62,591 nt of DNA from Lactiplantibacillus dongliensis (GTDB lineage Bacteria > Bacillota > Bacilli > Lactobacillales > Lactobacillaceae), in contig NZ_BJDK01000020.1 in NCBI RefSeq assembly GCF_005405105.1, forward strand, positions 1-62,591, written 5' to 3'. The translations under genes and the position numbers were made by a program. Shown piece by piece: positions 1 to 62,591 of the stretch. Position 1 is the first letter of the stretch. Every line of letters begins with the position of its first letter. The notes under the pieces were generated by a model. It was not told where the DNA came from. It was given only the letters and a program-made list of their open reading frames with translations, and made no database searches.

Positions 1-20
1 GATTCATGTCTATTTTTATA

Positions 21-52
21 CAGTAAAGTCCCGGCAAGCCGGGGCTTTACTG
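21..52 (-). terminator. inverted-repeat terminator beyond asnA
   Basis: Two 15-base arms (CAGTAAAGTCCCGGC and GCCGGGGCTTTACTG) pair along their whole length with one T-G wobble around a 2-base loop. It lies where an asnA transcript would end. The T-run is poor on either strand, so direction is uncertain. Confidence 0.5.
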
Positions 53-109
53 TACATTATTAACTTTCAACCTTTAGTTATATTATTTAATTGTTAACTA
101 ACGCAGGGC

Positions 110-239
110 GGGCTGGATGATGCTCAGTGGTGAAATTTGACTTAACCGAGTGGGTTACTCGGGTTAGTCAAAGCCCGGCTTTCGAGACCACTGTTTGGCT
201 CGAAAACGCGGCCACCACGTTCCAGCATCAATCCAGACC
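110..239 (+). repeat. structured repeat module R1
   Basis: First copy of a dispersed structured module. Outer stem CTGGATGATGC / GCATCAATCCAG, then GTGGTG / CACCAC, then hairpin TTTGACT / AGTCAAA with an inner CCGAGT / ACTCGG, then hairpin TTTCGAG / CTCGAAA. Bases 240-256 are the inverted flank (CCAACC..AAGTGGCAAG) seen at other copies. No coding frame runs through it. It sits between the 21-52 hairpin and asnA. Confidence 0.75.
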
Positions 240-264
240 AACCGAAGTGGCAAGGACTTACTAA

Positions 265-1272
265 TTAAAGTAGATGAATCCCGTTAGCTTCACACTTGTC
301 GATCATTGCTTGTGGCCAAAGGGCAGCTTGAACTTCACCAACATGTGCTTTGCCAAGTAATAACATGCAAAGTCGCGATTGGCCGATCCCGCCACCAATA
401 GTGAATGGGAGTTGGTCGTGTAAGATAGCTTGGTGATAATCATACTTCAGGCGATCTTCGGCGCCGGCAATTTTCAATTGCTTGCTTAATGAGTCTGCGT
501 CGACCCGAATCCCCATGCTGGAGATTTCAAGGGCCCGGTCTAGTGGTTCGTACCAGAATAAGATATCACCGTTTAATTGCCAGTCATCGTAGTCAGGGGC
601 GCGGCCGTCGTGACGTTTGCCACTGTGGAGTTCACCGCCGATTTGCATTAAGAAGACGGCACCGTACTTTTTACAAATGGCGTTTTCACGTTCTTTAGGG
701 GTCTTGTCTGGATAAAGATCTTCCAATTCTTGAGTGGTAATGAAGTGGATTTCATCAGGTAAGTGATGCACCGCTTTAGGGAACTTGTACCAAACTTCAT
801 GTTCCATATGCTTGATCACTTTGAAGATCGTCTTAACGGTCGCTTGTAAGGTATCAATTGTCCGTTCGTCTTTGGCGATGACTTTTTCCCAATCCCATTG
901 GTCGACGTAAGCCGAGTGGAAGTTGTCTAAGTCTTCGTCTTTACGGATGGCGTTCATGTTAGTGTAGAGGCCAGTGTGCATGTCAAAGCCATAACGCTTT
1001 AAGGCGACCCGCTTCCACTTGGCTAATGAATGCACGATTTCGACAGTTTCGCCAGGTAAGTCTTGCATCGTAAAGGATACCGGCGTTTCGACACCGTTTA
1101 AGTTATCGTTCAAACCAGATGACTTGGTGACGAACATGGGGGCTGATAACCGTGATAAGTTTAATTCCTTACCAAATTCAGTTTGGAAGGTTTCACGAAT
1201 ATAACGGATGGCCTGTTGAGTTTCTTTAACGGATAATTTTGGATCGTATGACTTTGGAATAATTAAATGCAT
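265..1272 (-). CDS. asnA: aspartate--ammonia ligase AsnA
   Basis: Ammonia-dependent asparagine synthetase, a cytosolic class II tRNA-synthetase-like enzyme that makes Asn from Asp, ammonia and ATP. The 335 residues match the usual 330-residue AsnA length. The family start ([20 protein letters not shown]), the central GIRVDADSL and the C-terminal [16 protein letters not shown] motif 3 region are all present. The ATG follows AAAGGAGAATGTCTG, a good ribosome site. It is a single-gene unit preceded by a T-box with specifier AAC, which independently supports an asparagine role. Distinct from the glutamine-dependent AsnB at 22952-24850, which probably serves the cell wall. Confidence 0.96.
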
Positions 1273-1308
1273 CAGACATTCTCCTTTGGGTTATTATAAG
1301 ATAAAACG

Positions 1309-1600
1309 AAAAAAGTCTTCCGTCTCTTGACATAATCAAGGGACGAAAGACTTTTTTCGCGGTACCACCCAAGTTGTTTATCTAAAATAAACCAGCTTTT
1401 ACAGAGTACAAACATACTCCACCGATGATAACGTACCGGTAAACGACTAATCCTACTTTAATCAAGAACATGATTATTTCAGTTAGCAACTAAGAAAGTG
1501 TTTTTCGGCTCAAGCAAGGTCTGGTCGGGTTTCCACTATGTCCCGATTCACTGGCAGGTTGGTTGAACGTACTCCTCTTTCCTACGTTTTTTATCTTGTG
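1309..1600 (-). promoter_or_regulatory. Asn-specific T-box leader of asnA
   Basis: Read on the minus strand, the leader carries the T-box core GGGTGGTACCGCG (1359-1371) and a long terminator (AAGTCTT..AAGACTTTTTT, 1309-1356). The base of stem I can be drawn with GAAAG (1577-1581) pairing to CTTTC (1494-1498). The 5' loop reads AGGAGTA and the specifier reads AAC at 1500-1502, an asparagine codon. Uncharged tRNA-Asn would pair with specifier and T-box and prevent termination, raising asnA when asparagine is short. The fold is hand-drawn; the specifier agrees with the gene. Confidence 0.92.
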
Positions 1601-1606
1601 ACATTT

Positions 1607-1634
1607 ATATTAGCACTGATTTTTGAAAAGTAAA
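1607..1634 (-). promoter_or_regulatory. asnA promoter
   Basis: Minus-strand TTTACT (1629-1634) and TAATAT (1607-1612) with a 16-base spacer, just upstream of the T-box. The predicted start near 1600 gives a leader of about 330 nt. Confidence 0.65.
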
Positions 1635-1746
1635 CCTAAAAATTAAAAAATTAATAGTGAACGATGATAGTCGTTCTCATTATAGGCCATGAAAAGCTAG
1701 TGGTTTAAGGCAGTTTGTCGGCTAAATGCCATTAAAAATTAATTTT

Positions 1747-1787
1747 AAAAAACGGTTGCCAGTCAAAATAGACCAGCAATCGTTTTT
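1747..1787 (-). terminator. pepD terminator
   Basis: Stem AAAACGgTTGCcaGTC / GACcaGCAAtCGTTTT. It begins 5 bases past the pepD stop, and a T-run follows on the minus strand. Bases 1640-1746 between it and the asnA promoter hold nothing recognisable. Confidence 0.75.
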
Positions 1788-1791
1788 GGAA

Positions 1792-3198
1792 TTAGTCGTT
1801 CAAGTTATACCGAAGCTTCATGTGTTCAGAGCCCATGATGACCATATCGCCAAGTAACTTGGTTTGGCGTTTCATGGATTCAGCCGCTAATTGACTGTTA
1901 GCGGCTTCCAAGTAGGCGGTGACATCAGTCTGACCAGCTAAGCCGGCGTCAGTTTCGTTTTGAATCTGACGGTACGCCCCCATCGCTTCCAGTTCAAAGC
2001 TATTGCGCATGTCGACGTATAAGTCATAGTCGGTATCGCCAAGTAGGGCGGTCGTGCAGCTCAACCAGTACATGTTGTTCAAGTCGAACGTTCCGTTAGC
2101 ATCTTTGTAGCTAGCGGGGGTGTCGTTAACGTTAGCATAGAAAGGCACCACCGTGTTAAACGTATTGGCACCAAATGCGAGCCAGTGAATCCCAGCAATA
2201 GCAGCTGGCACGTTGTTGCGGATTTGTAAGATATGCACATCATGGTTCCGGTTGATCCCGATTGGCCGGAATAAGGTCTTGTCAGCTTCCGAGCCGTTCC
2301 CGTAAACGTCATATTTGGTGTTTTCAAAGTGAGAACTCAACACAAATTTAACGTCTTCAATCGAGATCTTGCGGTTAGCATGGCAAATAAATGGCAAATC
2401 TTGGCCCATTGGATCTTGATCAACGTCAGGCGTGAAGTATTTCTGACCGAACCAAGCGCGAGGGTTGTTGTAGACCGTGTCTTTGATTGATGCACTACCG
2501 AAGATGTGGCGTAAGTTATAACCATCAAAGTCCGGGTTCAAGCTGTATTGATCGATTAAGCCTTGCAAATCATCAGAGCTTAAGGTGTCATCGGCATCAA
2601 AGTCGAAGTCATCAATGTTCATCCGGTTTGGGGCAACGACATAAGCATCGTCTGGAATCCGTTTAGCGGCCCAATGATGCCCACCAATGGTTTCTAACCA
2701 CCAGATTTCGTTGTTGTCAGAAAAGGCAATCCCGTTTGGTTCGTAAGTCCCATATTCTTTCAAGAGGCTGCCTAAACGCAAGACCCCTTCTTTAGCACTA
2801 TGAATATACGGCAAGACTAACGTGACGAGGTCTTCTTCACCAATCCCACCAGCTACGAGTGGGTCCATCCCCAAGACGCGGGCGTTCGTGGTGATAGTTT
2901 CAGTCGCTGACATGGCGATATTTTCGCTATTGATCCCAGCGGCGGGCCAAGTCCCGTTCGTTAAGATGGAGTTTGGAATTGACGTATAACGTAACGGGTT
3001 ATCTGGCAAGTCCACCTTGACTTTACTAATGACGGATTGGTAATGCTTGGGTTGGTCAGCCGGATTAACAACGACTAATCGTTCTGGGTCTAAGGCTTCA
3101 TGACCATCATCGTTACGTGAAATGATGGTTGAGCCGTCGATTGAGGCTTTCTTACCAACTAAAATCGTGGTACATGATCCTTTGATTCTTTTTTCCAT
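1792..3198 (-). CDS. pepD: C69-family dipeptidase (PepD)
   Basis: Cytosolic dipeptidase of peptidase family C69 (N-terminal nucleophile hydrolases). It releases amino acids from dipeptides produced by oligopeptide uptake. The 468 residues fit the family. The nucleophile is most likely Cys9 in [13 protein letters not shown], followed by the conserved [11 protein letters not shown]. The family usually starts only a few residues before this Cys, so the 8-residue lead (MEKRIKGS) would have to be processed off. AAAGGAGTG lies 12 bases before the ATG, somewhat long. Lactobacilli carry several PepD paralogues, so the number is not assigned. It is monocistronic with its own terminator. Confidence 0.9.
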
Positions 3199-3286
3199 GT
3201 TCGTATGACACTCCTTTAAAAGTATTACTGTTATTATACATCTTAGTCGATAGGAGCTGGTTACTTGAATGATAGTTATTCGGTAA

Positions 3287-4429
3287 TTAGGCTTTTTTTA
3301 GTTTGATCTGTTCTAACTCAGTACTTAGTGTTTCTCCTTTTATTAACGTTACAGATACGTGTTCCTCTAAACTTTTAGTAGCTTTTCCCATCATAGTATC
3401 GAGACCACTTTTAGTCGTTGAAACAATACCAATACCGCGAATATAACTAATTGTGTAAGTACCTGGTTGTATATCTTTACCTACTTGCCAATTACCAGCG
3501 CTTAAAGTAGTCTTATATGATCTTTTTGTCACGGGAATGAGTGTAAGCATTCCCATTCTTTTACCTTCTATTGTGGCATTACTTATTAAATCAGTTGTAA
3601 ATGAACTTAAATGACCATCATCAGCATTTGTTTTTGAGCTGAGGACGAGCAGTGCGCCTACACGTCCTTTACCATTATCTAAAATATCTAGTTCTCCATT
3701 AGAACTGTTAGTTTTAACGACATAGCGACCAGGCTTAACATCTTTACCGACCAAATATTTACCAGGCTTTAGTGTTATAGGGTTTGCCTGTTCGGCTACT
3801 TTTGTTGGCTTTTGTGTGGAATGCATTTTACTTTTTTGTTTATTAATCTGGTTATTGATTTGTTCTAAAAAGTGGGCTTGTTCATTGTTAGCAGAAAATT
3901 CAAAAGGGGTAGTTTTACGAATCTTTTGTTGCAATCCTACGGGAACCTTTGACGAATGGTCTTCATCATAATTGGGTAATGCAACAATATGAATTTTAGT
4001 TTTTAATTGAGTAGATCCTAGTCCTAATGATTTGGTCAAACTTACGTAAGTACTAAATTTTCCGTTCTTAACAACTGACCATTTAAAATTCGAAGCAGCA
4101 GCTAGTGGAAAATCACGTAATGAATTATTGCGATCTGAGCTATCGTTGTCGTCTTCCTCGATAGCAAGTATTTTGGCGCCATCAGGGGCTTGAGTAGTAC
4201 CTGAAACAAACCAATTGTTCTTTTGAGTAATGTTTTGTGCTGCCTTCATAGTTGAAAGCTTAACCGTATAAAGTTGTTTCGTATGTGTGTGCTGTACTCG
4301 GGTAGTATTGAAGTTTCCAGTGCTTGAAGTTCCCTTAGTTATGATGTTAGTTACTGCGTAAAGAATGATTGATCCAGCTATGAATAGGCCCCAAACCCGT
4401 TTTTGTAGATACCACTTCTTCTTTGCAAC
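3287..4429 (-). CDS. membrane-anchored repeat protein, start codon apparently lost
   Basis: No function recognised. The first in-frame ATG is at 4249 but has no ribosome site. The frame stays open 60 codons further, through [12 protein letters not shown] and a hydrophobic segment ([15 protein letters not shown]), typical of an N-terminal membrane anchor. An AGGAG sits 9 bases before codon GTT (4429-4427) in GTT GCA AAG AAG AAG, exactly where a start would be expected, and an in-frame TAG lies just upstream. The C-terminal half holds two related repeats ([19 protein letters not shown] and [19 protein letters not shown]). A long Gln/Asn/Lys-rich linker joins the halves. The gene is either recently inactivated, uses a non-standard start, or is a short cytosolic product from 4249. 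The base composition is AT-richer than its neighbours. Confidence 0.5.
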
Positions 4430-4797
4430 TAAAACGTACTCCTAACCATCTTTTCCTGTAAAAACCTGCTTAGACAAAATAATTCCCCCAAAAATTTATT
4501 CAGCTTTTATTGACTTCAGTTTTGGTCAATAGAAAGTCATGATTATCAGTAATTGAGATAGTAAGATTTGATTGCTTCAAAATATAGGTTATCCCGCTAA
4601 TACTAACTTCTAAAGCTAAGGCGATTTCACGTTAAGTTTAGCCGGCAATCCTGTAGTTGATACACGCATTGGGCTTTCACTAACGGTGGGATGTGGGTTG
4701 GTTGTGGGCACTATGATAATCGGTCCTCCGTTTTTTTAGGTTAGATACTAGTAAGTACGCAAACTAGGTGGCATTTAATTTTTTTAAATAAAAAAAG
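4430..4797. other. gene-poor stretch with a possible HTH gene remnant
   Basis: No complete gene. On the minus strand 4631-4500 an open frame without a start reads REIALALEVSISGITYILK and ends at a stop. This resembles a recognition-helix region of a small DNA-binding protein and has stops just upstream. It may be a remnant. The rest is AT-rich with no repeat or promoter that I can support. Confidence 0.3.
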
Positions 4798-5046
4798 TTA
4801 AGCAGCGACAGCTTGTCCCACCATGAATTTATTAATGACGAATTGATGACGCTGATTATAATGGCCATATAGTGCAAGCTGCACGTTAGGTTTGAGCTGA
4901 TAAAAAAGGGTTAACGCGTGGCGGACGATGAGACAGTTGATTGGCTGATCGTCGCCGTGTAGTGGTTTGACGCGGACATATAGCATGAATGGATCGAGTT
5001 TTAAAATTTTAGTTTGATTATCGAATTTAACAGTTAAGTTTTGCAT
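4798..5046 (-). CDS. small conserved-looking protein of unknown function
   Basis: An 82-residue protein (MQNLTVKFDNQTKILKLDPF...). The start is the ATG at 5046, placed behind GAGGTGATTTTA. A GTG at 5055 overlaps that ribosome site and is unlikely to be used. It has no signal peptide, membrane segment or motif that I know. The sequence alternates hydrophobic and polar residues like a small beta-rich domain and ends KFMVGQAVAA. It is alone on its strand. I cannot assign a role. Confidence 0.6.
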   Translation of the reverse strand: MQNLTVKFDNQTKILKLDPFMLYVRVKPLHGDDQPINCLIVRHALTLFYQLKPNVQLALYGHYNQRHQFVINKFMVGQAVAA

Positions 5047-5221
5047 TAAAATCACCTCAAAACTATTATACGAACAAACGTTCTTTTTGGCTAGTATAAA
5101 AGTCTAATCAATGAGAATAAATTTTTCGTTAGCAAAATCTACTATTTCCTGAATAAATGCTACAAAAATTTCCAATTAGTTGGTATGATAAAACATGGCT
5201 TAACGAAAGGGGAATCTTGCC

Positions 5222-5440
5222 ATGCAGCGTGGACGGCGAGCGTCATATGAAGAACGTTTGGAAATTGTGAATTACACCTTGGCACATGAAAATAACTACC
5301 AGCAGGCCGCTGATAAGTACAATGTGTCGTACCCCCAGGTCTATACGTGGGTACGCAAGTTTCGGCAAAGCGGGGCGGCCGGTCTGGTCGATCATCGCGG
5401 CCGACCCAAACAAACCCCGCAACCTAAATCAGAAAATTAA
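5222..5440 (+). CDS. stand-alone helix-turn-helix protein (transposase-type HTH)
   Basis: A 72-residue protein built almost entirely of one helix-turn-helix: RASYEERLEIVNYTL, QQAADKYNVSYPQVYTWVRKF, then SGAAGLVDHRGRPKQ. This is the N-terminal DNA-binding domain of IS3/IS630-type transposases and HTH_28/29 proteins. No catalytic DDE domain follows; instead a clean terminator starts 10 bases after the stop. AAAGGGG lies 10 bases before the ATG. It is either a domesticated transposase domain acting as a small regulator or the surviving orfA of a lost element. The intact frame, ribosome site and terminator favour a maintained gene. Composite repeats begin 100 bases downstream. Confidence 0.8.
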   Translation: MQRGRRASYEERLEIVNYTLAHENNYQQAADKYNVSYPQVYTWVRKFRQSGAAGLVDHRGRPKQTPQPKSEN

Positions 5441-5450
5441 TGGGTCAACA

Positions 5451-5495
5451 AAAAGTCAACCATCACCGGTTTATACCGATGCGGTTGACTTTTTT
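5451..5495 (+). terminator. terminator of the small HTH gene
   Basis: Perfect 11-base arms AAAAGTCAACC / GGTTGACTTTT followed by a T-run. It closes the 5222-5440 transcript. Confidence 0.9.
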
Positions 5496-5592
5496 ACTGC
5501 ATATTTTTAAAGGTTGTGATGTGTTAGAAAAATTAATTTAGCTGAAAATTGCGTAGTTTTCAGTTGAAGACTGAATATCTTTTGATATTAAA

Positions 5593-6012
5593 TTGCCACT
5601 CTGGTTGGCCCATAATCGGCTGGAACGTGGTGGCCGCGTTTGTGAGCCGAAGAGCGGTCTCACAAGCCGGGCTTTGACTAACCCGGGAAGACCACCGGCT
5701 AAGTCAAACGATACCACTGAGCCAATTCTGGCCCGCCCGCCGTTAGTTAGGCGATATTTATAAAATGTTCAATCAACAAATTTAGCCGAGAGGTTGGTTC
5801 CTAAAATGCTCAGCTGTGTCATTGGCCTTAGTGCGAGTAGTCTACTCGGACTTAGGCCAAGGTCAGTTTTGAAGACTGGGCTTTGGCTTCAAAATGGCCC
5901 ATGGCGTTCCAGCGTTTTAGGAACCAACCGGCAGGCGGCAATTTCAACTAGTACCAAGCGTATCAACTAAAATATGGCAGTTAGCCAAATGCTGACCCAA
6001 CCAGAGTGGCAA
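5593..6012. repeat. composite repeat with 16-bp inverted ends (modules R2 and R3)
   Basis: Perfect terminal inverted repeats TTGCCACTCTGGTTGG (5593-5608) and CCAACCAGAGTGGCAA (5997-6012). Inside are two structured modules in opposite orientation. R2 (5603-5737) reads on the minus strand, with stems TGTGAG/CTCACA and TTTGACT/AGTCAAA. R3 (5792-5929) reads on the plus strand, with outer stem GGTTGGTTCCTAAAATGCT pairing to AGCGTTTTAGGAACCAACC. AACTAGTACCAAGCGTAT after R3 is the end sequence of the other composites. No protein is encoded. It fills most of the gap before recQ. Confidence 0.8.
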
Positions 6013-6097
6013 GTTAACCCAGAGGCGCGAGTTGTAACTGGCGTCATTTCTCGGTAGAATGGAAACACTGAAATTAACACGAAGGAGCAATTCGGCG

Positions 6098-7900
6098 ATG
6101 GACTTAGCGGCGGCGCAACAAGTATTAAAAACAACGTTTGGTTATGATGAATTTCGACCGGGGCAAAAGGCGGTCATTGAACAAGTATTAGCCGGGCAAA
6201 ATACGCTCGCAGTCATGCCCACCGGGGGCGGTAAGTCGTTATGTTACCAGATTCCGGCTTTACTGTTTGACGGCTTAACGGTCGTTGTTTCCCCATTGAT
6301 CTCGTTGATGAAAGATCAAGTCGATGCCTTGAATGATAACGGGATTGCGGCGACCTACATCAATAGTTCGATGTCGTATCAAGAGATTTATCAACGAATG
6401 CAAGAGTTGCGTGCGGGTGACTATACATTGTTGTATATTGCACCGGAACGTTTAGACTCGTCGCAATTTGTGCAAGATTTAGGTCAGTTGCCGATTAAAT
6501 TATTGGCGATTGATGAAGCCCATTGTATCTCACAGTGGGGCCATGATTTTCGACCGAGTTATTTGGCCTTAAGTACTGCGATTGAACAGTTACCAACGCA
6601 TCCGCAAGTCCTAGCGTTAACAGCCACGGCGACTGAACAAGTGGCCCAAGATATTTGCCAGCGATTGGCAATTGCACCGGATCATGAAGTTAATACGGGG
6701 TTTGCCCGCGATAATTTGAATTTAGCGGTGGTCAAGGATCAAGATACTGATCGTTATATTTTAGATTATTTAAAAGCTAACGCCGGGGAAGCCGGTATTA
6801 TTTATGCCAGCACGCGCAAAGAAGTTGCGCGAATTGCTAGTTTATTGAACCATCATCAAGTTAAAGCGGCGATGTATCATGCTGGTTTAGACGATGATGT
6901 GCGACGCAAGAATCAAGAAGATTTCCTTTACGACCGGGTGCAAGTGATGGTCGCAACTAATGCATTTGGGATGGGGATTGACAAGAGCAACGTGCGGTTT
7001 GTCATTCATGCCCAAGTCCCCGGAACACTAGAAGCTTATTATCAAGAAGCCGGCCGGGCTGGGCGTGATGGGCTGCCGAGCGAAGCCATCTTGATTTATC
7101 GGGCCTCGGATGCCCAGATTCAACATTTCTTTATCGATAACTCAGAAATGGATGAGGAACACAAACACCGTTCGTATCGGAAACTACAGGTCATGAGCCA
7201 ATATGCCAATACCCAGGGCTGTTTACAGCAATTTATTTTAAAATATTTCGGTGAAGCGTCTAAACCCTGTGGTCGTTGTAGTAATTGTACGGATGACCGG
7301 GAAGCCCAAGATATCACGACCAATGCCCAAAAAGTCTTATCTTGTGTGGTACGACTACATTCCCGCTTTGGTAAAGGGGTGGTCGCGCAAGTCTTGACCG
7401 GTGCCAATAATCAGCGGATTCGCGACTCGAATCTAAGTGAATTGTCGACTTACGGGATTATGGCCGGTCAGCGGCAAAAAAGTGTTGGCGAATTGATTGA
7501 ATTCTTAACGGCAGCGGGCTATTTGCAAAGTGTTGGCGGTCAATATCCAACCCTAGCCGTCACGCAAACCGGCGTCGAGGTGCTCAAAGGTAGCACCCAA
7601 GTTTATCGCAAAACGGCACGGACCGTTGAGCGGGCCGTGCCAGTGAATGGGGCGTTATTCGAACAATTACGGACGCTGCGTCGTAATTTGGCGGAAGAAC
7701 AGCATGTGCCACCGTTTGTCATTTTCTCAGATAAAACCTTGCACTCGATGTGTGATCTACTGCCAGAAAATGATGATGATTTTCTCGAAGTGCGGGGCGT
7801 GGGGGCCAATAAGCTCGAGAAATATGGTGAAACGTTTATGGAAACGATTCGGGCCTATGCCCATCAAGAACCGACGACTACAGAAGATTCTGAAGCTTGA
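6098..7900 (+). CDS. recQ: ATP-dependent DNA helicase RecQ
   Basis: 3'-5' superfamily 2 DNA helicase for replication fork repair and recombination. The start is the ATG at 6098 behind AAGGAG (an upstream ATG at 6059 has no ribosome site), giving 600 residues, normal for the family. The order is: Walker A GGGKSLCYQIP (about residue 42-52), DEAHCISQWGHDFRPSY (about 140-156), motif VI HAQVPGTLEAYYQEAGRAGRD split over residues 300-320, a zinc site with CGRCSNC near 370, a winged-helix RQC region, and a C-terminal HRDC domain (FVIFSDKTLHSM...). All key residues are intact. It is a single gene, convergent with the serine hydrolase. Confidence 0.95.
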   Translation: MDLAAAQQVLKTTFGYDEFRPGQKAVIEQVLAGQNTLAVMPTGGGKSLCYQIPALLFDGLTVVVSPLISLMKDQVDALNDNGIAATYINSSMSYQEIYQRMQELRAGDYTLLYIAPERLDSSQFVQDLGQLPIKLLAIDEAHCISQWGHDFRPSYLALSTAIEQLPTHPQVLALTATATEQVAQDICQRLAIAPDHEVNTGFARDNLNLAVVKDQDTDRYILDYLKANAGEAGIIYASTRKEVARIASLLNHHQVKAAMYHAGLDDDVRRKNQEDFLYDRVQVMVATNAFGMGIDKSNVRFVIHAQVPGTLEAYYQEAGRAGRDGLPSEAILIYRASDAQIQHFFIDNSEMDEEHKHRSYRKLQVMSQYANTQGCLQQFILKYFGEASKPCGRCSNCTDDREAQDITTNAQKVLSCVVRLHSRFGKGVVAQVLTGANNQRIRDSNLSELSTYGIMAGQRQKSVGELIEFLTAAGYLQSVGGQYPTLAVTQTGVEVLKGSTQVYRKTARTVERAVPVNGALFEQLRTLRRNLAEEQHVPPFVIFSDKTLHSMCDLLPENDDDFLEVRGVGANKLEKYGETFMETIRAYAHQEPTTTEDSEA

Positions 7901-7951
7901 ACAAACATTGTCAGTTAACTGACGATCCTGTTAAAAAGCGCCAAGCAACAA

Positions 7952-9097
7952 CTAATCAGCTTGGTTCAGTAAACTGTACAAGTGGCTGTTAACCAAGCCA
8001 AATGAACTAATGTTATTTTGAATATTCGACATTAAGACAATGTAGGTTTTACCAGTGTGGGTGAAGCTATTGGAAATATTCCAACCACTGACGATTCCGT
8101 GACTATTATAAGCCCCGGGATCGGCGTAAAAGCCCATACCATAACCAGAAGCGCTCCCGGCCGTCAGCATTTGTTTGCGGGCGGCTTTAGTGATGAGACG
8201 ATTGGTCATCAAGGCTTGATCGAAGCGATACATGTCAGTGACGGTCATCGCGATATTTCCAACGCCGTAAAGTTGTGATAGGTCTGGCAAACTTGGCGTG
8301 GTATACTGACCATTGGTTAAGCGATAGCCGGTCGAACGTTGTTTGGCTTTAGCAAAAGCTTGGTAGGTTAAGGTCGTGGTCATCTTGGCCGGCTTGAAGA
8401 TGTGTTGCTGTAAATAGTGATCCAAGGTTTCGCCACTGAGCTTTTCGACGAGGTAAGCCAGGACGGTATAATTACTGTCTAAGTAGTGCCAGCGGCCAGG
8501 TTGTGCTTGTACACCTTGTTTTTCAATATCGTGCAGCAGGGCAGCCGGGGTGATGGCCGCATTGACTTCCTGATGGCCGGTCAATCCCGAAGTATGAGTC
8601 AGCAGGTTTTTCAGCTTGATTGATTGACCGTTGGGAAATTTAGGAAAATAAGTTTTGATTGGGGCATTGATCTTTAATTTACCAGCTGTTTGTAATTGTA
8701 AAATCGCCGTCGCAATCAGTGCTTTTTCCGTTGACCCGATGTAGTAGGGCGTATTGAGCTGATTAGCGAGATGCTGGTTACGGTTACGCAGACCATAAGC
8801 TTTGCGCAATATCACTTGATGATTGCGTACGATTAAGGCTGTTCCGGAAAAATGCAGCTGGGTTAAATAATGATCTAGTTTTGGATTTTTAACGATTGTC
8901 GTGAGTGGTGCCGGCTTCGCTAATGGTTTGGGCTTGACGTGTGGCTTGGTGACTTTTGTCGTGGTCACCATTGGTTTGGCGACTTGATGGCGCTGGTTCC
9001 AGATGAACTTGCCCGTCAGTGTGACGGTCCCCACGCAAGCTAGGATGATTAAAAAGAGCCGCAATTGACGCGGCCAGCGTGATCGTGAATAATGCAT
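7952..9097 (-). CDS. extracytoplasmic beta-lactamase-family serine hydrolase
   Basis: Penicillin-binding-protein/class C beta-lactamase fold enzyme (381 residues from the ATG at 9097, behind TGGGGGAA). One N-terminal membrane helix (LFLIILACVGTVTLTG) is followed by a Lys/Pro/Thr-rich spacer (KPHVKPKPLAKPAPL), so the catalytic domain is outside the cell. The SxxK nucleophile is in GSTEKALIAT. The second catalytic element is near YLDSNYTVLAYLVEKLSG. HTGKT in NSFTHTGKTYIVLMSN takes the KTG position. Such proteins include D-amino acid or teichoic D-Ala esterases and carboxypeptidases; the substrate cannot be told here. The 14-base palindrome GTCAGTTAACTGAC lies just past its stop, between the convergent genes. 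Confidence 0.85.
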   Translation of the reverse strand: MHYSRSRWPRQLRLFLIILACVGTVTLTGKFIWNQRHQVAKPMVTTTKVTKPHVKPKPLAKPAPLTTIVKNPKLDHYLTQLHFSGTALIVRNHQVILRKAYGLRNRNQHLANQLNTPYYIGSTEKALIATAILQLQTAGKLKINAPIKTYFPKFPNGQSIKLKNLLTHTSGLTGHQEVNAAITPAALLHDIEKQGVQAQPGRWHYLDSNYTVLAYLVEKLSGETLDHYLQQHIFKPAKMTTTLTYQAFAKAKQRSTGYRLTNGQYTTPSLPDLSQLYGVGNIAMTVTDMYRFDQALMTNRLITKAARKQMLTAGSASGYGMGFYADPGAYNSHGIVSGWNISNSFTHTGKTYIVLMSNIQNNISSFGLVNSHLYSLLNQAD

Positions 9098-9143
9098 ATG
9101 AAATTCCCCCAAAGTTATCAATTATCAATACTATAGCATGTTT

Positions 9144-9153
9144 GTACAACGTT
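9144..9153. promoter_or_regulatory. palindrome between divergent genes
   Basis: ACAACGTTGT, a perfect 10-base palindrome (GTACAACGTTGTAT with flanks), lies between the starts of the serine hydrolase and the pseudouridine synthase. It is a possible operator; no regulator is assigned. Confidence 0.3.
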
Positions 9154-9192
9154 GTATGTTAAGTTTTAGTCTATTTTTAAGGAGAGAAATTA

Positions 9193-10077
9193 ATGCAGAT
9201 AAACTGGCAACATCAAGGCGCTCCGGTGTCGATGAAACACTTTTTGACGACTCACGGGATTAGCATGCGGCTGATTAAAGCCATTAAGCATGGCAGTGGG
9301 ATGTTCATTGTGAACGACGAAGCTGAAGTTGGTGCAATTACGATTGAAGATGGCGATATTGCTGGTATCGAACTACCTGCGGAAGCGGCCGACCCAGAAG
9401 TGGCTGTCAGTGATGCACCGCTAGCGGTCGTCTACGAAGATGCGAATTGGCTGGTTGTGAATAAGCCCGCCGGTGTCAGTAGCGTGCCAGGACCAACTAA
9501 TCGGACAGATACGTTAGTCAATCGGATTAAAGGTCATTTAGTGGCGACGAAAGCCGAAAACTTAAAGCCGCATTTAATTACCCGGCTGGACCGTGATACG
9601 AGTGGCCTCGTCTTAGTGGCGAAGCATCGAGTCGCCCAAGGGATGATGGCTTGGCAACCAGTTGCGAAGACGTTCCAAAAAACGTATCGCGCCTGGGTCA
9701 GTGGCGGGGCCTTGAGCCCAGTTAATGGGACCATCGAAGCGCCCATTGGCCGGGTCGATGAGTCGCCGCGCCGGCAAGTGACCGATGATGGTCAGATGGC
9801 GATTACCCGTTACCGCGTACAAGCGACTTATGGTGAGGTCACCGAAGTGCAATTGACCTTAGTGACAGGGCGGACCCATCAGATTCGCGTCCACTTTACC
9901 CATTGGGGCCATCCGCTCTTAGGGGATGCGTTGTATGGTGGTGATCAAACGTTGATTCAGCGACAAGCGTTGCATGCCGCGACCATGACGTTCCATGATC
10001 CATTTAATGATCAGCAATTAACTTTTGAAGCGCCCTTACCAACTGATTTAGTTACCTTAATTAACAAACTCCAGTAA
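9193..10077 (+). CDS. RluA-family RNA pseudouridine synthase
   Basis: Converts specific uridines in rRNA or tRNA to pseudouridine. At 294 residues it has an N-terminal S4-like part (KHFLTTHGISMRLIKAIKHG) and the catalytic domain with HLITRLDRDTSGLVLVAK, whose Asp in RLDRDTSG is the family nucleophile, plus VTGRTHQIRVHF near the C-terminus. It begins behind AAGGAGAGAAATTA. The exact member (RluD-like or one of the YhcT/YlyB/YjbO set) cannot be fixed by eye. It is a single gene ending at a strong terminator. Confidence 0.92.
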   Translation: MQINWQHQGAPVSMKHFLTTHGISMRLIKAIKHGSGMFIVNDEAEVGAITIEDGDIAGIELPAEAADPEVAVSDAPLAVVYEDANWLVVNKPAGVSSVPGPTNRTDTLVNRIKGHLVATKAENLKPHLITRLDRDTSGLVLVAKHRVAQGMMAWQPVAKTFQKTYRAWVSGGALSPVNGTIEAPIGRVDESPRRQVTDDGQMAITRYRVQATYGEVTEVQLTLVTGRTHQIRVHFTHWGHPLLGDALYGGDQTLIQRQALHAATMTFHDPFNDQQLTFEAPLPTDLVTLINKLQ

Positions 10078-10119
10078 AAAAACAGTGTTCACCGGCGATG
10101 GCCGATGAGCACTGTTTTT
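10076..10119. terminator. bidirectional terminator between convergent genes
   Basis: AAAACAGTGtTCAcCGG / CCGaTGAgCACTGTTTT with A- and T-runs on both sides. It serves the pseudouridine synthase and the ArsR gene. Confidence 0.9.
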
Positions 10120-10131
10120 GGTTATATTGCC

Positions 10132-10464
10132 TTAATCTGATTGCTTCGTGACCGGCTGATAATCAGCAGCCAAAGCATCAAAAGTCATTTGTAATTGTTT
10201 TAAGGGTGCCGTTAAGGTGAGATAATAAATATGTTCAACCCCGTTACTGCGCATTTCGATGACACCAGCCTCTCGCATTAAGCGTAAATGGTGTGAGACA
10301 GCTGGTCGGGAGATGTTAACAAGCGCGGTAATATCGGTCACATTCAAGCCATCACCGCTGTTCCCGAGAGCGATAATGATTTGGCGGCGGATTTTTTCAG
10401 CGAAGATCCCAATCAGTTGGGCGCTCGCTGCTAATGCTGCTTCAGATTTTTGATAGTTAGCCAT
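10132..10464 (-). CDS. ArsR-family transcriptional regulator
   Basis: A 110-residue winged-helix protein. The recognition region is DITALVNISRPAVSHHLRLMREAGVIEMRSNG, split here as helix 3 plus wing, and YYLTLT follows as the wing strand. The metal-binding Cys motif (ELCVCDL) of classical ArsR/SmtB is absent, so the signal is probably not arsenic or cadmium sensed that way. GAAAGGACTAGGTCAGTT precedes the ATG. A strong promoter lies 270 bases upstream, giving an unusually long GC-rich leader. The divergent flavoprotein at 10879 is a plausible target by position only. Confidence 0.88.
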   Translation of the reverse strand: MANYQKSEAALAASAQLIGIFAEKIRRQIIIALGNSGDGLNVTDITALVNISRPAVSHHLRLMREAGVIEMRSNGVEHIYYLTLTAPLKQLQMTFDALAADYQPVTKQSD

Positions 10465-10731
10465 AACTGACCTAGTCCTTTCAGATTCTATTTAATCGAC
10501 GTCGAGTCGTTCCCCCCATGCGTGGTCGCGCAGTGTTAAGCCCGCGGGTACGCTGAAACGGCGCTAAGCAGATTAAGCGGACAACTACGCCATCCTTGAC
10601 GTTTGTGCCTAATAAGCTAGGTCACAATTTATCCCCGTGATGCTTGGCGTGCCGTTGGTAATCATCACGAGAGATCATGATGTCCGCAAGTTGTCGAACG
10701 GACAGCTTAGGTTAAGGAACACCTATGCTTA
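10465..10731 (-). other. long GC-rich structured leader upstream of the ArsR gene
   Basis: Between the minus-strand promoter and the ArsR start lie about 267 transcribed bases, clearly richer in G+C than the flanks. They carry hairpins TGTCCG/CGGACA (10681-10703), CATCACGA/TCATGATG (10661-10680) and the palindrome TCGACGTCGA (about 10497-10506). An 18-codon frame (MISRDDYQRHAKHHGDKL) lies inside but has no ribosome site. It could be a cis-acting leader or a separate small RNA. No known riboswitch core was recognised. Confidence 0.45.
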
Positions 10732-10737
10732 CTATTA

Positions 10738-10766
10738 ATTAAAACAACACTTTAATCAATTGTCAA
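10738..10766 (-). promoter_or_regulatory. promoter of the ArsR leader
   Basis: Minus-strand TTGACA (10761-10766) and TTTAAT (10738-10743) with a 17-base spacer, the consensus arrangement. Confidence 0.75.
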
Positions 10767-10878
10767 TCGTTTTTATTTGGATTGTTCATAATTAGCGGGT
10801 TGAATGATTAATGTTTGTTTGGTATCCATTTATTGGTTCATTTGCGTTAAAATAGAGGATAGTGAAGGAGTGAAGATA

Positions 10879-11643
10879 ATGCGGGTGTTAGGTATTTTAG
10901 GATCCCAACAACCAAACGGGATTACGGGTCAATCTTTGCAGGCAGTCTTAAAAGGCGCGGCTGAAACGGCGACAACTGACTGGATCAACTTAGCTGACTA
11001 TCAGATTACAGCAGATCATGATAACCAGCCTAATCCAGTATTGGATAGCCTGGAAGCTAAATTATTAGCTGCCGATGTATGGATTTTAGCGGCCCCAACT
11101 TATATAGGTGGTTTATCAGGAATTATGAAAAATTTTTTAGATTGTATGCGCAACCGGATTGCCCGCTACAATGCGGTGGGGGAAGCGGTCCCGGATCGGT
11201 TTAAAAATAAACACTATGTGACGATTACGAATTGTTATGCTGGCGGGGTTGAGAACTTTGTGACCGGTGTGACCGATGCGGCATTTAAGACCATGGATAA
11301 GTTCTTAACCATGGGCGGCTTAATTAAAGTCCGTGAAATTGTGGTCACGAAGACGTTTGGAATGACAACACTATCAACTAAGAAGCAAGCCGAATGTGAA
11401 CGGGCTGGCCAAAGGGCTGCGACTAAGAAGGAGCGAGATGATAATACGATGAAACGATATCTAGAGTTATTTGGGATGATTGCCGTGATGGCACTAGTGA
11501 CGATGGGAATTGAAGCTGGGATTGGTCGTCTGCTCCCATTAGACAACTTTTGGGCGTATTACGGGGTCTTTGTAGTCGTTTTTTACGTTTTATTAGCGTC
11601 AATCTTGCACTTTTTCACCGTTGTCAAGCATCGGCGGCGCTAA
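10879..11643 (+). CDS. NAD(P)H-dependent FMN reductase domain with C-terminal membrane tail
   Basis: A 254-residue protein from the ATG at 10879 (behind GAAGGAGTGAAGATA; the 25 codons of open frame before it lack a ribosome site). Residues 1-170 are a flavodoxin-like NADPH-FMN reductase: GILGSQQPNGITGQSLQ binds the FMN phosphate, ILAAPTYIGGLSGIMKNFLD is the second flavin loop, and YAGGVENF the third. Residues 190-254 form two membrane helices (YLELFGMIAVMALVTMGIE and YYGVFVVVFYVLLASILHFF) ending in a basic KHRRR. Most relatives are soluble, so the membrane tail is notable and would place flavin reduction at the membrane. The partner is unknown. Confidence 0.85.
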   Translation: MRVLGILGSQQPNGITGQSLQAVLKGAAETATTDWINLADYQITADHDNQPNPVLDSLEAKLLAADVWILAAPTYIGGLSGIMKNFLDCMRNRIARYNAVGEAVPDRFKNKHYVTITNCYAGGVENFVTGVTDAAFKTMDKFLTMGGLIKVREIVVTKTFGMTTLSTKKQAECERAGQRAATKKERDDNTMKRYLELFGMIAVMALVTMGIEAGIGRLLPLDNFWAYYGVFVVVFYVLLASILHFFTVVKHRRR

Positions 11644-11666
11644 AAAGTGGTACGATACTGATGTAG

Positions 11667-11738
11667 GCGCTGTTAGTGTAATGGATAGCACGCGAGATTT
11701 CGGTCCTTGCGATCAGAGTTCGACTCTCTGGCGGCGCA
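11667..11738 (+). tRNA. tRNA-Arg(TCG)
   Basis: A 72-base cloverleaf. Acceptor GCGCTGT/GCGGCGC (two G-T pairs), D-arm with AATGGATA loop, anticodon loop TTTCGGT giving TCG (reads CGA), T-arm CAGAG-TTCGACT-CTCTG, discriminator A. No CCA encoded. The top of the anticodon stem is an A31-C39 mismatch. It is a lone gene 23 bases after the flavoprotein stop. Confidence 0.85.
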
Positions 11739-11754
11739 ATAGTAAGCAGGAATA

Positions 11755-11802
11755 GCCGGTATTGATAGGGATAACCCTTGATATACCGGCTTTTCTTGTT
11801 TT
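11755..11802 (+). terminator. terminator after tRNA-Arg
   Basis: GCCGGTAT / ATACCGGC with an inner GGG/CCC pair, then TTTTCTTGTTTTT. The next 380 bases to 12184 are AT-rich with no repeat or gene that I can support. Confidence 0.8.
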
Positions 11803-12184
11803 TGCTAGTGGCATGGCTATGGGCAATATCTAAAGTCGTGATTTCATTAATACTGAGTAGCAAACTTTAATTTGAGTGACCCGAAATTTAGCGATATGTA
11901 AAGCAATTGTATTTATTGGGTGCGCTAATACTGATTATTGCACTAATTGGCTGAAGGCTAATGGTAAAATTTAAAGTGAATTGATTGAATAACTGATTTT
12001 TGTTAAAATCTGGTATTGATAGTGTAGAATTTTCTTAATCTGAGAATTGTTGTCTGAAATCAGAATGGAAAATTAGCGATTAATATAGCCGCTCAATCAG
12101 CTTTCATGTCAGTAAATATTTCAAGAAAAAATAAAGGTTAGCTAGATAGCGGCGATACGATGACCATTATAGAAAGGAAATTCC

Positions 12185-12490
12185 ATGGATATTAATATAT
12201 TCGATCGAGATGAATTAATAATAAATGTGCTTAATCAGTTAGCCGAAAAAGCTAATTTAGAGTCGGTTGATTTAGTGCTCTTGAATTCTAAGCTGTCAGC
12301 TAAAGAAAGCCATGACTTGATGGTTTTTGTAGCTGAAAAGCAAGTCAAAAAACAAGCATTATCTAAAGAGGAATGTATTGCTCAGGTGTTAAAGATTAAA
12401 CCGGATATTGAGAGTGCCGATGGATTTGTTAATCAATTAAAAAGGGCATTTGTTGCGGAAGGCCGTTTTCCAGATGTTTTAAATCAGTAG
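12185..12490 (+). CDS. small cytosolic protein of unknown function
   Basis: A 101-residue, charged, mostly helical-looking protein (MDINIFDRDELIINVLNQLAEKANL...). It has no signal peptide, membrane segment or recognised motif. AGAAAGGAAATTCC precedes the ATG. It is a single gene after a 450-base AT-rich gap and ends before the terminator at 12571. The AT-rich codon use (AAT, ATA, TTA) differs from the neighbouring recQ/rluA genes and may point to acquisition. I cannot assign a role. Confidence 0.7.
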   Translation: MDINIFDRDELIINVLNQLAEKANLESVDLVLLNSKLSAKESHDLMVFVAEKQVKKQALSKEECIAQVLKIKPDIESADGFVNQLKRAFVAEGRFPDVLNQ

Positions 12491-12570
12491 TTACATTAAT
12501 TTTAAGTGGGGTAACCTGTACTTTTAATAGGAAGTCGTTCTTTATTAGTATTGAATCTTGTAGCATATGT

Positions 12571-12628
12571 AGCCCAAAAAAGACTTAGCCAATGGCAACC
12601 ACGCCATTGGTTAAGTCTTTTTTGGGTT
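12571..12628. terminator. strong bidirectional terminator
   Basis: AGCCCAAAAAAGACTTA and TAAGTCTTTTTTGGGTT flank the inner stem CCAATGGC/GCCATTGG. It ends both the 12185-12490 gene and the small membrane-protein operon on the other strand. Confidence 0.92.
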
Positions 12629-12771
12629 TAATTATTGTCGTTAGTGTCATCATCAGGATGATGATCGGTATCCTGGTGAGTGACATTTGGGGACGTTTGA
12701 AAGTGATTATTAGAGAAGATCCAAGCAAATACACTACCAAGTAATAAGAATTTCAGCAAATAAAGTAACAT
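12628..12771 (-). CDS. tiny membrane protein with His/Asp-rich tail (third of three)
   Basis: A 47-residue protein: one membrane helix (LLYLLKFLLLGSVFAWIF) then a polar tail with HQDTDHHPDDDTND. GAGG lies 9 bases before the ATG. It starts 26 bases after the preceding small gene and so is probably co-transcribed. The stop codon overlaps the terminator stem. The N-terminus shares the pattern short hydrophobic helix, W-I-F, acidic/His tail with the two upstream genes. Function unknown; the tail could bind metal ions. Confidence 0.65.
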   Translation of the reverse strand: MLLYLLKFLLLGSVFAWIFSNNHFQTSPNVTHQDTDHHPDDDTNDNN

Positions 12772-12797
12772 CGGTGAATGCCTCGTTTCTTAAATGG

Positions 12798-12971
12798 TTA
12801 CTCGTCGTCACTATCGTCAACGTAGTCACGACCGTAATCTCCGTCACTGCCATCGATATCAGTAAAATGATGATCAGGGTGATTTGAAGTCACTTCGCTC
12901 GGCGGGTTACCAAAGAAAATCCATGCAACTATGCCGGTAAAAATTAAGGACCCTAATAAGACAATTAACAT
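12798..12971 (-). CDS. tiny membrane protein with His/Asp-rich tail (second of three)
   Basis: A 57-residue protein: membrane helix LIVLLGSLIFTGIVAWIFF, then GNPPSEVTSNHPDHHFTDID and a very acidic end DYVDDSDDE. GAGG is 12 bases before the ATG. It is clearly related in layout to its two neighbours and is the longest of the set. A TTGATAGTT motif occurs about 70 bases before its start (13041-13049 on the plus strand as AACTATCAA), as it does before the first gene. Confidence 0.65.
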   Translation of the reverse strand: MLIVLLGSLIFTGIVAWIFFGNPPSEVTSNHPDHHFTDIDGSDGDYGRDYVDDSDDE

Positions 12972-13082
12972 CGCTGTCTAACCTCATTTCTAAGAATAAG
13001 TGTAAGTTACCCCTTAAAGTTAGCACGCGGTTGAATCGTCAACTATCAAATTATTGTAAAGGCTTGGTTAGGAAACCGTAAA

Positions 13083-13187
13083 TTATTTAGGATCGTGAGA
13101 ATCATGTCGCGTCGGCACTTTGCCACCAATCCAGATGCTAGCGGCCATGATAACTAGTAGCGCAATACTAATGACTAAAATTGCCAT
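13083..13187 (-). CDS. tiny membrane protein (first of three)
   Basis: Only 34 residues: MAILVISIALLVIMAASIWIGG then KVPTRHDSHDPK. One membrane helix with a short His/Asp-containing tail. GAGGTGAACACA precedes the ATG, a convincing ribosome site. It is the upstream member of a minus-strand trio that ends at the terminator 12571-12628. Such genes are below usual annotation cut-offs. Confidence 0.6.
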   Translation of the reverse strand: MAILVISIALLVIMAASIWIGGKVPTRHDSHDPK

Positions 13188-13303
13188 TGTGTTCACCTCG
13201 GTTTATCAGCTTTAATAACTCATACCATAACGTTCTAATCACGGACTAACTATCAAGAAGCCGTAAAGTTAAGGTGACAGTTGTGTAAAGGTGTGTTGAG
13301 GTG

Positions 13304-13718
13304 TATCCATATACGCTTGGTGCTGGTTGGCTTACATTGTCACTCTGGTTGGGCCAGAATCGGCTGGAACGTGGTGGCCATGTTTGGAAGCCAAGGGCGG
13401 TCTTCCACAAGCCGGGGGTTATCTAAGTCGGAAAATCACCGACCAAGATAAACGACACCACTGAGCCAACTCAGGCCCGCCCGGTGTTAATAAACGGGAA
13501 TTAATGACTATTTATTGTCAGCCCCAGATATAGCCGAGAGGTTGGTTCCTAAAATGCTCAGCCGTGTCGTTGGCCTTAGTGTGAGTGGTCTGCTCGGACT
13601 TAGGCCAAGGCCAATTTTGAAGACCGCACTTTGGCTTCAAAATGGCCCATGGCGTTCCAGCGTTTTAGGAACCAACCGGCAGGCGGCGAGTTCAACTAGT
13701 ACCAAGCGTATCCATATA
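13304..13718. repeat. full composite repeat with terminal inverted repeats (modules R4 and R5)
   Basis: The ends are inverted repeats ATACGCTTGGTGCTGGTTG (13311-13329) and CAACTAGTACCAAGCGTAT (about 13693-13711), 17 of 19 matching. A 10-base direct repeat TATCCATATA lies at 13304-13313 and 13709-13718, like a target-site duplication overlapping the tips. Inside, module R4 (13347-13477, minus orientation: stems GGAAG/CTTCC, TTATCT/AGATAA, GTCGG/CCGAC) faces away from R5 (13540-13677, plus orientation), which is nearly identical to R3. No protein coded. Confidence 0.8.
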
Positions 13719-13923
13719 ATAGTCTTAAAAGTTGAATTGAACTCTGAATAAAACACTTGCACTAAAGTCAGCGACAGGACTGCCAATTTAACACCAACTG
13801 ACACTAATTCCCGTTACCTATAAATCCATAGTAAAAACCAATCATTCCCGCCGCTAAATCCCGGCATGACCGTGTTAAGATAAACATGGAAGCGCTAACG
13901 AGATGTGAAAGGATGGGAGTAAA

Positions 13924-14256
13924 ATGGCTAAATATCGAGCTGGTGCCTATAAAATCGTTGGTGACGGTTACTTGCATGATTTGCCGTTAACCATTTCTTT
14001 TTCAGCTGATCGGATTACCGGTATCAAAGTTAAGCCGGGGACCAAGCTTCACGGGTTAGAAAAGCAGGCGATTCCTAAGGTCGTGCATCGCATTTTGACT
14101 GAGCAGACCGTCGATATCGATGCCGTCACCGGTGCTACGGTAACTAGTGATGGCTTAGTCGATGCGGTGACCGATGTGATGGACGCCATGGATGCCGGTG
14201 CTGCACCGGATGGACCCGCAGAAGCTGATAATCAGCACCAAATTGAATCTGCATAA
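13924..14256 (+). CDS. stand-alone cytosolic FMN-binding domain protein
   Basis: A 110-residue FMN_bind domain. The motif DAVTGATVTS (about residue 60-69) matches the flavinylation site in which FMN is attached covalently to the second Thr by an ApbE transferase. Most FMN_bind proteins are exported redox carriers, but this one has no signal peptide or lipobox and starts directly with MAKYRAGAYKIVGDGY. It may act as a soluble carrier for a fumarate-reductase-like flavoenzyme elsewhere. GAAAGGATGGGAGT precedes the ATG. It is followed at 107 bases by an unknown membrane protein on the same strand. Confidence 0.85.
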   Translation: MAKYRAGAYKIVGDGYLHDLPLTISFSADRITGIKVKPGTKLHGLEKQAIPKVVHRILTEQTVDIDAVTGATVTSDGLVDAVTDVMDAMDAGAAPDGPAEADNQHQIESA

Positions 14257-14362
14257 ATTAAAGCGTTAACTAACGGCAATTCCGAGTAGGTTTTGTGCCG
14301 TCAGTTGACGCTTTTCTTGTTATAATTAATTTAATAGAAATTGCGGAAATGGGAGTGACATC

Positions 14363-15376
14363 ATGCAAGTTGCTGGACAATTCTTGGCAACGGTCGGTTG
14401 GTTAGGTTTGGCGTTAATTGTGAGTGAACTGGTGGCGACTGGGATTTATTTGGTTGGCCAGTGGTTAGGTTATCGGTTAAGTGGCTCACAAGTGGTCCTA
14501 GTCGCTGGATTTCGCTATCAGCTTGCCCATGTCAATGGCCATTGGCACTGGCAACGACCGCTCACGAGTTATCCCCACTTAGTCGCCTTACCGCCAACCG
14601 ATGCCAAACGCTTCAACTATGCCAGTATTTGTTTTAGTGGCGGGTTATTTAGCTTGTTGACAGTCATTATTAGTCTGGTGACGATGGCCCAAGTTACGGT
14701 AACGTTCAACTTGTGGTTGATGGTCGTAGTCATCTGGATTTGGGTCAACACGCTCAAAGCCGGGCAGTTATTGCCAATGATGCTGCATGGTCGACCAACC
14801 GGCGCGTTAGACTTTAAAACGGCGCGCGCTTCGAATGCCGCGTTAACGGCTGCTTACGTCACGCAACTAGCCGCGGCCACAACGGTGATGACAGGGAGCG
14901 TGGCAACTTTACCTGTGGACGCGATCTTGATGCCAACTGGTGGTGATCGGCAGAATTATTTAGTGGTTCGCCAAGCTTGGGTGACATTGCAATGGGGCCT
15001 GCAGCATGGGTTACAGTTGCCAGATTTATTGGCCGGCTTGGATCGGTTAGCCCCTAGCTTTAATACGTTGCCACCAGCGGATTTAGCCGTCTATCTGGAT
15101 GCGACGATTTATTGGAATTTAATCGCTAATCGGCCGGGTGCGCAGCTTATTGGCTGGTATCAGGATGCGGGCGCGCAACGGTTACGCCAGCGTTATACCC
15201 CCTTAACGCAGTATAAGCTGCAAGCCGTGTATACTTGGCGAGTTGATCATCAAGCTGCGCCAGCCTTGGCCTTGATTGACCGTGGGCTGATTCAAGCTAA
15301 GCGGGTTGCCGCGACGACCGAGATCGAGTGGCTCAAAGCGTTACGTACGAAAATCCAAACTTCTGGTAAAGATTAG
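14363..15376 (+). CDS. multi-pass membrane protein, possibly a degenerate site-2-protease-like fold
   Basis: A 337-residue protein with an N-terminal helix (FLATVGWLGLALIVSELVAT), two further helices (ICFSGGLFSLLTVIISLVTM and LWLMVVVIWIWVNTL) and a 150-residue cytosolic C-terminal part. SELVATGIY occupies the position of HExxH, and NTLKAGQLLPMMLHGRPTGALD that of the N..LP...DG motif of M50 proteases. The resemblance is by layout only and the metal ligands are missing, so an active protease is unlikely. AATGGGAGTGACATC precedes the ATG. The C-terminal half, with repeated short helices, suggests a binding module. The function is unknown. Confidence 0.6.
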   Translation: MQVAGQFLATVGWLGLALIVSELVATGIYLVGQWLGYRLSGSQVVLVAGFRYQLAHVNGHWHWQRPLTSYPHLVALPPTDAKRFNYASICFSGGLFSLLTVIISLVTMAQVTVTFNLWLMVVVIWIWVNTLKAGQLLPMMLHGRPTGALDFKTARASNAALTAAYVTQLAAATTVMTGSVATLPVDAILMPTGGDRQNYLVVRQAWVTLQWGLQHGLQLPDLLAGLDRLAPSFNTLPPADLAVYLDATIYWNLIANRPGAQLIGWYQDAGAQRLRQRYTPLTQYKLQAVYTWRVDHQAAPALALIDRGLIQAKRVAATTEIEWLKALRTKIQTSGKD

Positions 15377-15445
15377 CTCACAACCAGCGCAACGGCCGTA
15401 ACCCGTGCTATGCTGGGATTAGCTTAAGTGAGAAGGGTGAAAACA

Positions 15446-16558
15446 GTGAAGCAGCAAGTGAAACGCCACTGGGGATTATGGCTAACGATAATCGTCGTGG
15501 TGCTCGGATTGATTGGGGTCGGCTTGACCCGCTGGGATGCGCCGTTATACCAGCAGACGGTTGCCAAAGTAACGCAGGTTCAGGCGATTAATCGCAACAG
15601 TAGTACCGATGAGTTTCAGAACAAAGATGTGACTTATCAGCAAAACGTGACGGTGCGCATCTTGAACCATCGCCATCAAGGGCAGGTCTATCGGCTGCGT
15701 AATACGTATACTAAGTCGGGGGCGATGGATCAAGCTTATCGGGTCGGCGATCAAGTCTTTGTGCGGGTGCCGGCTGCCAAAAGCAGTTCGGTGACGATTC
15801 AAGGATTAAAACGCGATACCGCTTTAGCGTTTGTTGCGTGGTTAGCCTTAGCACTGTTACTTTTGATTATGCGGTTTAGCGGCTTAATGGCTTTATTGAG
15901 TGTCACGCTGAATGCGGTCCTCTTTTACGGAGCGATTCAGCTCGATCTAATGACGAACGGTGGTCACCTCTATTCACTATTCGGGGTGCTGGCGGTGATT
16001 TTTGCCGTATTAACACTTTGGCTCGTGCAAGGCTTTTCTCGCCAGATGCTGGTGACCCTTGGCGCGACCATTGCTGGGACTGGGATTGCGGTTGTGATTA
16101 GTCTGATTGTCTTTGCGGTGACGCATGAACGGGGCGTGACTTATGAAGCGATGCAATATGTGACCCAAGTGCCGCGACCGCTATTCTTAGTTGAAACGGT
16201 GCTCGGTTCTTTGGGTGCCGTGATGGATGAATCGACCGATATTGTGGCGTCGTTATTTCAACTTAAACAAGAACGACCGGACATTGCCCCTAATCAAGTG
16301 TTTAAATCAGGCTTGCAAATTGGCCATTCCATTATGGGCCCGTTAATTAATGTGCTCTTTTTGATCTTTATGGCGGATACCTTTGCGATGACGTTACTTT
16401 ACTTACGTAACGGCAATAACTGGGGATATACCTTTTCGATGAATATGTCACTGGGCATGGTGCAGAGCTTGATCTCAGGGATTGGCATTGTCTTAGCGAT
16501 TCCCGTGGCGAGCTGGTTGGCTAGTCGGTTATTACCCAGTCAGGAGGCGGCCGCATGA
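15446..16558 (+). CDS. YibE/F-family membrane protein (first of pair)
   Basis: A YibE/F-like integral membrane protein of about 370 residues. The GTG at 15446 follows AGAAGGGTGAAAACA, a better start than the GTG at 15428. One N-terminal helix is followed by an extracytoplasmic beta-rich part (VTVRILNHRHQGQVYRLRN) and then seven or so helices with the family segments DESTDIVASLFQL and GHSIMGPLINVLFLIF. The family is found as adjacent pairs in Firmicutes; the transported or sensed substrate is unknown. The stop overlaps the next gene by 4 bases (ATGA), so the two are translationally coupled and probably form one complex. Confidence 0.85.
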   Translation: MKQQVKRHWGLWLTIIVVVLGLIGVGLTRWDAPLYQQTVAKVTQVQAINRNSSTDEFQNKDVTYQQNVTVRILNHRHQGQVYRLRNTYTKSGAMDQAYRVGDQVFVRVPAAKSSSVTIQGLKRDTALAFVAWLALALLLLIMRFSGLMALLSVTLNAVLFYGAIQLDLMTNGGHLYSLFGVLAVIFAVLTLWLVQGFSRQMLVTLGATIAGTGIAVVISLIVFAVTHERGVTYEAMQYVTQVPRPLFLVETVLGSLGAVMDESTDIVASLFQLKQERPDIAPNQVFKSGLQIGHSIMGPLINVLFLIFMADTFAMTLLYLRNGNNWGYTFSMNMSLGMVQSLISGIGIVLAIPVASWLASRLLPSQEAAA

Positions 16559-17319
16559 GTACGATTACGGTATTAGGTTTAGTCCTGTTTGCCTTGATGA
16601 CGATTATTGGTGGTAAAACTGGTGCTACGGCATTTTTGAGCTTGATTTTTAACTTTGGCTTGCTCTTTTTAGCCGTTGTCTTGATTTCTTGGGGCTTTCC
16701 AGCAATGGGCGTCTCGCTGGTGATTGGGACGATCATTTTGGCCTTTACGATCTTCTTTGGTGAAGATAACGAGTTGGCGGCCAAAACAGCGTACATCGCC
16801 GCTTTAATTGTGATGGTAGCACTGATTCTAGTCATCTTTCCCGTGGAGCATTGGATTATGGCCCAAGGCTTTAGTCTGGAAGACAGTGAAGACTTGGAAG
16901 GCATGTCGCTGACGATTGGCGTGTCCTTTGTTGGGGTCGCTGTTACCGAAGCAATCTTAAGTACGCTAGGGGCGATTGCTGAAGCAAGTATTGCGATTGC
17001 GGCGGGGCTAAGTGAAATTATCGAACAGCATCCGCACGTCACGACTGCGCGACTATATATTGATGGCATTAGTATCGGTAAGCAGATTATTGGGACAACA
17101 TTCAACACGCTATTTTTCGGCTTCTTCGGCGGTTTTCTAGCCCTATTTATTTGGTTCTCCGGTCTGCATTATTCATTTGGCAGTGTGATTAATAATAAAA
17201 TATTTGTTGCCGAAGTACTCATGGTTTTGTTCTCATTAATTGGGGTTATTTTGACGGTGCCAGTCACGACTTGGGTGATGACGTTGGAACATCGGCACGT
17301 CGCAAAGCAACAAGATTGA
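16555..17319 (+). CDS. YibE/F-family membrane protein (second of pair)
   Basis: A 254-residue, almost wholly membrane-embedded partner of the preceding gene. It carries the same family signatures: EASIAIAAGLSEIIEQHP corresponds to the first protein's DESTDIVASLFQLKQERP, and IGKQIIGTTFNTLFFGFFGG to its GHSIMGPLINVLFLIF. It therefore looks like a shorter paralogue lacking the outer beta domain. The ATG overlaps the previous stop, and an internal CAGGAGG provides the ribosome site. No terminator lies between it and the acetyltransferase 92 bases on. The function is not established. Confidence 0.85.
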   Translation: MSTITVLGLVLFALMTIIGGKTGATAFLSLIFNFGLLFLAVVLISWGFPAMGVSLVIGTIILAFTIFFGEDNELAAKTAYIAALIVMVALILVIFPVEHWIMAQGFSLEDSEDLEGMSLTIGVSFVGVAVTEAILSTLGAIAEASIAIAAGLSEIIEQHPHVTTARLYIDGISIGKQIIGTTFNTLFFGFFGGFLALFIWFSGLHYSFGSVINNKIFVAEVLMVLFSLIGVILTVPVTTWVMTLEHRHVAKQQD

Positions 17320-17410
17320 CGATACTTAGCGAAATTTGATACGATAAGTCCTGAGTGAACTTAAAAAGATAATTTAAATTATAAAAATAATGATGAAGGA
17401 GTGTTAAAGT

Positions 17411-17974
17411 ATGGAGATTCGACAAGCACAACCAGATGATGCCACGCAAATTGCCCCGTTAATCGGGATGATTTATCGTGATATGGAGATGCCGATTTTG
17501 CGGACTGTCTCGCGGGCTGATTTGTTAGCGATGCTAACCAATTTGTACGAAAAAAAGGAAAACCTAACCGGAGTAGCGCAGACGTTTGTGGCTGCTAAAG
17601 GCGCCAAAGTATTCGGGGTGGCGTTCGGTCATCCAGCCGAAAATGAAATTAAGGTTAATCAATTGCTGCAACAAGTTTCGGCGGCACAACCGGGGTTCCC
17701 AGGACCCTTAGTCTTAGGCGGTGAAAGCCAACCGGGTGAGTGGTATTTGAGTATGTTGGCGGTTGATCCGAAGACGCAGGGGCAAGGAATCGGTAGTCAG
17801 TTATTGGATGCATTGCCTAAGTTGGTTGCCCCACAAGGCGCGGCCAAGTTGAGCTTAAACGTGGATGATGGTAATCCCGGTGCTGCTAAGTTATATCGGC
17901 GGCAAGGCTTTGAAAAAGCCGGTGAATTGACGATTGGGATTCATCCGTATGCGCATATGATTAAAGCAATTTAG
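17411..17974 (+). CDS. GNAT-family N-acetyltransferase
   Basis: A 187-residue GCN5-related acetyltransferase. The acetyl-CoA loop is QGQGIGSQLLDALPKL at about residue 138-153, preceded by the beta strand LSMLAVDPKT and followed by LNVDDGNPGAAKLYRRQGF, which fits the family C-terminus. The start ATG follows GAAGGAGTGTTAAAGT. The acceptor (protein, antibiotic or metabolite) cannot be read from sequence. It ends at a terminator at 17979. Confidence 0.88.
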   Translation: MEIRQAQPDDATQIAPLIGMIYRDMEMPILRTVSRADLLAMLTNLYEKKENLTGVAQTFVAAKGAKVFGVAFGHPAENEIKVNQLLQQVSAAQPGFPGPLVLGGESQPGEWYLSMLAVDPKTQGQGIGSQLLDALPKLVAPQGAAKLSLNVDDGNPGAAKLYRRQGFEKAGELTIGIHPYAHMIKAI

Positions 17975-17978
17975 TGAG

Positions 17979-18011
17979 AAAAGTCTGAGGCGATGGCCTT
18001 AGACTTTTTTT
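17979..18011 (+). terminator. terminator after acetyltransferase
   Basis: AAAAGTCTgaGGC / GCCttAGACTTTT then a T-run. Confidence 0.8.
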
Positions 18012-18069
18012 ATCCGGTGAGAACGGGTAAACTTAACGTAGCAATTAAGTTAGGAAGGATGCTTAACCC

Positions 18070-18741
18070 ATGCAAATTTACTTTGTGCGACATGGTCGTA
18101 CCCAATATAACCTTGAACATCGATTCCAAGGTGGTAATTCTGATTCACCTTTATTAGCGAGTGGTATTGCTGGCGGCAAAGCAGCCGGCCGGCGACTGCA
18201 AGCCATCGACTTCGCGCAAGTTTACAGTAGTCCGCAAAAGCGGGCACTGGATACGGCCAAGTATATCGTGGCTGAAAATCAGTGGCAGCCAACGATTCAG
18301 ATTGAACCGCGTTTACGGGAGTTTAACTTTGGGACTTGGGACGGCTTACGAGAAGGCGATGTGCAACCGAAATCGCAAATGGAACTACTGCTCCATCATC
18401 CAGCGCAATATCAGCCAGAACTAGCAGGGGAAGGTGAAAGCTATGCGGCATTTGTTGAGCGGACAACCGCTGCAGTTCACGATGCGGTGACTTTGGCAGG
18501 TGTTGATAATCCCAAGCCAATCTTAATGGTATCTCACGGGTTGGTAACCACGATGACCATCAAAGCGTTATTAGGCATTCCGGTGGCTGAGTTTCGTGAT
18601 CCATTGGTCATTAATGGCCATGAATTGCCAACGATTGGGCATGGCATTGTCGATAACGATAGCTTAACAATTGTGAAAACCACCGATAATCAACAGTTTG
18701 AGATTGAAACTTGGAATGAAACGGACTTTTTGGACCATTAA
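18070..18741 (+). CDS. histidine phosphatase (phosphoglycerate mutase-like)
   Basis: A 223-residue branch-1 histidine phosphatase. The phospho-acceptor His is in FVRHGRTQYN (residues 5-14). REFNFGTWDGLREGD supplies the catalytic acid, and VSHGLVTTM the second catalytic His. The length and short inserts fit the GpmB/CobC-like group rather than glycolytic dPGM, which is about 228-250 residues with a characteristic insert. The substrate is unknown. TTAGGAAGGATGCTTAACCC precedes the ATG. It ends at a strong terminator. Confidence 0.9.
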   Translation: MQIYFVRHGRTQYNLEHRFQGGNSDSPLLASGIAGGKAAGRRLQAIDFAQVYSSPQKRALDTAKYIVAENQWQPTIQIEPRLREFNFGTWDGLREGDVQPKSQMELLLHHPAQYQPELAGEGESYAAFVERTTAAVHDAVTLAGVDNPKPILMVSHGLVTTMTIKALLGIPVAEFRDPLVINGHELPTIGHGIVDNDSLTIVKTTDNQQFEIETWNETDFLDH

Positions 18742-18744
18742 TCG

Positions 18745-18790
18745 AAACATGCCACGATAACCGGAATTAGTTATCGTGGCATGTTTTAGT
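18745..18790 (+). terminator. terminator after phosphatase gene
   Basis: AAACATGCCACGATAAC / GTTATCGTGGCATGTTT, 17 perfect pairs, then TAGTTT. Confidence 0.9.
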
Positions 18791-18921
18791 TTGTAGTCAA
18801 AAGTGGTGACTTCGAAGGCTCCAACAGCCATCAGAGTGATCAGCAACTGGAGACGTTAATTCAGATTGAGATTGGGACTAGTATTTTGGGCATAAAGCGG
18901 TTTGTGAGCTGCCTAAAATCT

Positions 18922-18973
18922 AAAAAAGGATTGCTAACAGCTCTTAAACTGGCGTAGTTAGCAATCCTTTTTT
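18922..18973 (-). terminator. murE terminator
   Basis: AAAAAAGGATTGCTAAC / GTTAGCAATCCTTTTTT, active mainly on the minus strand just past murE. Bases 18791-18921 show nothing recognisable. Confidence 0.92.
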
Positions 18974-18978
18974 AACAG

Positions 18979-20460
18979 TTAATCAATCGTTGGTTTTAAA
19001 GCTAAAGCTTTGGCAGCTTCTTCGCTGTCATCAAAATGGTGCTTGGTCCGACCGAGAATCTGATAATCTTCATGTCCCTTACCGGCGATTAGAACGACAT
19101 CACCAGGTTGAGCCTGCGCAATGGCGGTCGCAATCGCTTCATGGCGGTCAACGTAAACGGGGACATTAGCATCGGGTACGCCAGCGACCATATCTTGTAA
19201 GATCATCTCAGGATCTTCCGTCCGGGGATTGTCGGAAGTGAAGATTGGCTTAGTACTGCGATCAACCGCAATTTTAGCCATCTTCGGCCGTTTACCTTTA
19301 TCCCGGTCACCACCACAGCCGACGACGCAATAAATGTCTTTTTTCGCGAAATCTTGAATAGTTTCTAAGGCGTTTAATAGGCCATCGGGTGTGTGGGAGT
19401 AGTCGACAATGACACTGACACCCGTGTGTGATGGCACTGCTTGGAAGCGACCCTTGACCCCGGTAACTTTTTCTAAGGACGCAATAATTTGATCCTCAGG
19501 AATACCGCTTGCATAGGCCGCGGCGAATGCCGCCAACATATTGTAGACGTTGAATTGGCCAATCAGTTGCATCGTCACATGGGTCACATGACCGAACACC
19601 GATAGATCAAATTCAGTGCCATGACTGTGGATTTGCACGTTTTGCGCGTTGATCATCGCATCGGGCTTTAAGCCAAAGGTCAAGACGTGTGCCGCGGTGT
19701 ACTGTTCGAATTCCCGCCCAATGGGATCGTCAGTGTTTAAAACGGCAACTTTTTCAGTCCCGTTAGCGCCGTATTTGTTGCCGAGTTGGGCGAACAACAT
19801 GGCCTTGGCTTCAGCGTAGTTGGCCATCGTCTTATGAAAGTCTAAGTGGTCTTGCGTCAAGTTGGTGAAGACGGCAATATCGTAATCGATTCCCCAAACA
19901 CGACCTAGCACTAAGGCAATCGAGGAGACTTCCATGGCAACGGTGTTTACTTGGGCATCCCGCATGGCGGCTAAGGTTCGTTGAGTGGTGATGGCATCTG
20001 GTGTTGTGTTGGCAGTTGGAAATTTGTTATCTTTAATTTTACGATACATCGTTCCAATCAAGCCAGTTGCTTGATGTTGGTCCCGATAAATTTGTTCGAT
20101 CAGGTGGGTCACGGTTGTCTTGCCATTGGTCCCAGTAACACCGATCATCCGCATCTTTTGACTCGGTGCGCCGTAAAAGACATCGGCTAAAATAGCCATC
20201 GCCCGTTCAGTATTAGCTACATAAATGACCGGTACCGTCACGTTAATTGGTTTTTGAGCAACGATGATTTTCGCACCGGCTTGGACGGCTTGATCGACCA
20301 GCGTATGGCCATCGACGTGGTAACCATCGACGGCGATGAACATGGCGCCGGGTTTGATTTCGCGAGTATCTTGGGTCAACATAGTGACGTCAAAGTCAGT
20401 CGTTAACGCGGGTGCAACGCGTTTGAATTTTAAACTATTAATTAATTGACTTGCTTTCAT
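18979..20460 (-). CDS. murE: UDP-MurNAc-tripeptide synthetase (MurE-type ligase)
   Basis: Mur ligase adding the third amino acid to UDP-MurNAc-L-Ala-D-Glu in the cytosol. From the ATG at 20460 (AAAGGACG upstream; the longer frame to 20514 has no ribosome site) it has 493 residues. The order is: N-terminal UDP-binding domain, P-loop GVTGTNGKTT (about 115), ATPase centre, and a C-terminal domain with SDNPRTEDP. DNPR is the motif of meso-DAP-adding enzymes, against other residues in L-Lys enzymes. It lies next to aspartokinase, which makes the DAP precursor. The species group is known to carry more than one murE; which copy this is I cannot say. Confidence 0.92.
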   Translation of the reverse strand: MKASQLINSLKFKRVAPALTTDFDVTMLTQDTREIKPGAMFIAVDGYHVDGHTLVDQAVQAGAKIIVAQKPINVTVPVIYVANTERAMAILADVFYGAPSQKMRMIGVTGTNGKTTVTHLIEQIYRDQHQATGLIGTMYRKIKDNKFPTANTTPDAITTQRTLAAMRDAQVNTVAMEVSSIALVLGRVWGIDYDIAVFTNLTQDHLDFHKTMANYAEAKAMLFAQLGNKYGANGTEKVAVLNTDDPIGREFEQYTAAHVLTFGLKPDAMINAQNVQIHSHGTEFDLSVFGHVTHVTMQLIGQFNVYNMLAAFAAAYASGIPEDQIIASLEKVTGVKGRFQAVPSHTGVSVIVDYSHTPDGLLNALETIQDFAKKDIYCVVGCGGDRDKGKRPKMAKIAVDRSTKPIFTSDNPRTEDPEMILQDMVAGVPDANVPVYVDRHEAIATAIAQAQPGDVVLIAGKGHEDYQILGRTKHHFDDSEEAAKALALKPTID

Positions 20461-20530
20461 AAATAGATACGTCCTTTTCAATAAATGTCGTAATTTACTC
20501 TCTTTAGAATACATGCAATTCGCTGAAAAG

Positions 20531-21655
20531 TCACTGTTTGTGAGAATTTTCTAACGGCTGTTTGAGCATTGACCAGCCCCAATGCAAGCCGAACGCCGTG
20601 GCAAACGACGCTAGCCAAGTGAGTAAGTAGGTAAGACTAATTAACCAGATGGGGCGTTGGCTAAATGTTGGCGCCATCCAGGTCCAAAACACCTGTAACC
20701 AGAAGACATTTGCCAGGTAAGCACGATAGGCGTAAGTGGCCAGCCAATGAATGAGTGGTAGACTAGCGGCTTGGCGCTGTAACTGATGCGTGGCCAACCA
20801 AGCAATGAGCCCGATAACCAGCAGGGCGTAGATGGTCATCAACGGTTGATAATAAGGCGCGTTACTGAGCTTGACCGGCGTGCCGAATTGGGCGAATTCC
20901 CAATTGATGCTAATTAGACTGAGTAAATAAGCCCCCGCCAGCCACCAACGCCAACGTTGCAACCAAGCGGTCACTGACGATCGGTATTGCCAAGCCAGCC
21001 CGCCAAGTATCGCGTACGGTAAGAAACTAATAAAGACACGATCCAATAAGTACCACGTTTGCGATTGGGGGCCCTGCCAAACCGCAATATCATACCAGGT
21101 TAACCAAGCCAAGTAACCAAGTGTTACTTGGCTGAGTGTCAGCCAAAGCCGTCGCGGTTGCGTCAGTCGCCGGAATAAGTACCAGAATAGCGGCATGAGG
21201 ATAATAAATTGCAACATCATGGTGTTATACCACAAGTGCGGTGCCGCATTACCGTTGATCAATTGCCAGCTAAAGCTAAGCGCGTCGTGATAAGGCTGAT
21301 GCTGTTGTAAGTTGGGCATCGCGAATAGGTAGACCAGTGTCCAGCCAATCGTTGGGAAGAATAGTGCGGACCATTGTTGGCGTAAATAATGTGGATAAGC
21401 GGTTAACTGACTGGGATAAGTCTGGCGGTTAGTCGTGTAGAAAATGCCAAAAATAAACACGGGTGCTGTGAATTTAACAAGATTATAAGTAAACCCAATC
21501 CCACGTTGAACTGGCAGACTGGGGTGGGTCGTTAGTCCGAAAGCTAGAACCGTTTGTAGCATGACCGCTGTACAAGCAGCAACTTTCATAAAGTCGCCGA
21601 CATCAGCGGTCGGAGTTTTAGTTGGTTGAATAAGCGTCACCTTCAATATTTCCAA
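20531..21655 (-). CDS. acyltransferase-3-family membrane protein
   Basis: About 374 residues with ten or so membrane helices, of the acyltransferase_3 (OatA/OafA-like) family, which moves acetyl groups across the membrane to envelope sugars. It lacks the extracellular SGNH domain of OatA. The N-terminal helix contains AACTAVMLQTVLAFGL, where family members carry the catalytic His in RxxAxxxVxxxH; here no clear His is present, so activity is uncertain. The start codon is uncertain: GAAGGTGA lies inside the first codons of the frame (a TTG at 21655), and the next ATG (MKVAACTAV) would trim 22 residues. It lies between aspartokinase and murE on the same strand, suggesting a wall-related role. 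Confidence 0.75.
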   Translation of the reverse strand: MEILKVTLIQPTKTPTADVGDFMKVAACTAVMLQTVLAFGLTTHPSLPVQRGIGFTYNLVKFTAPVFIFGIFYTTNRQTYPSQLTAYPHYLRQQWSALFFPTIGWTLVYLFAMPNLQQHQPYHDALSFSWQLINGNAAPHLWYNTMMLQFIILMPLFWYLFRRLTQPRRLWLTLSQVTLGYLAWLTWYDIAVWQGPQSQTWYLLDRVFISFLPYAILGGLAWQYRSSVTAWLQRWRWWLAGAYLLSLISINWEFAQFGTPVKLSNAPYYQPLMTIYALLVIGLIAWLATHQLQRQAASLPLIHWLATYAYRAYLANVFWLQVFWTWMAPTFSQRPIWLISLTYLLTWLASFATAFGLHWGWSMLKQPLENSHKQ

Positions 21656-21698
21656 TATAGCACATTTAGGTCGTTAGCCAAAAGTACGCTGTGTATCT

Positions 21699-21732
21699 AA
21701 AAAAGCCGCCAGACAAAATAATCTGGCGGCTC
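21699..21732 (-). terminator. terminator of the asnB-aspartokinase operon
   Basis: AGCCGCCAGA / TCTGGCGGCT with a minus-strand run of six T, 10 bases past the aspartokinase stop. Confidence 0.9.
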
Positions 21733-21741
21733 ATTAATGGT

Positions 21742-22947
21742 TTAATCATCGATACCTAAAAAGGCATCATGTAACGCATTCATTGCAACTTTTAAATCAG
21801 CGGCTTTAACTAAGACCCAAATGGTGGTATAGCTATCAGTCGATTGTAAAATGTCGATATGCTGGGCACTTAAGGCCGTCACAATCTTAGCGGTCACACC
21901 GGGCGTCCCGGTAATGCCGGCCCCAACAACGGAGACTTTGGCACAGTCGCCAATGGCTTGGCAGTGGACATGTGCCTTGGTCAATAAGGCCTTGGCAACT
22001 TTGGCATCACCATTCACTAGGTTGAAGACCACTTGGTGTTGAGTGATGTTAATAAAGTCAACGCTCAACCCGTGGGCGGCCATGAGTTCAAAGATTTCAC
22101 TGGAACTCAACGTATCCGTTGGGACGGTGAACTGGGTCAGCCCAGTCTGATGGGCAATCCCAGTGACCGTCCGGTAGTGTTCAATCTGGGTGGTGGTGCG
22201 GTCGGTAACCAAGGTTCCGAGTTCATCGGGCGCTTGGTAAGTTGATCGAATCCGCATTGGCACGTGTGCTTGTTCGGCGATCTCCACGGCCCGGGGGTGA
22301 ATGACTTTTGCCCCTTCATGTGCCATGTTGGCTAATTCTTCATAGCTAATAGCTTTAATGAAGCGCGCATGAGTAACCAAGCGGGGGTCAGCGGTCATCA
22401 TCCCGTTGACATCCGTGAAGATATCGACGCGTTTGGCTTTAAACGCCGCCCCTAGAATGGCTGCGGACGTATCGGAACCGCCGCGGCCAATCGTCGTGAT
22501 ATGGCCAGATGCGGTGGCACCTTGAAAGCCGGTGACAACGACCACATCGGCATCGTCGAAAGCGTCATTGATGGCTTGCGGTTTGACCCGTAAAATCTTG
22601 GCGTTTTGGAATTCATCACTGGTGACAATGCCGGCATCTTGGCCGGTCATCGCCACGACGTTTAAGCCTTGTTCGCGAGCTAGTTCTGTAAAGACGGCAG
22701 TCGAAATCGTCTCACCAACGGAAACGAGCATATCTAATTCCCGGTTGGTTAGCCGTGATTGTTCCCCATGTACTAACCCCAGTAAGGAGTCGGTCGCATA
22801 GGGCGCGCCTTTACGACCAATCGCCGAAACGACCACAATGACTTTATCGCCTTGGTCGACGGCGTATTGGACGTGGCGAAGCGCTTGTTTGCGCGCGGCA
22901 TCGTCTTTAACGGACGTCCCGCCAAATTTTTGCACGATAATTTCCAT
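21742..22947 (-). CDS. aspartate kinase
   Basis: Phosphorylates L-aspartate, the first step to DAP, lysine, threonine and methionine. From the ATG at 22947 it has 401 residues. The N-terminal kinase domain shows VQKFGGTSVKD, then GRGGSDTSAAILG and FTDVNGMMTADPR. Two ACT-type regulatory domains follow (SEIFELMAAHGLSVDFINIT and GAGITGTPGVTAKIVTALSA), so feedback control is likely. The upstream asnB ends in GAGGAGTAA, whose GAGGAG is the ribosome site for this gene, and the ATG lies only 4 bases after that stop: tight translational coupling. The pairing with asnB and murE suggests a role in feeding wall DAP. Confidence 0.93.
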   Translation of the reverse strand: MEIIVQKFGGTSVKDDAARKQALRHVQYAVDQGDKVIVVVSAIGRKGAPYATDSLLGLVHGEQSRLTNRELDMLVSVGETISTAVFTELAREQGLNVVAMTGQDAGIVTSDEFQNAKILRVKPQAINDAFDDADVVVVTGFQGATASGHITTIGRGGSDTSAAILGAAFKAKRVDIFTDVNGMMTADPRLVTHARFIKAISYEELANMAHEGAKVIHPRAVEIAEQAHVPMRIRSTYQAPDELGTLVTDRTTTQIEHYRTVTGIAHQTGLTQFTVPTDTLSSSEIFELMAAHGLSVDFINITQHQVVFNLVNGDAKVAKALLTKAHVHCQAIGDCAKVSVVGAGITGTPGVTAKIVTALSAQHIDILQSTDSYTTIWVLVKAADLKVAMNALHDAFLGIDD

Positions 22948-22951
22948 GATT

Positions 22952-24850
22952 TTACTCCTCGATGGCACTGGCATGCGCATTAGCGGTCGGACTATCCATT
23001 AAGATATCGTCTTCCACGTAGATCTTGTGCCACATCATAAAGGTTAAGACGGTCCATAACTTCCGGGAATTGTCACGAACACCGTCACGATGATCAGAGA
23101 GCAACTTCAAGAAGTAAGCTTTATTAAAGTATTGATCCGTCTGCGAGCTTTTAATGATGTTTTCAGCCCAGTCGTACATTTCATCTTTTAGCCAGAAGCG
23201 AATTGGTACTGGGAAGCCGAGCTTTTTGCGATGTAAGACATGTTCTGGCACCACATCTTCGACAGCTTTGCGCAAGATATACTTGGTTGTGCCGTGACTA
23301 ATGCGTAAGTCCGCTGGAATCTCGGCGGCCAAGTTGTAGACTTCGCGGTCCACAAAGGGGGTCCGGAGTTCCAAGCTATGGGCCATTGTGGTCCGATCAG
23401 CATTATGCAAGAGGTCACCGTTTAACCAAGTGTGCATATCGATGAATTGCATCCGGCTGATTGGATCGTAGTCGACGGATTCATCGTAAAATGGTTGGGT
23501 AATCGACTGGAACGGATGGTTGCGATTGTAGTCTTTAATGAATTTTTGTTTTTCATCTTCACCGAAGATAAAGGCATTCCCAACGTAACGATTCTCAAGC
23601 GGCGTGGTTCCCCGTAGTAAGAATGAACGACCGCGCATACCTTCTGGCATCATTAAACCAATCTTCTTGAGCGCGCCATTGATTGGTTTCGTATAACGGA
23701 ACGGCTTCAATGATTCGGGTTCATGATAAATGGTGTAACCACCAAAGAGTTCGTCGGCGCCTTCGCCAGTTAAGGCGACTTTGACGTGTTTACGAGCTTC
23801 TTTGGCTAAGAAGTACTGCGGCACAGCGGCCGGGTCAGCCAACGGATCATCCATACTCCAGACGAAGTGCGGAAAGGCCTTCATGAAGGCTTCCGGCGTA
23901 ATCGTCATACTGTGGTTCTTAACGCCTAAGACTTGGGCTGTTTCTTGGGCAACATCTAATTCGCTATAACCTTCACGCTCAAAGCCGACCGAGATCGTTT
24001 CGAGGTTTGGATTGTAGTTCTTAGCAATGGCGACAATGATCGAAGAATCGATCCCGCCAGATAAGAAGGAGCCCACTGGGACGTCCGAACGCATGTGAAT
24101 CTTAACTGAGTCAAAGAGCGCGTCTTTAATCTTTTGCGCATATTCGGCTTCCGTCCGTTTAACGGGGTGGAATTCACGATGGTAGTAACGGTTGACTTGA
24201 GGTGCGGCACCTAGCTTCTTCGTTAAAGAACAGCCGGGGGCTAGCATTTTGATTTCTTTAGTTAACGTCTCAGGTTCTGGGACGAATTGGAAGGTCATGT
24301 AATCTTGCATGGCATTCTTATCAAAGGTCTTATCCTTCAGAATCTTGTAGATGGCTTTGCTTTCAGAGGCGTAATAGAAATTATCGTCTTTGATGGCATA
24401 GTAGAATGGCTTGATTCCGAATTGATCGCGGGCAGCGAACAAGGTTTGTTCCTGCTTATCCCAAATGACAAAGGCAAACATGCCGCGTAAATATTTAGTG
24501 GTGTCTTGTTTGTATTTGGCATACATGGCTAAGATGACTTCTGAATCAGAACTGGTCTTAAATTCATAGCCTTCTGTTTTTAATTGTTCCCGTAATTCAA
24601 CATAGTTATAGATTTCACCATTAAAGGTCATCCAGTAACGTTCGTTGTCGTAGGAAAGGGGTTGATGCCCACCTTCCAAGTCAATAATACTCAAGCGTCG
24701 GAACCCCATTGTAATGTGGTCGTCAGCAAAATAACCGTCGTCATCGGGACCCCGATGGACAATCATTTTTGTCATTTCGTGGATGGTCTGATCGTAAGCC
24801 GCGTTATCCGCTTTGGTTCGATCTGTTAAGCAACCAGCAAAACCGCACAT
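22952..24850 (-). CDS. asnB: glutamine-dependent asparagine synthase-type amidotransferase (AsnB)
   Basis: A 632-residue class II glutamine amidotransferase plus synthetase. Cys2 in MCGFAGCL is the glutaminase nucleophile after Met removal; residues 1-210 are the Ntn domain. SGGIDSSIIVAIAKN (about residue 265) is the ATP pyrophosphatase loop of the synthetase domain. In L. plantarum the AsnB1 enzyme amidates meso-DAP in peptidoglycan (published work), and this copy is fused in an operon with aspartokinase near murE, so wall amidation is more likely than free asparagine synthesis, which asnA covers. I infer this from context; sequence alone cannot separate the two. It is the first gene of its operon. 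Confidence 0.9.
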   Translation of the reverse strand: MCGFAGCLTDRTKADNAAYDQTIHEMTKMIVHRGPDDDGYFADDHITMGFRRLSIIDLEGGHQPLSYDNERYWMTFNGEIYNYVELREQLKTEGYEFKTSSDSEVILAMYAKYKQDTTKYLRGMFAFVIWDKQEQTLFAARDQFGIKPFYYAIKDDNFYYASESKAIYKILKDKTFDKNAMQDYMTFQFVPEPETLTKEIKMLAPGCSLTKKLGAAPQVNRYYHREFHPVKRTEAEYAQKIKDALFDSVKIHMRSDVPVGSFLSGGIDSSIIVAIAKNYNPNLETISVGFEREGYSELDVAQETAQVLGVKNHSMTITPEAFMKAFPHFVWSMDDPLADPAAVPQYFLAKEARKHVKVALTGEGADELFGGYTIYHEPESLKPFRYTKPINGALKKIGLMMPEGMRGRSFLLRGTTPLENRYVGNAFIFGEDEKQKFIKDYNRNHPFQSITQPFYDESVDYDPISRMQFIDMHTWLNGDLLHNADRTTMAHSLELRTPFVDREVYNLAAEIPADLRISHGTTKYILRKAVEDVVPEHVLHRKKLGFPVPIRFWLKDEMYDWAENIIKSSQTDQYFNKAYFLKLLSDHRDGVRDNSRKLWTVLTFMMWHKIYVEDDILMDSPTANAHASAIEE

Positions 24851-25199
24851 GTCTGTTCATCTCTCAATCTGTAAAGTTTAAGTTAATTCCTACTATAGTA
24901 TGAATACTCAGGTTTCGTTGCTAAAGTTACTTGATTTCACCGGCTAAGTAAAGCTTTTAACGGTTTTATAATGGTTTCTTATCGAAAATTTGGTTTAAAA
25001 TCGATATTTTTTGGTAATTAACCATTTCTTAAGCGATAATTTAGCAGTCAAATGAGACCTGCTGAGTATACTTTAATTATTATACTTGGTTTACTAGCCA
25101 AGATAAAGCCATTCCGGTTATTCAATCGCTTTCAGTTTGACGAAAATGTGAAAGAAACTGGTTCGCTTTCTGAAAAATAACCCGCTGATTCCGGCTTGA
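24851..25199. other. intergenic region between divergent asnB and the LysM gene
   Basis: No gene. It is AT-rich. A weak minus-strand promoter for asnB may be TAGCAA-17-TACTAT around 24900-24928. The remainder, up to the direct repeat at 25200, shows no recognised element. Confidence 0.4.
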
Positions 25200-25216
25200 A
25201 TATTACAAAATATTAC
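25200..25216. promoter_or_regulatory. tandem ATTACAAA direct repeat, possible WalR-type site
   Basis: ATATTACAAA occurs twice in direct succession; on the minus strand this gives TGTAAT twice, 10 bases apart. WalR/YycF sites are TGTWAH-N5-TGTWAH (11-base period), so the spacing is one short. It lies about 70 bases upstream of the promoter of a wall-hydrolase-like gene, a typical WalR target. Confidence 0.3.
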
Positions 25217-25267
25217 AAAATTGGCCTTATGTTACAGAAAACCGGTCAAATCGTAATAAAACTGCTA

Positions 25268-25295
25268 TTGCACTGTTACATCCAGCCGGTATACT
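25268..25295 (+). promoter_or_regulatory. promoter of the LysM gene
   Basis: TTGCAC (25268-25273), 16 bases, TATACT (25290-25295). It predicts a leader of about 80 nt. Confidence 0.7.
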
Positions 25296-25380
25296 TAGCT
25301 CCTGTTGTTAAGCGCGGCGATCAAATGGTCATACCCGCTTTATCGAAACTTACCCAAATCACAGGAGTGAAGAAATTTAT

Positions 25381-25968
25381 ATGAAGATTAAGAGTTTACT
25401 ATTATCAACCGTAGCTGCAGCTGGCTTATTTGTTTTCAGTGCTGCCGCAGTCAATGCCGACACCGTTACTGTTAAAGCCGGCGATACGGTTAGTTCAATT
25501 GCTAACGCCAACAATACGACGATCTCAGCAATTGAATCAGCTAATTCTTTAGCGAACGTTAACTTAATTTACGTTGGCCAACAATTAGAAGTTAATGGAT
25601 CAACCACTCAAGCTTCGTCAAATAACCAAGCAACTACGACGACGGCAACGACGACTAGTCAAGCAACAACGGCGAACACCACCCCAGCTGCTGCAACGAC
25701 TACGACGACCAACAACGCCTCAAACTACTCAGCAACAACGAGTGGTTCAGATGGTTCTGCGAAAGCTTGGATTGCCAACAAAGAATCCGGCGGTTCATAC
25801 AGCGCTCGTAATGGTCAATATATCGGGAAATACCAATTAAGCTCATCATACTTGAACGGTGACTACTCAGCTGCTAACCAAGAACGCGTTGCAAACAACT
25901 ACGTTTCATCACGTTACGGTTCATGGTCAGCTGCCCAAGCGCATTGGCAAGCTAACGGCTGGTATTAA
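25381..25968 (+). CDS. secreted LysM protein with Apf-like C-terminal domain
   Basis: A 195-residue secreted cell-surface protein. The signal peptide is MKIKSLLLSTVAAAGLFVFS with cleavage near VNADT. A LysM domain (VTVKAGDTVSSIANANN ... IYVGQQLEV) binds peptidoglycan. A low-complexity Thr/Ala/Gln/Asn linker runs from about residue 78 to 122. The C-terminal 70 residues (WIANKESGGSYSARNGQYIG, then WSAAQAHWQANGWY) match the end domain of aggregation-promoting factors and transglycosylase-like proteins. GGAGTGAAGAAATTT precedes the ATG. A strong promoter is visible. It probably has a role in wall turnover and cell shape. It is alone in its unit. Confidence 0.9.
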   Translation: MKIKSLLLSTVAAAGLFVFSAAAVNADTVTVKAGDTVSSIANANNTTISAIESANSLANVNLIYVGQQLEVNGSTTQASSNNQATTTTATTTSQATTANTTPAAATTTTTNNASNYSATTSGSDGSAKAWIANKESGGSYSARNGQYIGKYQLSSSYLNGDYSAANQERVANNYVSSRYGSWSAAQAHWQANGWY

Positions 25969-25980
25969 AAAGAGTGCGAG

Positions 25981-26094
25981 CTGGGGCGTTCAGCTGCTGA
26001 GCATAGCCTAGCTAGTCAATGGCTCGGTGAACTTTCCGAGTGATTGACTAGCGTAGCTAAGCGGAAGCCGCTGCCCCAGGGAACACGTTTCAGC
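25981..26094 (+). repeat. structured repeat family C, copy C1
   Basis: Outer stem CTGGGGC / GCCCCAG (25981-25987, 26073-26079), inner hairpin GCTAGTCAATGGCTCGG / CCGAGTGATTGACTAGC with apical TGAACTT, and the family tail GGGAACACGTTTC. It shares the layout but not the stem bases with C2 and C4, which is compensatory change. It follows the LysM gene stop by 12 bases. Confidence 0.65.
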
Positions 26095-26127
26095 CAAATT
26101 CAAACAAAACCAAAGCAACGCTAAGTC

Positions 26128-26174
26128 AAAAAAAGATCCAGTTTTCGTTAAAAAACGAAGGCTGGATCTTTTTT
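26128..26174. terminator. strong terminator after the LysM gene
   Basis: AAAAAAAGATCCAG / CTGGATCTTTTTT with an inner TTTTCGTT/AACGAAG, T-run on the plus strand. It lies beyond repeat C1, so C1 would be transcribed with the LysM mRNA. Confidence 0.9.
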
Positions 26175-26189
26175 CTACTATATTAATAG

Positions 26190-26255
26190 TACGCTTGGTG
26201 CTAGCTGGCTTAAATTGCCACGCTGGTTGGCTCAGAATCGGTTGGAACGTGGTCG
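26190..26255 (-). repeat. truncated structured repeat (R7)
   Basis: Contains the composite end ACGCTTGGTGCTAGCTGGCTT and the first part of a module (CGCTGGTTGGCTCAGAATCG, GGTTGGAACGTGG), then loses similarity. It is a 5' remnant. Bases 26256-26379 hold nothing recognised. Confidence 0.65.
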
Positions 26256-26379
26256 TGTGTGCCTGAATATCCCGCGAGGAAGCTATTGGTTACAGTATTA
26301 TATAGCTTGGCCAGGACTCATCAGGTTAGCGATTGGCATGTCGATAATGTAGTTGAAGCGTGATTGTAATCGAGCGATA

Positions 26380-26706
26380 TTAGCCCCAACCAAGTAACCG
26401 AATGGCAGCCATGGCAAGCACCCCTGTAATAACTACGGCTAGTAGGCTCTTAGTGAGCACGCCGGCAACGATTGCTGGGATGGACGCGTAGATATTTTCT
26501 AGATTAAAGCCGGGCCAATGTCCAGCGTGGTAGATGAGTAAACTTTCAATAAAGATGGCGGTCATAATGGCGACTGGGACGAATGACAGAAAGTTAATTA
26601 ACCAACGGGGGACCGTTAAGTTCTTAATAATGGCAAATGGTACGACACGGGATAGCCAGGTGACGAGGCCGGCTAGTAAGATCGTGATTAGAATATAATT
26701 AGTCAT
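26380..26706 (-). CDS. azlD: AzlD-family branched-chain amino acid exporter subunit
   Basis: The small subunit (108 residues) of an AzlCD/BrnEF-type exporter of branched-chain amino acids. Three or four membrane helices fill the protein: YILITILLAGLVTWLSRVV, LINFLSFVPVAIMTAIFIES and IVAGVLTKSLLAVVITG. It overlaps the upstream azlC by 8 bases, so the two are coupled. The length is typical for AzlD (about 100-110). Export probably relieves an excess of Leu/Ile/Val from peptide uptake; the exact substrate is not readable. Confidence 0.88.
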   Translation of the reverse strand: MTNYILITILLAGLVTWLSRVVPFAIIKNLTVPRWLINFLSFVPVAIMTAIFIESLLIYHAGHWPGFNLENIYASIPAIVAGVLTKSLLAVVITGVLAMAAIRLLGWG

Positions 26707-27403
26707 GCGGACTCACCGCCATTCCAAAGCCGCAGCCTAAGAGCGTCGCAAGGAGTAAGGCGATGTTACCTGGGAACCAGCGCATTAAGAAATACATGGT
26801 GATTGCAACAAAGATGACAACTAATAATTGCAATTTGATTGGTTTACTGCGATCAGTGATCATTTGTAAGTATAATAGGCCAATAAACATCCCAACGACG
26901 GCGAAATCTAAACCAAATTGATTTGGATCGGTAATAAGATGACCTAGGAGACAGCCCACGACAGTTGCTAACGCCCAGATAGCATAGGCTAATAAGTTGG
27001 CACCGTGTAGCCAGTTAGGTTTTAGCCGGTGGTCGGTCTGATTTAGCTTATTCATGCTCAAGGCAAAGGTCTCATCGGTCAATAATGAGCCAATTCCAAT
27101 ATTATTTAGTAAGGAATCTTGCTTAAAATATTGGGCTAGTGACATGCTCATGAGAATCATCCGAGAATTAATGAGAAACGTTGAGAGGACGATGGCGGAT
27201 ATTGGACTACCAGCCAGCAGCATACTAATGATGATAAACTGGGCGGAACCCGCGTAAACAATGAGCGACATGAGTAAAACGGCAAGCACTGACAGGTGGC
27301 TCGTATTGGCTACGATGCCCATCGCTAAGCCAACCCCGATATAACCAAAAAGTGTTGGAATGACGTCTTTTAAACCACTGCGAAAAGTTAGGTCAGCATT
27401 CAT
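26699..27403 (-). CDS. azlC: AzlC-family branched-chain amino acid exporter subunit
   Basis: The large subunit of the AzlCD pair. The ATG at 27403 (MNADLTFRSGLKDVIPTLFG) follows GAGGTGACC and gives 234 residues, the family norm; the longer frame to 27493 is not supported. The family segment GYIGVGLAMGIVANTSHLSV and AGSAQFIIISML near residue 55 are present, with seven or so membrane helices. It is the first gene of a two-gene unit. The role is as for azlD. Confidence 0.9.
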   Translation of the reverse strand: MNADLTFRSGLKDVIPTLFGYIGVGLAMGIVANTSHLSVLAVLLMSLIVYAGSAQFIIISMLLAGSPISAIVLSTFLINSRMILMSMSLAQYFKQDSLLNNIGIGSLLTDETFALSMNKLNQTDHRLKPNWLHGANLLAYAIWALATVVGCLLGHLITDPNQFGLDFAVVGMFIGLLYLQMITDRSKPIKLQLLVVIFVAITMYFLMRWFPGNIALLLATLLGCGFGMAVSPHD

Positions 27404-27595
27404 AATTGTTGGGGTCACCTCACATTCAAAATTTTTAAAACTGATAAATAATAGTGTACACTTTTTGGTGAAAACAGTGAAGATTATTATCATATCATTT
27501 TAATAAAGTTGCCAGAAAATTATTGCTTGCATTTCGTAAGCGGGGGGCGTAACATAAGCTCATTGAAATTTTGAAAGGACAAATGGTGAGAGAAA

Positions 27596-27814
27596 ATGAC
27601 TCTGGAACAATTAGCAGCCCAAAGCGGGGTCGCTGCTGATAAAATCGTGGCATACACCAAGGCAGGTTTATTACCTTGTAAAGATGAACATGCAACATTT
27701 AGTGCCGACGATCAATATTGGCTAGATATGGTCAATTGCTTCTTAGAAAATGGCTCATCCGTTGAGGACTTAAAAGACTTGATGCCACTTTGTGAACAGT
27801 GTGCCGTCAGTTAG
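27596..27814 (+). CDS. small MerR-type HTH protein
   Basis: A 72-residue protein consisting of a MerR-like winged helix (LEQLAAQSGVAADKIVAYTKAGLLPC ... FSADDQYWLDMVNCFLENG split over two wings) and a short tail with LCEQCAV. Cys residues at about 27, 49, 66 and 69 could bind a metal or sense redox. It has no dimerisation coiled coil, unlike full MerR proteins. GAAAGGACAAATGGTGAGAGAAA precedes the start. A terminator follows at 27842. Targets unknown. Confidence 0.8.
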   Translation: MTLEQLAAQSGVAADKIVAYTKAGLLPCKDEHATFSADDQYWLDMVNCFLENGSSVEDLKDLMPLCEQCAVS

Positions 27815-27841
27815 TTCAATATTAGGATTTGTAAATAAGTG

Positions 27842-27881
27842 ACGCGGTTTAGCTGGAATTTTTCAGTTAGACCGTGTTTTT
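27842..27881 (+). terminator. terminator after the small MerR gene
   Basis: CGGTtTAgCTG / CAGtTAgACCG then TGTTTTTG. Confidence 0.65.
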
Positions 27882-28046
27882 GTATTGGTTGGCAATCGAT
27901 AGCGGTTGAGTTGTCCATGGCGTCCGGTGTCAATTGCCCGGGAAATATTGTGACTCGGCAAGTATAACTTTCTTCGCAATAATCGCAGAAAGGGCTTGCT
28001 CATGACGCAACGTCATCCGCTATAACTAACGGTGGAGGTGGAAGTC

Positions 28047-28763
28047 ATGTCTGAATATACGACTGGTGAGTTAGCTAAGTTGGCCCAAGTCTCGGTACGC
28101 ACGATTCAATATTATGATCAACGTCAACTATTGCGGCCGACTACCACAACAGCTGGTGGGCGGCGATTGTATACGGCGGCAGATTTGGATCGACTAAAGT
28201 TGATTCTGCTGTTAAAAGGACTGGGGTTATCTTTGAAGGCCATTCAGGCCGTTTTGGCCAGTGATGAAGCCACGGCCGTCTTACACGGCTTACTGCAAAC
28301 GCAAGTAGCAAAACTACAAGCTCAGCAAGCAACAGCAACGCAGCAACTAGCTCAAATCAATCAACTGCAAGCTGGCTTAGACGAACTGACTAACGTGCCA
28401 ATTAAATCCATTACGGACATAACACAGTTAATGACTAATCAACAGGGATTACAGCGCGTTCATTGGCGGTTAGTAGTGGGTGGCATTTTGTTGGATATTT
28501 TAGAATTGACGACTTTAATTTGGGGCGTTGTCCGGGGACAGTGGTGGCCGTTTGGGGTAGCGGTACTGTTTGCCGTTATCGGGGCAGCTGGTTTAGTCTA
28601 TCATTACTTTGGCGCCGTTAATTATCGGTGTCCGCATTGTCAAACGGTCTTTAAGCCGACATTGTGGGCAGGTATTTGGGCGCGACACACGTTAAAGACG
28701 CGGCGCTTGATCTGTCCTAACTGTCATGAACGTCATTTTTGTATCGAACAGTTTAAGTCGTAA
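28047..28763 (+). CDS. membrane-bound MerR-family regulator with zinc ribbon
   Basis: A 238-residue protein from the ATG at 28047 behind GGAGGTGGAAGTC. Residues 1-70 are a typical MerR DNA-binding domain (YTTGELAKLAQVSVRTIQYY, then LKLILLLKGLGLSLKAIQAV). Residues 75-115 are a Gln/Ala-rich coiled coil. Two membrane helices follow at about 142-190 (LVVGGILLDILELTTLIWGV and FGVAVLFAVIGAAGLVYHYF). The C-terminal domain has two CxxC knuckles (YRCPHCQTV and LICPNCHERH) forming a likely zinc ribbon. A DNA-binding regulator tethered to the membrane with a zinc-ribbon sensor end is uncommon. The signal and targets are unknown. Confidence 0.85.
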   Translation: MSEYTTGELAKLAQVSVRTIQYYDQRQLLRPTTTTAGGRRLYTAADLDRLKLILLLKGLGLSLKAIQAVLASDEATAVLHGLLQTQVAKLQAQQATATQQLAQINQLQAGLDELTNVPIKSITDITQLMTNQQGLQRVHWRLVVGGILLDILELTTLIWGVVRGQWWPFGVAVLFAVIGAAGLVYHYFGAVNYRCPHCQTVFKPTLWAGIWARHTLKTRRLICPNCHERHFCIEQFKS

Positions 28764-28772
28764 AGGACAGTC

Positions 28773-28817
28773 AAAAAGCGCCCGTCGTAATCAGTTTCGA
28801 TTACGACGGGCGCTTTT
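28773..28817. terminator. bidirectional terminator
   Basis: AAAAGCGCCCGTCGTAAT / ATTACGACGGGCGCTTTT, 18 perfect pairs, between convergent genes. Confidence 0.93.
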
Positions 28818-28836
28818 AGCGTTAGGTCACGGTGGC

Positions 28837-29556
28837 CTATTTACTAGTTTTGACTTGTTGAAGCATACTTTGCATGGCTTGCGCTTGGAATCTAGCGGCC
28901 GCAGCCTTTTCAAGTTTTGCTAGTTGGGCTTTTGACAATGACGGATTTTTCATCATAGCGGCCTTAACTTCATTACCCACGTAAACTTTAGCGCGTGATT
29001 TCAAGGTCTTGGCTTGTTGTTTAGCGAGTGTGCTGAGCTTTTTGGCCTGCGTCGTACTTAAAACGACCCAATTCTTCTTAATGTAGAAGGTATTGTGATG
29101 ACTGACTAATTCGTGGTCGTTGTCAGCAATCCCAAACCAGAACTTAGCAGCCTGACTTTTATAAGTCCAGCGTGTTGTTTTAGTCACTAACTTGGTGGCG
29201 CCAGTGGTCCGCTTGACTTGATTCGTGGTCTTGATGCTAGCGGCAGTATGACTGACTTTCTTTTGATCAGTGGTCTGCTTATAAATATAGACCCGATTTT
29301 TATCGGCGGTCCCAACCGATTGGTACAGTAATAAGTCCATTTGATCACTACCAGCGGATTTTAAAGGCGTGGTTTTGGTCGTGGTGACTTTTTCCATGCC
29401 GTAGTGGGCACTGTCATTGCGGACGACTAAGACTAGTGAAGCGACGAGCGCAATTCCAAAGATAGCTGTCAAGGTCAGTCGCATAGTTGATTGACGCATA
29501 TAGACGAAGGTTAAGAATAACGCAAGCGTACTAAGTACTAATAAGACGAGAATCAT
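28837..29556 (-). CDS. DUF4811 membrane-anchored protein
   Basis: A 239-residue protein with two N-terminal membrane helices (LVLLVLSTLALFLTFVYM and LTLTAIFGIALVASLVLVV) and a basic, Lys/Thr/Ala-rich extracytoplasmic domain. It fits the DUF4811 family, which accompanies DHA2 drug exporters in lactobacilli. Its start overlaps the exporter stop by one base (TAATG), so the two are translated together. The C-terminal 60 residues (AKQQAKTLKSRAKVYVGNEV onward) look helical. It is probably an accessory of the exporter; the mechanism is unknown. Confidence 0.8.
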   Translation of the reverse strand: MILVLLVLSTLALFLTFVYMRQSTMRLTLTAIFGIALVASLVLVVRNDSAHYGMEKVTTTKTTPLKSAGSDQMDLLLYQSVGTADKNRVYIYKQTTDQKKVSHTAASIKTTNQVKRTTGATKLVTKTTRWTYKSQAAKFWFGIADNDHELVSHHNTFYIKKNWVVLSTTQAKKLSTLAKQQAKTLKSRAKVYVGNEVKAAMMKNPSLSKAQLAKLEKAAAARFQAQAMQSMLQQVKTSK

Positions 29557-31028
29557 TAGTTGTTAGCCCCCTTTGTAACTGGTTTAACTGAATGTTGTTT
29601 GTCTTTCATGAAGAAGGCAACAACGAGACCAACGAGACAGAAGGCCACGGCCACGTAGAAAGCCGCGTGATACCCATTTAGAGTGGCATCAAAGTATTGG
29701 TCTTTGTAGCCAAGTGGGTTGCGCTTGATCAAACTATGGGCTGGCGCTTGTGACGTGGTGACGTTGGACAAGACTGACGTTAAGATGGCGGTCCCGATGG
29801 AACTAGCCACTTGGCGAATGGTGTTGTTGACAGCTGTCCCATGACCCATCATATCAACAGGCAAGGCGTTCATCCCGGCAGTCGTGGCGGGCATCATAAC
29901 CATCGAAATTCCGAACATCCGTAAGGCATATAAGACGACGATATAAATCGTGGCCGTATCACGGGTGATAAAGATGAAAGGAATCGTCCCGGCAGTTAAT
30001 AAGAACATCCCAAGGGTGGTCAGACGTTTAGCGCCGAAGCGGTCAAAGGCCCGCCCGGTAATGGGACTCATAATCCCCATCATTAAAGCACCGGCGAGTA
30101 AGGTTAACCCAGACTGAAACGCTGAGAACCCATGAATGATTTGCAAGTACAATGGAATAACCATTTCGGCGCCGACCATAGCCATGTTGGTCACCGAACT
30201 TAAAACGGCAGCGACCGTGAATTCAGAGTGTTTGAAGACCCGGAATTCCAAGAATGGTTTTTCCATGGTTAATTGACGCCAGACGAATAAGACAATCATG
30301 ACGACCCCAATGATTAAGGTGGTCAAGACTTTAACAGATGTCCAACCATCATCCCCAACTGAGGAGAAGCCGTAAAGTAAGCTCCCAAAACCTAGTGTGG
30401 ACATCCCTAAGGAAAGGAAGTCGAGCTTGGGTTTCGAGGTTTCTAAGACATCGGCCATAAAGAATAGCCCGGCAATCAAGACGACGGCGACGATTGGGAT
30501 AATTAAACCGAACAAGTCACGCCAGCTTAAGTTATCGATGACCCACCCGGATAAGGTGGGGCCAATCGCTGGGGCTAGGCCGATAACGATACCGGCCATC
30601 CCCATGGCAGCCCCCCGTTTATTCGCAGGGAAGATGGTTAACATGATCGTTTGTAGTAACGGCATGGTGACCCCAACGCCCATCGCTTGGATTAACCGTC
30701 CAGCGAGTAGGAATTGGAAGTTTGGTGCTGTAAAACAAATGATGGTCCCAATTTCGAAAATGGTCATCGCTGATAAATATAACCATTTGGTACTGAAACG
30801 AGTACTGAGCCAAGCACTAACGGGAATCATGATCCCGTTGACTAGTAAGAAACCAGTCGTTAGCCATTGGACGGTAGAGGTTGTAATGTCGAAAGCCTTC
30901 ATTAAGGTTGGAAAGGCCGTCGTTAAAATCGTTTGGTTAAGGACTGTACAAAATGTCCCGATTAGTAAAATTGCAATGAGTAAGCCGCGTTTGTACGGTT
31001 TCCCATTGGTATCAACAGTGGTTGACAA
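29556..31028 (-). CDS. DHA2-family (14-TM) multidrug MFS transporter
   Basis: Proton-driven exporter of the EmrB/QacA subfamily, 490 residues, about 14 membrane helices. Motif A is seen as LSTRFSTKWLYLSAMT after helix 2, and motif C of exporters as GIVIGLAPAIGPTLSGW followed by SWRDLFG. The second half has GRAFDRFGAKRLTT. It is divergent from a MerR-type regulator, and the shared 130-base region holds a perfect inverted repeat overlapping both promoters, so it is very likely controlled by that regulator. Substrates cannot be read from sequence. Confidence 0.92.
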   Translation of the reverse strand: MSTTVDTNGKPYKRGLLIAILLIGTFCTVLNQTILTTAFPTLMKAFDITTSTVQWLTTGFLLVNGIMIPVSAWLSTRFSTKWLYLSAMTIFEIGTIICFTAPNFQFLLAGRLIQAMGVGVTMPLLQTIMLTIFPANKRGAAMGMAGIVIGLAPAIGPTLSGWVIDNLSWRDLFGLIIPIVAVVLIAGLFFMADVLETSKPKLDFLSLGMSTLGFGSLLYGFSSVGDDGWTSVKVLTTLIIGVVMIVLFVWRQLTMEKPFLEFRVFKHSEFTVAAVLSSVTNMAMVGAEMVIPLYLQIIHGFSAFQSGLTLLAGALMMGIMSPITGRAFDRFGAKRLTTLGMFLLTAGTIPFIFITRDTATIYIVVLYALRMFGISMVMMPATTAGMNALPVDMMGHGTAVNNTIRQVASSIGTAILTSVLSNVTTSQAPAHSLIKRNPLGYKDQYFDATLNGYHAAFYVAVAFCLVGLVVAFFMKDKQHSVKPVTKGANN

Positions 31029-31062
31029 GTGAATCCCTTCTCTCTAAAAAACTACGTTGTCT

Positions 31063-31091
31063 AATATAAGCCGATTAGCTATTAATGTCAA
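31063..31091 (-). promoter_or_regulatory. promoter of the exporter operon
   Basis: Minus-strand TTGACA (31086-31091) and TATATT (31063-31068), spacer 17. The -35 box is the left arm of the operator at 31081-31107. Confidence 0.8.
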
Positions 31092-31107
31092 CAAACTTGA
31101 CATTAAT
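31081..31107. promoter_or_regulatory. GlnR/TnrA-like operator between divergent genes
   Basis: Two perfect 11-base arms, ATTAATGTCAA and TTGACATTAAT, separated by 5 bases. The centre fits TGTNA-N7-TNACA, the site of GlnR/TnrA-type MerR proteins. Each arm supplies the -35 TTGACA of one divergent promoter, so a bound dimer should block both. Confidence 0.8.
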
Positions 31108-31124
31108 GTTAAAAAATATATACT
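31097..31124 (+). promoter_or_regulatory. promoter of the divergent MerR-type regulator
   Basis: TTGACA (31097-31102), 16 bases, TATACT (31119-31124). Confidence 0.75.
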
Positions 31125-31157
31125 AAATATTGGAAATCTAAGAAAAGAGGTTATTTC

Positions 31158-31610
31158 GTGAACAATCAAGACGAGGTATTCTTTAAAAAATTAAAATCGC
31201 AAATTAACAAGCATAAATTTACCGTCGGTATTAGTGATCTGGCCAAGACAACGGGGGTTTCGCAGACTCAGCTACGTTATTGGGAACAAAAAAATTATAT
31301 CCATAGTGAAACGACCACTGAAAAAAATAGTGCACATCGGTTTTCATACGGCACGTTAATGCGGGTTCATTGGATTAAAGCGATGCTCGATGAAGGCTTT
31401 ACGTTGGCCGCTGCCACCCAAAAGGCGAGTGCCCATAAGAAGCAAATGGAAATGATGCGAATCTTTATGATTAATGCGTTTCAAGGCATTGAAGAACGCG
31501 AGGGCCACCATATGTTGAATCTAGGGTATTTTGACGAGGCGCAAACGCAGTGCTTGTACTGCTACATCGCGGATGGCGAGCCCCATTATCGAGTTTATCC
31601 GGTGAAATAA
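31158..31610 (+). CDS. MerR/GlnR-like transcriptional regulator
   Basis: A 150-residue protein starting at a GTG behind AGAGGTTATTTC. The winged helix VGISDLAKTTGVSQTQLRYW resembles the GlnR group in having RYWE rather than RYYD after the recognition helix. A helical middle follows, then a C-terminal part with CLYCYIADGEPHYRVYPV whose two Cys could be a redox or metal switch. It probably represses its own gene and the divergent exporter through the operator at 31081-31107. It is too short and too different at the C-terminus to be the nitrogen regulator GlnR itself. The inducer is unknown. Confidence 0.88.
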   Translation: MNNQDEVFFKKLKSQINKHKFTVGISDLAKTTGVSQTQLRYWEQKNYIHSETTTEKNSAHRFSYGTLMRVHWIKAMLDEGFTLAAATQKASAHKKQMEMMRIFMINAFQGIEEREGHHMLNLGYFDEAQTQCLYCYIADGEPHYRVYPVK

Positions 31611-31633
31611 GTAAAGCGACACTAGCTTCTGGC

Positions 31634-31662
31634 TTGTGAAACCGGTTAATTAATGGTAGATT
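31634..31662 (+). promoter_or_regulatory. candidate promoter of the structured RNA
   Basis: TTGTGA (31634-31639), 17 bases, TAGATT (31657-31662). It predicts a transcript starting near 31669, exactly at the 5' arm of the closing helix. Confidence 0.5.
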
Positions 31663-31668
31663 TAAGAC

Positions 31669-31947
31669 GGTAAGAGTCGGTAAGTCACCGGACAAACAAG
31701 TTTTCCGCTTGTCAATCGATCTTATGGCTGGATTGACTGTTGTCATGTTGGTCGTGTTTTGAAGTTTAGCTTTGCAAAGAGATTTACAACAGAGCGCGAA
31801 ACAGCGCTGAGAGATGCCTGGCTTAGACCAGGTAGTGATCGTGCATAAAACAACGTGTAATAGAATTCTAGAAGTAGTGTTCCATTGCCCGGTGATGATT
31901 CTTACCAGTAGGACCCAAGTGATGCGGGAAAGCTTGGGTCTTTTTTT
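31669..31947 (+). ncRNA. multi-branched structured RNA, about 280 nt, unassigned
   Basis: Helices that can be drawn: closing GGTAAG..TCACCGG (31679-31691) with CCGGTGA..CTTACC (31889-31906); ACAAG/CTTGT; TCAATC/GATTGA; long-range CTGTTGT (31737-31743) with ACAACAG (31786-31792); AGCGC/GCGCT; CCTGG/CCAGG; then a terminator GACCCAAG/CTTGGGTC plus seven T (31912-31947). A promoter lies just upstream and there is no coding frame. It lacks the cores of T-box, TPP, FMN, RNase P, tmRNA and SRP RNA. A 6S-type or lacto-specific RNA remains possible. Confidence 0.55.
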
Positions 31948-31960
31948 GTATAGTGAGAGC

Positions 31961-32262
31961 GCTGACGGGTTGCACCTGAGCATTGCCTAGCTAAGTCAAT
32001 TATGCGGTGATTTTCCGCATGGTTGACTTGGCGTAGCAAGCGGAAGGTGCAGTCAGGGCGAACACGTTTCGGCTAGCAGAATAGGTAATGCAGTTTTGGC
32101 ATTGTGCTGATAGCGTAGCAAGCGCAGTCTTCAGTTGGCCCGAACACGTTTCGACTAGCAAGATAGAAAGAGGGTCAATTATGCGGTGATTTTCCGCATG
32201 GTTGACTTGGCGTAGCAAGCGGAAGGCGCAGTCAGGGCGAACACGTTTCGGCTAGCAAGATA
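31961..32262 (+). repeat. structured repeat family C, copies C2-C4
   Basis: C2 (31961-32077) is full: TGCACC/GGTGCA outer stem and hairpin AAGTCAAttATGCGG / CCGCATggTTGACTT with apical TGATTTT. C3 (32108-32163) is a 3' fragment with the AACACGTTTCGACTAGCA tail. C4 (32173-32262) repeats C2 almost base for base from the hairpin to the tail, so it is a recent local duplication. No protein is encoded. Confidence 0.75.
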
Positions 32263-32263
32263 G

Positions 32264-32321
32264 AAAAAAGCGCTAAACAACTAATCAAATTAAAGCGTTT
32301 GATTAATCGTTTAGTGCTTTC
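32264..32321. terminator. bidirectional terminator
   Basis: AAAGCgCTAAAC..TAATCAAA / TTTGATTA..GTTTAGtGCTTT. It ends the 32337 gene on the minus strand and the repeat region on the plus strand. Confidence 0.85.
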
Positions 32322-32336
32322 TAGTAATTATCAGAT

Positions 32337-32894
32337 TTAGTTAACTAATTCAATCTTGCCAACCGCAATGGGTAAGGTCACATGCGTTGAATAGTGACCC
32401 ACTGCGCCGGCGACCGTGTCGGGTAAGACGACATCATCGGTGACACCGTGAACGTAAATAACGCGTTTGTCCAAGGCTAAGTCACTGTCATTGAAAGTAG
32501 CTTTAAATTTGGCATCCAATTCAGCTAATGGGACCACTTTAGTGTAGGCAAAGTGGCCATTGGCGTCAGCAACCGGATAATCATCATGAGGAATGTTCAT
32601 TTTGTGTGGCGCATTATCTAGTGGCACCATCGTTGTTCCTGAAACTGCACCAGTTTCGGGAAGGTCAACGAAGCCGTCGTGATTAACATCTTGCGCGCTC
32701 GTGGCGATTTCGGCTGGCCGATTATCTGGGAAGCCATGGAAATGTTCCCAGTGTTGGATGTTTGCTGGGGTATCGAATAATTCTAAGTTAATCGTCAAGT
32801 TAGCACCATTTTCAATCAATACGGCCTGACCATGGGCGGCCGTACCAATGGCATTAGCATTTAGTGGGACAAGTTCTGCACGATAGATTTTCAT
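32337..32894 (-). CDS. cytosolic protein with EF-hand-like loop, probably FNR-activated
   Basis: A 185-residue protein of unknown family. It has no signal peptide or membrane helix. Notable parts are a His-rich stretch (WEHFHGFPD), a calcium-type loop DVNHDGFVDLPE with ligands spaced as in EF-hands or dockerins, and a beta-rich C-terminus (GHYSTHVTLPIAVGKIELV). The layout recalls CHRD/Cu-Zn SOD-like beta sandwiches but I cannot confirm that. It is divergent from a Crp/Fnr regulator; the FNR-type palindrome is centred about 40 bases before its predicted start, a class II activator position. It probably responds to oxygen or redox state. Confidence 0.7.
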   Translation of the reverse strand: MKIYRAELVPLNANAIGTAAHGQAVLIENGANLTINLELFDTPANIQHWEHFHGFPDNRPAEIATSAQDVNHDGFVDLPETGAVSGTTMVPLDNAPHKMNIPHDDYPVADANGHFAYTKVVPLAELDAKFKATFNDSDLALDKRVIYVHGVTDDVVLPDTVAGAVGHYSTHVTLPIAVGKIELVN

Positions 32895-32927
32895 AAGTTC
32901 AAAGCCTCCATTAGTTGATACCTTTAG

Positions 32928-32967
32928 TGTATACTAAGTTTACCGGTTAAAAATTGATAATTATCAA
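32928..32967. promoter_or_regulatory. FNR-type palindrome with divergent promoter elements
   Basis: TTGATAATTATCAA (32954-32967) is a perfect match to TTGAT-N4-ATCAA. The minus-strand -10 TATACA (32928-32933) puts the site near -40 of the 32337 gene. On the plus strand TTTACC (32939-32944), 17 bases, TATCAA (32962-32967) puts it over the regulator's own -10, suggesting autorepression. Confidence 0.85.
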
Positions 32968-32981
32968 GAAAAGGTGGGAAT

Positions 32982-33632
32982 ATGTCACATTCAGCGTTTA
33001 GATGTGTGCAAGCAGCCCCAATCTTCAAGGGATTGGCAGATTCGGATATTCGGGAATTAGTCAAAGTTTCGGTTCATCAGCAGTTATTCAAACGAGGAAC
33101 CCAGCTGTATGCGCCAACGACACCACTAGAGCGGATGTTGATTGTGGATCAAGGCCGGGTGAAAGTTTATCAGCTCAATGCCAATGGTAAAGAAAAAGTG
33201 CTCTATATGTTGCGGTCAGGGGCCATTGATAGTGAGGCGGCGTTATTTGCGCGGCGGCAACATTTTAATTATGCTGAAGCCGTTGAAGATACGTGGATCT
33301 GTTCAATTGGCCGGGCTGACTTCCAAGATTTGATGCAACGGGTCCCGCAAGTGGCGTTGAACTTGTTGAACATTTTAGGGGATCGATTGACGGCTTTAGA
33401 ATCGGTCAGCGCGCTCACTGGTAATTTAAAGTCGAAAAATCGTATTTTAGTTTACTTGCAGCAAGTCGCTCAAGAACAACAGGCGAATCCATTTGAATTG
33501 CCAGAAAAGAAAAAAGAACTCGCCAGCTTTTTAGGCATTACGCCAGAAACGTTGAGCCGCCAACTAAGCCAGTTAGTGGCGGAAGGATTGCTTAAAATCA
33601 ATGGTCGCCAGATTACGATTACCGAAAAATGA
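32982..33632 (+). CDS. Crp/Fnr-family transcriptional regulator
   Basis: 216 residues. An N-terminal cyclic-nucleotide-binding-type beta barrel (residues 20-125) precedes a long dimer helix and a C-terminal winged helix (LASFLGITPETLSRQLSQLV, then INGRQITITEK). The Glu and Arg in PETLSRQLSQL match FNR residues that contact TTGAT half-sites, and a perfect such site lies 15 bases upstream. Only Cys8 and Cys107 or so are present, so no FNR [4Fe-4S] cluster; a disulfide switch as in Lactobacillus FLP or binding of another ligand is possible. It probably controls the divergent gene and itself. It ends in a terminator shared with the next gene. Confidence 0.9.
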   Translation: MSHSAFRCVQAAPIFKGLADSDIRELVKVSVHQQLFKRGTQLYAPTTPLERMLIVDQGRVKVYQLNANGKEKVLYMLRSGAIDSEAALFARRQHFNYAEAVEDTWICSIGRADFQDLMQRVPQVALNLLNILGDRLTALESVSALTGNLKSKNRILVYLQQVAQEQQANPFELPEKKKELASFLGITPETLSRQLSQLVAEGLLKINGRQITITEK

Positions 33633-33660
33633 GGTCGAACCGAATTGGCCCGACCTCATT
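33628..33660. terminator. terminator between convergent genes
   Basis: AATGAGGTCG / CGACCTCATT, overlapping the regulator's stop; T-run on the minus strand. Confidence 0.8.
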
Positions 33661-33668
33661 AGCTTAAA

Positions 33669-34013
33669 TTAAGATTTAGAAACTTGGGCAAAGTGACTGG
33701 CATACCATTCGTCCCAAGTCTGAGCGGGATTGCCACTTTCAAAGTAAGGTTGATCTAACTTGTCAATCAGGTTCAAGTAATCTTGGTAGGAAAAGTCAAC
33801 ACTATCAGTGATGCGTTGATCTTTAGTCATAAAACGGGATAAGTTCAAATGTTCGTTGATGTCGGTCATATAGTTGACAACCGGATAATTGGACATGAGT
33901 TCGAGATTATTAGCATCAAAAAGACGTTGATAAAACGCCGCAAAGGCTTCAACGGCTTTGTGTTGCAAAGAATCATTTAATTGGGTAATGGATAATTGAG
34001 CATCATCATTCAC
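33669..34013 (-). CDS. small acidic protein of unknown function
   Basis: A 114-residue protein starting at a GTG 9 bases after AGGAGG. It is soluble-looking, rich in aromatic and acidic residues (FYQRLFDANNLELMSNYP, then QTWDEWYASHF at the C-terminus). I know no family. It is alone on the minus strand between two regulators. The 400-base gap to the next gene (34014-34418) holds no repeat or RNA that I can support. Confidence 0.65.
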   Translation of the reverse strand: MNDDAQLSITQLNDSLQHKAVEAFAAFYQRLFDANNLELMSNYPVVNYMTDINEHLNLSRFMTKDQRITDSVDFSYQDYLNLIDKLDQPYFESGNPAQTWDEWYASHFAQVSKS

Positions 34014-34418
34014 GATGCGGTTCCTCCTTAGTATTGACGCAAGCTACCGGTAAAATTCAAGAAATTTAAAACGGTTGCAACCAAAAGCAATTGGTTTGCG
34101 CTACAATTTAATTATGGCACGATGATTACTAAGCTGCAAGCGTGTTAGCTGAATTAGTCAGGCGGTTTAATAATTAAATTAGTTGGTTCAGTTATGAAGG
34201 GGACTAGGCCATTTGGCGGTAGGTGTTTGATGCTAGTCAATTTTGTTGTCAATCTGCTGGTTAAAGTAAATGGTCGTTAGTTTTTTAATGGCGAGCGGAC
34301 CAGAGTAACAAGTTTAATCTTAACCAGTATCAGTAGCAAAAAAAGTGTAAATGTAGTACGATAATTGCACTATCATTTAAAATGGCGATTTATTAATTAG
34401 TTGAGGTGACGGATATTC

Positions 34419-35066
34419 ATGACCCCCATGAAGGAAGATTATTTAAAAATTATTTTCGAACTTGGCGGTACAAAGAAGAAAGTGTCCAATAAGCAGATTG
34501 CGCTTAGTTTGGACATTGCGGCTGGTTCTGTAACGGAAATGGTCGGTAAGCTAGTGCAAGAAGGGTTAGCCAAGCATACCCCTTACGCTGGTATTTCATT
34601 GACTAAAAAGGGCATTCGCTATGCGGAGACTTTAGTCCGGAAGCATCGTATCTGGGAAGATTTCTTAGTTGATAAGTTAGGTTATGATTTACCAGATGTG
34701 CATACGGAAGCCGAAGTCTTGGAACACGTGACGAGTGAACGCTTAGTTGATTCACTAGAAGATTTCTTGGATCATCCGACGCATTGTCCTCATGGTGGGG
34801 CGATTCCTGATAAGGATGGTCATTATACTGAAGATAGTCATGTGGCGTTGGCTGATACTGAAGACGGTCAAGCCGTAGTGATTGAACGGTTCATTGATAA
34901 CCATGATTTATTGGTTTATTTACACGATATTCAATTGAAGATTGGTCAAGATGTGACCGTAATCAAGCACGATCCGTTTGAAGGACCGGTGACGATTGAA
35001 GTGAAAGCAACTGGGCAGCAGGTTCCAGTGAGCTACAAAGCGGCCCATAATATATTTGTTAAGTAG
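34419..35066 (+). CDS. mntR: DtxR/MntR-family metal-dependent regulator
   Basis: 215 residues: N-terminal winged helix (KEDYLKIIFELGGTKKKVSN, then AAGSVTEMVGKLVQEGL), a metal-binding dimerisation domain with HRIWEDFLVDKLGY, EVLEHV and HPTHCPHGGAIP, and a C-terminal FeoA/SH3-like domain from about residue 140. The Cys in HCPHG is the DtxR-type ligand, while Mn regulators with this layout are usual in lactobacilli, which accumulate manganese; Mn is therefore inferred. It probably represses Mn/Fe transporters elsewhere. GAGGTGACGGATATTC precedes the ATG. No transporter is adjacent. Confidence 0.9.
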   Translation: MTPMKEDYLKIIFELGGTKKKVSNKQIALSLDIAAGSVTEMVGKLVQEGLAKHTPYAGISLTKKGIRYAETLVRKHRIWEDFLVDKLGYDLPDVHTEAEVLEHVTSERLVDSLEDFLDHPTHCPHGGAIPDKDGHYTEDSHVALADTEDGQAVVIERFIDNHDLLVYLHDIQLKIGQDVTVIKHDPFEGPVTIEVKATGQQVPVSYKAAHNIFVK

Positions 35067-35190
35067 CGTCAATTATTCATACCATCCTGAACAAACTGTG
35101 TAAAAATGGCGTTGATATTCTGCTTTTTTTATCCAGTTATAAAGAATTTTAGGGAATTCGTCGGATTCGCTATCCTTTTCGATAACAATA

Positions 35191-35199
35191 TGCTACAAT
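35191..35199 (+). promoter_or_regulatory. extended -10 promoter of the cold-shock gene
   Basis: TGC-TACAAT. The transcript start near 35207 gives a 115-nt leader, as is usual for cold-shock genes, where the leader governs translation at low temperature. Confidence 0.55.
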
Positions 35200-35322
35200 T
35201 ACTCTTGTAGCTTGGTTAGGTAATTTTGGTCAGATCGTTTCAATAAACTATCCCCAATTTGCACCGAATCATGATATACATCAATTTATATGTGCAAAAA
35301 AGCACTAGGAGGATTTTTTATT

Positions 35323-35523
35323 ATGGAACATGGAACAGTTAAATGGTTTAACGCCGATAAAGGTTTTGGTTTTATCACTCGCGAAAACGGTAGTGATGTA
35401 TTCGTACATTTCTCAGCTATCCAAGAAGACGGCTTCAAGACTCTTGAAGAAGGCCAAGCTGTATCATTCGACGTTGAAGAAAGCGATCGTGGCCCACAAG
35501 CAGTTAACGTTACAAAAGACTAA
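35323..35523 (+). CDS. cold-shock protein (CspA family)
   Basis: A 66-residue single-stranded nucleic-acid-binding protein, an RNA chaperone in the cytosol. RNP1 is KGFGFIT (residues 16-22) and RNP2 is VFVHFSAI (29-36); [14 protein letters not shown] is the classic start. The ATG at 35323 lies behind AGGAGGATTTTTTATT, so the longer frame from 35290 is not used. It has its own promoter, long leader and terminator. The group carries several csp paralogues, so the letter is not assigned. Confidence 0.96.
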
Positions 35524-35566
35524 TTAACAGCTTAAACGGCTAACTCCTACTTTATAGGAGTTTCGG

Positions 35567-35609
35567 AAAATCGACTGACGAAGGAAACTTCGTTAGCCGA
35601 TTTTTTTTT
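35567..35609 (+). terminator. cold-shock gene terminator
   Basis: AAATCGaCTgACGAAG / CTTCGTtAGcCGATTT then nine T. Confidence 0.9.
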
Positions 35610-35688
35610 GCTTTTTTAGCGGTTTAGGGTAGGCGGCTGACGGTTTTTAGCTTAAAGTTAAAGTATTAAAAAGTAGGGGGCCAGTCGG

Positions 35689-36435
35689 ATGATGACCACG
35701 GATGAACTAATTATTGCGACTTGTTTAAAAGCCGGTAAGATTATGGTTGAAAATGGGTCTGAAATTTCACGGGTCGATGATACGATGATTCGGATTGCCC
35801 AAAATGCTGGTGTCGTACAAGCGAACACTTACGTGACGATTACCGGGGTGATGATGTCGATTCAAGGGCGGAATGCCACCCAGATTGCTGCGGTCAACAA
35901 GCGCACAATTGATTTGGAGAAAGTCGCGCAAGTTAATCAGCTTTCACGGGCCTTTGCGGATCAGACCATTGATTTGCCGACGTTGCATCAGCGGCTAAGT
36001 CAACTAGATCAGGCGTCGCGTTCATTTCCACTCTGGCTGCAACTGGTTGGAGCGGCACTAGTCAGCGGACCGTTGATGATCATGTTTCGGCACGAAGTCG
36101 AAAACACTTGGCCAACGGTTGTGATTGGGGTTGTGGGTTACTTAGTCTTTTACTTATTGAACCGTTATTTAAAAATTAAATTTTTAAGTGAGCTAGTTGC
36201 CGCATTAGTGATTGGGGTCGCAGCTGAATGGCTCGTCCAGCTGGGCTGGGGGACTAATGTGGATGATATTATTATCGGGGCGTTGATGCCGCTAGTGCCC
36301 GGGGTGCCGTTGACGAACGCGGTACGCGATATTTTAGCAGGTAATTTTGTGAGTGGTCCGGCGCGAGCCGTCGAAGCGATGATTAGTGCGGCGGCGCTCG
36401 GTTTTGGAATTGCCGTGGTCATTACGCTTTTTTAA
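35689..36435 (+). CDS. ThrE-like threonine/serine exporter, large subunit
   Basis: A 248-residue membrane protein of the ThrE/DUF1212 family. The N-terminal cytosolic part carries the family signature ENGSEISRVDDTMIRIAQNA at about residue 20-40. Five membrane helices follow (LQLVGAALVSGPLMIMF ...) with GALMPLVPGVPLTNAVRD, the conserved PG-containing loop. In corynebacteria one ThrE protein carries both halves; here the second half is a separate gene 14 bases on. Probable export of threonine or serine, inferred from family. Confidence 0.88.
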   Translation: MMTTDELIIATCLKAGKIMVENGSEISRVDDTMIRIAQNAGVVQANTYVTITGVMMSIQGRNATQIAAVNKRTIDLEKVAQVNQLSRAFADQTIDLPTLHQRLSQLDQASRSFPLWLQLVGAALVSGPLMIMFRHEVENTWPTVVIGVVGYLVFYLLNRYLKIKFLSELVAALVIGVAAEWLVQLGWGTNVDDIIIGALMPLVPGVPLTNAVRDILAGNFVSGPARAVEAMISAAALGFGIAVVITLF

Positions 36436-36448
36436 AGGGGGAAACACC

Positions 36449-36904
36449 ATGAATTGGTTTGGTCAGCTCGTGTTAGCCTATATTGCTGTTCTTGGCTTTG
36501 GCCTGATTATTAATATTCCACGGCGGGCCCTCAATATTGCCGGTTGGATTGGGACCCTAACTTGGGGAGCCTACTTGATTGTGCAAGCTTTTGACGGCGG
36601 GGTCGTTTTGGGTAGTTTTATCGGGTCAGTCGGCATCGGCGTGTTGAGTAATTTAGCGGCGCATTATAAAAAGATGCCTTCAATAATTTTTAACATTCCC
36701 AGTCTGGTTTCGTTCGTGCCCGGAAGCCAAGCCTATCAAATGGTGCGTAACTTTGCGTTAGGCAATTATCGGGCCGCCATCGGCTTTACGTTGCAAGTTG
36801 TGACGATTACGGGGGCAATTGCGGTTGGCTTCTTGGTTGCCGAGTTAGTTAATCGGTTAATTGCTTTTTGTTTGTTACAATGGCGGCGATTTAAATTGTT
36901 ATAG
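36449..36904 (+). CDS. ThrE-like exporter, small subunit (DUF3815 type)
   Basis: 151 residues from the ATG at 36449 (behind AAAGGGGGAAACACC; the longer frame to 36386 overlaps the previous gene and lacks a ribosome site). It has four or five membrane helices; IPSLVSFVPGSQAYQMVRN corresponds to the conserved PG-containing loop of the larger subunit. The pair reconstitutes one ThrE unit. A structured repeat follows directly after the stop. Confidence 0.85.
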   Translation: MNWFGQLVLAYIAVLGFGLIINIPRRALNIAGWIGTLTWGAYLIVQAFDGGVVLGSFIGSVGIGVLSNLAAHYKKMPSIIFNIPSLVSFVPGSQAYQMVRNFALGNYRAAIGFTLQVVTITGAIAVGFLVAELVNRLIAFCLLQWRRFKLL

Positions 36905-36907
36905 GTG

Positions 36908-37190
36908 CGACGCTTGGTACTAGTTGGCTTAAATTTTCACTCTGGTTGGTCCAGAATCGGCTGGAACGTGGTGGCCACGTTTTCGAGCCATAGTGCGGTC
37001 TCGAAAGCCGGTCTTTCACTAAGTCGGAAAATCATCGACTAAGTGAAACGACACCACTGAGCCAATTCTGGCCCGCCCGACGTTAACTAACGGATATAAA
37101 AAAATAACGATTGATTATTTTCAGTTCAGTCATTTAGCAACCAACCGGTAGGCGGTGATTTTGACTAATGTTAAGTGTATTTATAAGCGT
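36908..37190. repeat. composite repeat with deleted second module (R6, R8)
   Basis: It starts with the composite end GACGCTTGGTACTAGTTGGC and a full module in minus orientation (R6, 36944-37077: TTTCGAG/CTCGAAA, TTTCAC/GTGAAA, AGTCG/CGACT). Only the last part of the inverted partner remains (R8, CAACCAACCGGTAGGCGG at about 37139-37157) with a decayed end. It shows internal deletion of one module. Confidence 0.75.
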
Positions 37191-37193
37191 GTT

Positions 37194-37240
37194 AAAAAAG
37201 TAAAAGCATCGGGACTAGTTGTCCGCGATGCTTTTACTTT
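37194..37240. terminator. bidirectional terminator
   Basis: AAAGTAAAAGCATCG / CGATGCTTTTACTTT, just past the LCP gene stop on the minus strand. Confidence 0.9.
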
Positions 37241-37256
37241 GGTTATAACTTATTGA

Positions 37257-38273
37257 TCACTTGTTAGCGTATTTCTCACCAGTCGTCGCTGCTTTCAAAT
37301 CTAGTGACTTCCGTAAGACGTTCGTTACGCGTTGTTTTTCGGATTGTGGGACAACTTCAAACGATTGGCCATCAAGCATCTTACCGCTACCTTGCGCATG
37401 GTCAGAGACGATGTTCTTAGTTGCGGTCCGGTAATTCGTAACAATGCTCGTTAAGTTACCGAAAGTTAGGTCGGTCCGTGTTTGTTTGGCAATGGACTTC
37501 ATGAATCCTTGCTTCATCAAGTTAGTGGCGTTGGCACTTTCACTAATAATAGCGGTAATCAATTGCCGTTGCCGTTGTTGCCGGCCATAGTCACCCAATG
37601 GATCATCATAGCGCATCCGTGAGTAGGCTAAGGCCTTGGCACCATTCATATGCACTTTGTTGCCTTTGATGAAATGATACCCTTCATAAGAAAAGCTCCG
37701 GATTGGTGAAATATCCACGCCGCCGATTTCATCAACGACTTTCTTCATGCCACCCATGTTGATCAAAGCGTAGTAGTCAATCGGCACGTTCAACCATTTT
37801 TGAACGGTCTTAATGGTTGTGCCGGCACTCCCGTAAGCGTAGGCTGCGTTTAATTTAGCTGGGAAGTCTTGTTCAAAGCCAGAGATTGCAACTTCTGAGT
37901 CTCGCGGTAAGCTCATTAACGTGGTCGTCTTAGTTGACGGGTTAATGGTTGCCACAATGATCGTATCAGTCCGGCCTTTGTAGTCCCGACCGAGTGCCCC
38001 AGTATCAGTCCCGAGTAACAAGATTGAAACCGGCTTTTTACCGTTTAGCACAGCACTAGTATTCCGAGACTTCTTAATGCCACTGCTTTGATAGACGATT
38101 TTAGCGGCATTCTTCGCGTTAAAGTACGTCCGCGCGGCAAAGGCACCAATCCCCACGATTAACACGGCGATGACAATTAAAATAATATTACGAACGGGAT
38201 GTTTCTTCTTGGGGCCGCCGCCGTTTGGGCCTTCCTGTTGATGCATCTGTGATCTGCTTGGCATATCTTCCAT
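37257..38273 (-). CDS. LytR-CpsA-Psr (LCP) family glycopolymer transferase
   Basis: A membrane-anchored enzyme attaching teichoic acids or other polymers to peptidoglycan. It has 338 residues from the ATG at 38273, with GGAGG 8 bases upstream; the ATG at 38288 contains that ribosome site and is unlikely. A short cytosolic tail (GPNGGGPKKKHPVRN) precedes the membrane helix IILIVIAVLIVGIGAFAA. The LCP domain follows with LLGTDTGALGRDYKGRTDTI (catalytic Asp/Arg), LPRDSEV and a conserved AYSRMRYDDPLGDYGRQQRQ region holding the pyrophosphate-binding Arg residues. A single gene with its own terminator. Confidence 0.93.
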   Translation of the reverse strand: MEDMPSRSQMHQQEGPNGGGPKKKHPVRNIILIVIAVLIVGIGAFAARTYFNAKNAAKIVYQSSGIKKSRNTSAVLNGKKPVSILLLGTDTGALGRDYKGRTDTIIVATINPSTKTTTLMSLPRDSEVAISGFEQDFPAKLNAAYAYGSAGTTIKTVQKWLNVPIDYYALINMGGMKKVVDEIGGVDISPIRSFSYEGYHFIKGNKVHMNGAKALAYSRMRYDDPLGDYGRQQRQRQLITAIISESANATNLMKQGFMKSIAKQTRTDLTFGNLTSIVTNYRTATKNIVSDHAQGSGKMLDGQSFEVVPQSEKQRVTNVLRKSLDLKAATTGEKYANK

Positions 38274-38491
38274 GAACATTTCCTCCATTGGTTATGTAAA
38301 GACTACCCATAGTTTAGCATTTTTCCCCATTATCTGAAACTTAATTGAGTTTGAAAAAATACCGAAAATTTCTAAGGTCAAATCAATAATAACTGTTTTT
38401 ATATTAATAAACGATAAATTTTTGATATCTTTGAGATATTTTAATGTTCACTAACAAATTGATGGCGATACTACGGTGACAGCGGGGGTTA

Positions 38492-38500
38492 TGGTATAAT
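38492..38500 (+). promoter_or_regulatory. extended -10 promoter of the PAP2 gene
   Basis: TGG-TATAAT, 20 bases before the start codon. No good -35 is seen. Confidence 0.5.
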
Positions 38501-38519
38501 TTCCATAATTGCTAAATTA

Positions 38520-39200
38520 ATGGGGGTTCTTGTCTTGATGATCGATAAGTCGCGTAGTCGGCCGGTCAAATTTGTCATTGCAGTCATTCTATTTGCCTAT
38601 CTGAGCTATTTTATTAGTGATGGTGCGGTTGGTATTGATCTACTTGATGCCGGGGTAACGTCCATTGTAACGGTCTGGCAAAACGGATTCTTTACCGGCG
38701 TGTTCACCGTGATTTCGTGGCTAGCTTCACCAGGGCGCGATATCGTGTGGATGGTCATACTGGCCTTTGTGCTGTACGGGTTTAAATATAAAATTCAAGC
38801 TTTCTGGGCGCTGGCATTATTGGCTGGTGGGAATATCTTTGAGTTTATCTTTAAGCATTTAGTTGCACGCGCCCGGCCGTTAGGGCATCTCGCGTCAGAT
38901 ACGGGTTATAGTTATCCGAGTGGCCACGTTTTAGGGACGTTTATGGTGGTTGCCGTTGTGGTTGTTTTGATTGTGCCAGAGTTACCTAGTTATCGTTGGG
39001 CCGATGTGTTGCAAGCTGCTAGTGTGGCTTGGCTGATTCTAGTCATGTTGTCACGGGTTTACTTGCAGGCGCATTATCCGACTGATACGGTCGGGGCGCT
39101 TTTACTAGGCTGGGTCTGGCTAGAAGTGATGGAATGGCTATACGTTTTATATGCCCGGAAATTATTAAAATGGCGACTGTTTTACCGGTCGTACTTATAA
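38520..39200 (+). CDS. PAP2-family membrane phosphatase
   Basis: 226 residues, about six membrane helices. The three phosphatase motifs are complete: KHLVARARP, YPSGH, and SRVYLQAHYPTD. Such enzymes dephosphorylate undecaprenyl pyrophosphate or phospholipids such as phosphatidate or phosphatidylglycerophosphate; which one is not readable. The start may be the ATG at 38520 or the ATG at 38538 (GGGGG lies 11 bases before the latter). It has its own promoter and a terminator at 39203. It neighbours the LCP gene, which fits a lipid-carrier role. Confidence 0.9.
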   Translation: MGVLVLMIDKSRSRPVKFVIAVILFAYLSYFISDGAVGIDLLDAGVTSIVTVWQNGFFTGVFTVISWLASPGRDIVWMVILAFVLYGFKYKIQAFWALALLAGGNIFEFIFKHLVARARPLGHLASDTGYSYPSGHVLGTFMVVAVVVVLIVPELPSYRWADVLQAASVAWLILVMLSRVYLQAHYPTDTVGALLLGWVWLEVMEWLYVLYARKLLKWRLFYRSYL

Positions 39201-39202
39201 AG

Positions 39203-39239
39203 TAAAAGGTCGTTGCTGAAAAACAGTAACGACCTTTTT
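39203..39239 (+). terminator. PAP2 gene terminator
   Basis: AAAAGGTCGTTgCTG / CAGtAACGACCTTTT then a T-run. Confidence 0.88.
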
Positions 39240-39334
39240 GGTGTTCCGTGATCATTAAGCCAATTGATCTTAAAGCGGGGCATTGTTGTGCCAGCTATAA
39301 GACTGGTCAACAAGCAGCATGCTTTATCACAAAG

Positions 39335-40144
39335 TTAAGCAAACTGATTTTCTCGTTGTGCCGTTAACCATTCTAAGGCCAAGGTCAACCAATGAGCAGC
39401 GTGCGGTTGATTGGCATCCGGTTTCCAAGCCGTCTGTGAGTTGGCTAACGCCAAGCCGTGGGGACCGTGTTGGAAAAGATGTAGTTCGTAAGTAATGTTA
39501 GCGGTCGCTAAGGCGCTCGCATAGGCTAAAGCATTTTGGGCTGGAACGATGGGATCATCGGCGGTACCCCAAATGAAGGTTGGCCGATTATCAGCATTAA
39601 CGTGTTGTTCAGCAGCTAATTGCTGGGGCTCAGGCGTCCATTTGGCCAAGGTAGCCGCGTCTTTTGGAAAGCCGAGTAAGGGACTGATGACCGGATAACC
39701 TAAAATGGTATTGGCTAATTTTAAGTCAGCCACTGGTACCGATAGCTTTTCAGCGACTTGGGTATGCCAGTAGTCGTTATACAGCGCGACGATATGACCA
39801 CCGACGCTGAAGCCGGCTGCCGTAATTTGATCAGGATCTAATTGCCACGCTTCGGCATGTTGATGAAGTTGCTGAACGGCGCGTCCTAAGTCCCAAACGG
39901 GGTTTAAGCCGAGTGGTGTATGTTCATCGATAAAGGAATACCGCAAATAAAAGGCTTGGTAGCCATGCCCAGCAAAAGCGAGGGCCAAACTTTCAGCCTG
40001 TTCACGTGGAATGTGGGTATATGAGCCACCGGGAACGATAATAATGGCGGGCAGCTTGGTTAAATGGGCATTTTGATCTGGATCACGCAATAAACCGACC
40101 AGTTCGACATGCGGTGCGGCTAATTTTTGTTGAATCACTTGCAT
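39335..40144 (-). CDS. alpha/beta hydrolase (esterase-like)
   Basis: A cytosolic 269-residue alpha/beta hydrolase. The oxyanion segment is IIVPGGSYTHI (the HGG equivalent), the nucleophile elbow is AAGFSVGGHIV (GxSxG), the acid is probably Asp in GTADDPIVP, and the His is in FQHGPHGLA. This order fits the BD-FAE/acetyl-esterase group (COG0657/1506-like). The start ATG follows GAGGTGATTGC. The substrate is unknown, with carbohydrate or short-chain esters likely from the family. It is divergent from the acetyltransferase. Confidence 0.88.
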   Translation of the reverse strand: MQVIQQKLAAPHVELVGLLRDPDQNAHLTKLPAIIIVPGGSYTHIPREQAESLALAFAGHGYQAFYLRYSFIDEHTPLGLNPVWDLGRAVQQLHQHAEAWQLDPDQITAAGFSVGGHIVALYNDYWHTQVAEKLSVPVADLKLANTILGYPVISPLLGFPKDAATLAKWTPEPQQLAAEQHVNADNRPTFIWGTADDPIVPAQNALAYASALATANITYELHLFQHGPHGLALANSQTAWKPDANQPHAAHWLTLALEWLTAQRENQFA

Positions 40145-40207
40145 GCAATCACCTCAATTGATATTGTTGATACAGGATCATTATAACGTAAGAAAGGTGG
40201 GACCGAT

Positions 40208-40783
40208 ATGTTAATGGTGACCACGAATTTACATAATGAACAAATCCGACTCCGCCCATTTCAAGCGACCGATGTGGCCGATTATTTTGAAATGGTGCAA
40301 AATCGCGATATTGCGGTTAATGCCGGTTTTACGCCGGTCAATGATATGATGGAAGCCCAGTACTTGTTAGGGCGGCAACTGCAGCAACCTCAAGTCTTTG
40401 CAATGGTCTTAGTGGCAACTGATAAAGTTATCGGCAGTGTCGGTTTGTATGAGCGCATGAATAACCAAGGCGAGCCGGCACCACGGCAGATGGATCTGGG
40501 CTATATGCTGAATGCCAATTATTGGCATCAAGGCTATATGACGGCAGCGGTCCATTTATTGCAGCGCTATGGGTTTCAAGACTTACAGCTTGAACGGATT
40601 ACGGCCAGTTGCTTGGCGCCCAATGTCGCGTCACGGCGAATTCTAGAACATGCGGGTTTTGAGCAGTATGATCAGGTGACACATCCAAGCTATGCTCAAT
40701 TTGGCGCTGGTCAAACGGAACTATTTTTTGAACGAGTGGCACCACAAACCACAGTGGGAGGCGACGACCATGCAGCTGGCTAA
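40208..40783 (+). CDS. RimJ/RimL-type GNAT acetyltransferase
   Basis: A 191-residue GNAT protein of the RimJ/RimL branch: IRLRPFQATDVADYFEMVQN at the start, DLGYMLNANYWHQGYMTAAV as the acetyl-CoA region, and LERITASCLAPNVASRRILE near the end. Family members modify protein N-termini or antibiotics; the target is unknown. AAAGGTGGGACCGAT precedes the ATG. Its last 14 bases overlap the start of the Rrf2 gene in another frame, so the two are co-transcribed. Confidence 0.88.
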   Translation: MLMVTTNLHNEQIRLRPFQATDVADYFEMVQNRDIAVNAGFTPVNDMMEAQYLLGRQLQQPQVFAMVLVATDKVIGSVGLYERMNNQGEPAPRQMDLGYMLNANYWHQGYMTAAVHLLQRYGFQDLQLERITASCLAPNVASRRILEHAGFEQYDQVTHPSYAQFGAGQTELFFERVAPQTTVGGDDHAAG

Positions 40784-41294
40784 ATCTTTTGAACAGGCCG
40801 CTTGTATTCTCGTACTATTAGCCACCCAGCGTCCCGATATTCCACTAACATCGGCGGCCATTCATGACCGTATCGGTGGTTCGGCGACTTATTTGCGTAA
40901 GATTATTCGTAAGCTGGTTGTGGCTGAGCTAGTGGCGTCAACCAGTGGCAATAATGGTGGAGTCCGGCTATCACGGTCGCCCGAAAAGATCACCATTAAA
41001 GATGTGGTTTTGGCGATTGAGGGACCGTTGCATACCTTTCCAGATCGCGGCTACTTTGATCAAGTCTTCAAAGATGTGGAACCCGTAGCCGATGAGGGGA
41101 CCAAAGTCGTGAATGCGATTTTTTCACAAGCTGATCAACGTTGGCTGGATTTTCTTAGTCAACAGAAAATTGCGACGCTAATTAAAGAATTACTAGTGGT
41201 ACCACAGATTCCAGTCTTGGATTGGAATGATCAGACAGTCGATAAGATGGGACTTTTAAATGACTTGTTAGCCCATATGCGCGTTAATAAGTGA
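40770..41294 (+). CDS. Rrf2-family transcriptional regulator
   Basis: 174 residues from the ATG at 40770 behind GGGAGGCGACGACC. The N-terminal winged helix (TSAAIHDRIGGSATYLRKII, then LVVAELVASTSGNNGGVRLS) is typical of Rrf2. The Cys triad that holds Fe-S clusters in IscR/NsrR is absent, so it is probably a YwnA-like or metabolite-responsive member. It overlaps the acetyltransferase end and lies 190 bases before alsS on the same strand, making alsS-budA a reasonable but unproven target. Confidence 0.88.
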   Translation: MQLAKSFEQAACILVLLATQRPDIPLTSAAIHDRIGGSATYLRKIIRKLVVAELVASTSGNNGGVRLSRSPEKITIKDVVLAIEGPLHTFPDRGYFDQVFKDVEPVADEGTKVVNAIFSQADQRWLDFLSQQKIATLIKELLVVPQIPVLDWNDQTVDKMGLLNDLLAHMRVNK

Positions 41295-41482
41295 GTGACG
41301 GTACAAAGTTAACTGAAATTGTATGCGGTTACGTCAAGTGGATGCGGTAAAAGCAAGGTCTGACACGTTTTAGTGGTTCGACCTGAATAGATAACCTTTT
41401 TCACAAGAACGGAAACGCTGTTATTACACGTCTATCTATGGTATTCTAACAATAATTTTCACAAACAGGAGCGAACAAAAAA

Positions 41483-43165
41483 ATGGCAGATAAAAAGTAT
41501 TATGGTGCCGACGCAATCGTCGACAGCTTAGTTAACCACAATGTTAAGTATGTGTTCGGAATTCCCGGTGCCAAGATTGACCGAGTTTTTGAACGGCTTG
41601 AACATCCAGTGAACCCTAAAGCCCCTAAGTTGATCGTGACGCGTCACGAACAAAATGCGGCCTTTATTGCGGCCGGTATTGGGCGTATTACCGGGAAACC
41701 AGGGGTCGTGATGACGACTTCTGGCCCTGGGGCTAGTAATCTAGCGACTGGCTTAGTCACCGCAACGGCTGAAGGCGATCCGGTCTTAGCCATTTCTGGG
41801 CAAGTTCAACGCGCCGATCTATTACGCTTGACCCATCAAAGCATGGATAATGCGGCGTTATTTGAACCAATTACGAAGTATAGCGCGGAAGTTCAAGAAC
41901 CAGAAAATGTGTCAGAAGTTTTAGCGAACGCTTACCAAGAAGCTGTTGCGGCCAAGCAAGGGGCCAGCTTTGTCAGCATTCCACAAGACGTCACGGATTC
42001 ATTGGTTCGCAGTTCGGTTATTCAGCCGATGCAAGCGCCAAAACTTGGCCCGGCGAGTCCAGTCGAAGCCACGTTATTGGCACAGAAAATCAAAGCTGCC
42101 AAGTTACCCGTCCTATTAGTTGGGATGCGGGCCTCTTCACCAGAAGTGACGCAAGCCATTCGGAATTTAGTGACTGCGGCCAACTTGCCAGTTGTCGAAA
42201 CGTTCCAAGCAGCGGGGGTTATTTCACGTGACCTAGAAGCACAACATTTCTTTGGGCGGGTCGGTTTATTCCGGAACCAACCAGGGGATATGCTTTTAAA
42301 GAAGTCTGACTTAGTGATTGCGATTGGTTATGATCCAATCGAATATGAACCACGGAACTGGAACGCGGAAGGCAAAGCCCGCATCGTGGTTATCGATGCA
42401 ATGCGAGCCGAACTGGACCATAACTTCCAGCCGGAGACCGAATTAGTCGGTGATATTGCTCAAACCCTCGACTTTTTGTTACCCTATATGCAAGGGTATG
42501 ATATTAGTGATGACGCGAAGACTTATTTGGGCGACTTGCAAGAACGTTTGCAAACGCGTGATTTCGTGCCGAATATTGATGAAAAGTCTGGCTTAAACCA
42601 TCCGTTATCGGTTATTTCAGCCTTACAAAAACGGGTGACTGACGAGATGACCGTGACGGTAGATGTTGGTAGTTTCTATATCTGGATGGCTCGGCATTTT
42701 CGGAGTTATGAACCCCGACACTTGTTATTCAGTAATGGGATGCAAACTTTAGGTGTGGCCTTACCTTGGGCGATTGCGGCGGCGTTAGTGCGGCCAAATA
42801 CGCAAATCGTCTCAGTGGCGGGTGACGGTGGCTTCCTCTTTTCTGGGCAAGAACTAGAAACGGCAGTTCGCTTGAACTTAAACATCGTTCAATTGATTTG
42901 GAATGATGGTAACTACGATATGGTCAAGTTCCAAGAAGAGATGAAGTATGGTCAAGACGCTGCGGTCAGCTTTGGCCCGGTTGACTTCGTGCAGTATGCG
43001 GAGAGCTTTGGTGCGACTGGCTTACGTGTTGATCAACCACAAGACTTGGAACAAGTGATGGATCAAGCATTTGCGACGGATGGCCCAGTCATCGTCGATA
43101 TTCCGATTGATTATTCTGATAATCAGGCACTCGGCCAAACGATGCTACCTGATCAATTTTATTAA
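41483..43165 (+). CDS. alsS: catabolic acetolactate synthase AlsS
   Basis: A 560-residue TPP enzyme condensing two pyruvates to alpha-acetolactate. The active-site Glu is in [10 protein letters not shown] (about residue 54). The TPP motif [20 protein letters not shown], ending at the metal ligand region NDGNYDMV, is complete. The FAD-free catabolic type is indicated by the following acetolactate decarboxylase gene (22 bases) and the absence of an ilvN regulatory subunit. The pair diverts pyruvate to acetoin, limiting acidification and supporting pH homeostasis. ACAGGAGCGAACAAAAAA precedes the ATG. Confidence 0.96.
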
Positions 43166-43186
43166 AATTGAAAAGAAGGCTAATTT

Positions 43187-43834
43187 ATGGCAACAACATT
43201 ATATCAACATAGTACCGTCGCCGCGCTAAAAGCAGGTGTGGTGGCGGGGAATCAGACGTTAGCGCAGTTATTAACCCACGGTGATACTGGGATTGGCGCC
43301 GCTGATCAGTTAGCAGGCGATGTAACGGTCTTAGATGGGCAAGCGTATCAATCGCAAGCTAATGGGAAGACCAAAGCTTTAGCCGGCACAGTCAAAGTGC
43401 CGTTTGCGATGGTGCACACCGATGAGCCAACGATTGAGCAGACGTTTGAAAATGTTGATCAACATGTTTTTGAGCAGCAACTCCTATCGCTTTATCCATA
43501 TCAGAATGTGTTAGTGGCGTTGCGGGTAACTGGGACGTTTTCAACCATGCAGTTGGCGGTTAATCGTGCAGCTGCGGTGACTGACCAGACGGCACAGCGG
43601 CAGTTCGAAGCACATAATGTGACGGGAACGTTAGTCGGGTACTATGTGCCAAGCTTTTATCATGGGGTGACGCAGACGGGGTTTCATTTACATTTTCTAA
43701 ATGATGAACACCGGTTTGGCGGCCATGTCAGTGGCTATCGGATTGATACGGGGGTTGTCCAATTACAAGCCTTAAATGCACTGCAAATCGTGACGCCGAC
43801 TCACGATCAACAGTTTTTAAATCGTCGGCAATAG
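43187..43834 (+). CDS. budA: alpha-acetolactate decarboxylase
   Basis: Converts alpha-acetolactate to acetoin. 215 residues, slightly short of the usual 230-240. The zinc ligands are visible in HLHFLNDEHRFGGHV near residue 162-176, and the DGTF-like region is represented by VLDGQAYQ. It follows alsS by 22 bases behind AAAAGAAGGCTAATTT, so they form one operon. No terminator is visible; the promoter of the lysine-riboswitch transcript starts two bases after the stop. Confidence 0.93.
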   Translation: MATTLYQHSTVAALKAGVVAGNQTLAQLLTHGDTGIGAADQLAGDVTVLDGQAYQSQANGKTKALAGTVKVPFAMVHTDEPTIEQTFENVDQHVFEQQLLSLYPYQNVLVALRVTGTFSTMQLAVNRAAAVTDQTAQRQFEAHNVTGTLVGYYVPSFYHGVTQTGFHLHFLNDEHRFGGHVSGYRIDTGVVQLQALNALQIVTPTHDQQFLNRRQ

Positions 43835-43835
43835 G

Positions 43836-43864
43836 TTGTCAAACCACAGTTGGTTTTGTATAAT
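43836..43864 (+). promoter_or_regulatory. promoter of the lysP leader
   Basis: TTGTCA (43836-43841), 17 bases, TATAAT (43859-43864). Near-consensus, immediately after the budA stop. Confidence 0.85.
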
Positions 43865-43871
43865 GGTTGAG

Positions 43872-44062
43872 TATATCGAAAGAAGAGGACGCGATTAACA
43901 ATAGTAGTTCAAGGGAGCTGGAGTGACCGGCGATGAACTTGAATGAACGGGGCAATCGCCGAAATCTTAAACCGGGTCACCCGGTTTAGGGTTGGGCCTT
44001 GGTTGAATAAATCAAGGACTGTCGCAGCGGGAGTTTCGCTGCGGGGCGCTATCGACGATGAA
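43872..44062 (+). promoter_or_regulatory. lysine riboswitch (L-box)
   Basis: The leader has the L-box landmarks in order: AGAAGAGGACGCGA, AATAGTAG, GGGCAATCGCCGAAA, GGTTGGGCC, GGACTGTCGCAGCGG and the closing GGGGCGCTATCG. Paired hairpins CGGCGAT/ATCGCCG, CCGGGT/ACCCGG and GCAGCGGG..CGCTGC fill the arms. Lysine binding would favour the terminator at 44088 and so shut off the permease. Confidence 0.88.
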
Positions 44063-44087
44063 ATCAGCATTAGGTAACCATCTGATT

Positions 44088-44127
44088 AAGTCTTTTTGCG
44101 CAGTTTGCAAAGGGACTTTTTATTTTG
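44088..44127 (+). terminator. riboswitch-controlled terminator
   Basis: AAGTCTTTTTGC / GCAAAGGGACTT pair over 12 bases with two G-T, then TTTTATTTT. It lies between the L-box and the permease start. TCAGCATT..CATCTGA just before it may take part in switching. Confidence 0.85.
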
Positions 44128-44194
44128 GTCACTGGTCACTGAATCGGTGTGAACACTTTTAGATATAAATCAAAATTTTTTGGAGGTAGCTGCT

Positions 44195-45643
44195 TTGGCA
44201 GAAGAACAACAGCATGAAGTGAAGCGCTCGTTACAGACGCGTCATCTCTCCATGATTGCTTTAGGTGGTAGTATTGGGACCGGCTTGTTTGTGGCATCCG
44301 GTTCCGCAATTTCAACGGCCGGCCCAGGTGGGGCTTTGTTAGCGTATGTTGGGATTGGGATTATGGTCTATTTCTTGATGACCAGTTTAGGTGAAATGGC
44401 AACGTATCTCCCAGTGTCAGGCTCATTTTCCACGTATTCGACGCAATTCGTTGACCCCGCATTGGGCTTTGCGATGGGCTGGAATTATTGGTTTAACTGG
44501 GCGATTACGTTAGCGGTCGATATTAGTACGGCCGCCATCGTGATGCAATTCTGGTTGCCGGAAATTCCAGGCTGGGTCTTTAGTCTGGTTGCGCTAGTGC
44601 TGATCTTTACGATCAATGCGTTATCCGTGCGGTCATTTGGTGAGACCGAATATTGGTTGTCCTTGATTAAAGTGGTGACCGTGTTAATTTTCTTGGTCGT
44701 TGGTGTTTTGACGATCTTTGGTATTATGGGCGGCCATGCGACCGGGTTGAGCAACTTCACGATGAAAAAAGCCCCGTTTGTGGGTGGCATTCCCACGATC
44801 TTAAGCGTCTTCGTGGTGGCTGGCTTCTCATTTCAAGGGACCGAGTTGATTGGGATTACCGCTGGTGAGTCAGCGACGCCAGAGAAGAGTATTCCCGCGG
44901 CTATTAAGCAAGTCTTTTGGCGGATCTTGTTATTCTATATTCTAGCGATTTTCGTGATTGCAGCGATTATTCCTTATACGTCTAAAGACTTACTGGGATC
45001 ATCAGCGTCAGATATCGCAATCAGTCCTTTTACGTTGGTCTTCAAACGAGCAGGCTTAGCAGCGGCAGCGAGTGTGATGAACGCGGTTATCCTAACGTCC
45101 GTCTTGTCGGCGGCTAACTCAGGGATGTACGCCTCAACACGGATGCTATATTCCTTGTCACTACAAGGGTATGCCCCGAAAGCCTTTGGACGGGTCAATC
45201 GGCGTGGAATTCCAATTATGGCGTTATTCGGGACAACCGTCATTGGCTTGTTAACTTTCCTTTCAAGTTTGTTTGGTGATCGGATCTACCTATTCTTAGT
45301 CTCAGCGAGTGGGTTGACCGGATTTATTGCGTGGTTAGGGATTGCTATCTCCCATTTGCGGTTCCGGCAAGCCTTTATTAAGCAGGGTCACCATGTGAGT
45401 GAATTGCGGTATCATGCTAAGCTATTCCCATTTGGCCCATTGTTCGCGTTCTTCTTATGTATGGTCGTGATTATCGGCCAAGATTTACATTCCTTTGCGA
45501 CTTGGGATTGGCAAGCCATCGGGGTCACTTATATGAGTATCCCGTTGTTCATCATCTTGTTCTTCTATTACAAGCTGCGTTATCATACGAAGCTGATTCC
45601 GTTGGATAAAGTTGATCTAAGTAAACATCATTTAGATAAATAA
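44195..45643 (+). CDS. lysP: lysine-specific APC permease LysP
   Basis: Amino acid-proton symporter of the APC superfamily, about 482 residues with 12 membrane helices. The TTG at 44195 (LAEEQQHEVKRSLQTRHLSM) follows GGAGGTAGCTGCT; the upstream TTG at 44180 contains the ribosome site. Helix 1 has GGSIGTGLFVASGSAIST and helix 6 GFSFQGTELIGITAGES, as in LysP/AAP transporters. The lysine riboswitch in its leader makes lysine the likely substrate, which family membership alone would not show. Confidence 0.92.
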   Translation: MAEEQQHEVKRSLQTRHLSMIALGGSIGTGLFVASGSAISTAGPGGALLAYVGIGIMVYFLMTSLGEMATYLPVSGSFSTYSTQFVDPALGFAMGWNYWFNWAITLAVDISTAAIVMQFWLPEIPGWVFSLVALVLIFTINALSVRSFGETEYWLSLIKVVTVLIFLVVGVLTIFGIMGGHATGLSNFTMKKAPFVGGIPTILSVFVVAGFSFQGTELIGITAGESATPEKSIPAAIKQVFWRILLFYILAIFVIAAIIPYTSKDLLGSSASDIAISPFTLVFKRAGLAAAASVMNAVILTSVLSAANSGMYASTRMLYSLSLQGYAPKAFGRVNRRGIPIMALFGTTVIGLLTFLSSLFGDRIYLFLVSASGLTGFIAWLGIAISHLRFRQAFIKQGHHVSELRYHAKLFPFGPLFAFFLCMVVIIGQDLHSFATWDWQAIGVTYMSIPLFIILFFYYKLRYHTKLIPLDKVDLSKHHLDK

Positions 45644-45652
45644 TCAGGTTGA

Positions 45653-45687
45653 AGGTGACTAGGCAAATTGCTTGGTCGCCTTTTTTT
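45653..45687 (+). terminator. lysP terminator
   Basis: AGGtGACtAgGC / GCtTgGTCgCCT then TTTTTTT. Bases 45688-45953 contain no gene or repeat; a promoter TTGTGA-17-TATGAG for the next gene lies near 45890-45918. Confidence 0.7.
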
Positions 45688-45953
45688 GACTTTACGGAGC
45701 TTGGAGGGTGCCGCTGATCATCCGTGGTGTCAAAGATCAATTAACCGGCCATAATTGCAGTGTCAGGGTAATTAAAGAAAGTTACCACATTAACGATGCG
45801 CGTCGGCCTTTTATTATGATTGTAATCTGAGTTTAAGTTGACGTTAATCAAAAAATATTACAGAATAGTTAAGTAACTTCAAAATAATTGTGATTAGCTG
45901 AATGCGATTGTATGAGTATGCTACGCTGAAAGTCGAAAGGCAGAGAGAAGATA

Positions 45954-46724
45954 ATGTTGAAGAATGTGATTTTGAAGAGTCTGGCACTAGTGTCACTGGC
46001 GGGGGTACTCGGAGGCTGTTCGGCATCCAATGCTAGTAGCAAAGCTCACCAGACAAGTGCAGTGAAGACCACTGCCACTCAAAGTAAACGCCAAAAGCTT
46101 ATTAAGGCGTTACCGAAGGGGGTTAAGTCAACCGATGCTGATTTGATCGTGGTCAATAAGTGGCACAAATATAATGAATTAACGTTTCATAAAGCAGCGG
46201 TCGGTGGCGTCACGGTCCGCAAGTCAATCGTCAGTCCCTTAACCGCCTTTTTAAATGGCGCTGAAAAAGCCGGTTATCCAGCAACTTTAGTTTCAGGCTA
46301 TCGGTCCGTCCAATATCAAAAAGAAGTCTGGAATGAATCGATTGAGAATTATGAAGCCCAAGGTAAGACTGAAAAGCAAGCGTTGAAGTTGACGAAAGAA
46401 TACGTGGCGATTCCACGCGGGAGTGAACATCAAACTGGTTTAGCCGCGGATGTTATGAATACCAATTGGTTTAATGCCCATAATAGTCAGCTTTTATCCA
46501 GTTCTGATAAGGCTAAAGGGCAACAATGGTTAATCAAACATGCGCCAGACTATGGGTTTGTGTTACGTTTTACAAAAAGTGGCGCTAAATCGACTGGCAT
46601 TGACTATGAATCATGGCATTTTCGTTATGTGGGTAAGTCCAGTGCGGCCTTTATGGTCAAACATAACTTAACGCTTGAACAATACGCTAAGTTGTTGCAA
46701 GCTCGAGAAAAGGCTGCCAAGTAA
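45954..46724 (+). CDS. D-alanyl-D-alanine carboxypeptidase lipoprotein (M15B)
   Basis: 256 residues. It has a lipoprotein signal (ILKSLALVSLAGVLGGCSAS, lipobox LGGC) and so is attached to the outer face of the membrane. The VanY/DacB-type M15B zinc peptidase domain has SGYRSVQYQKEVW, the zinc motif GSEHQTGLAADV (SxHxxGxAxD) and ESWHFRYVG (ExWH). It trims the terminal D-Ala from peptidoglycan stems. GGCAGAGAGAAGATA precedes the ATG. A single gene. Confidence 0.93.
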   Translation: MLKNVILKSLALVSLAGVLGGCSASNASSKAHQTSAVKTTATQSKRQKLIKALPKGVKSTDADLIVVNKWHKYNELTFHKAAVGGVTVRKSIVSPLTAFLNGAEKAGYPATLVSGYRSVQYQKEVWNESIENYEAQGKTEKQALKLTKEYVAIPRGSEHQTGLAADVMNTNWFNAHNSQLLSSSDKAKGQQWLIKHAPDYGFVLRFTKSGAKSTGIDYESWHFRYVGKSSAAFMVKHNLTLEQYAKLLQAREKAAK

Positions 46725-46746
46725 TTTAGGAAATATCAACCAGATA

Positions 46747-46775
46747 TTGCATTTTGGTGACGGGGTGCGTACAAT
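46747..46775 (+). promoter_or_regulatory. promoter of the deoxynucleoside kinase gene
   Basis: TTGCAT (46747-46752), 17 bases, TACAAT (46770-46775). A 9-base inverted repeat GTACAATAT (46769-46777) / ATATTGTAC (about 46806-46814) spans the -10 box and the early leader. Confidence 0.7.
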
Positions 46776-46834
46776 ATGTAGTGTTGCTTTAAATGAAACT
46801 AGACAATATTGTACGTTAAAAAGGAGAGAACCCC

Positions 46835-47470
46835 ATGCTTGTAATGTCAGGAACAATCGGTGCCGGCAAGACTAGTTTGACGCATTTGGTAGCGGACCAT
46901 TTTGGTTCCAAAGCGTTCTACGAATCAGTCGATGACAATCCTATTTTGCCATTATTTTATAAGGACCCGAAAAAATACGCGTTTTTATTACAAATCTACT
47001 TTTTGAATAAACGCTTAGGTAGTATCAAGTCCGCCTTCGCAAACGACCTAGATGTCCTCGACCGCTCAATCTTCGAAGATTCACTATTATTTCATTTAAA
47101 TGGTGATTTAGGTCGGGCGACGAGTACGGAAGTTGATATCTACGATTCCTTATTAAATAACATGATGCAAGAATTGCCAGAAGCTCCCCATCAAAAGAGT
47201 CCTGACTTATTGATCCACATTAATATTTCGTTTGAAACGATGTTAAAACGGATCCAAAAGCGGGGCCGTTCTTATGAACAGATCGATCAAGACCCAGCGC
47301 TATATAAATATTACCAGACGCTGAATGACCGGTATGACCAATGGTATGCTAATTACGATCACAGTCCTAAGATGCAAATCGATGGTGACCAACTGGATTT
47401 CGTGGCCGATGCCGATGCGCGTCACCAAGTTATCCAATTGATTGATGATAAGGTTGCCAGCTTAAGCTAG
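46835..47470 (+). CDS. deoxynucleoside kinase
   Basis: A 211-residue salvage kinase (deoxyadenosine/deoxyguanosine kinase family). The P-loop GTIGAGKTS is at residues 6-14. The catalytic DRS is in VLDRSIFEDSLL, the lid arginines are in RIQKRGRSYEQ, and YYQTLNDRYDQWY is a typical C-terminal helix. Lactobacilli rely on such kinases for deoxynucleotide supply and often have paired dAK/dGK genes; only one is present here. AAAAAGGAGAGAACCCC precedes the ATG. Confidence 0.92.
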   Translation: MLVMSGTIGAGKTSLTHLVADHFGSKAFYESVDDNPILPLFYKDPKKYAFLLQIYFLNKRLGSIKSAFANDLDVLDRSIFEDSLLFHLNGDLGRATSTEVDIYDSLLNNMMQELPEAPHQKSPDLLIHINISFETMLKRIQKRGRSYEQIDQDPALYKYYQTLNDRYDQWYANYDHSPKMQIDGDQLDFVADADARHQVIQLIDDKVASLS

Positions 47471-47499
47471 TTGCCTTTTTAAGGCACATGCCTTATAGT
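47471..47499 (+). promoter_or_regulatory. serS promoter
   Basis: TTGCCT (47471-47476), 17 bases, TATAGT (47494-47499), beginning directly after the kinase stop. Confidence 0.7.
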
Positions 47500-47506
47500 A
47501 TAGAAG

Positions 47507-47718
47507 AATATTAAACACGGCGCGTTTCAAGTAGACAGTCAGAGAACCGGTGGATGGTGTGAACCGGGTGTCGAAACTCCGGCGCGACAAAGTGGGCAGG
47601 TAATACTGCACGGCAGAGCCGTTATCCGTTTAAGGGTGGGATTATGATAATCCTGAACTTGGGTGGTACCGCGAATTGCAGTCTCTTCGTCCCAATTGGG
47701 AGGAGAGACTGTTTTTTT
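47507..47718 (+). promoter_or_regulatory. Ser-specific T-box leader of serS
   Basis: It has the T-box core GGGTGGTACCGCG (47661-47673), the 5' motif AAGTAGA, and a terminator GCAGTCTCTTCGTCCC / GGGAGGAGAGACTG plus T-run (47678-47718). Reading the 3' side of stem I gives specifier TCC at 47578-47580, a serine codon, next to the GCGC base helix. Low charging of tRNA-Ser would raise serS expression. Confidence 0.92.
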
Positions 47719-47753
47719 ATCTAAATTTATCGCTAGTCAAGGAGGATTTTTTC

Positions 47754-49031
47754 ATGTTAGATGTTAAAATGATTCGTCAAAAACCAGATTTTTTCAAAGA
47801 ACAACTGGGTCATCGGGGTGTGGATGCTAGTCAGATTGATGACTTGATCAAAGCCGATGCTGATCGCCGGGACTTAATTGCTAAGAGTGAACAATTGAAG
47901 TCGACGCGGAACCAAGTTTCTGGTGAAATTTCACAATTAAAGCGGAATAAAGAAGACGCTAGTGCGCAAATCGCTGAAATGCAACAAGTTAGTGCTGAAA
48001 TCAAGACGTTAGATGATGATCGGCGTAAAGCCGATGCCCAAGTGCAAGATATGGCCGCCCACTTGCCGAATGTGCCGCACCCAGATGTGCCAATTAGCTT
48101 AAAAGAAGAAGATGCGGTTGAATTACGTCGTATCGGGACGCCACGGAAGTTTGACTTTGAACCGAAAGCTCACTGGGAACTTGGCGAAGACTTAGGAATC
48201 TTGGATTTCGAACGTGGGGCCAAAGTTTCTGGTAGCCGGTTCTTATACTACATCGGTGATGGGGCGAAGTTGGAACGTGCCGTTTATAACTTCTTCTTGG
48301 ACCAACATGAAGCAGAAGGGTATACCGAAGTCTTACCACCATACATGGTGACTGATGAATCGATGTATGGAACCGGCCAATTTCCTAAGTTTAAGGATGA
48401 TGCTTTCCGGATTACGACGCAGGATTTGAGTTTGATCCCAACGGCGGAAGTACCATTGGTCAACTACTACCGTGATGAAGTAATCCCAGCTGAAAAGTTA
48501 CCAGTTTACTTTACCGCCTTATCTCCAGCATTCCGTGAAGAAGCGGGGAGTGCCGGTCGTGACACTAAAGGGTTGATTCGGTTACACCAATTCAATAAAG
48601 TTGAAATGGTGAAATTCACCAAGCCTGAAGATTCATGGGATGAACTTGAAAAGTTGACCAACAATGCAGAATCATTGTTGAAGAAACTCGACTTGCCATA
48701 TCACGTGATTACCTTAACGACGGGTGACATGAGCTTTACTGCGGCAATGACCCATGACTTGGAAGTTTGGTTCCCAGAACAAGATAAGTATCGTGAAATT
48801 TCAAGTTGTTCGAACTGTACTGATTTCCAAGCACGTCGGGCACACATCCAATATCGCGATGATGATGGCAAGCTCCAATTCGTTCACACGTTGAACGGGA
48901 GTGGCTTGGCAGTCGGACGGACGGTCGCAGCTATTATGGAAAACTACCAAAATGAAGATGGCTCAATTACGATTCCCGATGTTTTGGTTCCTTACATGCA
49001 TGGTAAAACTAAAATTGAAAAACAAGCTTAA
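47754..49031 (+). CDS. serS: seryl-tRNA synthetase
   Basis: A class II synthetase charging tRNA-Ser in the cytosol; 425 residues from the ATG at 47754 behind AAGGAGGATTTTTTC. The N-terminal coiled-coil arm (about residues 30-100) binds the long variable arm of tRNA-Ser. Motif 2 is [20 protein letters not shown] and motif 3 is [16 protein letters not shown]. It is preceded by a serine T-box, in full agreement. It ends in a terminator. Confidence 0.97.
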
Positions 49032-49041
49032 TGCTTAAGTT

Positions 49042-49074
49042 GAAAAGGTCGCCTTCATTGGCGATCTTTTTTTG
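49042..49074 (+). terminator. serS terminator
   Basis: AAAGGTCGCC / GGCGATCTTT then T-run. Confidence 0.85.
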
Positions 49075-49656
49075 TATTTGCGGTGGTTGGCATGAACTTA
49101 AGCGCGTTTGGTGTTTAGTTGAGGATAACCAGCCACTATTAGGTAAGACTCACAAGGTCTTTACTGTTTAACTTTTAAAACTGTTTGTTAGCAGTAAAAT
49201 GACGCATGGCGTTTCGGCATTGTTAGCCAGTAACTGGTATCAGATACACTTGAGCCTTCCTAAAAGTCACTCGGAGTTAAATTGCAATCAAACTAGGTTG
49301 AATAATTAATCAGTTTGACGTTGGCATTAGCGTCCCAACTATTTGAAATCAGCTCGTTAAACAGCGATGAATCATCGGCACGATTGAGGCGGCGACGACG
49401 CAATGGCGGTTGATGATGTGAATAGCAGGGTTAATTGAAAGGCAGATCAGTAATGATACGCTAGTTACTATTGAAAAAAGTTAAAAGCAAAAGCCTGTTA
49501 CTATCAGGCTTGCTAGGCACTTGTCGGTTTAATTCAGTTTTTTTAATAAAAAGGGTTTGCTAAATTCAAAAGCAGTGCTATAATATTTCTTGTCGGAAAA
49601 AACATGAGTTTTTATTCATTGAAAAAGCATGTTTATCCATAAAAATTAAAAAAACG
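49075..49656. other. non-coding stretch between serS and the tRNA cluster
   Basis: No gene or known RNA. The one clear element is a hairpin AAGCCTG / CAGGCTT (49491-49511) followed by a T-rich run only on the minus strand, an apparent terminator with no minus-strand gene to end. The remainder is AT-rich and without repeats shared with the rest of the window. Confidence 0.4.
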
Positions 49657-49685
49657 TTGACAAGCATTTAACATCATGATAAAGT
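49657..49685 (+). promoter_or_regulatory. promoter of the tRNA cluster
   Basis: TTGACA (49657-49662), 17 bases, TAAAGT (49680-49685), with A-rich sequence just upstream. It starts the transcript about 60 bases before the first tRNA. Confidence 0.8.
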
Positions 49686-49753
49686 TAAATAGTTGTCAAA
49701 AGGCGTAATTAGGTAAGATTGTTAGTCGCGACAACGGCATGATTAAAGATCAT

Positions 49754-49835
49754 GCGGGTGTGGCGGAACTGGCAGACGCGCTAGATTTAGGTTCTAGTGT
49801 CTTACGACGTGGGGGTTCGAGTCCCTTCACCCGCA
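49754..49835 (+). tRNA. tRNA-Leu(TAG)
   Basis: 82-base class II tRNA, acceptor GCGGGTG/CACCCGC, anticodon loop TTTAGGT, long variable arm TGTCTTACGACG, T-loop TTCGAGT. CCA not encoded. Confidence 0.95.
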
Positions 49836-49842
49836 CTATCAT

Positions 49843-49915
49843 GCCGACTTAGCTCAGTTGGCAGAGCATCTCACTAGTAATGAGGAGGTCGGAGGTTCGA
49901 ATCCTCTAGTCGGCA
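49843..49915 (+). tRNA. tRNA-Thr(AGT)
   Basis: Acceptor GCCGACT/AGTCGGC, anticodon loop CTAGTAA with anticodon AGT (A34, likely read as inosine or unmodified A), T-loop TTCGAAT. 73 bases. Confidence 0.93.
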
Positions 49916-49941
49916 TTTACAACTTAATAGCTTTTTAATTT

Positions 49942-50013
49942 GCGGAAGTAGTTCAGTGGTAGAACATCACCTTGCCATGGTGGGGGTCGCGGGTTCGAAT
50001 CCCGTCTTCCGCT
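49942..50013 (+). tRNA. tRNA-Gly(GCC)
   Basis: Acceptor GCGGAAG/CTTCCGC, anticodon loop TTGCCAT, discriminator T as usual for bacterial tRNA-Gly. Confidence 0.95.
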
Positions 50014-50021
50014 TTTAATTT

Positions 50022-50107
50022 GCCGGGGTGGCGGAATTGGCAGACGCACAGGACTTAAAATCCTGCGGTTAGTGATAACCGTACCGGTTCGATCCCGGTC
50101 CTCGGCA
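50022..50107 (+). tRNA. tRNA-Leu(TAA)
   Basis: 86-base class II tRNA, anticodon loop CTTAAAA, variable arm CGGTTAGTGATAACCG. Confidence 0.95.
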
Positions 50108-50116
50108 TTTTAATTT

Positions 50117-50190
50117 GCACCCATAGCGCAATTGGATAGAGTGTCTGACTACGAATCAGAAGGTTGTAGGTTCGACTCCTACTGGGTGCA
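50117..50190 (+). tRNA. tRNA-Arg(ACG)
   Basis: Acceptor GCACCCA/TGGGTGC, anticodon loop CTACGAA (ACG, normally inosine-modified by TadA). Confidence 0.95.
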
Positions 50191-50197
50191 TTGGTAT

Positions 50198-50271
50198 CGG
50201 GAAGTAGCTCAGCTTGGTAGAGCACCTGGTTTGGGACCAGGGGGTCGCAGGTTCGAATCCTGTCTTCCCGA
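50198..50271 (+). tRNA. tRNA-Pro(TGG)
   Basis: Acceptor CGGGAAG/CTTCCCG, anticodon loop TTTGGGA. Differs from the next tRNA mainly in the anticodon arm. Confidence 0.95.
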
Positions 50272-50282
50272 TCGATTATAAC

Positions 50283-50315
50283 AGTCTTAGTTTTCTGAAC
50301 TAGGGCTTTTTATTT
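50283..50315 (+). terminator. terminator between the two tRNA-Pro genes
   Basis: AGTCTTAGTT / AACTAGGGCT (two G-T pairs) then TTTTTATTT. Confidence 0.75.
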
Positions 50316-50326
50316 AATCTTTTTAA

Positions 50327-50400
50327 CGGGAAGTAGCTCAGCTTGGTAGAGCACTACGTTCGGGACGTAGGGGTCGCAGGTTCAAATCCTGTTTTCCCGA
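50327..50400 (+). tRNA. tRNA-Pro(CGG)
   Basis: Same body as tRNA-Pro(TGG), with anticodon arm CTACG-TTCGGGA-CGTAG and small T-arm changes (TTCAAAT). It lies beyond a terminator and has no promoter of its own that I can see, so expression probably depends on read-through. Confidence 0.93.
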
Positions 50401-50416
50401 TAAATATAAACGGTTG

Positions 50417-50445
50417 GTGTGGCTGAAAGCAGTCACACTTTTTTT
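50417..50445 (+). terminator. terminator after tRNA-Pro(CGG)
   Basis: GTGTGgCTG / CAGtCACAC then TTTTTTT. Confidence 0.85.
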
Positions 50446-50758
50446 GTGCTACTTTGAGGGGGTCATTAATGATGATCCGATTAAGAAGATGGGCGATCTA
50501 ATTAAAGCTTTTGATGAATTTTGATGTTAGCTCGCCACTCAGCCATAAGTTATTGGCAGGTCACTAATCAGGTAAAGCGTGTCCTTCCTGCTTAATCGGG
50601 GGTATAAATTTAGTTATGCTCACTCAGTTACGAAAGTCCTAATGAAATTCTCATTTATTTGCGAAAATCCTGGTCCAAACAATTGAAAGCTTGCCGGGGG
50701 CGTGCTATGCTGAAACAACCGTGGGGCATTGGTTCCCGCCGTCCTTTAGGTATTATTC
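50446..50758. other. gap before ctsR with a possible gene remnant
   Basis: No complete gene. The frame 50449-50524 (FEGVINDDPIKKMGDLIKAF, then a stop) looks protein-like but has no start and is cut by the tRNA terminator, so it may be the tail of a lost gene. Nothing else recognised before the ctsR promoter. Confidence 0.3.
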
Positions 50759-50759
50759 T

Positions 50760-50807
50760 TTGCAATTTGTGATTATCCTCGTATAATAATAGTCAATATT
50801 AGTCAAA
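50760..50807 (+). promoter_or_regulatory. ctsR-clpC promoter with CtsR operator
   Basis: TTGCAA (50760-50765), 16 bases, TATAAT (50782-50787). AGTCAATATTAGTCAAA (50791-50807) differs from the CtsR heptad-repeat consensus (RGTCAAA-NAN-RGTCAAA) at two positions and lies just past the -10, where binding would repress. Confidence 0.85.
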
Positions 50808-50829
50808 GATAATGTAAAGGGTGATTCAG

Positions 50830-51297
50830 ATGCAAAGTCAAAATATCTCCGATATCATCGAAAAATATTTAAAAAGTATTTTGGCGGACGCTGAGCAGGT
50901 TGAAATTCGGCGGTCTGAGATCGCGGATTTATTCAACGTGGTACCTTCGCAGATTAACTATGTGATTAAGACCCGTTTTACCATTCAAAATGGTTACTTA
51001 GTTGAAAGTAAGCGTGGTGGTGGCGGGTATATTCGAATTGAAAAAGTTAACCTAGTCGATGATGCTGACGTGTTGGATACCTTGATTCAAGTGATTGGTG
51101 ATTCAATCACCCAGCGGGATGCCTACGCGGTTGTTCAAAGTCTCTACGAGGATGAGGTTTTAAGTCAGCGCGAGGCGCAATTGATATTAGTCGCAACCGA
51201 TCGTAATACCTTAGGGGTTGACGATCATGATTTAGAGAACAGTTTACGCGCGCGGATTATTATTGGAATTTTGAACCATCTGCGCTATGAAAGCTAA
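50830..51297 (+). CDS. ctsR: heat-shock repressor CtsR
   Basis: 155 residues from the ATG at 50830 (AAGGGTG upstream; a GTG at 50821 overlaps the ribosome site). The N-terminal winged helix (ADLFNVVPSQINYVIKTRF) and the Gly-rich wing RGGGGYIRI, which senses heat, are both present. It represses clp and other class III heat-shock genes. An operator lies in its own promoter and clpC follows by 17 bases. The mcsA/mcsB kinase genes found between ctsR and clpC in bacilli are absent, as usual for lactobacilli. Confidence 0.97.
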   Translation: MQSQNISDIIEKYLKSILADAEQVEIRRSEIADLFNVVPSQINYVIKTRFTIQNGYLVESKRGGGGYIRIEKVNLVDDADVLDTLIQVIGDSITQRDAYAVVQSLYEDEVLSQREAQLILVATDRNTLGVDDHDLENSLRARIIIGILNHLRYES

Positions 51298-51314
51298 GAA
51301 AGCGAGGAAACGCA

Positions 51315-53828
51315 ATGGATAACCTATTTACCCCCAGTGCCAAAAGTGTCTTAGTCTTGGCCCAAGAACAGGCCAAGTATTTTAAACATCAAGCCGTGGG
51401 CACGGAACATCTATTATTGGCTTTAGCCATTGAAAAGAATGGGATTGCTAATAAAGTTTTACAACAATACGCGGTGACAGAAGACGATATTCGTGAAGAA
51501 ATCGAACGTTTTACTGGCTATGGGACTTTAAGTAATGTTGGCAAAGACACTTATTTGCCATATTCACCAAAGGCCAAGGAGATCTTATCTGTGGCGGGTG
51601 ATGAAGCCAAGCGATTAGGTGCCAATAAGATTGGCACGGAACATTTGCTATTGGCGATGTTATCTGATGAGAGTATCCTTTCCTCGCGCATTTTAATGAA
51701 TTTAAACTTAGATTTAGGACAAACTCGCAAAGTGGTCTTACGTAAGTTAGGTGTCAGCGACGCCATGAACAAGCGTAAGGGCAATGGTCCAGCCCGTGGC
51801 GGTAATGGCAAGCGCACGGAAGGCACCCCAACTTTGGATTCATTAGCGCGTGATTTAACGCAATTAGCTAGTGAAAAACAAATGGATCCCGTCGTTGGTC
51901 GAGCTAAAGAAGTCAAGCGGGTCATTCAGATTTTGTCACGCCGGACGAAGAACAATCCGGTCTTGATCGGTGAACCCGGTGTTGGGAAGACGGCCATTGC
52001 GGAAGGTTTAGCCCAAAAGATCATCGCTGGTGATGTCCCCAGCGATATGGCTGATAAGCGCCTAATGATGTTAGACATGGGATCATTAGTTGCCGGGACC
52101 AAGTATCGTGGTGAATTCGAAGATCGGTTGAAGAAAGTGATCGACGAAATTTACAATGATGGGCATGTCATCTTATTTATTGATGAATTGCATACCTTGA
52201 TTGGGGCTGGTGGCGCTGAAGGGGCGATTGATGCGTCGAACATCTTGAAGCCCGCCTTAGCTCGTGGCGAACTCCAAACAATTGGGGCCACGACTTTAAA
52301 TGAATATCAAAAGTATATTGAATCTGATGCAGCCTTAGAACGGCGGTTTGCCACGGTGATGGTTGATGAACCAACTAATGAGGAAGCCGTTGAGATTTTA
52401 ACCGGTTTACGGCCGCGTTATGAAGCTCATCATCATGTCAATATTACCGATGAAGCCGTTAACCAAGCGGTAGCCTTATCCAGTCGCTACATTAGTGATC
52501 GCTTCTTACCAGATAAAGCAATCGACTTAATGGATGAAGCTGCGGCTAAAGTTCGGATTGATCAAATGGACAAGCCAACCAAGTTGTCAAAGAACCGGGA
52601 TAAGTTATCCACCTTACGGCAACAAAAGGAAACTGCTATTGAAGATCAAGACTTCGAACAAGCGGCTGAAATTCGTAAGCAAGAAATGAAGCTCAAGCAA
52701 CGTTTAGAGACTCAGCAAGCTAACCATGATGCGGAAGCCGCTGCTGGAGAAACGCCTAAGTATAGTTTACAAGTGACCGGTGAGGATATTGCTCAAGTGG
52801 TTGCTGAGTGGACGGGCGTGCCGTTAACGCAATTGCAAAAATCTGAAAGTGAACGGTTAGTGAACTTGGAGAAGATTTTGCATGAACGCGTGGTCGGTCA
52901 ACCAGAAGCCGTCTCAGCAGTTGCACGTGCGATTCGGCGGGCTCGGAGTGGCTTGAAAGATCCAAGTCGACCAATTGGTTCCTTTATGTTCCTCGGACCG
53001 ACTGGGGTTGGGAAGACTGAACTTGCGAAGGCTTTGGCAGAAGCAATGTTTGGTTCCGAAGACAACATGATTCGGATTGATATGTCTGAATACATGGAAC
53101 GTTACTCAACCAGCCGTTTGATTGGTTCAGCGCCAGGTTATGTGGGTTACGATGAAGGGGGCCAATTGACTGAGAAGGTTCGTCAAAAGCCTTACTCAGT
53201 AGTTCTCTTTGATGAAGTTGAAAAAGCCCATCCCGATGTCTTCAATATCCTATTGCAAGTCTTGGATGATGGCTATTTGACAGATTCAAAAGGACGTAAA
53301 GTTGATTTCCGGAATACGATCTTAATCATGACGTCTAACTTAGGGGCGACAACGCTGCGGGATGAAAAGTCCGTTGGGTTTGGAGCCGTTGACAAGACGA
53401 ATGATTATCAAGCTGTTTCGGCCACAATTCGCGAAGAATTACGGAAAGCATTCCGGCCAGAATTCTTGAACCGGATTGACGAAACCATTGTCTTCCATTC
53501 CTTGAACCGTGAAGAACTCCACGAAATCGTGAAGTTGATGGCGCAAGAAATTGTTGATCGGGTTGCCCAACAAGGCATCAAGATCAAGATCACGCCCGCA
53601 GCGATTGATGTCGTGGCCAAGGCTGGTTTTGATCCAGAATACGGGGCTCGGCCAATTCGGCGGGCACTGCAAGCTGAAGTTGAAGATCGCTTAAGTGAAT
53701 CCTTATTAACTGGCGAAATCAAAGTTGACGATCAGGTCACGATTGGTGCCAGCAAGGGTGTCATTACCATTAATGTTAAAAATCAACCAAGTTCGTCAGA
53801 TGGTCGTTCGACCGTTTCTTCGAAATAA
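51315..53828 (+). CDS. clpC: Clp protease ATPase ClpC
   Basis: An 837-residue Hsp100 unfoldase delivering proteins to ClpP. It has a double Clp-N domain (residues 1-145), AAA-1 with [13 protein letters not shown], a UVR/M-domain coiled coil ([20 protein letters not shown], about 430-465), and AAA-2 with [18 protein letters not shown]. ClpP-binding is expected through a loop in AAA-2. AAGCGAGGAAACGC precedes the ATG. It is in an operon with ctsR and thus heat-induced. It ends at the terminator 53842. Confidence 0.97.
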
Positions 53829-53841
53829 AGGTTAATCACTC

Positions 53842-53882
53842 TAAGTCCAATGTTGCCTAATATGGTGACGTTGGACTTTTTT
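53842..53882 (+). terminator. clpC terminator
   Basis: AAGTCCAAtGT / ACgTTGGACTT then six T. Confidence 0.85.
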
Positions 53883-53885
53883 GTC

Positions 53886-53985
53886 GCCTGAGCGAACCTA
53901 GTGACGTCAATGAGGCGGTGGGCTTTTGCATGGTTGACTTGGCGTCGCCGGTGGAAGGCATAGTCGGTGTGACCGTTTTTTGATC
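53886..53985 (+). repeat. decayed family C repeat (C5)
   Basis: It shares GACGTCAAT..GGCGGTG, then GCATGGTTGACTTGGCGT and GTGGAAGGCATAGTC with C2, but its stems are broken by substitutions. The remaining bases to 54172 show only the TetR promoter region. Confidence 0.5.
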
Positions 53986-54172
53986 AACCGCAGCGGCAAT
54001 CCTAGTTCGTGCGTCGTTAATGATCCGGTTGCTATAACTGAACGGCAATTTTAACGAACATCAAATGTCAAGACCATCGTTTATTTAGCGTATCTACCAA
54101 ACACCCCCTCGCACTCGCCGACAAAATGGTGTAAATTATACTAGGAGAAACTTTGGAAGGAGGGTGATGTGC

Positions 54173-54772
54173 ATGGTAACGCGCGCGGAACAACTAGCAA
54201 AAACCCATCAAGCTATTTTAGATGCAGCTCGTGAGTTATTTTTAAAACATGGTTATGCGGCGACGAGTACGCGAGACATTGCGAAGGCCATTGGGATTAC
54301 ACAACCGGCTCTTTATCATCACTTTAAGGATAAAGAGGTCATTTTCCTAGCAGTAATTACCACGGTTGGCGATGAGATTCGGCAGGGGATCACTGATATC
54401 CTGACGCACTCGCAGGAGCCGCCACTAGAACAATTGACAGAAGTTTCGCTACTGTTAACACATAAGCATCCAGCCGATATTTTCACGTTGATTCATACGA
54501 GCTTTAAAGATTTGTCACCGACGCATATGCGTGAATTGGGTGGTATCTTTATGAGTGATTATGTCCAGCCGTTGCAGCGCTTCTTTGCGCAACCGGAGCT
54601 ACATTTGCAAGCCGGCGTGACCCCCGCTATGGCGGCTAACTTTTATTTAACTAGTTTGAGTCCGCTATTCAATAGCTTCCATCGTATTGGCGATCCACAA
54701 GCTGATGAACGGACTCAGATTCAAACACTACTCAAGATGATCTTGTTTGGAGTCGCAATTGATTCGAAATAG
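54173..54772 (+). CDS. TetR-family transcriptional regulator
   Basis: 199 residues from the ATG at 54173, 9 bases after GGAGG (upstream GTG and ATG codons overlap that site). The N-terminal HTH is clear: AILDAARELFLKHGYAATST, then GITQPALYHHFKDKEVIFLA. The C-terminal ligand-binding domain is helical and unassigned. It is a single gene upstream of the rpoB promoter, with no adjacent exporter, so the target is unknown. Confidence 0.92.
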   Translation: MVTRAEQLAKTHQAILDAARELFLKHGYAATSTRDIAKAIGITQPALYHHFKDKEVIFLAVITTVGDEIRQGITDILTHSQEPPLEQLTEVSLLLTHKHPADIFTLIHTSFKDLSPTHMRELGGIFMSDYVQPLQRFFAQPELHLQAGVTPAMAANFYLTSLSPLFNSFHRIGDPQADERTQIQTLLKMILFGVAIDSK

Positions 54773-54784
54773 CGAGGCGGATCA

Positions 54785-54813
54785 TTGACACTGAATCATT
54801 TTAGTTGTATATT
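54785..54813 (+). promoter_or_regulatory. rpoBC promoter
   Basis: TTGACA (54785-54790), 17 bases, TATATT (54808-54813). The predicted start near 54820 gives a 200-nt leader. Confidence 0.8.
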
Positions 54814-54839
54814 ATAACTTGTCTGTAACCGTGAACTCG

Positions 54840-54924
54840 AACAAATGCGCAATCTATTGTCTGCGTGGTTTGTTAATATAAATCCAAAAATAGCCAACTT
54901 AAAATGACTATTTTTGGTTTTTTT
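54840..54924 (+). promoter_or_regulatory. structured rpoB leader: hairpin followed by terminator
   Basis: Hairpin AACAAAtgCGCA / TGCGtggTTTGTT (54840-54874) is followed after 9 bases by an intrinsic terminator, CCAAAAATAG / CTATTTTTGG plus seven T (54884-54924), all inside the rpoB leader. A conserved leader motif (lacto-rpoB RNA) is known upstream of rpoB in lactic acid bacteria; I propose this is it, but have not matched it to the consensus. CATTTGT / ACAAATG (54949-54965) lies further down. Confidence 0.6.
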
Positions 54925-55018
54925 ATGCCCAAAATTCGGGTCAAACTGCATTTGTAACACAAATGTAATATTTGAACTGAATTGGCGAGTCACGGAATAA
55001 TAAGAAGGGGTGAACAAC

Positions 55019-58000
55019 TTGGCCGGACATTTAGTTAAATACGGTAAACACCGTACCCGTAGAAGTTATGCACGTATCAAGGAAGTTCTTGATTTGCCTA
55101 ACTTGATCGAAATCCAAACCGATTCTTACCAATGGTTCTTGGATGAAGGTCTCCGGGAAATGTTTGAAGATATTTTGCCAATCGATGATTTTGCAGGGAA
55201 ACTTTCACTTGAATTTGTCGACTATCAATTACTAGAACCAAAGTACACCGTCGATGAAGCCCGTGAACATGATGCGAACTATTCAGCACCATTACATGTG
55301 ACTTTACGACTAACCAACCATGAAACTGGCGAAATTAAGTCACAAGACGTGTTCTTTGGCGACTTCCCATTAATGACCGAACAAGGGACGTTTATTATTA
55401 ATGGTGCCGAACGGGTCATTGTTTCACAATTGGTTCGTTCACCCGGCGTTTACTTTAATGAAGAATTAGATAAAAATGGGCGTCCAAGCTATGGCACGAC
55501 TGTTATTCCTAACCGGGGTGCCTGGTTAGAACTTGAAACCGATGCAAAGAACATTTCATACGTTCGGATTGACCGGACGCGGAAGATTCCATTGACCGAA
55601 TTAGTGCGGGCTTTAGGATTTGGTTCTGACGACGATATCATCGACATGTTGGGTGAAACTGACAGTTTGATGCTAACGTTGGAAAAAGATGTGCATAAGA
55701 ACACCGACGATTCCCGTGTTGAAGAATCGTTAAAGGACATTTACGAACGACTACGTCCTGGTGAACCTAAGACTGCTGATAGCTCACGGAGCCTATTGAC
55801 AGCGCGCTTCTTTGATCCTAAGCGTTACGACTTTGCGCCAGTTGGGCGTTACAAGGTTAACAAAAAGTTAAGCATGAAGACCCGTTTAATGGATCTGACC
55901 TTAGCGGAAACCTTAGCTGACCCTGATACTGGTGAAGTTATCGCGCAAAAGGGTGATGTGATTGACAAGAACGTGATGGCCAAGTTAGCACCATACTTGG
56001 AACGTGACGATTTCAAGACGATTACGTATACCCCTTCTGATGAAGCGGTTGTGACTAATCCAATGATCTTACAAGTGGTTAAAGTTTATTCAGAAAACGA
56101 TCCTGAAAAGGTCGTTAATGTGATCGGCAATGCCAACATTGATATCAAGTACAAGCATATCTTGCCTGCTGATATTATTTCGGCGATTAACTACTTCTTT
56201 GACTTACGCGAAGGTATCGGCTCAACTGATGATATTGATCACTTGGGTAACCGGCGGATTCGTTCCGTTGGTGAATTGTTGCAAAACCAATTCCGGATCG
56301 GGTTATCCCGGATGGAACGGGTTGTTCGTGAACGGATGTCAATTCAAGACGCCGCAACCGTAACGCCACAACAATTGATTAATATTCGGCCAGTGGTCGC
56401 TTCAATCAAGGAATTCTTTGGGTCATCACAATTGTCTCAATTCATGGACCAAACCAACCCCTTAGGTGAATTAACGCATAAGCGGCGTTTATCAGCCTTA
56501 GGACCTGGTGGTTTGACTCGTGATCGGGCCGGTTATGAAGTTCGAGACGTGCACTATACCCATTATGGGCGGATGTGCCCAATCGAAACGCCTGAAGGTC
56601 CTAATATCGGGTTGATCAACAGTTTGTCATCATATGCCAAAGTTAACCGTTATGGCTTCATCGAAACGCCTTATCGTCGTGTCGATTGGACGACCCATAA
56701 GGTTACGAACAAGATTGACTACTTGGCTGCCGATGAAGAAGACCAATTTGTCATTGCCCAAGCGAACTCGCCATTAAATGACGATGGTTCCTTCGTTGAA
56801 GACACCGTTTTAGCTCGGGATAAGGAAGAAAACTTGGAAACGTCAATCGAAAATGTCGATTACATGGACGTTTCACCTAAACAAGTGGTTGCCGTTGCCA
56901 CGGCATGTATTCCTTTCTTGGAAAACGATGACTCCAACCGGGCCTTGATGGGTGCCAACATGCAACGTCAGGCCGTGCCGTTAGTTGATCCCCATGCCCC
57001 ATTAATCGGGACTGGGATTGAATATAAGGCCGCGCATGACTCGGGGATCGCTTTGATCAACCGGCATGAAGGGACTGTTGAATACGTTGATGCTCGTGAA
57101 ATCCGGGTTCGGCGTGACGATGGTTCACTTGATAACTACAAATTAATGAAGTTCCGGCGTTCTAACGGTGGTAAGAACTACAACCAACGCCCAATCGTCA
57201 AAGTTGGCGATCACGTTGATAACGACGAAGTCTTAGCCGATGGTCCAGCAATGGAAGGCGGGGAATTAGCTTTAGGGCAAAACCCATTAGTTGCCTTCAT
57301 GACTTGGAACGGTTATAACTTCGAAGATGCCATCATTATTAATGAACGTTTGGTTCGTGAAGATGTTTATACGTCAATCCATATTGAAGAATATGAATCA
57401 GAAGCACGTGACACCAAGCTCGGACCTGAAGAAATGACCCGTGAAATTCCTAACGTTGGGGAAGATGCTTTAAAGAACCTTGACGAAGATGGGATTATCC
57501 GCGTTGGTGCTGAAGTTAAAGACGGTGACATCTTAGTTGGTAAGGTAACGCCTAAAGGGGTTACTGAATTATCAGCTGAAGAACGTTTGTTACACGCAAT
57601 CTTCGGTGAAAAAGCCCGCGAAGTTCGGGATACGTCACTCCGGGTTCCTCATGGTGGCGGCGGTATCATCCAGGACGTGAAGATTTTTACTCGTGAAAAC
57701 GGGGATGAACTTTCACCTGGTGTTAACATGATGGTCCGCGTTTACATTGCGCAAAAGCGGAAGATTCAAGTTGGTGACAAGATGGCCGGTCGTCATGGTA
57801 ACAAGGGGACTGTTTCTATCGTTGTGCCACAAGAAGATATGCCATACATGCCAGATGGGACGCCAATTGATATCATGTTAAGCCCAATGGGTGTGCCTTC
57901 ACGGATGAACATCGGACAAGTTTTGGAATTGCATTTAGGGATGGCTGCTCGTAAGTTAGGCATCCACATGGCCACACCAGTCTTTGATGGGGCTCGTGAT

Positions 58001-58630
58001 TCTGATATTTGGAAGGCTGTTCGTGAAGCTGGTATTGATGAAGACGGTAAGTCGATCGTCTATGATGGTCGGACCGGTGAACCATTCGACAAACGAGTGG
58101 CAGTCGGGGTCATGCATTATATGAAGCTTAGTCACATGGTTGATGATAAGATCCATGCTCGTTCAATCGGACCATACTCCTTAGTTACGCAACAACCACT
58201 TGGTGGGAAAGCGCAATTTGGGGGCCAACGTTTCGGTGAAATGGAAGTTTGGGCCTTGGAAGCTTATGGGGCTGCTTATACCTTGCAAGAAATCTTGACT
58301 TACAAGTCTGACGACGTGGTTGGTCGGGTTAAGACCTATGAAGCCATCGTTAAGGGCGAACCAATTCCTAAGCCAGGGGTTCCCGAATCATTCCGGGTCT
58401 TGGTTAAAGAATTACAAGCACTTGGCCTTGATATGAAGGTCTTGGATGCTGAAGATAAAGAAATCGAATTGCGGGATATGGACGATGACGATGATGATGT
58501 CGTTAACGTTGATGCTTTAAGCAAATTCCAGCAAGAAAAAGAACAAAAAGAAAAAGCCGCTGATCAAGCCGCTAAAGCTGAAAAGCCAGCTGCCGACGCA
58601 ACGACTAACGCGCACCAAGATAATCAATAA
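55019..58630 (+). CDS. rpoB: RNA polymerase beta subunit
   Basis: 1203 residues starting at a TTG ([20 protein letters not shown]) 8 bases after AAGGGG; a GTG at 55010 overlaps the ribosome site. The rifampicin region ([20 protein letters not shown], then RLSALGPGG) keeps the sensitive-type Asp, His and Ser residues. The catalytic-centre segments [12 protein letters not shown] and [20 protein letters not shown] are intact. The last 60 residues are an acidic, then Lys/Ala-rich, extension ([16 protein letters not shown] ...) typical of lactobacilli. In an operon with rpoC, 17 bases downstream. Confidence 0.98.
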
Positions 58631-58647
58631 AAAGGGAGGTCGGTCCT

Positions 58648-61600
58648 TTGATCGATGTCAACAAGTTTGAGAGCATGCAAATCGGTCTGGCATCCCCAGA
58701 CAAGATTCGCAGCTGGTCATACGGCGAAGTTAAAAAGCCGGAAACCATTAACTATCGGACATTGAAACCTGAAAAAGACGGTCTGTTTGACGAACGGATT
58801 TTCGGTCCTACTAAGGATTGGGAATGTGCTTGTGGTAAATACAAACGGATCCGTTATAAGGGGATTGTCTGTGACCGTTGTGGGGTCGAAGTTACCCGTA
58901 GTAAAGTCCGTCGTGAACGGATGGGGCATATCGAACTCGCCGCACCAGTAACTCACATCTGGTACTTTAAAGGGATTCCTAGCCGGATGGGCTTAGTCTT
59001 AGACATGAGCCCGCGGGCACTTGAAGAAATCATTTACTTCGCTTCATACGTAGTTATCGAACCTGGTAACACGCCAATGGAAAAGAAGCAATTGCTTTCT
59101 GAACGGGAATACCGTGAAAAGAAAGCCCAATACGGCAACGAATTCGATGCTGAAATGGGTGCTGAAGCCATCAAACGGTTATTAAATGACGTGGATCTTG
59201 AAAAAGAAGCACGTGATTTAAAGGAAGCTTTGAAAGAAGCTTCTGGTCAAAAGCGGACGCGGGCCGTCCGGCGTCTTGATATCATTGAAGCCTTCGTGAC
59301 CTCTGGTAACGAACCGGCTTGGATGGTAATGGATGCTATTCCGGTCATTCCCCCGGACTTACGGCCAATGGTTCAATTGGAAGGTGGGCGTTTTGCCACC
59401 TCTGACTTGAACGATTTGTACCGTCGAGTTATCAACCGTAACAACCGGTTGAAGCGTTTATTAGATTTAAATGCGCCTGGGATTATCGTACAAAACGAAA
59501 AGCGGATGCTCCAAGAAGCCGTGGACGCTTTGATCGATAACGGTCGTCGTGGCCGTCCTGTCGCTGGTCCTGGTAACCGTCCATTGAAGTCCCTTTCACA
59601 TATGTTAAAAGGGAAGCAAGGTCGGTTCCGTCAAAACTTACTTGGTAAGCGGGTTGACTATTCTGGTCGTTCGGTTATCGATGTTGGCCCATTCTTGAAG
59701 ATGAACCAAATGGGGTTACCACGTCCAATGGCGTTGGAACTCTTCAAGCCATTCATCATGAAAGAATTGGTTAAACGCGAATTAGCATCGAACATCAAGA
59801 ATGCTAAGCGGAAGATCGAACGTGAAGATGACGATGTTTGGGGCGTCTTAGAAGACGTCATCAAGGAACATCCAGTGCTCTTAAACCGGGCCCCTACGCT
59901 TCACCGTTTGGGGATTCAAGCGTTTGAACCTGTCTTGGTTAGTGGTAAAGCGATGCGGTTACATCCATTGGCTTGTGAAGCTTACAACGCCGATTTCGAT
60001 GGGGACCAAATGGCCATCCATTTACCTTTATCAGATGAAGCCCAAGCTGAAGCCCGCTTGCTGATGTTAGCGGCGCATCATATCTTGGCACCTAAGGATG
60101 GGAAGCCAGTGGTTACCCCATCTCAAGATATGGTTATCGGTAACTACTACTTGACGACTGAAGAAGTTGGTCGTGAAGGCGAAGGCATGATCTTTAAAGA
60201 CTTGAATGAAGCGCAAAAAGCTTATCAAGCTGGTTATGTGCACATGCACAGCCGGGTTGGGATTCAAGTTTCATCAATGCCTGACAAGCCATTCACTGAC
60301 GAACAACGGCAAACGGTCTTGGTAACGACGGTTGGTAAAGCAATTTTTAACAACATCTTACCTGGTAAGTTTGCTTACTTGAACGAACCTACTAATGATA
60401 ATTTGATTAATGGGACACCGGCCAAGTACTTCTTGAAGCCTGGTGAAGATATTCATCAATTCTTGGATGCGCAAGAGATTATCATGCCATTTAAGAAGGG
60501 CTTCTTAGCTGACATTATCGCTGAAGTTTACAAACAATATCATGTGACGGCAACGTCACTCTTGCTTGACCGGATGAAGGACTTAGGTTACAACATTTCA
60601 ACTAAGTCTGGTTTGACGGTTGGGGTTGCCGATATCACTGACTTGAAAGAAAAGCCAGCGATTATCGATGAAGCTCATAAGCAAGTTAACACGATTTCAA
60701 AACAATTCCGTCGTGGGTTAATTACCGATGACGAACGTTATGAACGAGTTATTGGTGTTTGGAACGACGCTAAGGATCAGATTCAACAGAAACTGATCGA
60801 TAGTTTCAGTCCGGACAACCCAATCTTCATGATGAGTGATTCTGGTGCGCGTGGTAACATTTCTAACTTTACTCAGTTAGCTGGGATGCGTGGTTTGATG
60901 GCCGCTCCTAATGGGAAGATCATGGAATTACCAATTCTGTCAAACTTCCGTGAAGGTTTGTCTGTCTTGGAAATGTTTATTTCAACCCATGGGGCTCGTA
61001 AAGGGATGACCGATACGGCCTTGAAGACTGCCAACTCAGGTTACTTGACCCGTCGACTTGTCGATGTGGCCCAAGATGTTATTGTGCGTGAAAAGGATTG
61101 TGGCACGGACCGCGGCTTGCGGATCGAAGCCATCATGGAAGGCAACGAAGTCATCGAACCATTGTACGACCGGATTCTTGGTCGCTACACGATGAAGACC
61201 GTCTTTGACCCTGAAACACATGAAGAAATTGTTGGCAACAACGTCATGATTGATGAAGAATTGGCTGCTAAGATTGTTGACGCCGGTGTTACCGAAGTCA
61301 CCATTCGTTCTGCCTTTACTTGCAACACCAAGCATGGGGTTTGTGAACATTGTTATGGTCGTAACATGGCTACCGGTGACGAAGTTGAAGTCGGTGAAGC
61401 CGTTGGGACTGTGGCTGCACAATCAATCGGTGAACCTGGTACCCAATTAACCATGCGGACTTTCCATACTGGTGGGGTTGCCGGAGACGATATCACCCAA
61501 GGGTTACCTCGTGTTCAAGAAATTGTTGAATCACGGAATCCTAAAGGGCGTGCCGAAATCACTGAAGTTACTGGGACAGTTGAATCAATCGAAGAAAACC

Positions 61601-62289
61601 CAGCTGAACGGACGAAGGAAGTTACGATTAAGGGTGAAACTGATACCCGGACGTATACCTTACCATTGACTGCTCGTATGGCAGTTAGTGAAGGCGACTT
61701 TATTCACCGTGGGGCGGCGTTGAACGTTGGGTCAATCGATCCTAAGCAATTAATTCAGGTTCGCGATGTCTTATCAACTGAAAACTACTTGCTCCGTGAA
61801 GTCCAACGGGTTTACCGGATGCAAGGGGTTGAAATCGGCGATAAGCACGTGGAAATCATGATTCGTCAAATGCTCCGTAAAGTTCGGATCATGGATCCAG
61901 GTGACACGGATGTCTTGCCTGGGACCTTGATGGATATTGCTGACTTTAAGGATGAAAACTACAAGACATTAATCGCTGGTGGAATTCCAGCAACGTCACG
62001 GCCAGTTATTCTTGGAATTACCAAGGCTGCCTTGGAAACGAACAGTTTCTTATCAGCGGCTTCATTCCAAGAAACGACGCGGGTCTTAACTGATGCGGCT
62101 ATTCGTGGTAAGAACGATCCATTGATCGGTCTGAAAGAAAATGTCATCATTGGTAAGATTATTCCTGCTGGGACTGGGATGCCTAATTATCGGCATATCA
62201 AGCCTAAGGAAGTTGGTAACGTGGCTGATGGGGTTTACTCAATTAGCGACCTTGAAAAACAAATGCAAGAACAAGATGCTAGCAAGTAA
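58648..62289 (+). CDS. rpoC: RNA polymerase beta' subunit
   Basis: 1213 residues from a TTG behind AAAGGGAGGTCGGTCCT. The N-terminal zinc site is [20 protein letters not shown] at about residue 58-77. The absolutely conserved Mg-binding NADFDGDQM is near residue 450. The second zinc cluster uses CGTDRG and [13 protein letters not shown] near 815-905. The trigger loop region [12 protein letters not shown] is present. The Firmicute-type length has no large insertion. It ends at the terminator 62304. Confidence 0.98.
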
Positions 62290-62303
62290 TTGCTAAGCAT
62301 GTC

Positions 62304-62335
62304 GAAAAGGGCGACCAGCGATGGTCGTCCTTTTT
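62304..62335 (+). terminator. rpoBC terminator
   Basis: AAAAGGGCGACC / GGTCGTCCTTTT then T-run. Confidence 0.9.
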
Positions 62336-62501
62336 GTGTCGTCATTAATTGGGTTTGCCCAGCGTTAATTGGGTACAGGCTATTTTAATAGCTAGTTTTT
62401 GGAAAATGGATAATTCGTAAGCACCCAATAACTGACCGTCTATGATTGTCACTAAATACACGATATGATTACCTCATCAAATGAATGGTGAGGTTTTTAT
62501 T

Positions 62502-62591
62502 ATGGATAAACAGGATATTGTCAAAGTTGAAATACCACACAAAGTTAGGTCGGCGGCGCCACAGGCGACGGCGACCAAAGCAGTTCAGCTT
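62502..62591 (+). CDS. partial gene, 5' end only
   Basis: An open frame running off the window: MDKQDIVKVEIPHKVRSAAP then QATATKAVQL. GGTGAGG lies 8 bases before the ATG, so a real start is likely. Thirty residues are too few to name a family. Confidence 0.55.
   Translation, partial: MDKQDIVKVEIPHKVRSAAPQATATKAVQL

Follow-up and report, generated by a model that had tools for sequence, protein, structure and literature searches.

Covarying, branched repeat modules of Lactobacillaceae pair as the unlike ends of a putative MITE-like element

Six modules of about 130 nt lie scattered along one stretch of the Lactiplantibacillus dongliensis genome, their loops shared, their stems different in sequence but still able to pair. 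What holds such a shape while the letters change? The stretch (62,591 nt; the window from here on) makes up contig C20 in a genome of 3.107 Mb. A first-pass annotation, made from the sequence alone, proposed that the modules fold as three-way junctions and that selection acts on the fold, either as RNA or as extruded DNA. The larger unit was overlooked: a mobile element, whose two unlike ends the modules form.

A covariance model (R1) built from 19 modules, the window's six among them, matches the window at just those six positions with 112 to 149 bits, and so bears out where they had been placed; three extra, weak matches (18–22 bits) simply repeat three of the six on the opposite strand. Because the model was trained on the same modules, independent support comes from the folds. 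RNA fold z-scores against shuffled sequences range from -3.4 to -10.3, and the three-way junction is the minimum-energy fold of five modules, the exception being that at 36944, which folds otherwise when taken alone. The layout is an outer stem (P1), an unpaired CA facing GTTCC, a second stem (P2; GTGGTG/CACCAC in types A and C), three linking bases and two hairpins: P3, flanked on both sides by CTTAG, and P4, which bears GACCG..CT...GGC. The stems named by the annotation can be read directly in the sequence, and its loops need slight adjustment. Within TCAG the CA is indeed unpaired, but the outer stem is closed by a pair between the T and the final A of GTTCCA, so that GTTCC stays unpaired; in GACC-GC-CT-TGGC, the two bases that follow GACCG in the P4 loop vary freely. 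Some partner modules in this genome carry a second P4-like hairpin, and in two of three of these the minimum-energy fold is a four-way junction; in the third it is not.

The modules hold this fold by compensatory changes across genera. We aligned 132 of them (127 distinct) from 84 loci, removed the columns with half or more gaps (143 of 305 were retained), and compared covariation with a tree-aware null of our own implementation, not R-scape, in which substitutions are reshuffled along a FastTree tree. Twenty-two of 42 pairs covary at E up to 0.05, across all four helices, and the null, simulated in 50 alignments, never produced a pair with scores as high. Two significant pairs lie off the structure; both adjoin helix pairs and are positioned to extend them. 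Because the model had guided this alignment, we ran the test again with a structure-blind MAFFT alignment, which gave 21 significant pairs—20 in P1–P4 or distal P3, one off the structure—in the same helices. Standard pairs fill 97.0% of 5090 cells, versus 68.1% after shuffling and 33–43% when partners are slid. The compensatory changes claimed for every helix are thus significant, and the claim of a selected fold is supported; absence of covariation and freely broken stems were looked for, and neither occurred. Some unpaired letters are conserved as well: among the 127 distinct modules, the two bases of CA are kept in 124/127 and 114/121 (94–98%), and per-base conservation of GTTCC is 92–99%. 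That the shape persists while the letters change hints at some cellular reader of it.

We surveyed 382.6 kb of this genome (the window and 16 stretches bearing module hits), using the window's six modules and 72 of the 78 hits in the stretches; of the six hits set aside, three mirror B modules on the opposite strand and three are weak or partial. The modules form 46 clusters: 26 are '-+', 3 are '--+' and 17 are single; none is '+-' or '++'. The arrangement is therefore divergent in all 29 multi-module clusters of this sample. By a crude ORF caller, 42 of the 46 lie outside predicted ORFs. Here, and in the closest genome we used—that of Lactiplantibacillus songbeiensis 398-2 (G193), the 'sister', whose aligned pieces are 83–97% identical to the window outside repeats—one A-type and one B-type module make up a non-coding element with inverted ends, ACGCTTGG...CCAAGCGT. 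(Two loci match contig C23 of strain 398-2 at 100% over 8000 and 5999 bases.) Most elements are about 400 bp long. Among 45 distinct bounded elements, 159–408 bp in size and from loci picked for modules or repeats, 44 are A+B and one is B with a partner of unknown type; none is A+A or B+B.

The window contains such elements in several states of repair, and the range originally annotated, 5593–13718, spans two separate ones. The second of these, element 2, is complete: 397 bp (13313–13709) with ends ACGCTTGG and CCAAGCGT, an A module at 13347–13483 (- strand; R1 112.2 bits; fold z -5.0) and a B module at 13539–13677 (+; 140.7 bits; z -10.3). By sequence and by the survey of bounded elements, 8-bp target-site duplications, ATCCATAT, flank it at 13305–13312 and 13710–13717, so that the whole occupies 13305–13717. 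Element 1 has an A module at 5603–5739 (-; 148.5 bits; z -3.4), a B module at 5791–5929 (+; 130.8 bits; z -9.2) and, as the sequence reads, a right terminal repeat (caactagtaccaagcgt; 5945–5961, -) and no discernible left one. Beyond it, at 5984–6012 (+), the sequence and a comparison with the sister locus reveal a remnant, gccaaatgctgacccaaccagagtggcaa, of an older solo module that is still whole in the sister. Element 3 consists of a left terminal repeat found by the terminal-repeat search (36910–36927, +), an A module whose B mate is missing (36944–37079, -; 144.1 bits) and what reads as a degenerate right repeat (gactaatgttaagtgt; 37163–37178, -). A truncated element at 26191–26252 (end approximate) has kept its left terminal repeat and, of its A module, the outer part. 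At the edge of the window is a C-type three-way-junction module (105–243, +; 139.1 bits; z -5.9; tail ccaaccgaagtggcaa) that has no mate in the window; the contig begins at 1.

Divergent pairs recur elsewhere, in genomes G243 and G134, in several other lineages and on a plasmid of Levilactobacillus brevis. In two other lineages examined the elements are longer, about 730–790 bp (about 730 bp in G134), and five element centers from three other genomes hold no conserved ORF, the longest open stretch being 112 codons in one and at most 61 in the other four. Same-strand tandems in G134 (loci L272 and L276) and G080 argue against a universal divergent rule. An element can also fold along its whole length, arm against arm, and well; this is probably not the fold that is kept, since the A and B ends have diverged from each other. 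Solo A modules are about as intact as mated ones (0.86 versus 0.69 broken pairs per module, 14 versus 26 modules, P = 0.46), and no B module is solo (0/21; by simple-pattern typing, which left 3 of 71 modules untyped). Together, these suggest that A could have a use of its own.

Have these elements moved? The terminal repeat, ACGCTTGGTGCTAGTTGG, occurs 205 times in the L. dongliensis genome with up to three mismatches, versus twice for a control. Perfect target duplications flank 16 of the 45 bounded elements (four of 7 bp, seven of 8, four of 9 and one of 10), versus 1 of 1980 when flanks are deliberately mispaired. One site is caught both filled and empty. In the sister an A+B element is flanked by AACCAGAGT and AACTAGAGT, a 9-bp duplication whose copies differ by one mismatch; in the window (gaccagagtaacaag; 34298–34312) there is a single gaccagagt and no element. 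The remaining sites that differ between window and sister are too diverged to read. Three marks of a MITE are present: terminal inverted repeats, target duplications, and short length without a transposase gene. Richness in AT, which is typical of MITEs though not defining, is absent: the GC content of 72 modules from this genome is 41–61%, and that of sister stretches about 45%.

The family is large. R1 finds at least 150 matches in the L. dongliensis genome, for all 150 candidates scored, of 1753, proved to be matches, every one with E below 1e-24. The window and 20 further stretches, 457,575 bases in all, yield 72 matches with E of 1e-5 or lower, including a few partial ones, and modules alone make up about 2% of this sample. 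Extrapolation gives about 490 modules per genome, from stretches on three large contigs already known to contain matches rather than chosen at random; the density of the window (6 in 62.6 kb) would extrapolate to about 300. A covariance search of the Lactobacillaceae had been suggested by the first-pass annotation, and under stricter filters R1 matches 77 of 301 genomes of the family and 13 of 40 genera. A broader model, R2, scanned across the order under such filters, matches 12 of 295 genomes, all of them Lactobacillaceae. Carriers by model matches include Lactiplantibacillus daoliensis and L. nangangensis, and Lacticaseibacillus suilingensis and L. suibinensis; G071 and G211, of the same genus as L. 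dongliensis, have no module match.

Modules are also matched on plasmids of L. plantarum, L. paracasei and L. brevis. An element from G243 has matches on 25 plasmids, 18 of them from Lactiplantibacillus and 7 from Ligilactobacillus; a module from G248 has plasmid matches in L. paracasei and L. brevis, and queries from G128 and G134 have none. An origin in phages or plasmids was considered and set aside: the window's element has no match in either, that of G243 none in phages, and of four pattern matches on viral contigs none holds a module by R2. Against Rfam the modules give no hit in the window at the gathering threshold, and none for 5560–6040 even with E allowed up to 5. Searches of an open-access library, outside which most subscription papers lie, did not turn up the family.

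The reading toward which we lean, and which we judge to be just on the probable side, is that these are non-autonomous, MITE-like transposable elements whose unlike ends are recognized as folded strands. The stricter form of it—that each terminus is read as a branched single strand (a three-way junction, or a four-way one in some partner modules), with two unlike ends required, despite the target duplications—we offer only tentatively. The elements carry a folded, outward-pointing module at each end, and in L. dongliensis and its sister these are one A and one B within short inverted repeats. By its orientation, the folding strand leaves the element with its 3' end outward. In cut-and-paste transposition, the strand whose 3' end points outward is the transferred strand. 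Hairpins would extrude during replication or transfer, and a transposase acting in trans would recognize both ends as folded single strands, which would let stem letters change as long as the shape and the loop letters are kept. With so many copies, recombination would exchange stem variants between elements.

Against the mobile-end reading stand the varying length of the duplications, the 29 of 45 elements that lack a perfect one, the same-strand tandems, the arm-to-arm fold open to a whole element, and the failure to find a mobilizer. No transposase-bearing element turned up in the sequence covered: of 103 terminal repeats, some at overlapping loci, 95 run into module ends, and the other eight, candidates for an autonomous partner because they lack a recognized module end, look by eye to be mostly truncated or rearranged. 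Scanning 28 transposase loci for modules gave one hit, at L361. Among enzyme families, PF00872 (IS256) does not account for the elements, being present in one of six genomes, the module-free G071. PF01797 (Y1/HUH) fares little better; it occurs in carriers G193, G149 and G134, and in module-free G071 and G211, but is missing from carriers G000, G125, G243, G128, G248 and G279. PF01609 (DDE_Tnp_1) is found in six of seven carriers, G128 being the exception, and of the module-free genomes in G071 and not in G211. Intact solo A modules, too, fit a pure transposition-end role only if they are young.

The rival that survives best, possible though we do not expect it to prevail, is that the modules act as structured RNA that a transposable element carries about, made by outward transcription or read-through and bound by a protein or ligand. 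Covariation over many genera, well-conserved junction letters, solo modules that remain intact, and partner modules that bear an additional hairpin of the same kind would all suit an RNA. So would the strand bias, which counts for the mobile-end reading as well. We scored tree events, single-side changes, at 39 pairs (three apical P4 pairs were left out). Standard pairs changed to G-U 47 times and to A-C 23 times across genera (binomial P = 0.006), and 56 versus 34 times within the L. dongliensis genome (P = 0.026); single-step returns to a standard pair numbered 17 from G-U versus 2 from A-C across genera (P = 0.0007), and 15 versus 0 within the genome (P = 6e-5). These P values are indicative only, for the sequences are related. 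Tolerance of G-U above A-C means that one strand folds, and the bias says that it is the strand named by the first-pass annotation; the fold appears to be selected on that strand.

For an RNA, G-U pairs are scarce overall, 2.0% across genera (97/4763) and 4.0% in the L. dongliensis genome (155/3889), versus 9.9% (34/344 pairs) in 16 tRNAs, those left of 31 tRNA calls once duplicate, overlong and doubtful ones were removed. This scarcity tilts weakly toward DNA. B modules, with 2.86 G-U pairs each (of about 39), come close to the tRNA level, and so favor RNA; A modules have 1.15. An RNA has no need of the A+B rule at element ends, nothing like a promoter or terminator is found near element 2, and the gene context of the 46 clusters is mixed, with no clear preference (19 tandem, 12 convergent, 11 divergent and 4 unknown). 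An ordinary known RNA or cis-regulator we reject on these last two counts and on the blank result from Rfam.

Could the stems match without selection, by template switching and gene conversion among imperfect palindromes? Hairpin stems can arise and be preserved through template switching (PMC8794818), and exchange between copies does seem to take place. We aligned four insertions common to both sister species. In L090/L239 both P4 arms differ in the A module and the P3 arms are identical; in L077/L304 P3 and P4 both differ, the rest of the A side is mostly identical, and B is deleted in the L. dongliensis copy; in L058/L303 and L112/L147 the P3 and P4 arms of the A module are unchanged. Thus P4, or P3 together with P4, has been replaced as a block in two of four orthologous pairs. 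Of the 62 A- and C-type modules in the L. dongliensis genome, 59 were amenable to parsing, and of these 55 have perfect P3 arms and 55 perfect P4 arms; a few stem variants recur. They are not freely swapped cassettes, for P3 and P4 variants are linked (chi-square P = 3e-6, 50/59 copies), which indicates lineages with some exchange. Recombination, then, seems to shuffle stem variants among copies, and it explains part of the apparent double changes. It does not explain the loops, the strand bias or the spread among genera: without selection G-U and A-C should not differ, GTTCC and CA should not be kept while two bases of the P4 loop are free, and the folds should not last over 13 genera. We consider this account unlikely.

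Least probable is a recombination site of the integron attC kind, its folded strand read by a tyrosine recombinase: attC sites likewise conserve shape above sequence, with variable stem letters, unpaired bases and one active strand, but they have fixed core boxes, which are not found here (outer-stem pairs take all four Watson–Crick types, hence no fixed outer box), and to our knowledge no target duplications, whereas our elements combine 7–10 bp duplications with paired inverted ends.

The elements of IS200/IS605 and REP/RAYT type also have ends that are recognized as folded single strands. They differ in that, as far as we know, they possess neither terminal inverted repeats nor target duplications, and their Y1 enzyme is missing from six of nine carriers tested here, L. 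dongliensis included. The nearest parallels are other bacterial repeats, compared here with excerpts of their published descriptions. QMITE2 of Coxiella burnetii (PMC10969869) is likewise short, non-coding, mostly intergenic and folded, with terminal inverted repeats and duplications, of 7–9 bp; here, unlike there, two separate branched folds at unlike ends are kept by covariation over many genera, a parent IS was not found in our searches, and the modules on the whole are not AT-rich. Among the pneumococcal repeats BOX, RUP and SPRITE, the BOX elements, 125 from 422 boxA, boxB and boxC modules in one genome, are folded and, like RUP, have terminal repeats and target duplications (PMC3049150). 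By description, our elements resemble BOX in being modular and folded, and BOX and RUP in having such ends; by description, too, they are set apart from BOX, which that excerpt places almost solely in Streptococcus pneumoniae and S. mitis, by divergent pairs across a bacterial family. The bcr1–bcr18 repeats of the Bacillus cereus group (100–400 bp, bcr1 in up to 130 copies; PMC2267715, PMC6542083) are mobile repeats of a similar kind, with a predicted fold for Bcr1 and a mobility tied to TTTAT repeats; their host group is another, and paired unlike ends are not described in those excerpts.

Folded repeats are known in many bacteria; strong evidence that the fold is maintained is less usual. 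Here it comes with many copies over 13 genera, with target duplications, with an empty site and with a rule of unlike ends, in genera that serve in foods and as probiotics. With this family it becomes possible to test whether branched, single-stranded shapes are something a transposase can read.

A modules frequently stand without a B mate (14 of 40 across the window and loci L303-L322, with typing by simple patterns); among the B modules of the same set, none of 21 lacks an A mate. In the window itself, a B module has been lost at about 37079-37163, next to the A module of element 3 (36944-37079, minus strand). Upstream of a RecQ-like helicase gene in the window, a tail at 5984-6012, adjoined by an A+B element, is all that remains of an older solo module, and at the sister counterpart in Lactiplantibacillus songbeiensis 398-2 (L219:5871-6029) that module is still whole.

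Three partner modules from the same genome as the window (L310:13158-13332, L308:1670-1838 and L307:16308-16482) carry an extra, P4-like hairpin with the motif GAC...TTCGGC or GACC...TTTGGC, and minimum-energy folding predicts a four-way junction for two of the three. The window also has a lysine riboswitch (43875-44059) and seven clustered tRNA genes (49754-50400).

Same-strand modules occur in tandem runs in two other carrier genomes, G134 (L272 and L276) and G080 (C4:201753-202471). Compared by eye, the right-hand modules of the G134 copies (L263-L282) are almost the same, while the adjoining centre is visibly different; on that inspection the right-hand module looks as if it had been homogenised on its own, apart from the centre it adjoins.
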